From positions 1 through 31,009 of IMG/VR virus record IMGVR_UViG_3300046170_000010: a stretch of DNA of 31,009 bases. One strand, 5' to 3'. Origin of the DNA: a virus. Of the stretch, positions 1-31,009 are shown piece by piece; the first letter of the stretch is position 1, and each line of letters opens with the position of its first letter. The position numbers and the translations under genes are program-made. Under the pieces are notes generated by a model. That model had not been told where the DNA came from. It searched no databases and worked only from the letters and a program-made list of their open reading frames with translations.

Positions 1-364
1 TTTATATAATAAGATCAGTAGTGATATTATAGCAGATACTTTAACAGGTGACTATCTAAGTTTAGTAAATACTTATATCCAACCTATGCTTATTCATTTT
101 GCTATGGTAGATTATTTACCATTTGCAGCTTACCAGGTTAAGAATGGAGGAGTATTTAAACACTCATCTGAAAATAGTGAGACAGTATCTAAGAATGAAG
201 TAGATTATTTAGTAAATAAAGAAAGAGAGTTTGCAGAATACTATACAAGAAGATTTATAGATTATATGGCTAACAATCAAAACTTATTTCCTGAATATAC
301 AAGTAATACAAATGAGGACATAAATCCTGATAAAGATGCAACATTTAACGGATGGGTATTATAA
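1..364 (+). CDS. Head-tail connector candidate (DUF6712-like), 3' part; 5' part is at the window end
   Basis: Reading frame opens at base 2 and runs to the stop at 362-364. The last two bases of the window (ga) plus base 1 (t) make an Asp codon, and the frame continues exactly from the ORF starting at 30873. Joined product is 166 aa. The assembled protein resembles a small family common in Bacteroidetes phages that lies directly after the portal; position suggests a head completion or head-tail connector protein, but that role is inferred. Residues such as the HSSENSETVSK stretch and the acidic end with a GWVL C-terminus are characteristic of the family as I remember it. An internal ATG at 86 is not the true start. 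The next small ORF starts at 352, overlapping this stop. Confidence 0.8.
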   Translation, partial: LYNKISSDIIADTLTGDYLSLVNTYIQPMLIHFAMVDYLPFAAYQVKNGGVFKHSSENSETVSKNEVDYLVNKEREFAEYYTRRFIDYMANNQNLFPEYTSNTNEDINPDKDATFNGWVL

Positions 365-468
365 AAAAGATTTACAAACCTAAAGAGGGGAACGTAAAAA
401 AATTATTAACTTATTTAAAAAGCAATAATGGCTACATTAACAAGCACGAAAATAAAAAATACTTATGA
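352..468 (+). CDS. Small basic hypothetical protein, 38 aa
   Basis: ATG at 352 overlaps the connector gene's end by 13 bases; stop TGA at 466-468. The product begins MGIIKKIYKPKEGNVKKLL and is rich in Lys and Asn. It covers the otherwise empty gap between 364 and 428 and overlaps the tail fibre start by 41 bases in another frame. Small MGIIKK-type proteins sit at this place in related phages as far as I recall, but no function is known. The long overlap with the fibre gene is the main reason for doubt. Confidence 0.5.
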   Translation: MGIIKKIYKPKEGNVKKLLTYLKSNNGYINKHENKKYL

Positions 469-3400
469 TGCGTTATTAAAGTCAATAGACAATGATGCAA
501 TAGGAACAACAGCAAAACAGATCACAGACGGACTTGGAAACCTTACTCCATTATATATATCAACAACACAAGTAGGAATAGGAGTAACACCTGAATCAGG
601 ATTAAATCTTCACGTTTTTGGAGATGCTAAAATAGGTAGCAATCTAACAATCATTGGAAACTTAGTAGTAGAGGGAAGCACCACAACTGTCGGGACAGAT
701 ACATTAACAGTCAAAGACCCTTTAATTGTACTTGGCAAACAATAACACTTCTACAGATGCAGTTGATATAGGGTTTTATGGCAAATATACTCCTTCAGGT
801 ACTACACTATACTCAGGACTGTTTAGAGAAGCTCTAACAGGCAAATATAGATTATTTAAAGACTTACAAGATGAACCTACTACAACAGTAAACACAAGTG
901 GAACAGGATATGCTCAAGCTACTTTAATTGCTGCTTTAGAAGGAAACGTAACAGGTAATGTTACAGGTAATCTGACGGGTAATGTTACAGGAGGAACAAT
1001 ATCAGGTACTACAGGAACATTTAGTGGTAATGTAGATATTGATGGAACATTAGATGTAGATGATGTAATAAACGTTGAAGGTTCTGCTTTTGGTAGAATA
1101 GAAATAGGTGGAGCTTCAGGTGGTTATATAGATTTAAAAGCACCTAACTCTGATGATTATGATTTTAGAATTATTACAAGTTCTGGTGGTAATGAAATAA
1201 CTACAGCTACAGGTGACTTAATATTTAATACAGCAGAAACGTTAGCATTAACGATAGACACTTCACAAAATGCTAATTTTGAAGGTGAACTTCAAATACC
1301 TTCATATATAAGACATACTGGCGACACAAATACTTATATTGGATTTTCTGCAAATGATACTATAGATTTAGTTACTGCTAGTAATGTAGTATTACGAATT
1401 GATAGTTCAAATAATGCAACTTTTTCAGGAGATATTACTGCAGTTAGTTTTACTGGTAACTTAACAGGAAATGTAACAGGTAATGTAACTGGAGATTTAA
1501 CAGGTAATGTAACTGCAACTTCTGTTTTAGCAGATGGTGTGACAGCTACTACACAATCTATAAATGACAACTCTACTAAGGTTGCTACAACTGCTTATGT
1601 AGATGCAAAAGTAACTGCAGAGGATTTAGATTTTGCAGGAACTTCAGGAACAGGTTCGGTTGATTTAGACAGCCAAACATTCACTATAGCAGGAACTACG
1701 AATGAAATATCAACTTCTGCAAGTAATCAAACCTTAACAGTAGGTTTGCCTCAAAATGTTACAATACAAAACGAATTAACGGTTCTTAGTAATATTTTTG
1801 TTGGTGAGGGGGCAAATAATGAATTTGATTATATATATGCTGATAATAATTTATTTAGAATAGGCTATTATAGTAATGCAAAAACATTTGAAGTAAATCA
1901 AACTGATTTTAGAGTAGGTAGTAATCATAAAGTTGGTATTGGTACAAATAATCCTCAAACATTATTTGAAATTAGTAATGAAAATATAGGAACAACAACT
2001 GCTCCGATAATTAGAATAAATAACGTAGATAGTAGTTTAAGTGACGGTCAAAATCTAGGTAGTATTGAATTTTATAATGACCATACAAATTTAACAACTG
2101 CTAATATTGGTGTGTTTAATAACACAGACGGAACTATAGTTACAGAAATGAAATTTAATTTAGGTTCTTCTGGGGATATACTTACATTAGATACCAATGA
2201 AATAAATGCTACAAAAAGATTAACTATAACAGGAAGTGGAAGTACTCCAAGAGTAACATTAGCAAACAATGCAGGAGAGGGTGCTTTAACATATTCTTTA
2301 AGGTCTCAAGATGATGGTTACTTTGGTATTTTTCAAGAAAGTTCTCAGGTTTTAACCATTTCTCAAGGTGGTGATGTTGGTATTAATGCAGACCCAGATA
2401 ATTACAGCAAAAAAGAATTAGTAATAACTGCACCAGATGAAGGAGGTATTACAATAGCTAGTGCGACAGATGAGGCTGCATATTTAGACTTTTCAGATGG
2501 TTCTGGTTTAAAAAACTTTATTCGTGTTGACCACGATGGAGATATATTTGGTTATAATTCTTGGGGTTCACACGAGTTCACACTTGGTGAAGGAGTTCCT
2601 TCTTTGACTTTAGAAAGTAGTGGTGCAACTTTTGCAGATAACGCAACTTTTGCAGGAGATGTAAACATAGGTAAAAATGAATCAACAGCCACACGCCAGT
2701 TAACAATAGGACAAGGAAGAACAGGTAATGGATTTTCTTTTATTGATTTAGTTGGAGATGCTACTTATACAGATTATGGTTTAAGAATGTTAAGGGGTAA
2801 TGGAGGAGCAAATGCACTTAGTATTTTAGAACATAGGGGTACAGGTGCTTTTGAAATTAAAACAGCAGAAGCAGCACCAATAGTATTTGAAACAACAGGA
2901 ACAGAAGCTTTGCGTATAGATAGTTCTGGAAACGTAGGAATAAATGAAACATCACCTTCAAGTTATTTTTCGCCAGATTTAGTTGTAAAAGCAAAAGCTG
3001 ATTTAGGAGGTATTACAATAAGGTCAAATGCTACATCAGACAATAACTATCTTATGTTTGCTGATGGTACATCAGGAAATGCAGCATATAGGGGTTATGT
3101 AAATTATAATCATTCTGCTGATTCTATGACTTTTGGTTCAGCAGCAGTTGCAAGATTAACCATAGACAGTTCTGGAAACTCAACTTTTGCAGGAAATGTA
3201 ATAATTGGTACATCAGCAACTACAGATGCTATACTTAATGTTGCAGGAAATGGAGAAACCACAAGCCTTCTAAAATTAAAATCTACACACGGAAACGGAA
3301 ACACTTATGCTTTTAAAAGTAATGGTGGTAATGCTGAGGTTTTAGCTATAATGGATATTACAGCAGGTAATAGAATTGCTGCATTAGGTCAGTCTGAGGT

Positions 3401-5006
3401 TTCTTTTGCAACAGGTGGAACTACAAGGTTATTAATAAACAGTTCTGGAAACGTAGGAATTGGAGTAACACCATATTCACATTATACAGGATATGAATCA
3501 TTAGATATTGGTAATACAACGTCTTTAATATCTAACAATACAGGTACAAATGTAACTAATTTGTTACAAAATGCTTATTTAAATTCTGGAGCTACTGCTT
3601 GGGTTCGTAAAGCTGCTGATGAAGCAAATCAATTTTATATGGCAAATGGAGAATTTAATTTTGAAAATGCTCCGTCTGATACAGCAGGTTCAGCTATTAC
3701 TTGGACAAGAAGATTAACTATACAAGCAGGAGGAAACGTAGGAATCGGGACGACTTCGCCTACTAATGCAAAATTAGTAATTTCTGATACTGGCGCAAAC
3801 AAAATATCTATTGATGGAGGAACTTCTCAAAATGGTATGAGATGGGAGGCAGTCGGGGGCGCTAATGGTTTTTATTTATTCAATGGTACTTTTGGCACTG
3901 CTGGATTTGGATTATACAATATAAACACAGCACAAGCTCCACTTTGGATTCAAAACGGAGGCAACGTAGGAATTGGAACGACTAGTCCTAGTTACAAACT
4001 TCACGTTGTTGGTGACCAATTAATATTTGGTGATTTACTTTTAGAAGGTTCAGCAAATAGTTTTAGAACTATATCAATGAATACAAATGATGGCTCTGAT
4101 AATCAAACATTAAGTTTATGTGGAGGTGCAACATCAAGTTCAGCAAGAGGTGGTCGTGTTGATATACAGGGTAACGAAGCAAGTAGTGGTGGAGGAATTG
4201 TTAAAATAGTAGCTGGTAATGTTTCAACAGGTGATATTGAATTATATACCGCCAATACCTCGAGGCTTATAGTAAATAATGCTGGAAATGTTTTAGTTCA
4301 GGCAACTACTTCAGGAGGCAATGGTTTATCTATTAGACCTAATGCAACTGCAGGAACAGTTCAACAAATATTTAACAGAGCAAGTACTACAAGTGATAGT
4401 TATGTTTTTGATTTTCAAAATGGAGGCACAACTGTTGGATATATAAAATATAATAATACTTCAACCTCTTATGCTACTTCTTCTGATTATAGATTAAAAG
4501 AAAATGTAGTAGAATTAACTGGAGCTTTAGATAGAGTAAGTCAATTAAAACCTAGTAGATTTAATTTTATTTCAGATGCAGACACAACAGTAGATGGGTT
4601 TTTAGCTCACGAAGTACAAGAAATAGTGCCTGAAGCTATTAGTGGTGAAAAGGATGGTATGCGTACTGAAGAATACGAAGTAAGTCCTGCTGTTTATGAA
4701 AATGTTGTTCATCCTGCTGAAGAAGCAGTTTATGAAACTATAGAGCATCCTGCTGTTGAAGAAGAATTAGATGATGAAAAAAACATAATTGTAGAGGGCA
4801 AAGAAGCATATACTGAAGAAGTCCTTGTAACAGAAGCTAAAGAAGAATGGACTGAAAAAGTATTAGTATCTGAAAAGGTAATGGGTACAAGAGAAGTGCC
4901 AGATTATCAAGGTATCGACCAATCAAAGTTAGTGCCATTATTAGTAGGAGCTATACAGGAGTTAAAAGCAGAAATAGAAAGTTTAAAGTCACAAATAAAT
5001 AATTAA
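428..5006 (+). CDS. Giant tail fibre/receptor-binding protein with C-terminal S74 auto-cleaving chaperone; one-base frameshift near 734
   Basis: Two frames (428-745 and the frame entering at 726) join into one 1525-aa protein if one G of the GG at 734-735 is removed; the join reads DPLIVLANNN and restores continuity in a conserved stretch. The N-terminal ~110 residues start MATLTSTKIKNTYDALLKS and likely bind the tail. The long middle carries GNVTG-type repeats (about 942-993 and 1453-1513) and recurring NVGIGTTSP-like blocks, typical of trimeric beta-rich fibres. The C-terminus is an intramolecular chaperone (Peptidase_S74): SSDYRLKEN near 4479-4505 supplies the Ser-Asp and a Lys five residues after the Ser, the expected self-cleavage dyad; GFLAHEVQEIVPEA follows, and a heptad-like helix ends the protein. 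An acidic Val/Glu-rich insert lies between these last two parts. The TTG at 726 is not a credible separate start. Confidence 0.85.
942..993 (+). repeat. Tandem GNVTG-coding repeat in the fibre gene, first block
   Basis: Degenerate 12-base units (ggtaatgttaca and variants) repeat four times, coding GNVTGNVTGNLTGNVTG. These low-complexity units recur about 500 bases later. Confidence 0.8.
1453..1513 (+). repeat. Tandem GNVTG-coding repeat in the fibre gene, second block
   Basis: Second cluster of the same 12-base units, coding GNLTGNVTGNVTGDLTGNV. The two clusters could recombine and remove or duplicate the fibre segment between them. Confidence 0.75.
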
Positions 5007-5014
5007 TATATTTG
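5007..5014 (+). promoter_or_regulatory. Possible host-type -7 promoter box TATATTTG
   Basis: Perfect match to the Bacteroidetes -7 consensus TAnnTTTG, in the gap between the fibre stop (5006) and the small-gene block at 5039. No clear TTG -33 box sits about 19 bases upstream, so activity is uncertain. Confidence 0.35.
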
Positions 5015-5038
5015 TAATATAACTATAAATTTAATAAA

Positions 5039-5275
5039 ATGTCAAAAATTAGTAAAGAAGAATTAGAATCATTGTTAGAATCAGAAAAGAAAGTTTCTGC
5101 TATTAAGCACGACTTAGGCACACTAGATGAGCAAAAGCATAATCTATTACACGCTTTAAGTCAAGTTAGAGAAGAATCTAACAAAGTAAAGAAAGAACTA
5201 GAAGACAAGTATGGTAAAATAAATATCAACTTGCAAGATGGTTCTTACGAGGAAATAAAAGAAGATAAAGAATAA
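5039..5275 (+). CDS. Small coiled-coil protein, 78 aa
   Basis: ATG preceded by an A/T-rich leader. The protein is almost wholly helical and charged, with heptad-like Leu/Ile spacing through about residues 5-60 and then a KINLQDGSYEEI segment. It is the first gene after the fibre and heads the run of small membrane and lysis genes. Short coiled-coil proteins of this type are common next to the lysis cassette of flavobacterial phages; one could be a spanin-like or holin partner, but nothing in the sequence proves this. Confidence 0.75.
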   Translation: MSKISKEELESLLESEKKVSAIKHDLGTLDEQKHNLLHALSQVREESNKVKKELEDKYGKININLQDGSYEEIKEDKE

Positions 5276-5279
5276 CGCT

Positions 5280-5411
5280 ATGGATTTTGCAGATATGAAG
5301 ATATACCTTATAAACTCAATAGCTTTTGTAGTATCATTAACTGAGGTTGAGGTATGGTTAAAAATTATACTTCTAATCTGCACGAATAGTATATACTATT
5401 CAAAAAACTAA
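5280..5411 (+). CDS. Small membrane protein, 43 aa
   Basis: ATG at 5280, four bases after the preceding stop. The product begins MDFADMKIYLINSIAF and has hydrophobic stretches at about residues 8-20 and 25-36, so it probably spans the membrane once or twice. It lies in the block that also holds the peptidase and 3-TM holin. A holin or antiholin role is possible by position only. Confidence 0.65.
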   Translation: MDFADMKIYLINSIAFVVSLTEVEVWLKIILLICTNSIYYSKN

Positions 5412-5417
5412 GAAACT

Positions 5418-5697
5418 ATGAGTGAATTAAGCGAAGACAGTAAATTTGAAATTAGTATAAAGACACTTATTGCTATAGGGGTGGGGTTATCTACCCTTAT
5501 AGGAATGTGGTTTGCCTTACAAGCAGACATAGAGGAAGGCTAAGAAGCTACCTGAACCTGAGATTTCAAGAACAGAGTATGATTTAAAAGACAAGCTCGT
5601 AAGAGAGACAATAATGAATACTGGTAAAAAAGTAGAAGAAAACTCAGATGCGTTAAAGAAAATAGACGATAAGTTATTTGAAATAATTAGTAAATGA
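5418..5697 (+). CDS. Membrane-anchored coiled-coil protein, about 92 aa, split by a one-base frameshift
   Basis: From ATG 5418 the frame codes MSELSEDSKFEIS, a transmembrane helix (about residues 16-35, LIAIGVGLSTLIGMWFAL), then meets a stop after ADIEEG. Removing one G of the GG at 5538-5539 gives ADIEEAKKLPEPEISRTEYD and an open frame to the TGA at 5695-5697, which forms an ATGA overlap with the next gene. A length of 280 bases equals 93 codons plus one. The repaired protein has an N-terminal anchor and a charged helical tail. Its function is unknown; topology would fit a spanin-like or lysis accessory protein. Confidence 0.75.
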
Positions 5698-6035
5698 AAA
5701 AATTAATATTATGTGCGATATGTGTATTGGTTGCGGTCTCTGTATATAGTCAAGACGTAACAGTTCTGCAAATAAATGCAGAATGGAATAAAAAGAATAA
5801 TTACGATTTAAGTGATATTACAGGTGCTACTGTTAAGTTTAGTTACCTAAAAGACCAACCTAGAGATGTTCAGAACTCTATTATGGCTGTACCTGTAATT
5901 GTTATTATGGATAAATCAGGTAGAGTAAGAATGCAATATGTAGCAGATATATCTTTGCAAATTAAAGCTACTAGGTTAGAAATACAGAACACTATAAATA
6001 GAATTAATAAATCCAGAAGGGCAAGTACTAACTAA
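5694..6035 (+). CDS. Exported thioredoxin-like small protein, 113 aa
   Basis: N-terminus MKKLILCAICVLVAVSVYSQ is a signal peptide with a likely cleavage after the YSQ region; a Cys at residue 7 is within the hydrophobic core rather than a clear lipobox. The mature part (VTVLQINAEWNKKNNYDL...AVPVIVIMDKSGRV) follows a thioredoxin-fold pattern: beta strand VLQINAEWN, then the cis-Pro-like VPVIVI strand and a DKSG turn. The CxxC active site is absent, so it is not a redox enzyme. Start overlaps the previous stop (ATGA), and the stop overlaps the peptidase start. A periplasmic role in lysis or superinfection exclusion is possible but unproven. Confidence 0.7.
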   Translation: MKKLILCAICVLVAVSVYSQDVTVLQINAEWNKKNNYDLSDITGATVKFSYLKDQPRDVQNSIMAVPVIVIMDKSGRVRMQYVADISLQIKATRLEIQNTINRINKSRRASTN

Positions 6036-6518
6036 TGAATAGAATAAGTAAACATATAAGCTACAAAGAAGCTACTAGAAGTGCAACAGCTTTACGTTTA
6101 GGCATAGATAATGTGCCTAATGAATATCACTTACAAAATATGGAGATGGTAGCTAAGAAAGTATTTGAACCTTTAAGAGAAGCTGTTAATGCACCAATAA
6201 AAATAAACTCATTTTATAGATGTGAAGAACTTAATAAAGCTATTGGAGGCAGCAGTAAAAGCCAACATTGTCAAGGACGTGCTATTGATATTGACGATAT
6301 TTATGGTCACGTTAGTAATGCTTATATGTATTATTACATTAAAGATAATCTCGACTTTGACCAACTTATTTGGGAGTTTGGCACAAATGATAGTCCTGAT
6401 TGGGTTCACGTTCAGTTATGTAGATGAAGATTCTAATAGAAAAAGATGTTTAAGAGCAATAAGAGAAAATGGTAAAACTAAATATATAGATATAACAAAT
6501 GAGCAAAATACTAAGTAA
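6035..6518 (+). CDS. Peptidase M15 family endolysin (D-Ala-type), frameshifted near its end
   Basis: Zn-peptidase of the M15 type that cuts peptidoglycan peptide bonds. The motif SxHxxGxAxD is intact (Ser76, His78, Gly81, Ala83, Asp85), followed by a Glu in LIWEFG (Glu114) and the WVHV motif with the third Zn ligand His125. The raw frame stops soon after WVHV at 6427. Removing one T of the TT at 6411-6412 gives WVHVSYVDEDSNRKRCLRA and continues to the stop at 6516-6518, the C-terminus expected of the family. Repaired length is 160 aa. It overlaps the holin gene by 20 bases, a typical lysis pair. It has no signal peptide, so export depends on the holin. Confidence 0.88.
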
Positions 6519-6894
6519 ATTATTTGGAGCTGCAGGTGGAAACATAGCAGAAAAGATTTCAGGCATAATAGATAAACATACTTTTAGTAAAGTAGAGAAA
6601 GCTCAATTCGAAAAAGAAATGGAGCAGATCTGGATTGATGCAGAAGCTGACATACAAAAGAATGTTACTGAGAGATGGAAAGTAGATATGGCTTCTGATA
6701 GTTGGCTTAGTAAGAATGTTAGACCTTTAGTTCTTATATTTCTAGTAGTGTCTACAGTTCTTATGGTATTTATAGATGCAGGTGTTATATCTTTTGAAGT
6801 TAAAGCAAACTGGATAGACTTATTACAGTTAGTTCTTATAACAGTCATAGGAGCTTATTTTGGGGGTCGTAGTGCAGAGAAATTTAGAAAGTAA
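6499..6894 (+). CDS. 3-TM holin (Holin_3TM-like), 131 aa
   Basis: Soluble amphipathic N-terminal half (residues 1-75) and two hydrophobic helices near 78-95 and 105-122, ending AYFGGRSAEKFRK. The SWLSKNVRPLVLI motif followed by an Asp-Ala-Gly turn and the C-terminal GGRSxEK are characteristic of the 3-TM holin family of phages and gene transfer agents. It directly follows and overlaps the M15 peptidase, as expected for a holin that permits endolysin access to the wall. Confidence 0.85.
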   Translation: MSKILSKLFGAAGGNIAEKISGIIDKHTFSKVEKAQFEKEMEQIWIDAEADIQKNVTERWKVDMASDSWLSKNVRPLVLIFLVVSTVLMVFIDAGVISFEVKANWIDLLQLVLITVIGAYFGGRSAEKFRK

Positions 6895-7019
6895 TGGCAA
6901 AGCTAACCACAAGTAATTATCGTGCCTCTAAACGCACAAAAAGACCTGGTGTTCATTCTAAGAATGCTAGTAAGGGTCAAGTAAAATTTAAAAAGAAATA
7001 TAAAGGTCAAGGCAGATAA
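6894..7019 (+). CDS. Small highly basic protein, 41 aa
   Basis: ATG at 6894 overlaps the holin stop (TAATG). The product MAKLTTSNYRASKRTKRPGV... is rich in Lys/Arg, ends KKYKGQGR, and has no hydrophobic segment. Short basic proteins of this kind often close the lysis block in flavobacterial phages. It could bind nucleic acid or be a minor virion component; no function is known. Confidence 0.65.
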   Translation: MAKLTTSNYRASKRTKRPGVHSKNASKGQVKFKKKYKGQGR

Positions 7020-7030
7020 ATATTTTTTTA

Positions 7031-7038
7031 TATATTTG
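7031..7038 (+). promoter_or_regulatory. Possible host-type -7 promoter box TATATTTG before the early region
   Basis: Perfect TAnnTTTG match 12 bases after the last lysis-block stop and 156 bases before the NinG-like gene. A -33 TTG at the usual distance is not evident. If active it would make a transcript with a long leader carrying a possible hairpin (GCA-CAAC ... GTTG ... TGC, about 7057-7083) and the pyrimidine tract. Confidence 0.4.
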
Positions 7039-7124
7039 TTCTTGCTTATAGCTAAACTTGCACAACCTAATAAAGTTGGACGGTGCTTGGAACAGGTATT
7101 ACTTTCTTTCTTTTTTACTAGGTT

Positions 7125-7168
7125 TTTTCTTTCTTTTTCTTTTTACTCTTTTTCTTTTTCTTTCTTTT
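7125..7168. repeat. Perfect 20-nt polypyrimidine mirror repeat (H-DNA/triplex candidate)
   Basis: The left arm 7125-7144 is T4 C T3 C T5 C T5. The spacer 7145-7148 is ACTC. The right arm 7149-7168 is T5 C T5 C T3 C T4, the exact mirror of the left arm (20 of 20). The tract extends upstream as T/C-rich sequence to about 7101. The complementary strand is pure purine over each arm. Such homopurine-homopyrimidine mirror repeats are the classic substrate for intramolecular triplex. It sits between late lysis genes and the early region. Confidence 0.85.
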
Positions 7169-7193
7169 AATTATAATTTATATCTTAGTGTAT

Positions 7194-7607
7194 ATGAGAA
7201 AGGTATCACGCAAAAGTCTTGTAAAGAAATTAGATGCAATATTCTCTGAATATATAAGACTTAGAAAAGCTAATAAGAAAGGCATAGTAACTTGCTATAC
7301 TTGTGGAAAGAAAGCATATTGGAAAGGTGCAGGAATGCAGAATGGACATTTTATGTCTAGAAAATCTTATTCTACAAGATGGGAGGAGCTTAACTGCCAA
7401 GTACAATGCTATTCCTGTAATGTGATGAGATATGGTGAACAATACAAGTATGGCTTAGAACTCCAAAAAGAATATGGTAAAGACTTACCAGAACAGCTTC
7501 TTATACAATCTAAACAGATCAAAAAGTTCTCTAATATAGACTTAGAGGATATGATAAATAAATACAAAGACTTAGTAGATAAAAGGAAAAAAGAATTATC
7601 TTTGTAA
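7194..7607 (+). CDS. ninG: NinG/Rap-like recombination protein, 137 aa
   Basis: Resembles lambda NinG (Rap), a structure-specific endonuclease involved in recombination, with an HNH-like Zn-binding core. Two Cys pairs are visible: Cys34-xx-Cys37 and Cys72-xx-Cys75, with Asn50-Gly51-His52 in QNGHFMSR and RWEELNC between them. ATG 7194 is preferred to the GTG at 7188 because it starts the MRKVSRKSL basic helix and follows an A/T-rich leader. It is about two thirds the length of lambda NinG, as usual in Bacteroidetes phages. It is the first gene of the early region and is followed by a terminator. Confidence 0.85.
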   Translation: MRKVSRKSLVKKLDAIFSEYIRLRKANKKGIVTCYTCGKKAYWKGAGMQNGHFMSRKSYSTRWEELNCQVQCYSCNVMRYGEQYKYGLELQKEYGKDLPEQLLIQSKQIKKFSNIDLEDMINKYKDLVDKRKKELSL

Positions 7608-7646
7608 GCATAATCTGTTTCTCGCAGGTCTTATAGTTTTGTTTTG

Positions 7647-7678
7647 AAGGGAGGGATTAATTTTCCTCCTTTTTTTTT
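7647..7678 (+). terminator. Rho-independent terminator after the NinG-like gene
   Basis: AAGGGAGG, a short A/T loop, then CCTCC followed by nine T. The stem GGAGG/CCTCC is extended by a G-U and two A-U pairs. It ends the NinG transcript and separates it from the promoter at 7685. Confidence 0.8.
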
Positions 7679-7684
7679 ATGCAC

Positions 7685-7714
7685 TTGTTTTATTAACATT
7701 TTTTAATTAACTTG
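7685..7714 (+). promoter_or_regulatory. Probable early promoter (TTG-N20-TAACTTG)
   Basis: TTG at 7685-7687 and TAACTTG at 7708-7714, an imperfect Bacteroidetes -33/-7 pair, immediately after a terminator and before the operon starting at 7757. The downstream hairpin element is shared with the promoter region at 16743. Confidence 0.5.
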
Positions 7715-7720
7715 CTAAAG

Positions 7721-7738
7721 TATTGCAATGAAGCAATA
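7721..7738 (+). promoter_or_regulatory. Leader hairpin or operator, copy 1 (TATTGC-AATGAA-GCAATA)
   Basis: Perfect 6-bp inverted repeat around the 6-nt loop AATGAA, 6 bases after the -7 box and 18 bases before the ATG at 7757. A second copy with the same loop pattern (AAYGAA) occurs at 16781-16800. Confidence 0.6.
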
Positions 7739-7756
7739 TATTAAAAACAATTATAT

Positions 7757-7975
7757 ATGACACATAGAGAAGATTTATTAAGGCTCAGAGAAGCTGAGGT
7801 AGAGCAATTAAGAAAGCACTACAACGAGAGTGATGCTATAATTAAGAAATTAAAAGATAGCATAAAAGACAAACATAATTTGATAAAGTCTTTAGAACTT
7901 CAGATTAGAGAACAAGAAGTTAAAATGAATTATTATGAAATAGGTATTAACATAGTAGATGAATATATAAAATAA
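7757..7975 (+). CDS. Coiled-coil hypothetical protein, 72 aa
   Basis: First gene of the operon after the 7685 promoter. The product is almost entirely a charged coiled coil (EDLLRLREAEVEQLRKHY... through about residue 58) with no recognisable domain. Gene starts after an A-rich leader without Shine-Dalgarno. Function unknown; its place at the head of the replication operon suggests an early role. Confidence 0.7.
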   Translation: MTHREDLLRLREAEVEQLRKHYNESDAIIKKLKDSIKDKHNLIKSLELQIREQEVKMNYYEIGINIVDEYIK

Positions 7976-7980
7976 TAAAT

Positions 7981-8370
7981 ATGAATTATACAGCACAAGT
8001 AAAAGAAATACACAAAACAGATAGAGAACCTTTTGGTGATGGTATGTTAACTTATAAAATGAAAACTTCTAAACACGAAGGATTTTTATATACTCCTAAA
8101 TTAAATATACAAAAAGGAGATGAAATTAATTATGATTATTATAAACAGAAAGATCAATACTATAAGTTTGCTAAAGTTAAAAAAGTAGGTATGTACAATA
8201 ATTATAAAAAAGATACTAGTACACAGTCTGTATCTAAACCTTTAGACACTCATAGCTCTATATTAAGACAAGTAGCATTTAAAGGAGCTATAGAACTTGC
8301 TTCTTCTGGCAAGATAAACATTCAAGAGATAGAAGAATTTACAAATACATTTAATCAAATTTTAAAATAA
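7981..8370 (+). CDS. Hypothetical early protein, 129 aa, possible OB-fold/ssDNA-binding
   Basis: ATG six bases after the preceding stop. The N-terminal ~70 residues alternate short beta-like strands (YTAQVKEIHKT, MLTYKMKTSKHEGFLYTP, YYKFAKVKKVG), compatible with an OB-like fold. A Ser/Thr-rich linker follows. The C-terminal helix pair contains ILRQVAFKGAIELA and EEFTNTFNQIL; this type of tail (RQxAxKxA) recurs in phage proteins next to ssDNA-binding genes. Direct neighbour of the DUF3127-like gene. A role in replication or recombination is inferred from context. Confidence 0.6.
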   Translation: MNYTAQVKEIHKTDREPFGDGMLTYKMKTSKHEGFLYTPKLNIQKGDEINYDYYKQKDQYYKFAKVKKVGMYNNYKKDTSTQSVSKPLDTHSSILRQVAFKGAIELASSGKINIQEIEEFTNTFNQILK

Positions 8371-8375
8371 TAAAT

Positions 8376-8729
8376 ATGGAAATTACAGGTAGAATTAAAA
8401 AGATCAATAGTACACAAACTAGAGGAGCTAATAACTTTAGAACTAGAAGTATGTGGCTTGTAACTAGTGGCAAGTATCCTCAAACTTTACAGGTAGAGTT
8501 TACACAAGATAAAGTCAATCTATTAAATAGCTTTACAGAAGGTTCTTTTGTTAGAACAGCTATTAACCTAAGAGGTAGAGAATGGCAGAATCCAAAGACA
8601 AATGAGGTGAAAGTATTTAATACTATTGAAGGATGGAAGTTAGAAGATGATGTAGAACAAGTAAGTGCTTCACAACAGAGTCCTGATAGAAATGAGAAAG
8701 TTTATCAGAATGTAATCCTTTCTAAATGA
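8376..8729 (+). CDS. DUF3127-like OB-fold protein, putative ssDNA-binding protein, 117 aa
   Basis: Begins MEITGRIKKI, followed by a strand-rich core containing RSMWLVTSGKYPQTLQVEF, VNLLNSFTEGSFVRTAINLRGREW and VFNTIEGWKLE. This order (modified strand, QxPQ strand, GxxV strand, N-R-GREW strand, closing WKLE strand) matches the Bacteroidetes family DUF3127, thought to have an SSB-like OB fold. The acidic Gln/Ser-rich tail is also SSB-like. Overlaps the next gene by ATGA. Confidence 0.75.
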   Translation: MEITGRIKKINSTQTRGANNFRTRSMWLVTSGKYPQTLQVEFTQDKVNLLNSFTEGSFVRTAINLRGREWQNPKTNEVKVFNTIEGWKLEDDVEQVSASQQSPDRNEKVYQNVILSK

Positions 8730-9010
8730 ATGCAGAAGAAAGAAAAAAGACCCCTGTTTATTCAGGGGTTTTAAATTATTTCCCTGATGCTATTTTAGAA
8801 GTGGCAAAAGTTTCTTATATTGGTAATCAACAACACCATCCTGATTTACCTTTACATTGGGACAGAAATAAAAGTACAGATGAATTAGATGCTCTTAGTA
8901 GACATCTTATTGAAGCAGGTAAGATTGATAGTGATGGTGTAAGACATTCAGCTAAGGTAGCTTGGAGAGCTTTAGCTAACTTGCAAAAAGAAATAGAAAA
9001 CAATAATTAA
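8726..9010 (+). CDS. dATP/dGTP diphosphohydrolase N-terminal-like protein (DUF5664 type), 94 aa
   Basis: Small helical MazG-like family protein of phages. The visible signature is KTPVYSGVLNYFPDAILEVA, then HHPDLPLHWDR, KSTDELDALSRHLIEAG, and DGVRHSAKVAWRALANLQKE. His, Asp and Glu residues in these blocks would form the metal and nucleotide site. Family members are annotated as dATP/dGTP diphosphohydrolases, and relatives in Z-genome phages remove dGTP or dATP; whether this short version is active is not known. No purZ is present here, so no link to 2-aminoadenine DNA is claimed. Confidence 0.72.
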   Translation: MNAEERKKTPVYSGVLNYFPDAILEVAKVSYIGNQQHHPDLPLHWDRNKSTDELDALSRHLIEAGKIDSDGVRHSAKVAWRALANLQKEIENNN

Positions 9011-9011
9011 G

Positions 9012-9927
9012 ATGCTAATAAACTTTGACCAACAGATTGATAAACTACAACAAATCAGGTCAGGGAAGATAGTAGAAGGTTTAGCATTAGGATTTCCAGA
9101 AATAGACGAATACTTTAGATTTAAACAAGGTAACTTTTTAGTATGCTTAGGTCACGCTAATGTAGGTAAGACTACTGTGATCTTATATATGATGTTATTG
9201 TATTCATTAAAGCATAATATTAGATGGCTTGTATTTTCTAGTGAGAATGAAGCACATAGTATTATTAGAAAACTAATAGAATTCCTGGCAGCAAAACCTA
9301 TAAACAAAATACCTGAAGAAGAATTTGAAAAGCACAAGAGCTTTGTGTTTAATCAATTTAAAATAATAGATTCTAATGAGCTTCATACTTATAAGACTTT
9401 ATTAGAATTAGCTACAAGTATTAAGAAGGCTTGGAACTATCAAGGATTTCTTATAGACCCTTACAACTCTTTAATGAAAGATAGAGAGATGTTGAAAGGT
9501 ATTAACTCTCACGATTATGACTATGAAGCAACATCTGAAATAAGATTATTCTGCAAGACTCATAATGTATCAGTATGGTTAAATACTCACGCAGCTACTG
9601 AATCATTAAGAAAGAAACATTCTAATTCTGATGAATATGCAGGACATCCTATTCCTCCAATGGCTAGTGATGTAGAAGGAGGAGGTAAGTTTGTTAATAG
9701 AAGTGATGAGTTTCTAGTAATCCACAGATATACTCAACACCCTACAGATTGGATGTATAACCATATACACGTTAGAAAAGTAAAAGACATTGATACAGGA
9801 GGAAGACCTACTCCATTAGACAGAACCTATTAAACTTAAATCAATACTTAACAATGTAGGTTTCCAAATAAATGGTAATAATATTATAACACCAACTCTT
9901 ACAGAACAAATAAACTTACCATTTTGA
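9012..9927 (+). CDS. DnaB/RecA-like P-loop ATPase (replicative helicase or recombination ATPase), frameshifted near its end
   Basis: Walker A GHANVGKTT at residues 47-55; Walker B-like FLIDP with Asp149; SSEN after the second strand and a NTHAATE motif near residue 190 fit the DnaB C-terminal/RecA core. The N-terminal primase-binding domain of DnaB is missing. The raw frame stops at 9833. Removing one base near 9822-9825 (for example one A of the AA at 9824-9825) continues the protein through PIKLKSILNNVGFQING to a TGA at 9925-9927 that overlaps the TTG start of the next gene. Repaired length is 304 aa. Likely unwinds DNA or loads replication proteins for the phage. Confidence 0.82.
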
Positions 9928-10403
9928 AAACACCTGTAGAATTAGCATATGAGAAACATAACCAATGGGTAGAGATAGTACAAACCTTTGGTGGCTTAAA
10001 CAAAGAGGAGTGTGAAGATTTGGTACAAACTATGTATATTCTGCTAATAAAGAATACTCAAAAAGGAATAGACTATTTATATAAAGATGAGATAAACTAT
10101 TATTATGTTTTTAAAATACTTAGAGGATTGTATGTAGATTTGATTAGAAAGAAAAGTAAAGTAAAACTGATTAGTTTAGAAAACATAGAACCTGTTACAG
10201 AAATAGATCATAACAATTATGATGAGGTCTATAATAAGCTCCAGGATATTTTAAAAGATATGTACTGGTACGATAAAAAAGTATTTGAAATAATAGAAGA
10301 TGGTACTAACATAAGTGAGCTATCAAGAAAAAGTAAAATAAGTTATTACAGCTTATACAATACTTATAAGAAAGTTAAACAGAAACTAAAAGATAATTTA
10401 TGA
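9924..10403 (+). CDS. RNA polymerase sigma-factor-like protein, 159 aa
   Basis: TTG start at 9924 overlaps the repaired ATPase stop (TTGA). The N-terminal half (NKEECEDLVQTMYILLIK, then YYYVFKILRGLYVDLIRKK at about residues 56-77) resembles sigma region 2, including the helix that binds core and the -10 element. The C-terminal half (YDKKVFEIIEDGTNISELSR...YYSLYNTYKKVKQKLKD) resembles region 4, a helix-turn-helix. The size and two-part design are those of ECF-like phage sigma factors. It is the natural candidate to read the AAAAT-N13-CGATATAT elements before the late genes. A non-sigma HTH protein remains possible. Confidence 0.7.
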   Translation: MKTPVELAYEKHNQWVEIVQTFGGLNKEECEDLVQTMYILLIKNTQKGIDYLYKDEINYYYVFKILRGLYVDLIRKKSKVKLISLENIEPVTEIDHNNYDEVYNKLQDILKDMYWYDKKVFEIIEDGTNISELSRKSKISYYSLYNTYKKVKQKLKDNL

Positions 10404-10561
10404 AACTAGGAAACTTAGTAGAACTTATAACAACATACACAGGAATAAAATACTTAGTAGATACTTACCATAGTATAAGAGGAACTAAGTGCAACTGTGA
10501 TAAAAGAAAAGATGCTTTAAATAAATTTAAAATAGATAGAAATGGGATTACAAAAGTTTAG
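10400..10561 (+). CDS. Small hypothetical protein with CxC motif, 53 aa
   Basis: ATGA overlap with the sigma-like gene's stop. The product begins MKLGNLVELITTYTGIKYLV and carries TKCNCDKRKDALNK near residues 29-42. The CNCDxRK motif with a preceding amphipathic helix recurs in small phage proteins of this neighbourhood. It could bind metal or partner with a DNA protein. Overlaps the next gene by 20 bases. Confidence 0.6.
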   Translation: MKLGNLVELITTYTGIKYLVDTYHSIRGTKCNCDKRKDALNKFKIDRNGITKV

Positions 10562-10760
10562 TCAGGAAGATTACGACAAATGGACAGAGTTTAAATCTGC
10601 TAATGGTAAAAGCATTGATAGAAAAGAACAGGAGTTAATTGCTCGACTACATTCCATCTATTATAAGCATAGCTATTATTTACCTTGCACTTGTACTCCT
10701 AAGACATATATAGCGTGGATAAAACAATTAAATGACATTTACGCTAATGGGACTCAGTAA
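10542..10760 (+). CDS. Small hypothetical protein, 72 aa
   Basis: ATG at 10542 lies within the end of the previous gene. The product has a charged helical first half (FSQEDYDKWTEFKSANGK) and a Tyr-rich segment with YLPCTCTPKTYIAW. The paired CxC here and in the upstream protein is notable. No known domain is recognised. Overlaps the nuclease-like gene that follows. Confidence 0.6.
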   Translation: MGLQKFSQEDYDKWTEFKSANGKSIDRKEQELIARLHSIYYKHSYYLPCTCTPKTYIAWIKQLNDIYANGTQ

Positions 10761-11166
10761 GATACATCTATACGAACAAGCAGTAGTTCAGATACTTAAT
10801 ATGGACACTTGGGATTTAAAATGGGCAGGTAATGGCTTTGAGCATTATGATGCTATAGGTAAAACTCCTAAGGGTCACGATTGTGTAATAGAAATGAAGT
10901 TCAGGAATAAATACTATAAAGAAAAGATGTTAGAGGTTTATAAGTATGAACAGTTAATTAGTATGGATTCCGAAATAGTAAAGCTCTACTTTGTATCAGA
11001 CCCTAAAGGTAACTATCTATATTGGTTAAACTATTTAGAAATGCCAGAACCTGTAGAGATGTATTGTCCTGACACTACTATGTGGACTAAGAAACGATTA
11101 CTCAAACCTGTATATCTTCTAACAGAACAACAAGCAAGTATTATAAATAGGGAGTCATATAATTAA
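10747..11166 (+). CDS. PD-(D/E)XK nuclease-like protein, 139 aa
   Basis: The core FEHYDAIGKTPKGHDCVIEMKFRNKYY holds Asp35 and Glu49-x-Lys51, the minimal D...ExK active site of the PD-(D/E)XK superfamily, in a strand-turn-strand setting. A Tyr-rich helix and a strand (IVKLYFVSDPKGNYLYW) follow, as in small endonucleases or Holliday-junction resolvase-like proteins. The ATG at 10747 (MGLSKIHLYE) is preferred to the upstream ATG at 10732 because it starts the helix before the core. Substrate unknown; a role in DNA repair or recombination with the NinG-like protein is inferred. Confidence 0.6.
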   Translation: MGLSKIHLYEQAVVQILNMDTWDLKWAGNGFEHYDAIGKTPKGHDCVIEMKFRNKYYKEKMLEVYKYEQLISMDSEIVKLYFVSDPKGNYLYWLNYLEMPEPVEMYCPDTTMWTKKRLLKPVYLLTEQQASIINRESYN

Positions 11167-11168
11167 AT

Positions 11169-11199
11169 TTTGTTAATAACTTTAAAAGAGTTATATTAG
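11169..11199 (+). promoter_or_regulatory. Host-type promoter TTTG-N19-TATATTAG
   Basis: TTTG at 11169-11172 and TATATTAG at 11192-11199, spacer exactly 19 bases, close to the Bacteroidetes -33/-7 consensus. It lies in the short gap between 11166 and the ATG at 11225 and would drive the second early operon. Confidence 0.65.
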
Positions 11200-11224
11200 C
11201 CTGTATAACTTTAAAAACAAAATT

Positions 11225-11449
11225 ATGAAACATAACCACAATGCTTTTGAAAATCAAATATTTAATCATTTTAGAGAAAAAGTAAAATCAATAAATGCTG
11301 CAATAGAATTATTAGTTGAGCATAATTATAAAATTATTGATTTAGAAAATCAAATTATAGATAAGGATAATTTACAGAATATAGAAAAGAGATTTAGTTT
11401 TGATTATAAAAGAACACCTAAAACAAGTTATGAAAAAAAGACAATATAG
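11225..11449 (+). CDS. Small helical hypothetical protein, 74 aa
   Basis: First gene after the 11169 promoter. The product MKHNHNAFENQIFNHF... is mostly helical, with a His/Asn-rich start and a basic end (RFSFDYKRTPKTSYEKK). No domain recognised. Overlaps the start of the next small gene by 20 bases. Confidence 0.6.
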   Translation: MKHNHNAFENQIFNHFREKVKSINAAIELLVEHNYKIIDLENQIIDKDNLQNIEKRFSFDYKRTPKTSYEKKTI

Positions 11450-11558
11450 ATCAAATCAAGGTAGAAGTCCTGAAAAAGAAGAACAGATATTTAATGTTCT
11501 AAAAGTAGGATTCATAGCATTAATCGTAGCTACTATTAGTTGCATAATACTTAACTAA
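11430..11558 (+). CDS. Single-pass small membrane protein, 42 aa
   Basis: ATG at 11430; stop overlaps the next ATG (TAATG at 11556-11560). The N-terminal 20 residues are charged (MKKRQYRSNQGRSPEKEEQ), then one hydrophobic helix FNVLKVGFIALIVATISCII runs to near the C-terminus. Likely an inner-membrane protein with its basic end in the cytoplasm. An early small membrane protein could alter the host envelope or block superinfection; this is inference. Confidence 0.6.
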   Translation: MKKRQYRSNQGRSPEKEEQIFNVLKVGFIALIVATISCIILN

Positions 11559-11842
11559 TGACATTATTCCAAAATCAAGTATATGAAGCTAACTTTAATT
11601 ATATAGGTCAAGCTCTTGTTAAAGCATACGATACTAAAAAAGAAAATAATGAATCTACTAAAGAATTAGGCAACTTAATTAAATGTGTTAATGAGATGCA
11701 TATGTTTGTAGTTGGTCTTAGAAACGAGGTACAAGTATTAGACTTTAAATTAAAGATAGCAGAAGGAGATAAACTAAGAGCAATAGAGAGAGCAAGAAAA
11801 TCAGAAAAATTATTAGAAAATGATACAACTATTAGACGGTAA
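11558..11842 (+). CDS. Helical hypothetical protein, 94 aa
   Basis: ATG overlaps the previous stop and the gene's end overlaps the nuclease start by 23 bases. The product is helical, with a C-terminal coiled-coil-like part (VVGLRNEVQVLDFKLKIAEG...RARKSEKLL). No family recognised. Tight coupling suggests co-translation with the RecE-like nuclease. Confidence 0.65.
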   Translation: MTLFQNQVYEANFNYIGQALVKAYDTKKENNESTKELGNLIKCVNEMHMFVVGLRNEVQVLDFKLKIAEGDKLRAIERARKSEKLLENDTTIRR

Positions 11843-12587
11843 GAATTATGAGCATAAAGAACTATTATCTAAAATGGATGATGATTCTTTCTACTATGGA
11901 GAATTAAACAAACTAGCTTTAAGCAGTTCTTCACTTAAACTATTATTATCAAGTCCTAAGACTTATAAGCACGTTACTAAGTATGGTAATCCTGAAACAC
12001 AACCTTTAAGAGATGGATGGTTATTTCATACAGCTATATTAGAACCTCACGTTTTTAATGCACAGATATTTGTAGATGTTGCAAGTAAGAATACTAAGGC
12101 ATATAAACTAGCTAAAGAGGAACACGGTAAAGTATTTACAATGTCAGAAAAGAATAAAGCTGAAAAGTTAGCAGATGCATTCTTTAGAAATGAACACGCA
12201 CTTAAACTAATAACAGATTGTGAGTTTGAAGTTCCTGCAATAGGAAATGTATGTGGTTATCCTTTTAGAGGTAAAGCAGATGTTCTTGGAAAAGATAGAA
12301 TAGTAGACTTAAAAACTACAACAGACATAAAAGGCTTTCCTTATGCTGCAAAGAAATATGGATATGATGTTCAATGTTATTTATATTGTAATCTATTTAA
12401 TGTGGGATATGAACAATTCAAATTCTTAGTAATGGACAAAGGAAGTTTAGATATTGGTGTATGGGATTGTTCTGAAGAATTTTACTTAGAAGGCAAAAGA
12501 AAAGTAGAGAAGGCAGTAGACATCTTTGAAACCTTCTTTGTTAATGGAGCAGACTTAGATGATTATGTATTAACAGGTACGCTATGA
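11820..12587 (+). CDS. PD-(D/E)XK exonuclease, RecE/Exo VIII-like, 255 aa
   Basis: Resembles the phage-type 5'-3' exonuclease of the RecE/PDDEXK_1 group used in recombination. Visible landmarks are SSSSLKLLLSSPKTYKH (residues 35-51), GWLFHTAILEP with His70, GKADVLG with Asp154, VDLKTTT with Asp163 and Lys165, and the QxxxY motif at Gln185-Tyr189. All expected catalytic residues are present. It would resect DNA ends for strand annealing, though no recognisable annealing protein lies adjacent. The end overlaps the methyltransferase by ATGA. Confidence 0.85.
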   Translation: MIQLLDGKNYEHKELLSKMDDDSFYYGELNKLALSSSSLKLLLSSPKTYKHVTKYGNPETQPLRDGWLFHTAILEPHVFNAQIFVDVASKNTKAYKLAKEEHGKVFTMSEKNKAEKLADAFFRNEHALKLITDCEFEVPAIGNVCGYPFRGKADVLGKDRIVDLKTTTDIKGFPYAAKKYGYDVQCYLYCNLFNVGYEQFKFLVMDKGSLDIGVWDCSEEFYLEGKRKVEKAVDIFETFFVNGADLDDYVLTGTL

Positions 12588-14104
12588 TATACAATGAAGA
12601 TTGCTTAGATAAACTCAAAGAGTTAGATGATAATTCAGTAGATAGTATTGTTACTGACCCTCCTTATGGTTTATCTTTTATGGGCAAGAAGTGGGATTAT
12701 GATGTTCCAAGTATAGACATTTGGATTGAGTGTTTGAGAGTTCTAAAACCAGGTGGACATCTTTTAGCGTTTGCAGGTTCAAGAACTTATCATAGAATGG
12801 CTGTTAGAATAGAAGATGCAGGGTTTGAAATTAGAGATCAGATAATGTGGATATATGGTAGTGGGTTTCCTAAATCACATAACATAGGTAAAGCAGTAGA
12901 TAAACAAGGTGGCAATTCACTTGGTAAAGAAGTTGCTGACCTTGTAAAGAAAAAAAGATTAGAAATAGGTTTATCTACTATACAATTAGCTGAACTTGGT
13001 AAATTTTATGGAAAAACAAATCACGGAGGCTCTGTATCTAATTGGGAAACTGGTAGGGGTCGTATAACACCAGAACAATTTAATAAACTTATAGAAATAT
13101 TAAATTTAGAAAACAATCCTATTATTGAAACTAAACGAGAAGTTATTGGCAAACAAACAAACATAGCAAATAAGGATAACGAAAATACAGGTCGTTATCA
13201 ATGGAATACAGAAGGACAAAAAAGAAAAGAAAGTATAGACATAACAAAAGGCAATTCAAGATGGGAAGGCTGGGGAACTGCATTAAAACCTGCTCACGAA
13301 CCTATTGTAATGGCAAGAAAACCTTTTAAAGGAACAGTAGTTAATAATGTATTAGAATGGGGAACTGGTGGAATAAATATAGATGCGAGTAGAATTGAAA
13401 ATGAAAATAAGGCGATTAGAATAACAAACAATAATAAAAATATTTATGGAGGTAGTTCTTACTTAAAAAGTAAAACTGTTCAAAATACTTCAAGAGACGG
13501 AAATCCATCTGGACGTTTCCCTGCAAACATAATCTTTGATGAAGAAGCTGGTAAAATCCTTGATGAACAAAGTGGAATTAGTAAAAGTAGCAATACCAAA
13601 ATAATTAGAAAAAAATTAGGCAGTTTTGGTATGCCAAATGATCAAACACTTTATTATTCAGATAAGGGTGGTGCATCTCGTTTTTTCTATTGTCCTAAAA
13701 CATCAAAAAAAGATAGGAACGAAGGATGTAGTGAGTTAGAAGAAAAAGAACAACCACATTCAACTAATATGAAATGTGCTAATTGTAATAAACTTATTTT
13801 ATCTGGCAATGGTGATAGTTGCAAATGTGAAAACAAAGTTGAGGTAAGACATAAAGCAAAAAATCATCACCCAACAGTTAAACCAACTGATTTAATGTTA
13901 TATCTTATTAGGTTAGTAACTCCTGAAAGAGGGATAACACTTGATCCTTTTATGGGTTCTGGTTCAACAGGCAAAGCTGCAGTAAGAGGTGGGTTTGATT
14001 TTATAGGTATTGAAAGAGAAAAAGAATATATTGAAATAGCAAAAGCAAGAATTAAATATGAACAAGAAAATCAAAAACCTGATTCACAAATAAAATTATT
14101 TTGA
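12584..14104 (+). CDS. DNA methyltransferase (N6/N4 class) with embedded HTH and Zn-ribbon, 506 aa
   Basis: Amino-methyltransferase of the DPPY type. Motif IV DPPYG is at residues 25-29 and motif I-like DPFMGSGSTG at 454-463, a circular order of the beta class, with the HHPTVKP segment just before the SAM site. Two inserts split the catalytic core. Residues about 113-175 (KKKRLEIGLSTIQLAEL ... SVSNWETGRGRITPEQF) form an XRE-like helix-turn-helix. Residues 398-415 (CANC ... CKC) form a four-Cys Zn-ribbon. The inserts could read or gate the target site. Protects phage DNA from restriction or alters gene regulation; target unknown. Confidence 0.88.
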   Translation: MIYNEDCLDKLKELDDNSVDSIVTDPPYGLSFMGKKWDYDVPSIDIWIECLRVLKPGGHLLAFAGSRTYHRMAVRIEDAGFEIRDQIMWIYGSGFPKSHNIGKAVDKQGGNSLGKEVADLVKKKRLEIGLSTIQLAELGKFYGKTNHGGSVSNWETGRGRITPEQFNKLIEILNLENNPIIETKREVIGKQTNIANKDNENTGRYQWNTEGQKRKESIDITKGNSRWEGWGTALKPAHEPIVMARKPFKGTVVNNVLEWGTGGINIDASRIENENKAIRITNNNKNIYGGSSYLKSKTVQNTSRDGNPSGRFPANIIFDEEAGKILDEQSGISKSSNTKIIRKKLGSFGMPNDQTLYYSDKGGASRFFYCPKTSKKDRNEGCSELEEKEQPHSTNMKCANCNKLILSGNGDSCKCENKVEVRHKAKNHHPTVKPTDLMLYLIRLVTPERGITLDPFMGSGSTGKAAVRGGFDFIGIEREKEYIEIAKARIKYEQENQKPDSQIKLF

Positions 14105-14226
14105 AAGAACTAATACAAGACATAGACATTATAATAGACGCTATAGATATGGGGGATAGTGAAGATGCAATAAAAATGCTTCAGGAGATACAAAGAGAAT
14201 TAAAAATTAAATTATTATTATTATGA
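14101..14226 (+). CDS. Small acidic helical protein with TTG start, 41 aa
   Basis: A TTG at 14101 overlaps the methyltransferase stop (TTGA) and the stop (14224-14226) overlaps the next ATG, so it is in an unbroken chain of overlaps. The product begins MKELIQDIDIIIDAIDMGDS and is amphipathic. No family recognised. Non-ATG start and small size keep confidence modest. Confidence 0.5.
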   Translation: MKELIQDIDIIIDAIDMGDSEDAIKMLQEIQRELKIKLLLL

Positions 14227-14642
14227 AAAAGAGAGCTTTAGATATAGCAAGACAAGTAAGTAACCTTGCAGAGTTAAATCCATTTGACAATACAAGACAA
14301 AGAGAATATGTAGAGGTAAGAGCTTTGATCTGCTTAATACTAAACAAATATCTTGGAATAGGATTAACGAGAATAGCAAACTTCTTCAAGGAGAATGGAA
14401 AGAATATGCATCACGCTAATGTATTGCATTTAGTAAGGAGTTTTGATACTTACAAGTTCTACAATAAAAACCTGGACAAGTGGTTAGACATAGTTATCAA
14501 TGATATTGATGATGTGGGAAATGAAAACAAAAGAACACTTATAAGACATCGTATTAAATATCTCACTAATAAAGACATAGATGAATTAGCTCTTTACACA
14601 GAGGATATGTATAATAAAGTTCTGCAAAAAGAAGAAGCGTGA
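14223..14642 (+). CDS. DnaA domain IV-like DNA-binding protein, 139 aa
   Basis: The segment REYVEVRALICLILNKYLG, then GLTRIANFFKENGKNMHHANV, then LHLVRSFDTYKFYNK matches the layout of the DnaA C-terminal domain (helix, basic loop, then the DHTTVLH-like signature helix). The AAA+ ATPase part of DnaA is absent. Probably binds a specific DNA site, for instance a phage origin, or competes with host DnaA. The C-terminal third is helical with acidic residues. It sits between the two methyltransferases. Alternative: an unrelated HTH regulator. Confidence 0.6.
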   Translation: MKKRALDIARQVSNLAELNPFDNTRQREYVEVRALICLILNKYLGIGLTRIANFFKENGKNMHHANVLHLVRSFDTYKFYNKNLDKWLDIVINDIDDVGNENKRTLIRHRIKYLTNKDIDELALYTEDMYNKVLQKEEA

Positions 14643-15256
14643 AAATATATAATAGAGATTGTTTAGAAGCTATGAAAGATATGTCAGATAATCAGTTTGA
14701 CTTGGCTATTGTTGACCCTCCTTATGGATTAAAAAGATTACAAAAAGGTAGCTTGAGACTTGGGGGTGTAAAAGGAAACTATGCAAATAAATTAAGTTGG
14801 GATATAAAACCTAAAGACATTTTTTTTAAAGAATTAATAAGGGTTTCTAAAAATCAGATAATATGGGGTGCAAATAATTTTATTCTACCTCCAACAGAAT
14901 ATTTTTGTATATGGAACAAAAAACAAACAGTAGATAATTTTGCTACTGCTGAATATGCTTGGGTAAGTATGGGTTTAAAAAAACCTGCTAAAATATTTGA
15001 ATATTCAATACACAAACACAATCACACAAATAAAATACACCCTACACAAAAGCCAGTAAAACTATATGAATGGTTACTTATGAATTATGCAAAAGAAGGA
15101 GATACAATACTTGATACTCATTTAGGTTCTGGAAGCATAGCTATAGCTTGTCATAATCTTGGATATGATTTAACAGGATATGAAATAGACAAAGATTACT
15201 ATGAAGCTGCACTAAAAAGAATTGAACAACATAAGGCACAAAAAAGATTATTCTAA
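14639..15256 (+). CDS. Second DNA methyltransferase (DPPY type), 205 aa
   Basis: GTG start overlaps the previous stop (GTGA). The product begins MKIYNRDCLEAMKDM, with motif IV DPPYG at residues 26-30, the target segment KIHPTQKPVKLYEWL, and motif I ILDTHLGSGSIAIAC, followed by GYDLTGYEIDKDYYE. Compact beta-class enzyme without inserts, close to small phage N6-adenine methyltransferases. It would modify a target different from the 506-aa enzyme. Last gene before the terminase unit. Confidence 0.88.
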   Translation: MKIYNRDCLEAMKDMSDNQFDLAIVDPPYGLKRLQKGSLRLGGVKGNYANKLSWDIKPKDIFFKELIRVSKNQIIWGANNFILPPTEYFCIWNKKQTVDNFATAEYAWVSMGLKKPAKIFEYSIHKHNHTNKIHPTQKPVKLYEWLLMNYAKEGDTILDTHLGSGSIAIACHNLGYDLTGYEIDKDYYEAALKRIEQHKAQKRLF

Positions 15257-15280
15257 AATTTAATTTATTTTTCGATATAT
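15254..15280 (+). promoter_or_regulatory. Late promoter-like element, copy 1 (AAAAT-N13-CGATATAT)
   Basis: AAAAT at 15255-15259 and CGATATAT at 15273-15280, spacing identical to four other copies. It precedes the terminase genes; here the ATG is 39 bases downstream, and the leader holds a perfect palindrome. Confidence 0.6.
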
Positions 15281-15291
15281 AGATATACAGT

Positions 15292-15305
15292 TTTGATTAA
15301 TCAAA
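15292..15305. promoter_or_regulatory. Perfect 14-bp palindrome TTTGATTAATCAAA
   Basis: Exact inverted repeat in the leader between late element copy 1 and the terminase small subunit ATG. Good candidate for a dimeric protein's operator, or for a short hairpin; absent from the other four late elements. Confidence 0.55.
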
Positions 15306-15318
15306 GTTTTTCAAAGAT

Positions 15319-15558
15319 ATGAAAATAGAAAATAGAGGAGGTAAAAGAGAAGGTTCAGGTAGAAAACCTAAGCAAGAGGAAGTACAATTAATAGAGAAAC
15401 TTACTCCCTTAGAACCTTTAGCATTTGAAGCACTTAAAGATGGCTTAGAGAAAAAGGACTTTAAGTTTGTTCAGCTTTACTATAATTACTTTGCAGGTAA
15501 ACCAAAAGAAACAAAGGATATAACTATAAACGAAGATGTACCTTTATTCATTGATTAA
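15319..15558 (+). CDS. terS: Terminase small subunit-like DNA-binding protein, 79 aa
   Basis: Begins MKIENRGGKREGSGRKPKQEE; the GGKREGSGRKP motif is the usual opening of phage small terminase-like proteins. A helical part (EPLAFEALKDGLEKKDFKFVQLYYNYFAGKPKE) follows, and it ends in an acidic tail. It is short, with no full HTH evident. Stop overlaps the large subunit start (TAATG). It would recognise the genome for packaging. Confidence 0.75.
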   Translation: MKIENRGGKREGSGRKPKQEEVQLIEKLTPLEPLAFEALKDGLEKKDFKFVQLYYNYFAGKPKETKDITINEDVPLFID

Positions 15559-16727
15559 TGTTTACAAAAACAGAAGCAGTAATAAAACTTAGAGAATTAG
15601 GTAGTAGAATAAGAATAGTAAGAGGCGGTTCTTCTGCAGGTAAAACTGTAGCTATTCTAATGATACTTATTGACTATGCTATTAAAAACAATAACAAAGA
15701 AATTAGTGTAGTAGCAGAATCTGTCCCACACTTACGTAGAGGAGCTTTAAAGGACTTTCTTAATATACTTAAACAAACTAATAGGTATGATGAGAGAAAG
15801 TTCAACAAATCAACTCTAAAGTATCAATTCAGCACAGGTTCTTATATAGAGTTCTTCTCCACAGATCAACCTGACAAATTAAGAGGAGCAAGAAGGACAG
15901 ACTTATTTATTAATGAGTGTAATAACATTCCTAGCTTTGAAGTGTATCAACAACTTGCAGTAAGAACATCAGGTACTGTGTGGTTAGATTACAACCCAAG
16001 TAACATCTTTTGGGTAGATAAAGAACTAATAGGACAAGAAGATACAGACTTTCTTACATTAACATATAAAGACAATGATAGCTTACCATCTTCAATAGTA
16101 AAAGAAATTGAGAAAGCTAAAGATAAAGCTAAGACATCTACTTATTGGGCTAATTGGTGGAAAGTATATGGACTAGGAGAGATAGGTAGTTTAGAGGGAG
16201 TATGTATTCCTGATTGGAAATATATTGATAGTATTCCTTATGAAGCTAGGTTATTATGTGGAGGATTGGATTTTGGATATAGTATAGACCCTAGTACGAT
16301 TATCTTATTATACAAATGGAACAATGCTTACATATTTGATGAGATACTATATCAAAAAGGAATGCTTAATAGAGACATAAGTAGATTTCTAAAAGACAAT
16401 AGTATAACTACTCATCTATGGGCAGACTCAGCAGAACCAAAGAGTATTAGTGAGATCAGAGCTTATGGACATAAAATTTCAGGAGTAACTAAAGGCAGAG
16501 ATTCAGTAGTCTATGGTATCAACCTAATAAATCAAAATGAAATCTATGTAACCTCCAGCTCTAAGAATCTAATCAAAGAACTACAAGGATATATATGGGC
16601 TAAAGATAAAGAAGGTAATAACATACAGAAACCTACAGGAACTCATCCTGACTGTATAGATGCAGCTCGATATTGTTTAATGATGCAGTTAGAGAATCCT
16701 AACAGAGGTAGATATACTATTCAGTAA
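15558..16727 (+). CDS. terL: Terminase large subunit, PBSX-like, 389 aa
   Basis: Packaging motor and nuclease. Walker A GGSSAGKT is at residues 23-30; a Walker B-like strand ends in LFINECNN near 117-124; SGTVWLDYNPSN is the coupling region. The C-terminal RNase H-like nuclease has the acidic triad context GLDFGYSIDPST (about 236-247), HLWADSAEP (about 287) and HPDCIDAARY (about 366). Length suits the PBSX/Terminase_3 group in flavobacterial phages. Ends at 16727 with no clear terminator; the next unit has its own promoter. Confidence 0.93.
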   Translation: MFTKTEAVIKLRELGSRIRIVRGGSSAGKTVAILMILIDYAIKNNNKEISVVAESVPHLRRGALKDFLNILKQTNRYDERKFNKSTLKYQFSTGSYIEFFSTDQPDKLRGARRTDLFINECNNIPSFEVYQQLAVRTSGTVWLDYNPSNIFWVDKELIGQEDTDFLTLTYKDNDSLPSSIVKEIEKAKDKAKTSTYWANWWKVYGLGEIGSLEGVCIPDWKYIDSIPYEARLLCGGLDFGYSIDPSTIILLYKWNNAYIFDEILYQKGMLNRDISRFLKDNSITTHLWADSAEPKSISEIRAYGHKISGVTKGRDSVVYGINLINQNEIYVTSSSKNLIKELQGYIWAKDKEGNNIQKPTGTHPDCIDAARYCLMMQLENPNRGRYTIQ

Positions 16728-16742
16728 AATATTTATTAAAAA

Positions 16743-16775
16743 TTGTTAATAATTAAAATAATAGTTATATATTAG
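16743..16775 (+). promoter_or_regulatory. Possible promoter (TTG-N22-TATATTAG)
   Basis: TTGTTAATAA at 16743-16752 and TATATTAG at 16768-16775. Both boxes match those of the 11169 promoter, but the spacer is 22 rather than 19. Followed by leader hairpin copy 2 and four small ORFs. Confidence 0.5.
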
Positions 16776-16780
16776 CTATG

Positions 16781-16800
16781 TAATTGCAACGAAGCAGTTA
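16781..16800 (+). promoter_or_regulatory. Leader hairpin or operator, copy 2 (TAATTGC-AACGAA-GCAGTTA)
   Basis: Seven-pair stem with one T-G pair and 6-nt loop AACGAA, placed like copy 1 just after a -7 box. The G-T pair where copy 1 has A-T keeps RNA pairing but breaks DNA symmetry, so an RNA hairpin is slightly favoured. Confidence 0.6.
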
Positions 16801-16818
16801 TATAAACAAACAGAACAA

Positions 16819-16983
16819 ATGGAAATAAATAAAATAACAATAGAAGATAAGTTCAAGCTTATAAACATAGAAGCAACATTAAAAATGTTGTTAGAACATT
16901 CAGATCTGCCTAAATATCAGAAAGACTGGGTTGCAAAATCCTATAAAAATATTTTAGACTTTAAATATCAAAATGATATATAA
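16819..16983 (+). CDS. Small helical hypothetical protein, 54 aa
   Basis: First ORF of the small cassette between the terminase and the tail genes, starting 18 bases after the leader hairpin. The product MEINKITIEDKFKLINIEAT... is helical, with no membrane segment or known domain. Stop overlaps the next start (TAATG). Confidence 0.65.
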   Translation: MEINKITIEDKFKLINIEATLKMLLEHSDLPKYQKDWVAKSYKNILDFKYQNDI

Positions 16984-17090
16984 TGAAAGAGATATATGTA
17001 AAAAAGATAACTGCAAGTGCTTTAGAAATGCCTGTAGAAAAAAGAAAACAATTAATAATAGAATTAACTAAATCATTACTAAAAAAATAA
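16983..17090 (+). CDS. Very small basic protein, 35 aa
   Basis: Overlaps the previous stop. The product MKEIYVKKITASALEMPVEK... ends SLLKK and is amphipathic. Placement inside a tight chain of overlapping starts is the main support; function unknown. Confidence 0.5.
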   Translation: MKEIYVKKITASALEMPVEKRKQLIIELTKSLLKK

Positions 17091-17092
17091 TT

Positions 17093-17197
17093 ATGTATAA
17101 GAAATTTCTAAAAGAAGACCCAAACAACTGGAAATGGCTAATAGCTATTCACGTTTTTTTATTTACAATATGTTTAATTTTAATGATAGATTTATAA
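17093..17197 (+). CDS. Very small single-pass membrane protein, 34 aa
   Basis: ATG two bases after the previous stop; stop overlaps the next ATG (TAATG at 17195-17199). A charged N-terminus (MYKKFLKEDPNNWK) is followed by one helix WLIAIHVFLFTICLILMIDL. Likely inner-membrane. Early expression from the cassette promoter would fit an envelope-modifying protein, but this is inference. Confidence 0.55.
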   Translation: MYKKFLKEDPNNWKWLIAIHVFLFTICLILMIDL

Positions 17198-17451
17198 TGA
17201 AAAGAATAACAAATATAATAGAAGTTGAATGTGAAAACTTTAGCTTAGATGTAAAATATTGGTATAAAAAACTTAATGAACAAGAAGATGAAGTGGACAT
17301 TAAAAGAGTTTATATGAATAGTTATACAACACAAGAAAATGAAGTTATTAGAATAAATAAAAGAATTATACCAAATAATCAAAAACTTCCATCATCTTGG
17401 GAAGAAATAATAGTACAAGAAATATCTAATGATATAGAAAATTTCATTTAA
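17197..17451 (+). CDS. Hypothetical protein, 84 aa
   Basis: ATG 17197 is chosen because it overlaps the upstream stop; the frame is open further upstream (from 17134), but that stretch overlaps the membrane protein. The product MKRITNIIEVECENFSLDVKYW... alternates strands and ends in an acidic helix (SSWEEIIVQEISNDIENF). No family recognised. Last gene of the cassette, followed by a terminator. Confidence 0.65.
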   Translation: MKRITNIIEVECENFSLDVKYWYKKLNEQEDEVDIKRVYMNSYTTQENEVIRINKRIIPNNQKLPSSWEEIIVQEISNDIENFI

Positions 17452-17478
17452 TAATTAAGTAAAGGTTGTTTTGTTTGG

Positions 17479-17512
17479 AAAGGGGGTAGCAGAAATGTTA
17501 CCCTTTTTTTTT
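17479..17512 (+). terminator. Rho-independent terminator closing the small-ORF cassette
   Basis: AAAGG-GGGTA, loop GCAGAAATGT, TACCC-TTTTT: a five-pair GGGTA/TACCC stem extended by G-T and A-T pairs, then a run of nine T. It isolates the cassette from the tail unit. Confidence 0.8.
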
Positions 17513-17523
17513 GTGTATATGTC

Positions 17524-17550
17524 AAAAATGGTTTTAAAATTTCGATATAT
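17524..17550 (+). promoter_or_regulatory. Late promoter-like element, copy 2
   Basis: AAAAAT at 17524-17529 and CGATATAT at 17543-17550. The ATG of the tail chaperone gene starts 6 bases after the box, directly after the cassette terminator. Confidence 0.65.
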
Positions 17551-17556
17551 ATATAT

Positions 17557-18207
17557 ATGAAAGTAGAAATAAATGTGCCTAATGATTTAAAAGAAATCAA
17601 GCTGCACCAATATCAGAAGTTCCTAAAGCTCCAAGAAAAGAGTGTAGATGAAAAGTTCTTAGCTTCTAAGATGATAGAAGTCTTCTGTGGTTTAAAGCTA
17701 ACAGATGCTCTTAAAATGAAAGTAGCAGATGTCTATGCTATTACAGGAATACTTGGAGATATGTTCAATCAGAAACCTAAGCTAGTAAAGAAGTTTAAAA
17801 TGAATGGGGTAGAATATGGATTCATACCAGACTTAGATCAGATGAGCTTAGGAGAATACATTGACCTGGACACTTACTTAGGAGATTGGGAAAATATACA
17901 TAGAGCTATGAATGTTCTATATAGACCTATCAAACATAAGTATTCGGAAAAATACAATATAGAGGAGTATAATATAGATCATCCTGAGAAGATGCAAAAT
18001 ATGCCAATGGATGCAGTATTAAGTTCTGTGCTTTTTTTTTATCATTTAGGAATCGACTTGTCGAAAGCTATGATGAATTATTTGGAGGACAAACAGGAAA
18101 CGAATTTAGTGCAATATCTCAATTCGGAACTAAATGGGGATGGTATCAATCAATTTACGGACTCGCTCAAGGAGATATTAGACGATTTGAAAATATCACT
18201 AAGTTAA
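17557..18207 (+). CDS. Tail assembly chaperone, unshifted product (gpG-like), 216 aa
   Basis: Helical protein beginning MKVEINVPNDLKEIKLHQYQKFLKL, of the kind found in Bacteroidetes phages before the tail genes. It probably coats the tape measure during tail assembly, as lambda gpG does. After the slippery site at 18033-18039 the zero frame continues through YHLGIDLSKAMMNYLEDKQE to a stop at 18205-18207, ending QFTDSLKEILDDLKISLS. The same bases code the shifted product, so this 3' part is dual-coding. Confidence 0.75.
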   Translation: MKVEINVPNDLKEIKLHQYQKFLKLQEKSVDEKFLASKMIEVFCGLKLTDALKMKVADVYAITGILGDMFNQKPKLVKKFKMNGVEYGFIPDLDQMSLGEYIDLDTYLGDWENIHRAMNVLYRPIKHKYSEKYNIEEYNIDHPEKMQNMPMDAVLSSVLFFYHLGIDLSKAMMNYLEDKQETNLVQYLNSELNGDGINQFTDSLKEILDDLKISLS

Positions 18208-18293
18208 AGATGCACGAGTGCTTTATGATGTTATCATTTATGAAAGACAAAGCAGAAGCTGAAGCTAAACAATTAAAAAGTAAAATAAAATGA
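17557..18293 (+). CDS. Tail assembly chaperone, -1 frameshift product (gpGT-like), 245 aa
   Basis: Reading shifts -1 on T_TTT_TTT (18033-18039) and continues LSFRNRLVESYDELFGG ... FGTKWGWYQSIYGLAQGDI ... HECFMMLSFMKDKAEAEAK to a TGA at 18291-18293. That stop overlaps the next gene's ATG (ATGA at 18290-18293), as expected if the shifted frame is translated. The KWGWYQSIYxLAQGD block is characteristic of the downstream chaperone part in flavobacterial phages as I know them. The ratio of the two products would set tail assembly, as for lambda G/GT. Confidence 0.75.
18033..18039 (+). promoter_or_regulatory. Slippery heptamer T_TTT_TTT for programmed -1 frameshifting
   Basis: Zero-frame codons are CTT-TTT-TTT-TAT. 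The in-frame heptamer T TTT TTT allows both tRNAs to re-pair after a -1 slip; the next codon becomes TTA. The shifted frame stays open for 84 codons and ends coupled to the next gene. Confidence 0.7.
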
Positions 18294-18763
18294 GTCAACA
18301 AGGAATAAGAGGTTTTTATCAATTAACAGAAACAATTAAAACACAGTTGTTAGATGATGCAAACGTCAATATTGTAACTACAGGAGATATAACAGAAATA
18401 GATTTATCTAAGCAAACTATATTTCCTCTATGTCATATTATGGTTAATAGTGTAAGCACACAAGAACAGGTACTAGCATTTAATATAACTGTTATGGCTA
18501 TGGATATAGTAGATGTAGAGAAAGAAGCTACTACAGATTTATTTAGAGGTAATGATAACCAACACGATGTACTTAATACTCAATTAGCAGTTTTAAATAA
18601 ACTTGTTATGGTTCTTAGAAAAGGAGACTTATATACGACTAAATACCAATTAGAAGGAGACCCTACTTGTGAACCTTTCTTTGATAGATTTGAGAATCAG
18701 TTAGCAGGGTGGGCTTGTACTATGGATATTCTTATAGAAAACGATATTACTATATGCAGTTAA
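18290..18763 (+). CDS. Tail terminator or neck protein candidate, 157 aa
   Basis: Start is coupled to the frameshifted chaperone stop. The product has a mixed alpha/beta pattern with LCHIMVNSVSTQEQVLAFNITVMAMDIVD in the middle and NDNQHDVLNTQLAVLNKLVMVLRKGD after it, resembling the small tail-terminator/neck proteins that fold with a central sheet. It precedes an HK97-gp10-like gene, a usual partner. Assignment is by position and shape, not by a diagnostic motif. Confidence 0.6.
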   Translation: MSQQGIRGFYQLTETIKTQLLDDANVNIVTTGDITEIDLSKQTIFPLCHIMVNSVSTQEQVLAFNITVMAMDIVDVEKEATTDLFRGNDNQHDVLNTQLAVLNKLVMVLRKGDLYTTKYQLEGDPTCEPFFDRFENQLAGWACTMDILIENDITICS

Positions 18764-19272
18764 AAGAAACTAAAAACATATTGAATAAGTTTGCTAAGTA
18801 TGTGATACAACAATCTCGTAGTAATCTGACAAAGAATAAAAAGAACAGTTCTAAGTCTCTTTACAATAGTTTAGATTTTAAGTATAAGCCTGTAAGAGAT
18901 GGAATAGGTATTCAGTTTCTTATGGATGAATATGGTGTTTACCAAGACAAAGGGGTAAGAGGAGCTAATGCTTATTATGCAGATAGAGCAACTGCACAAA
19001 GTCCATTTAGTTTTAAAATGTCTTCTAAGATACCTCCAGTTAAAACTTTAGCTGATTGGGCAAAAAAAAGAAACATAAGATTAAGAGATGAAAAGGGTAG
19101 ATTCTCAAAAGGTAATTACAATACAATAGGTTTTCTTATAGCAAGAAGTATTAAAGACAAAGGTATAAGAGCAAGTCTATTTTTTACTAAACCATTTGAA
19201 AAGGCTTATAAAGATTTACCAAAAGATTTAGTTAAAGGATTTATAAACGATATAGAAATAACAATAGAATGA
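18754..19272 (+). CDS. HK97 gp10-like neck protein, 172 aa
   Basis: ATG 18754 (MQLKETKNILNKFAKYVIQ) is chosen over upstream starts because it overlaps the previous stop by only 10 bases and begins the expected helix. The RSNLTKNKKNSSKSLYNSL stretch followed by EYGVYQDKGVRG is characteristic of HK97 gp10-type head-tail joining proteins, as is the basic TLADWAKKRNIR region. Stop overlaps the next ATG (ATGA). Confidence 0.7.
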   Translation: MQLKETKNILNKFAKYVIQQSRSNLTKNKKNSSKSLYNSLDFKYKPVRDGIGIQFLMDEYGVYQDKGVRGANAYYADRATAQSPFSFKMSSKIPPVKTLADWAKKRNIRLRDEKGRFSKGNYNTIGFLIARSIKDKGIRASLFFTKPFEKAYKDLPKDLVKGFINDIEITIE

Positions 19273-20630
19273 GTACAATAATAAATGCAAGAAGTCCATA
19301 TTATATAAAAGTACAACCTGCTTCAGGAACTCTTAGTTCTGCATCAATGCAACTATTTATATATTCAGGAACTTTTACAACAGACAAACCTGGAAGTCCA
19401 CAATACACTATAAGCAAAGATATTATAGGTTCTAACAATTATGTTATATATGAGATCACAGAGCTTATTAGAGATTATCTAAACACAGAGTATGCTAGTT
19501 TTGCTACAGATGGAGTATGGGTAGAAGCAGACATCACATTAACTAAAACATCAGGAAGTGAAACACAGAACTTAGATTATCTTTCTTTTGATGGTTATGG
19601 ATATTTTGAAGACGGAGTAAATCCAAGAACTTTAATAGACCCAGTAAACACTTTAGTAGATTCAACAACTACAGGTACGACTACAGCTTATAAACTAATA
19701 GATAGTACACAAACATTCTTAACAAGCGTAGCAATAGGAGATACAGTTTACAATGATACAGATACAACAGAAACAACAATAACAGCTATAGATAGTGATA
19801 CACAACTTTCTATAAAGAATGATATAATGACTACAGGAGAAGATTATAGAATAGTAGGAACTCCTAACTATACTCCACAATATCTGCAATCAAATACTAA
19901 GATATATTTTAAGCAAGGTACTGATATAGTATTTCCTGTATTTGCAGAAGTAGAACCATTAATAGAATTTACAACAGGAGGAGGAGCTGATGTATTTTGG
20001 GAAGAAGTAGAGGATTTTTGGAATTTATATGATGTAAGTTGGGGAAGCACTTTAAATGATATACAAGTAAACGACTCAACAGACTCAACTAAAAAGATAG
20101 TCTATATTAGAGTAACTCCTACTGATACCTTAATAACAGGAGATACAATCACTATAACAAGCTCAGTAGGTACTTCACAAGTAACAACAATTACACTAGA
20201 AGCAGTATGTGAACCTAAGTATCAAGAATTACAAGTTATATTCTATAATAAGTTTGGAGCATTACAGATTATGCCTTTCTATAAAAAGTCAGTAGATAGT
20301 ATAAACACAAATTCAGATAGTTATAAGCGTAACCTAATGGAGTTTGCTACTGACCCTACATACAATACAGAGAAACATCAAATAAGACAGTTTCACGTTA
20401 CAGGTAAGGAATCTATAACAATGAATACAGGCTTTATACAAGAGAGTTTTAACGAGGTTATAAAACAAATGATGCTAAGTGAACAAGTGTGGGTAGATAA
20501 TGGCACAGAGGTTCTCCCAATCACTTTAAACACTAAGAGTTTACAATTTAAGAAATCAGTAAATGACAAGCTCATAAATTACACAGTAGATTTCGAGTAT
20601 GCGTTTAATAAAATAAATGACATTAGATAA
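19269..20630 (+). CDS. Tail or baseplate structural protein, 453 aa
   Basis: Beta-rich protein beginning MSTIINARSPYYIKVQPASG, an opening shared by distal-tail proteins of Bacteroidetes phages. A Thr/Asp-rich central part (about 145-195, DTVYNDTDTTETTITAID) looks like an inserted domain. The C-terminal end has RQFHVTGKESITMNTGFIQ and EVIKQMMLSEQVW, then a strand pair ending YAFNKINDIR, typical of a tail-ring component. Overlaps the next gene (TAATG). Confidence 0.6.
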   Translation: MSTIINARSPYYIKVQPASGTLSSASMQLFIYSGTFTTDKPGSPQYTISKDIIGSNNYVIYEITELIRDYLNTEYASFATDGVWVEADITLTKTSGSETQNLDYLSFDGYGYFEDGVNPRTLIDPVNTLVDSTTTGTTTAYKLIDSTQTFLTSVAIGDTVYNDTDTTETTITAIDSDTQLSIKNDIMTTGEDYRIVGTPNYTPQYLQSNTKIYFKQGTDIVFPVFAEVEPLIEFTTGGGADVFWEEVEDFWNLYDVSWGSTLNDIQVNDSTDSTKKIVYIRVTPTDTLITGDTITITSSVGTSQVTTITLEAVCEPKYQELQVIFYNKFGALQIMPFYKKSVDSINTNSDSYKRNLMEFATDPTYNTEKHQIRQFHVTGKESITMNTGFIQESFNEVIKQMMLSEQVWVDNGTEVLPITLNTKSLQFKKSVNDKLINYTVDFEYAFNKINDIR

Positions 20631-22696
20631 TGCAGAATATTCAATTATATATTGAGGGAAATAGAATGGATATGTTTAAAGATGAGTCAGTATCTCTAAC
20701 ACAAACTATTCAGAATGTAAAAGACATAGCTAAGGTATTTACAAACTTTACTAAGACCTTCTCATTACCTGCATCTAAAGGAAATAACAAAGTATTTGAA
20801 CACTATTATAATTATGATATAGTAAATGGCTTTGATGCAAGAGTAAAAAAGAACTCTACTATAGAACTTAACTATCTCCCTTTTGAAAAAGGTAAGATCA
20901 AGTTAGAGGGGGTAGATATGAAGAACAATAAACCTTATGCTTATAGAATAACATTCTTTGGAAACACTATAGACTTAAAAGACCTTTTAGGAGATGATGA
21001 ACTAGATGCATTAGATTGGTTAGAAAACTTTACTACTAACTATGATATGAATACTATTAAGACAGGTTTAAAATTAGGTCTTAACTTTACTGTAGATAGT
21101 GTTGCTTATAATAATGCATTAATAGTTCCTCTTATAACACATACAGAAAGATTATATTATGATAGTGTAAATGAAGTAGCAGGAGATGGTAACTTATTTG
21201 CACATACAGGAACAGGAGGACAACATCATCACGGTGTATATTGGGAACAATTAAAATATGCTATAAGAGTACACTTAATAGTAAAAGCTATAGAAGAAAA
21301 ATATGGTATTTCGTTTTCTACAGATTTCTTTAATACAAGTAATGCTCCATACTATAATTTATATATGTGGATGCATAGAAAAAAAGGATTTATAGATGAT
21401 CCTAATGCACCTGAACAATATACACAATTAGTTCAGTTTGGATTAGATAATACAATGACCAATGTAGAAGCTATTGCAGAAAGAATTATAGTATCAAATC
21501 AAACAGGAGCAAATAAAATAACTTCTACTTTAACTGTAAGACCAGATTCTCTTGAAGATACTTCTTATACTGTCACAGTATTAAAAGATGGTCAAGTATA
21601 TGATACAATAGTAGCTACAGCTCCTGGAGAAGCTAGTAAAGATATAGATTTAGTTGATGGTACATACACAGTAAGATTAGCAGTAACAGAACAATTTACT
21701 TTTGGCGAGACTGGTGTTGAAAATGCAGTTGATTGGCAAATGTCAGATTTGCAAGTTCCTGAATCACATACTTTTGATGTAACTCAATTTACAATTAATG
21801 CTACAAAAGAGTTTAGTGGAACAGCACAGATACCAAAACAAAAGGTTATAGATTTTCTTACAGGATTATTCAAGACTTATAATTTAACTGCATTTAAAGA
21901 AGATGATGGAACTATTAAAGTACAAACATTAGATAGTTTCTATACTGCAGGTACAAGTTATGATATAAGCGAATTTGTAGATATAGATTCTAGTCAGATA
22001 AATGTAGCTCTACCTTATAGAGAAATAGAGTTTAAATATAAAGGACTTGGAACTAAATTAGCATTACAACACGAACAGTTAGCAGGTCAAGGATGGGGAA
22101 CAACTAACTTTAGAGGAGGAGATGATGAAGTAGGAGAAATAGCAGGAGACATATATACAGTAGAATCTCCTTTTGAACATATGAAGTATGAAAGGTTATT
22201 AGATGCAGGTGCAAACTTTGCAGAAACAGATGTTCAAGTGGGATGGTGTGTAGATGATAATGATGATCCTTATTTAGGCGAACCTGTTTTATTTTATCCA
22301 ATACAAATAACTAATGGTACTGAGATTAGATTTCTTGAAGGATTAGCTTCTGGAGAAGAAGACATTGATGATTATTGGATTCCAAGCAATAGTGTATCTA
22401 CAAGCTCAAGTACAAGTACAGCTAATATAAACTTTAATCAAGAGCTTAATGAATATACTCCTGATGAGAGTTTTACAGGAACACTATTTCAAAATTACTA
22501 TATAAACTATATAACAGATGTATTTAAAACTAAAAGAAGATTATCAAAGTATAAAGCATTCCTTCCATTAAAGATACTAAGGAATTACACATTAGCAGAT
22601 AGGTTTGTAGTAAACAACAGAAGCTATAAGATTAATAGCATAAACACTAATCTAGGAACAGGAGAAAGTGAAATAGAATTATTAAACGAGGTATGA
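20630..22696 (+). CDS. Large tail/baseplate protein, hub candidate, 688 aa
   Basis: N-terminal domain with ESVSLTQTIQNVKDIAKVFT and TFSLPASKGNNKVFEHYY, resembling the distal tail or hub proteins encoded near the tape measure in flavobacterial phages. The centre has an Ig-like segment (about 300-375, TLTVRPDSLEDTSYTVTV). The C-terminal half has VALPYREIEFKYKG and ends with YKAFLPLKILRNYTLADRF ... SEIELLNEV, a recurrent tail-protein ending. Likely virion component at the tail tip; exact role inferred. Confidence 0.6.
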   Translation: MQNIQLYIEGNRMDMFKDESVSLTQTIQNVKDIAKVFTNFTKTFSLPASKGNNKVFEHYYNYDIVNGFDARVKKNSTIELNYLPFEKGKIKLEGVDMKNNKPYAYRITFFGNTIDLKDLLGDDELDALDWLENFTTNYDMNTIKTGLKLGLNFTVDSVAYNNALIVPLITHTERLYYDSVNEVAGDGNLFAHTGTGGQHHHGVYWEQLKYAIRVHLIVKAIEEKYGISFSTDFFNTSNAPYYNLYMWMHRKKGFIDDPNAPEQYTQLVQFGLDNTMTNVEAIAERIIVSNQTGANKITSTLTVRPDSLEDTSYTVTVLKDGQVYDTIVATAPGEASKDIDLVDGTYTVRLAVTEQFTFGETGVENAVDWQMSDLQVPESHTFDVTQFTINATKEFSGTAQIPKQKVIDFLTGLFKTYNLTAFKEDDGTIKVQTLDSFYTAGTSYDISEFVDIDSSQINVALPYREIEFKYKGLGTKLALQHEQLAGQGWGTTNFRGGDDEVGEIAGDIYTVESPFEHMKYERLLDAGANFAETDVQVGWCVDDNDDPYLGEPVLFYPIQITNGTEIRFLEGLASGEEDIDDYWIPSNSVSTSSSTSTANINFNQELNEYTPDESFTGTLFQNYYINYITDVFKTKRRLSKYKAFLPLKILRNYTLADRFVVNNRSYKINSINTNLGTGESEIELLNEV

Positions 22697-22839
22697 TACA
22701 AAACATTTTAGAATTACTCCAAATAGTAAAAGGAGATACAGAAAATATAAAAATAGCTCAAGGTAAGTATAAACTTCCTGAAACATTTAGTGAAACATTT
22801 AAACAAATAAAAACAGAAATAAAATGGCTCAAAAAGTAA
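22693..22839 (+). CDS. Small helical protein between hub and tape measure, 48 aa
   Basis: ATGA overlap with the preceding stop; its stop (22837-22839) lies inside the tape measure start region, overlapping by 16 bases. The product MIQNILELLQIVKGDTENIK... ends TEIKWLKK. No family recognised; the tight overlaps on both sides support translation. Confidence 0.55.
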   Translation: MIQNILELLQIVKGDTENIKIAQGKYKLPETFSETFKQIKTEIKWLKK

Positions 22840-24608
22840 TAATAGATTTAGAAGCTAAAACAGATGCAGCAGTCAAAGAGATTGCTGACTTAAAGAAAGA
22901 AATAGAGAAACTAAATCAAGAAGTAGCATCAGGTAATAAAGATACTAAAGAAGGTTTAAAGGATGTAGAAAAAGCATCTGATAAAACTGCAGGTGGTATT
23001 AGAAAAATAGGAGGTGCATTAAAAGCAGCAGGTATAGGTTTAGCTATTGCAGCATTTGCTAAGTTTACTGAAATATTAAATCAAAATCAGAAAGTAGCAG
23101 ACTTCTTTAATACTACATTTGAGACCTTATCTATAGCATTCAATGATTTCTTTAATTTTATAGATTCTAATGCAGGAGTAATTATAGATTACTTTAAAGC
23201 TATATTTGAAGACCCAATAGGTTCTTTAAAAGATTTTGGACAAGCAATTTTTGATAATGTAATAGAAAGAATAAAATCTTCTATAGATGCTTTAGGTTTT
23301 TTAGCAAGTGCAGTAGTAAAAGTTTTTGAAGGAGATTTTTCTGGTGCTATGGAATCTGCAAAGAGTGCAGGTAAAGAATTAATAGATGTAGTAACAGGAG
23401 TTGACAATACTTTTGAAAAAACAAATGAAGTTGTTTCAGAATATGTTAAGACAACTATAAAAGCTGCAAAGTCAAATGTAGAATTAGAAAAAAGTGCAAG
23501 ACGTGCAGAAGCAGCTAATCAAGGATTAATTGAAAAGTACGATAGACAGGCAGAGCAGTTAAGACAAATAAGAGACGATGAAAGTAAGAGTTTTGAAGAA
23601 AGAATAAAAGCTAATGACGATCTAGGTAAATTGCTTGATGAGCAAGAAAAAGCAATGAAAGAAAATGCTCAAGCAAGAGTAAATCAAGCTGCGGTTGAAC
23701 TTGCTAAAAATAAAGAAAATATTGATTTGCAAGTAGCATATCAAGAAGCATTAAATGAACAAGCTGCAATAGAAGCACAGATTACAGGGTTTAGAAGTGA
23801 ACAACAAACAAATGTTAATTCACTATTGCGAGAACAAAAAGACTTACAAAATGAATTAGCTCTTATTGGTAAAACAGAAAGAGAAATAGAACGAACAGAA
23901 TTACAGCAAGACTATGATGCTAAGAAGGCTTTGATAGAAAGAGAAATTTCAGATGAAGCAACGAAAAAAGAAATGTTAGCTAATCTTGAAAGTGATTATA
24001 ATTCTAAAATAGCTGAAATAGATGATGAGGCTTTTCAAGAGAAATTAGTAAAAGCAGAAAAAGAAAGAAACTTAGAGAAACAAAAGATTAGAGATAAGCA
24101 AATGGTAGTAGATGCCATTAGTCAATTTGCTGATGCAGAGTCAGGAATAGGCAAAGCATTACTTATAGCTAAACAAGCATTAGCATTACAAGAAACTTTA
24201 TTAGACGTTAAAAGAATAACTTTTAAAGGTTCACAAGCAATAGGAGAGGCAGGTGTTAATGCATCACAAAACGTTTCCGAAAGTAGTAAAATAGGATTTC
24301 CACAGAACATTATTACTATAGCAGCAGCTATTGCACAAGGTGTATCAATTATTAGAAGTGTTAAAAGTGCAGTCAGTAAAACAAAAGCACAGGCTTCATC
24401 AATGGCTTCATCATTTACTCCAAGTGTAGATTCTCCTTCTTCAGCTCCACCTGCATTTAATGTAGTAGGTACATCAGGAGCTAATCAATTAGCAGGTGCA
24501 ATAGCATCACAACAACAACAACCTGTTAAAGCATTTGTAGTAAGTAATGATGTAACAACTGCTCAAGAGTTAGATAGAAATATTGTAAGTGGTGCAACTA
24601 TAGGATAA
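22824..24608 (+). CDS. Tape measure protein, 594 aa
   Basis: Begins MAQKVIIDLEAKTDAAVKEIADL, a coiled-coil start, then GGIRKIGGALKAAGIGLAIAAFAKF (about 55-82) with a hydrophobic segment. Long charged helices run through about 215-450 (RQAEQLRQIRDDESKSFEER). A Ser/Ala/Gln-rich end (KAQASSMASSFTPSVDSPSS) precedes a conserved tail AQELDRNIVSGATIG. The helix-rich design with hydrophobic patches is that of phage tail length determinants. It is short, so the tail is probably short for a siphovirus. Confidence 0.8.
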   Translation: MAQKVIIDLEAKTDAAVKEIADLKKEIEKLNQEVASGNKDTKEGLKDVEKASDKTAGGIRKIGGALKAAGIGLAIAAFAKFTEILNQNQKVADFFNTTFETLSIAFNDFFNFIDSNAGVIIDYFKAIFEDPIGSLKDFGQAIFDNVIERIKSSIDALGFLASAVVKVFEGDFSGAMESAKSAGKELIDVVTGVDNTFEKTNEVVSEYVKTTIKAAKSNVELEKSARRAEAANQGLIEKYDRQAEQLRQIRDDESKSFEERIKANDDLGKLLDEQEKAMKENAQARVNQAAVELAKNKENIDLQVAYQEALNEQAAIEAQITGFRSEQQTNVNSLLREQKDLQNELALIGKTEREIERTELQQDYDAKKALIEREISDEATKKEMLANLESDYNSKIAEIDDEAFQEKLVKAEKERNLEKQKIRDKQMVVDAISQFADAESGIGKALLIAKQALALQETLLDVKRITFKGSQAIGEAGVNASQNVSESSKIGFPQNIITIAAAIAQGVSIIRSVKSAVSKTKAQASSMASSFTPSVDSPSSAPPAFNVVGTSGANQLAGAIASQQQQPVKAFVVSNDVTTAQELDRNIVSGATIG

Positions 24609-24613
24609 AATAC

Positions 24614-24639
24614 AAAATATTAATTTTTAAACGATATAT
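24614..24639 (+). promoter_or_regulatory. Late promoter-like element, copy 3
   Basis: AAAAT at 24614-24618 and CGATATAT at 24632-24639, only four bases before the ATG of the protease gene. Confidence 0.65.
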
Positions 24640-24643
24640 AAAT

Positions 24644-25834
24644 ATGAAAATAGTAGAACTTATTTTAGATGAAAATGAGGAGCTAAATGGAATTGAAGCA
24701 ATATCTATTGTTGAGAATCCTGCAATAGAAGAAGACTTTGTTGCTTTAAAAAGTGATGAAATAAAATTAGCAGAGGTTAGCGAAGAAAAGAGAATCTTAA
24801 TGGGAGCTTTATTAATCCCTAACAAACCTATATACAGAAGGAGTGGAGAGGATGAATATTATATATACTTCTCCAAAGATACGGTTTTAAAAGCATCCCA
24901 AATGTATTTAATGAAAGGTAACCAAAACAATTCAACATTAGAGCATCAATATTCTTTGAATGGTTTGTCTTTAGTAGAGTCCTGGATAGTAGAAGATACT
25001 GTTCACGACAAATCTAGGAAGTATGATATGGAAGTTCCTGTAGGGACTTGGATGGGTACTGTTAAAGTAAACAATGAAGATGTTTGGAATGATTATGTAA
25101 AGACAGGTAAGGTAAAAGGATTTTCTATAGAAGGCTACTTTGTAGATAAAATGGAAAGACCTAAAGATGCTACTATAAACGACTTAGCTCAAATAGAGGA
25201 AGAAGAAGCTAAAGAATTGCTATCTACTATTAGAGGTATTATAAAAGGAGACAAAAGAACTAAGAGTGGAAAGAAGATGGTAATGGAGTCCTATACAGAC
25301 TATCCTGATGCAGTTAAGAATAATGCTAAAAAAGGTTTAGAGCTTAATGAGAAAGTAAATAACAAATGTGCAACACAAGTTGGTAAGATCAGAGCAACAC
25401 AACTTGCACAAGGTAAACCAATAAGTAAAGAAACTATAAAGCGTATGTATTCTTATTTGTCAAGAGCAGAGGAATACTTTGACCCAAGTGACAATTCTAA
25501 ATGTGGAACTATAAGTTTCTACTTGTGGGGAGGACTAGCAGCTAAGAGATGGAGTGAATCTAAGTTAAAAGAATTAGAGTTAGCTTCTATAAAAATAAAT
25601 GATGACTATGCTATAATAGATGATAGACTTGCATACTCCACAAAAGAGAAAGCTATAGAAATGGCTAAGGACTTAGGGTGTGACAAATATCACGAACACG
25701 AGTATGAAGGTAAGATATGGTTTATGCCTTGTGAACAACACGAGCTTAAAAAACCTTGTCAAGCAGGATATGAGCAATATGGAATGAAAAGAAAGAATGG
25801 AAGATTAGTACCTAACTGTATACCAATTAAGTAA
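24644..25834 (+). CDS. XkdF-like prohead protease with fused C-terminal domains, 396 aa
   Basis: The N-terminal ~170 residues fit the XkdF putative serine protease: ILMGALLIPNKPIYRR, STLEHQYSL with His101, VESWIVEDTVHDKS, then VKGFSIEGYF with Ser161, the probable catalytic pair. From about residue 212 a second domain appears: YTDYPDAVKNNAKKGLELNE, NKCATQVGKIRATQLAQGKP, ETIKRMYSYLSRAEEY, CGTISFYLWGGLAAKRW. This module is often fused to phage head proteases and portals. A last Cys-rich motif CQAGYEQYGMKRKNG ... NCIPIK closes the protein. Its job is to process scaffold and capsid proteins during head assembly. Confidence 0.82.
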   Translation: MKIVELILDENEELNGIEAISIVENPAIEEDFVALKSDEIKLAEVSEEKRILMGALLIPNKPIYRRSGEDEYYIYFSKDTVLKASQMYLMKGNQNNSTLEHQYSLNGLSLVESWIVEDTVHDKSRKYDMEVPVGTWMGTVKVNNEDVWNDYVKTGKVKGFSIEGYFVDKMERPKDATINDLAQIEEEEAKELLSTIRGIIKGDKRTKSGKKMVMESYTDYPDAVKNNAKKGLELNEKVNNKCATQVGKIRATQLAQGKPISKETIKRMYSYLSRAEEYFDPSDNSKCGTISFYLWGGLAAKRWSESKLKELELASIKINDDYAIIDDRLAYSTKEKAIEMAKDLGCDKYHEHEYEGKIWFMPCEQHELKKPCQAGYEQYGMKRKNGRLVPNCIPIK

Positions 25835-25836
25835 TT

Positions 25837-25977
25837 ATGGATGATACTACTCACAATGTAAGTCCACAAGGAGGAAACAGAGCTTGTCTTTGTTGGGATA
25901 AAGAAACATATAGTATTAAATGCTGTGATGGTTCATTACACGCACAAGGAATAGGAAGTATAAATAGAAACTCATAA
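25837..25977 (+). CDS. Small Cys-rich protein, 46 aa
   Basis: ATG two bases after the protease stop. The product carries ACLCWDKETYSIKCCDGSL, with four Cys (CxC ... CC) at residues 17, 19, 29 and 30, and ends AQGIGSINRNS. The layout suggests a metal-binding knuckle or disulfide-held mini-domain. Similar tiny CLC...CC proteins are found beside head genes in flavobacterial phages as I recall. Role unknown. Confidence 0.65.
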   Translation: MDDTTHNVSPQGGNRACLCWDKETYSIKCCDGSLHAQGIGSINRNS

Positions 25978-25988
25978 AATATATAAAA

Positions 25989-26390
25989 ATGAATCCAATA
26001 AGTAAAAAAATTATTAACAAATTATCTCAAGAAGATAAAACAGAATTAAAATCAGAGAAGATTGAATTAGCCTTAGTAGATGATTTAAAACAAAGAGGAG
26101 ACGCTTTATATAAAGCTGTAGAAAAAGCAGATATGTTATGGAAAGATTATCAAGACTATTTATCAGGAGCAGATACTCCTTTTTCAAAAATGATAAATGC
26201 TTATAATGATTTAGATGGAGCAGTACAATTCGCAGAAGGTGTATCAAGAAGATTTGAGAAAGCAGGTGATGAATTAGGTATAGATACAAGAAGTAATAAA
26301 GATTTTCAAAATATAGAAAGAAATTTAAAAACATCTAGAGATGTATTAAATATAATTTCAAGTTTTAAAGACCCTTCAAGTTTTCAATAA
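25989..26390 (+). CDS. Helical head-region hypothetical protein, 133 aa
   Basis: ATG after an A-rich gap. The N-terminus MNPISKKIINKLSQEDKTELKS precedes EKIELALVDDLKQRGDALYK, then long helices rich in Glu, Lys and Asp with QFAEGVSRRFEKAGDE. Located between protease and scaffold candidate, so a head assembly role is plausible. No domain recognised. Confidence 0.65.
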   Translation: MNPISKKIINKLSQEDKTELKSEKIELALVDDLKQRGDALYKAVEKADMLWKDYQDYLSGADTPFSKMINAYNDLDGAVQFAEGVSRRFEKAGDELGIDTRSNKDFQNIERNLKTSRDVLNIISSFKDPSSFQ

Positions 26391-26403
26391 AATCTAAAAA
26401 TGC

Positions 26404-26429
26404 AAAATAATTAAATAAACTCGATATAT
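26404..26429 (+). promoter_or_regulatory. Late promoter-like element, copy 4
   Basis: AAAAT at 26404-26408 and CGATATAT at 26422-26429, four bases before the scaffold candidate's ATG at 26434. Same geometry as copies 3 and 5. Confidence 0.65.
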
Positions 26430-26433
26430 TAAT

Positions 26434-27051
26434 ATGAAACCTATGGAAATGTTAAATCAAATCAAAAGCGTCTTGGGTGTAGAATTATCTACTGAAGAAA
26501 AAGTAGAACTTGCTCAAGCTAAATTAGAAAATGGTACTGTTTTAGAAGCAGAATCATTCGAATCAGGACAAGAAGTATTTATCTTAACTGATGATGAAAA
26601 AGTAGCTTTACCTATTGGAGAGTACGAAATGGAAGATGGTAAAATCTTAGTAATAGCAGAAGATGGTATTATTTCAGAAATCAAAGAAGGTGGAGAAGAA
26701 GAAGTTGTGGAAGAAGAAGTAGTAGTAGAAGAAGAACTAAATGAAGAAGACAAATACGCAACTAAACAAGAACTTCAAGAAATCAAATCTATGGTAGAAG
26801 AAATCAAAGAATTGATGAAAGAAGGTAAGAAAGAAGAAATGCACAAGGAAGAAGAATTAATGTCACAGAAAATGACAGAACTTGCTTGTCAAGAAGATGA
26901 AGCACTAAAAGAAGAATTATCTAAACCTGCTTCTGAACCTATTAAGCATTCTCCTGAAGCAAAAGAAGAATTAAATAAAGTTGTTTATTCTCAAAAGAGA
27001 AACTTAACAACAAAGGATATAGTATTCAATAAAATAGCAAATTTCAAATAA
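26434..27051 (+). CDS. Scaffold-like, very acidic protein, 205 aa
   Basis: N-terminal beta-rich part (VELAQAKLENGTVLEAES ... PIGEYEMEDGKILVIAE), then a long Glu-rich tract at about 88-105 (EEEVVEEEVVVEEEL), then a coiled coil with KQELQEIKSMVEEIKELMKE, and a basic end. Placed directly before the capsid gene and just after a protease in the same block, it fits a scaffolding protein removed at maturation. The fold of the N-terminal part is unclear. Confidence 0.7.
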   Translation: MKPMEMLNQIKSVLGVELSTEEKVELAQAKLENGTVLEAESFESGQEVFILTDDEKVALPIGEYEMEDGKILVIAEDGIISEIKEGGEEEVVEEEVVVEEELNEEDKYATKQELQEIKSMVEEIKELMKEGKKEEMHKEEELMSQKMTELACQEDEALKEELSKPASEPIKHSPEAKEELNKVVYSQKRNLTTKDIVFNKIANFK

Positions 27052-27082
27052 AAATTAATAAAACTTAAAATTAAATTAAATT

Positions 27083-28034
27083 ATGGCAACTACAGTTTCA
27101 ATTACTTCCAGTTATTCTGGAGAATTTTCGGGAAAGTACATCTCGGCAGCTTTGTTGAGTTCACCGACATTAGAAAAAGGAAACATCGAAATTAAACCTA
27201 ACGTAAAGTTTAAAGATGTAATCAAAAAAGTAGCAACAGATGCTAACGTAATAAAAGATGCTTCGTGTGACTTTTCTGACACGGCAACAGTGACGTTAAC
27301 AGAAAGTATTCTACAACCAGAGCAATTCCAAGTAAACCTTGAGCTTTGTAAGCAAGACTTTATCTCAGATTGGGAAGCGAATCTCTATGGGATACAGTTC
27401 TTTAAATGACCAATTACCTCCAAAGTTTTCTGATTTCTTAATCGGACACGTTGCAGGATTGGTAGCAGAAAAGAATGAGCAAAACATCTGGGGTGGTGTT
27501 AATGGTAACGCAGGAGAGTTTGATGGAATCACAGTATTAGCAGCAGCAGACGGAGACGTTAACGATGCAGCTAATGGTGGTGAAACTGCTTTCAGTTCAA
27601 CTAACATTATCAGTTTATTAGAAAACGTAGTAGATTCACTTCCTTCTGCAGTATATGGAAAAGAAGATTTAAAAATCTACGTTCCAACAATCGCTTGGCA
27701 ATCATACATCAGACAATTAGGAGGATATGCTGCTAATGGTGTTGGTGGTTCAGGTGTTGATAATAGAGGTGGTTTATGGTATAATCAAGGTAATGCACTT
27801 TCTTTCGATGGAATCGAAGTTGTATTAGCTCCAGGTATGCCAACAAATCACATTGTTGCAGGACAAAAATCTAACATTTACTTTGGTACAGGTCTATTAT
27901 CTGACCACAACGAAGTTAAGTTATTAGATATGGCTGACCTAGATGGTTCTCAAAACGTAAGAGTAGTTATGAGGTTCTCAGCAGGTGTACAATATGGAAT
28001 AGGAAGTGACCTATCTTTATTGACATTAGCATAA
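27083..28034 (+). CDS. Major capsid protein, about 316 aa, split by a one-base frameshift
   Basis: Starts MATTVSITSSYSGEFSGKY, characteristic of Bacteroidetes phage capsids. The raw frame stops at 27409. Removing one A of AA at 27380-27381 gives DFISDWEAISMGYSSLNDQL and continues through PPKFSDFLIGHVAGL, NIWGGVNGNAG and KIYVPTIAWQSYIRQ to FSAGVQYGIGSDLSLLTLA. Total 952 bases is 317 codons plus one. The sequence after the break is conserved in family members, so a true protein truncation is unlikely. Likely HK97-fold coat protein. Followed by a terminator-like hairpin. Confidence 0.88.
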
Positions 28035-28051
28035 TAAATTGTTTAACATAG

Positions 28052-28086
28052 AAGGGTAGGTGGGTTAAACCTGCTTACCCTTTCTT
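28052..28086 (+). terminator. Strong hairpin terminator (possibly leaky) after the capsid gene
   Basis: GGGTAGGTGGG, loop TTAAA, then CCTGCTTACCC forms an 11-pair stem with three G-T pairs, followed by TTTCTT. The tail tube gene starts only 18 bases downstream and has no own promoter visible, so readthrough must feed it. Confidence 0.7.
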
Positions 28087-28103
28087 ATAAAAATTATAAT
28101 AAT

Positions 28104-28646
28104 ATGGCTTGTACATTAACAACAGGAAGAAACATACCTTGTAAATCTTCAGTAGGTGGACTTAAAACAGTTTACTTTGCAGATTATGGTCTTACTGTTA
28201 CTGATAATGCCACAGATGCAGAAAAAGTAGATATAGGAGGAACTCCTGACTTTTTTCAATACGACCTTAAAGGTAGTTCATCTATGGAGACAGCAGTAAA
28301 CAGCTCAAGAGAAAATGGTACTACTTTCTTTGAATCAACTTTAAATATTTCGTTACAATTATTAGATAGTAAAACACAAGAAGAATTAAAGATTATAGCT
28401 TTAGGACGTCCACAAATCGTAATAGAAGACTATAATGGTAATTTCTTTTTAATGGGTAGAGAACACGGATGTGAAGTATCTGGTGGCTCATTCACAACAG
28501 GTGCAGCTATGGGAGATGCTTCGTCATTCTCTTTAACATTAACAGCTCAAGAAGTATCAGCTCCTGCATTCCTTGCAGATTCAACTGATGTAACTGATAA
28601 TGTAAATGCAGCTAAGATTTCACCTGCTACTCCTAATAATGGATAA
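28104..28646 (+). CDS. Major tail tube protein candidate, 180 aa
   Basis: Begins MACTLTTGRNIPCKSSVGGLKTVYFADY, an opening typical of tail tube proteins of Bacteroidetes phages. Beta-rich core SSSMETAVNSSRENGTTFF, FESTLNISLQLLDSKTQEEL, IVIEDYNGNFFLMGREHG, then GDASSFSLTLTAQE, as expected for a tail tube. Its end is Ala/Asp-rich. Position right after the major capsid protein and hairpin fits high-level expression of an abundant virion protein. Confidence 0.72.
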   Translation: MACTLTTGRNIPCKSSVGGLKTVYFADYGLTVTDNATDAEKVDIGGTPDFFQYDLKGSSSMETAVNSSRENGTTFFESTLNISLQLLDSKTQEELKIIALGRPQIVIEDYNGNFFLMGREHGCEVSGGSFTTGAAMGDASSFSLTLTAQEVSAPAFLADSTDVTDNVNAAKISPATPNNG

Positions 28647-28668
28647 TAAATTATTAAGTTAGAAAATT

Positions 28669-28696
28669 AAGGGGACTATATGTCCTCTTTTTTTTT
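28669..28696 (+). terminator. Rho-independent terminator after the tail tube gene
   Basis: AAGGGGAC-TATAT-GTCCTC followed by nine T. Six-pair GGGGAC/GTCCTC stem with one G-T pair; late element copy 5 follows within 11 bases. Confidence 0.85.
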
Positions 28697-28707
28697 GCAT
28701 TTAACAC

Positions 28708-28733
28708 AAAATATAGTTTTTTTTTCGATATAT
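28708..28733 (+). promoter_or_regulatory. Late promoter-like element, copy 5
   Basis: AAAAT at 28708-28712 and CGATATAT at 28726-28733, four bases before the ATG at 28738 and directly after a terminator. It would drive the portal unit and, across the genome junction, the fibre. Confidence 0.7.
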
Positions 28734-28737
28734 AAGT

Positions 28738-29118
28738 ATGAAGAAACTTACTACAAGTGCATCATCTCAAACTATAAAGATTATACCAAGAAGTTATGTT
28801 ACTTCTTCTACTACTTTAAAAGTAAGAGACGATTCATTAAATGAAGAATTTAGCTTTACAGTAACTCCATCTGTTGATGGTAATTATCTAAGTATTTCTA
28901 ATGAATATACATCTTCAGGAAATTCAATATTAAAAGAGGGTAGAACTTATGACATAGAGTTATTAGATACATCTTCTAATATAATATACAAAGACAAAGT
29001 ATTTTGTACTGACCAAACTATAGATCAATCAAGTAATGACTATTATTCAATTAATGATGGTCAATATACATTTGATACTACAGCAGGTTCTCACGATAAC
29101 GATTACATAATAATATGA
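28738..29118 (+). CDS. Beta-rich virion-associated hypothetical protein, 126 aa
   Basis: Begins MKKLTTSASSQTIKIIPRSYV and contains repeated strand-like segments (TTLKVRDDSLNEEFSFTV, RTYDIELLDTSSNIIYKDKV), Ser/Thr-rich, with a single Cys (VFCTDQT). No signal peptide. It precedes the portal (ATGA overlap) and follows late element 5. Could be a minor head decoration or tail-associated protein; related proteins are common beside portals in Bacteroidetes phages as I recall. Confidence 0.65.
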   Translation: MKKLTTSASSQTIKIIPRSYVTSSTTLKVRDDSLNEEFSFTVTPSVDGNYLSISNEYTSSGNSILKEGRTYDIELLDTSSNIIYKDKVFCTDQTIDQSSNDYYSINDGQYTFDTTAGSHDNDYIII

Positions 29119-30869
29119 ACGATTTAAGAATAGTAAATTTAAGCACTTACACAAGTCCTAAAATAAAAGAAGTTAGTAATAGAGATTGGATTTCTTATGG
29201 AGAGGACAACAACTACTTTCAGTATCTAATAGACAGATATAATGGAAGTCCAACTAACAATGCCATAATAAATGCTGTATCTTCTATGATATATGGTAAA
29301 GGATTAGATGCTACTAATTCCAATAAAAAACCAGATCAATATGCACAAATGATTTCATTATTTGATAATGATAGTGTAAGAAGATTAGCATACGACTTAA
29401 AATTAATGGGACAATGTGCAATACAGGTAATTTATTCTAAAGACAGAACTAAGATTGCTCAGATAGAGCATATGCCTGTAGAAACACTTAGAGCAGAGAA
29501 GTGTAATGAGAAAGGAGATATTGAAGCATATTACTATTGGAAAGACTGGGAAAAGATTAGACCTTCTGACAAGCCTTTAAGAATACCTGCATTTGGTACA
29601 AGCAAAGAAGCTATAGAAATACTTTATGTAAAACCATACAGATCAGGATATTATTATTATAGTCCTGTAGATTATCAAGGTGGTTTACAATATGCAGAGC
29701 TTGAAGAAGAAGTATCTAACTTTCACTTAAACAATATACTTAATGGTATGAGTCCATCAATGTTAATTAACTTTAACAATGGTACTCCTAATGCAGAGGA
29801 AAGAAGACTTATAGAACAAAGAATATACAACAAATTTAGTGGGTCAAGTAATGCAGGTAAGTTCATATTAGCTTTTAATGATAATGCAGAGAGTGCTGCA
29901 AGTATAGAACCTGTTCAACTTAGTGATGCACATAATCAGTATCAATTCTTGTCTGAAGAATCTACTAAAAAGATAATGGTAGCTCATAGGGTCGTTTCTC
30001 CGATGCTTTTAGGTATAAAAGATAACTCAGGGTTAGGAAACAATGCAGATGAGCTTAAAACAGCTTCTACGCTTATGGACAATACTGTTATCAGACCTTT
30101 TCAACATCTTTTAATAGATGCCTTTGACCAAATCTTAGCTTATAATGGTATCTCACTTAAATTATACTTTAAGACTTTACAACCTTTAGAATTTACTGAA
30201 TTAGATAATGTAGAGGATGAGGAAACTAAAGAAGAAGAAACTGGAGTTAAATTATCTAAAGAAGACCTAACTGATGAGGAGTTTGATATTATTCTTGATG
30301 AACTTAGAGGTGAGACAATGTCTAATAGATGGGAAGAAGTAGATGCAAGAGAATATAAAGACGACAATGAAAGTGAAGAAGAATGGGCAAGTAGATTAAT
30401 ACAATCTAAGAAAGAAAATTTAGAAAAGAAAAGTATCGATTCTAAGAAATCAGGCTTTAGCTACTTAGACAAGTCTTTATATAAAGTGAGATATAAATAC
30501 AATGAGAAATATTCTTCTGGTAAATCAAGACAATTCTGTAGAATTATGATGAATAGAAGTAGACGTAAAGTAGTTTATAGAATAGAAGATATTGATAAGG
30601 CTAGTAGAGCAGGAGTAAATAAGTCATTTGGACATAAAGGAAAATCTTATGATTTATTCAAATATAAAGGAGGGGTTAATTGTGGTCACTATTGGAGTGA
30701 AGTGTTGTATAGGTTAAAATCTAAGACAATGAAAAAATCAATACAAAACTATGATGAGGTAGATAATATTCCTAAATCATATCAACCAACTCCTGCAGGA
30801 CATAAAAAGGCAAAGATAGCTCCAAAAGATATGCCAAATGAAGGACATCACCCAAGTTATAATAAATAA
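29115..30869 (+). CDS. Portal protein with C-terminal fused domain, 584 aa
   Basis: Core portal landmarks: SYGEDNNYFQYLIDRYNGSP near 27-46, AVSSMIYGKGLDA, LKLMGQCAIQVIYSKD, then the helix region with LLGIKDNSGLGNNADELKTA (about 296-315) and a long helix RPFQHLLIDAFDQILAY. The last ~130 residues form another module: LYKVRYKYNEKYSSGKSRQF, then YKGGVNCGHYWSEVLYRLK, and the end PKDMPNEGHHPSYNK. The module has conserved Cys, His and Trp and is not needed for a standard portal. It forms the dodecameric DNA gate. Only four bases separate it from the connector gene. Confidence 0.82.
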   Translation: MNDLRIVNLSTYTSPKIKEVSNRDWISYGEDNNYFQYLIDRYNGSPTNNAIINAVSSMIYGKGLDATNSNKKPDQYAQMISLFDNDSVRRLAYDLKLMGQCAIQVIYSKDRTKIAQIEHMPVETLRAEKCNEKGDIEAYYYWKDWEKIRPSDKPLRIPAFGTSKEAIEILYVKPYRSGYYYYSPVDYQGGLQYAELEEEVSNFHLNNILNGMSPSMLINFNNGTPNAEERRLIEQRIYNKFSGSSNAGKFILAFNDNAESAASIEPVQLSDAHNQYQFLSEESTKKIMVAHRVVSPMLLGIKDNSGLGNNADELKTASTLMDNTVIRPFQHLLIDAFDQILAYNGISLKLYFKTLQPLEFTELDNVEDEETKEEETGVKLSKEDLTDEEFDIILDELRGETMSNRWEEVDAREYKDDNESEEEWASRLIQSKKENLEKKSIDSKKSGFSYLDKSLYKVRYKYNEKYSSGKSRQFCRIMMNRSRRKVVYRIEDIDKASRAGVNKSFGHKGKSYDLFKYKGGVNCGHYWSEVLYRLKSKTMKKSIQNYDEVDNIPKSYQPTPAGHKKAKIAPKDMPNEGHHPSYNK

Positions 30870-30872
30870 GAT

Positions 30873-31009
30873 ATGGCAACAGCATTATTCATAAAACCAA
30901 TAGACATTAAAAGAAATACCATAATAGATGGTAATGTCGATGTAGATAAATTTATTCAGTTTATTAAAATAGCTCAACAGATTCACGTTAGGAATTATCT
31001 TGGAAGTGA
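30873..31009 (+). CDS. Head-tail connector candidate, 5' part; continues at base 1
   Basis: ATG at 30873, three bases after the portal stop, codes MATALFIKPIDIKRNTIIDG ... IHVRNYLGS and runs off the window mid-codon. The codon completes with base 1 to give GSDLYNKISSD and 364 bases later the stop. Joined length is 501 bases. This is the strongest sign that the record is circular. Confidence 0.8.
   Translation, partial: MATALFIKPIDIKRNTIIDGNVDVDKFIQFIKIAQQIHVRNYLGS

Follow-up and report, generated by a model that had tools for sequence, protein, structure and literature searches.

Morons of the lambdoid type are described as extra DNA that carries its own promoter and terminator and lies between genes adjacent in relatives (PMC4378225). 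Two other described systems are close to this arrangement: the plasticity regions of Pseudomonas Mu-like phages, some of which carry anti-CRISPR genes (PMC4378225), and the anti-defence genes of archaeal viruses (PMC11065993). In the titles and opening lines of abstracts from the literature on morons, flavobacterial phage hotspots, early leader hairpins and leaderless mRNA, no description of the slot reported here was found.

Here, the virus record IMGVR_UViG_3300046170_000010 from IMG/VR was analysed over its whole stretch of 31,009 bases (the window), in which positions 16743-17512, between late genes, contain a predicted promoter of the flavobacterial host type, a hairpin of the mRNA leader, four very short ORFs and a terminator of the intrinsic type. 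We consider it quite probable that this locus is an exchangeable moron-type accessory cassette in a fixed slot between the terminase large subunit gene (TerL) and a structural gene of marine flavobacterial siphophage relatives, presumably serving counter-defence or host takeover. Like lambdoid morons as portrayed in PMC4378225, it shows deviant base composition, signs of horizontal origin, an own promoter and terminator and an insertion between neighbours. Unlike the usual one-gene moron of that account, it holds several genes in one fixed slot that has accommodated over 100 gene families, its promoter and leader are conserved and common to different cargoes, and no integrase was found in 25 records. 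With the Mu-like plasticity regions (PMC4378225) it shares fixed sites and zero to several short accessory ORFs, but it belongs to other phages and hosts and has a standard promoter-hairpin or leaderless start before unrelated first genes; its likeness to the regions with anti-CRISPR genes is one of layout. As in the archaeal viruses (PMC11065993), small genes of different kinds follow one conserved early promoter region ('early' being inferred here), whereas the present case concerns phages of bacteria, with a single compact, polycistronic slot placed among the late genes and an RNA hairpin or leaderless start. The archaeal-virus genes are anti-defence genes; an indirect hint of such a role here is that the slot of some relatives holds Mom, methyltransferase and SspD-like genes. 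Accessory slots are thus already known, and what is new is that unrelated cargo genes have a promoter-hairpin or leaderless start in common.

The nearest cultured relatives by TerL are Flavobacterium phages (48.7% identity). Relatives of the gene following the slot occur in Nonlabens phages and in contigs named Flavobacteriaceae, Winogradskyella and Flagellimonas, and in one labelled Epsilonproteobacteria. Since the relatives of both genes are mostly flavobacterial, the host is likely to be a marine flavobacterium. For the comparison of junctions between TerL and the next gene two sets were used. Set 1 was obtained from two scans yielding 118 junctions with 91 distinct gaps, leaving out locus L001 and junctions with a TerL match ending before residue 380. 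Set 2 comprised 46 distinct junctions, including eight loci added by hand, at least seven of which had been found via the hairpin, so that both sets together contained 137 distinct junctions. Distinct gaps are those of non-identical sequence; near-identical ones were kept, and the counts are therefore not counts of independent events. Because set 2 was seeded from a hairpin-bearing contig and supplemented by hand, its hairpin frequency of 28/46 is overstated, and set 1 gives 15/91.

Table 1. Features of the cassette, its flanks and related elements in the window
Feature	Position	Strand	Remarks
Early-region unit resembling the cassette	11164..11558	+	same promoter type; ORFs 11225-11449 and 11430-11558 (membrane peptide)
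Second copy of leader hairpin core	7723..7736	+	in leader of first early operon
Candidate phage sigma factor	9924..10403	+	might read late element
Late element	15255..15284	+	ahead of small ORF 15319-15558 and TerL
Terminase large subunit (TerL), left flank	15558..16727	+	phrog_2, E 9.6e-40
Predicted sigma-A-type promoter	16743..16775	+	TTG 16743-16745, TATATTAG 16768-16775; scores 31.4 with model trained on relatives
Leader hairpin, stem-AACGAA-stem	16777..16804	+	-11.1 kcal/mol, z -3.9; at predicted mRNA 5' end
ORF1, 54 aa	16819..16983	+	predicted two-helix hairpin; family in 30/137 distinct junctions; pN/pS 0.24 (one pair)
ORF2, 35 aa	16983..17090	+	family in 23 junctions; pN/pS 0.24
ORF3, 34 aa, single-pass membrane peptide (MYKKFLKEDPNNWKWLI...)	17093..17197	+	family in 30 junctions, window copy excluded; pN/pS 0.32
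ORF4, 84 aa	17197..17451	+	predicted four strands plus helix; family in 14 junctions; pN/pS 0.48 (three pairs)
Intrinsic terminator, cassette end	17477..17510	+	-17.7 kcal/mol, z -4.25
Late promoter-like element, AAAA-N-TTTCGATATATA	17525..17554	+	belongs to downstream gene: backbone, not cassette
Structural (tail-type?) gene, right flank	17557..18207	+	conserved beside slot in relatives

An earlier sequence-only reading of the window had proposed a self-contained unit with a promoter-like pair, a leader hairpin, four overlapping tiny ORFs, one of them encoding a single-pass membrane protein, and a strong terminator, inserted between terminase and tail genes. Hairpin and terminator were both recovered as stable folds (Table 1), and ORF3 has the single hydrophobic stretch expected of the membrane protein. 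All four ORFs are present; a one-base overlap (TAATG) joins ORF1 to ORF2 and ORF3 to ORF4, but two bases separate ORF2 from ORF3. The terminase on the left is well supported, whereas the 'tail' assignment on the right is weak: the gene at 17557-18207, directly preceded by AAAATGGTTTTAAAATTTCGATATATATAT at 17525, has its best match in phrog_32199 (unknown function, E 5.5e-20) and matches phrog_166 (tail) with just E 0.035. The GC content of the cassette ORFs (22.4%) is lower than that of TerL (32.7%) and the next gene (33.3%); the early small ORFs have 23.1%, and in base composition the cassette ORFs are like early ORFs 11225/11430 and unlike TerL.

For the promoter, a generic sigma-70 scan was uninformative (15 sites against 16.3 expected) and was replaced by a model built from the junctions of relatives only, with the window excluded and four Markov-shuffled windows as control. 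Matches were obtained at 16737 (31.4), which comprises the proposed TTG and TATATTAG pair, and at 11164 (23.7), and no other position reached 19.8, the highest score among the shuffles. The flavobacterial sigma-A -7 box is reported as TAnnTTTG, spanning -12 to -5 (PMC9723704), and the cassette box is close to this consensus; from this spacing we infer a transcription start (+1) near 16780.

Among the 91 distinct junctions of set 1, the gap between TerL and the next gene ranged from 33 to 1699 bp. The comparison of terminase-tail junctions for presence and absence, as the sequence-only reading had suggested, found eight of them empty, with 33-35 bp holding the late element alone, and 83 filled with changing small genes; one of the 46 distinct junctions of set 2 was empty. 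Constant presence of the same ORFs in every relative, named by that reading as evidence against its proposal, is not what was seen, since the slot content varies. Terminators were detected in 80 of the 83 filled and none of the eight empty gaps of set 1 and in 43/45 filled against 0/1 empty gaps of set 2, and in ten mononucleotide shuffles of the filled set-1 gaps in 0 or 1 of 83. Filled and empty sites end alike in the late element CTAAAAC...CGTTATATA, so the insert consists of the terminator plus all that lies upstream of it. Across these junctions, some relatives have an empty slot and others one with unrelated small genes, the late element is part of the backbone, and the cassettes bring their own predicted terminator and mostly their own predicted promoter. 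No cassette is present in P12024L and P12024S, two Nonlabens phages in which TerL shares one base with the gene after it, and in a Flagellimonas onchidii contig the slot is apparently empty (about 38 bp, judged by eye).

The variability is also visible among close relatives. The gaps of 22 loci whose TerL is 94% identical or more measured 397-1699 bp, and in these loci TerL aligned over 100% and the ORF region 16819-17451 over only 9-75%. Other junctions rightward from TerL were steadier, the largest maximum being 733 bp (27083-to-28104, with a minimum of already 643); variable junctions were also present in the early region of the genomes in this comparison. The junction between 14639 and TerL (window 15257-15557) is variable too (276-3304 bp, 30 distinct gaps), so that TerL is flanked by variable sites on both sides, the left one being bounded by the methyltransferase gene 14639-15256. 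This gene and that at 12584-14104 are two N6_N4 DNA methyltransferases of the early region, and a long pyrimidine-rich tract of TTTCTTT repeats lies at 7098-7166 between late and early regions.

The 25 records searched, possibly fragments, contained no PF00589 integrase, which bears on whether the cassette is a moron of lysogenic conversion, active mostly in the prophage state. Classical morons frequently belong to that type (PMC4378225, PMC7067206), and a 319-kb Flagellimonas contig, its slot apparently empty, includes a related structural block; with no integrase in the records, we hold this explanation to be improbable.

Cargo genes are shared between phages that are otherwise distant. In set 2, 18 of the slot ORFs share 80% identity or more with slot ORFs of set 1; in the phages concerned, TerL has 27-39% and the following gene 50-62% identity to the window counterparts. 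Family F25 reaches 99% identity between the two sets. L264, L267 and L273, in which TerL is about 28% and the next gene about 61% identical, contain a counterpart of ORF1 with 93% identity across 54 aa, and such near-identity beside an unrelated terminase indicates that cargo moves horizontally between these phages. A mobile element was considered and rejected, as no shared element ends were seen. In L142, L104, L112 and L253, for example, TerL types of 27-39% identity stand beside the same conserved next gene, and the terminase itself therefore seems to have been swapped among relatives. The proposed moron-type anatomy thus holds up in its own promoter and terminator, lower GC, variable or absent content in relatives and horizontal exchange. 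Measured against the moron definition, the insertion separates genes that are adjacent in relatives (the 33-35 bp empty sites and P12024L/S), the terminator at 17477-17510 is its own, the promoter is predicted by sequence score and the base composition deviates, as is usual for morons. A single coding region is not found, as there are four ORFs, and gaps with one ORF exist (e.g. L045, L078); because the source calls a single coding region only 'usually' present, the locus is filed as a moron-type slot and not as a textbook moron.

A connection to the early (DNA-metabolism) region is apparent at several levels. As the only model matches above shuffles are those of the cassette and of 11164, the cassette by its predicted promoter resembles an early-region unit. 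Relatives of the window early ORFs 11225 and 11430 were found inside 3 and 39 of 128 filled slots, respectively, and members of slot families F2, F6, F18, F35, F58, F87 and F92 were detected in the early regions of relatives as well. Early expression of the cassette is suggested by four features: its promoter type, its leader, its base composition and the presence of related genes in early operons. Late read-through from the TerL unit (element 15255) would also be expected, because the terminator scan of the window found no terminator between TerL and the cassette. This absence and the location on the late-gene strand would suit small ORFs that are late accessory genes for assembly, lysis or the virion, transcribed by read-through from TerL with promoter and terminator incidental, and a single-pass membrane peptide could serve lysis. 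The empty slots, the match of promoter and leader to the early units at 11164 and 7723, the cargo relatives in early operons and a lysis-suited M15 peptidase elsewhere (6035-6427) make this explanation unlikely. A lysis cassette in particular was rejected on account of the variable slot and this peptidase.

The cargo is diverse. Set 1 contained 239 ORFs, forming 37 families with at least two members and 56 singletons, and both sets contained 515 ORFs in 119 families over the 137 distinct junctions, some families probably being spurious minus-strand frames; the window copy is missing from the ORF3 family count (Table 1) as a longer frame displaced it during clustering. Many close relatives contain ORF2 and ORF3 again, so the cassette appears to be semi-constant in part, and other cassettes end with different membrane peptides or none. 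Six tested families with more than one pair gave pN/pS values of 0.23-0.48, and two one-pair families 0.24 and 0.33; given the values of 0.24-0.48 for the families of the window ORFs, these are by this measure real genes. The opposite case, neutral or decaying sequence in an unselected spacer, would be in keeping with the AT-richness and variability of the slot and with the ease with which open frames arise there (a short hydrophobic ORF on the minus strand in 42/83 gaps). It is highly improbable in view of the purifying selection indicated by pN/pS, of proteins 82-99% identical across otherwise divergent phages and of confident predicted folds for ORF1 and ORF4. Since short hydrophobic ORFs on the plus strand occur in 54/83 gaps against the 42/83 of the minus strand, their number alone is not evidence and only conserved families count.

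None of the four window proteins was recognised, in line with the sequence-only reading. Family searches gave nothing convincing (best phrog_28758, E 0.03), and PDB sequence searches no match for the ORF4 family and E 0.44 or worse for the ORF1 family. AlphaFold2 predicted a helical hairpin for ORF1 (pLDDT 93) and four strands plus a helix for ORF4 (pLDDT 87), and structure searches with both returned no match at E <= 0.001. ORF3 could act in exclusion or takeover. Slots of relatives carry Mom (PF25680, E 6.7e-39), a DNA methyltransferase (N6_N4_Mtase, PF01555, E 4.5e-39), Pyr_excise (E 5e-6) and, in seven set-1 loci, a PAPS-reductase/SspD-like protein (phrog_424, E 5.4e-21; PADLOC SspD, E 3.4e-13). 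The recognisable DNA-modification genes adjoin TerL in the outer part of the slot and do not stand behind the promoter-hairpin; cargo of the promoter-led part is almost entirely without named relatives. No Aca-type DNA-binding regulator was seen among the Pfam families listed for 84 and 34 representatives, the first list comprising 25 of 45 families.

A promoter-like motif was present in 63 of the 83 filled set-1 gaps (shuffles: mean 12.1, maximum 20), with some of these matches not at the 5' end, and missing from 20. In all 34 promoter copies where the hairpin core was found it lies 3-4 nt past the predicted +1, and in 30 of the 34 the hairpin has the same offset from the -7 box. Stem variants (TTGC...GCAG, TTGC...GCAA, TTAC...GTAA) still pair, which supports an RNA form of the hairpin. 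Behind the conserved promoter-hairpin, about 20 different first genes without relation to one another begin, their ATG lying 18-30 nt past the core; the number of 20 was reached from 26 first-gene families by discounting six, five without promoter and one representing the early operon. A pattern scan of the viral collection yielded at least 121 hairpin matches, mostly unrelated sequence, of which those in AT-rich, promoter-bearing context were kept, and a comparison with Rfam gave no match. With at most one mismatch, the core has one window site besides the cassette, at 7724, and beyond the slot the one place where these phages were found to carry it is their first early operon. L182 and L145 each contain a second promoter with a variant hairpin (TTACAACGAAGTAA), in L182 as a second copy within one slot.

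Cassettes without hairpin provided 49 distinct promoter contexts, in which, counted from predicted and not measured transcription starts, the ATG stood exactly at +1 in 10, one base past it in 2 (inside the F6 gene and discounted), at 2-14 in none, and otherwise at 15 or more or was not found. Leaderless mRNAs account for only 5.5% in F. psychrophilum (PMC9723704). Candidate leaderless phage mRNAs with the first-gene ATG at the predicted start are found in L017, L018, L021, L060, L082, L275, L281, L300 and others.

The flanking late genes had been said to use a different element, which was confirmed with a model built without the window. Copies were located at 17525 (32.9), 15255 (26.4), 28708 (23.9) and 24614 (18.5), and a weak one at 26404 (14.1, where shuffles reach 13.6), all on the plus strand of the late region. 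The small ORF 15319-15558 behind the copy at 15255 is by position the terminase small subunit. In relatives, 76/83 filled gaps (shuffles 0) have the late element at most 40 nt from the gene that follows, and 8/8 empty gaps contain it. The product of ORF 9924-10403, which is 27% identical to Nonlabens phage P12024L_35 (annotated sigma-70 region 2) and matches phrog_1740 (sigma factor) with E 0.0013, may read the CGATATATA late element.

In the preferred reading as an exchangeable accessory cassette, host RNA polymerase would read the sigma-A-type promoter early, producing an mRNA that is capped by a 5'-terminal hairpin, as predicted for the window, or leaderless. The terminator would insulate the unit, and a phage sigma factor would then restart transcription of the structural genes at the late element. 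The cargo would act on the host by counter-restriction or counter-defence, by takeover, or by exclusion via the small membrane peptide. Early timing and host action are most likely, judging from the predicted elements and the gene comparisons. More tentatively, and with more doubt than confidence, the slot might be a standardised expression socket, in which a host-read early promoter and a leaderless or AAYGAA-loop hairpin start serve interchangeable counter-defence genes of phages with unrelated terminases and the hairpin core marks this gene class. The core may also be a binding site for a factor from the phage or the host.

Phages of marine flavobacteria are abundant, and next to nothing is known of the genes with which they counter host defence. 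The variable content of the slot suggests a rapidly changing toolkit for handling the host, rather than components of the virus particle, and a fixed slot with recognisable promoter and leader offers a simple address for collecting more than 100 candidate gene families. The slot would moreover offer a natural comparison between leaderless and hairpin-capped mRNA in a phylum without Shine-Dalgarno initiation. If the socket reading is true, searches with the hairpin core would uncover new anti-defence proteins in flavobacterial phages.
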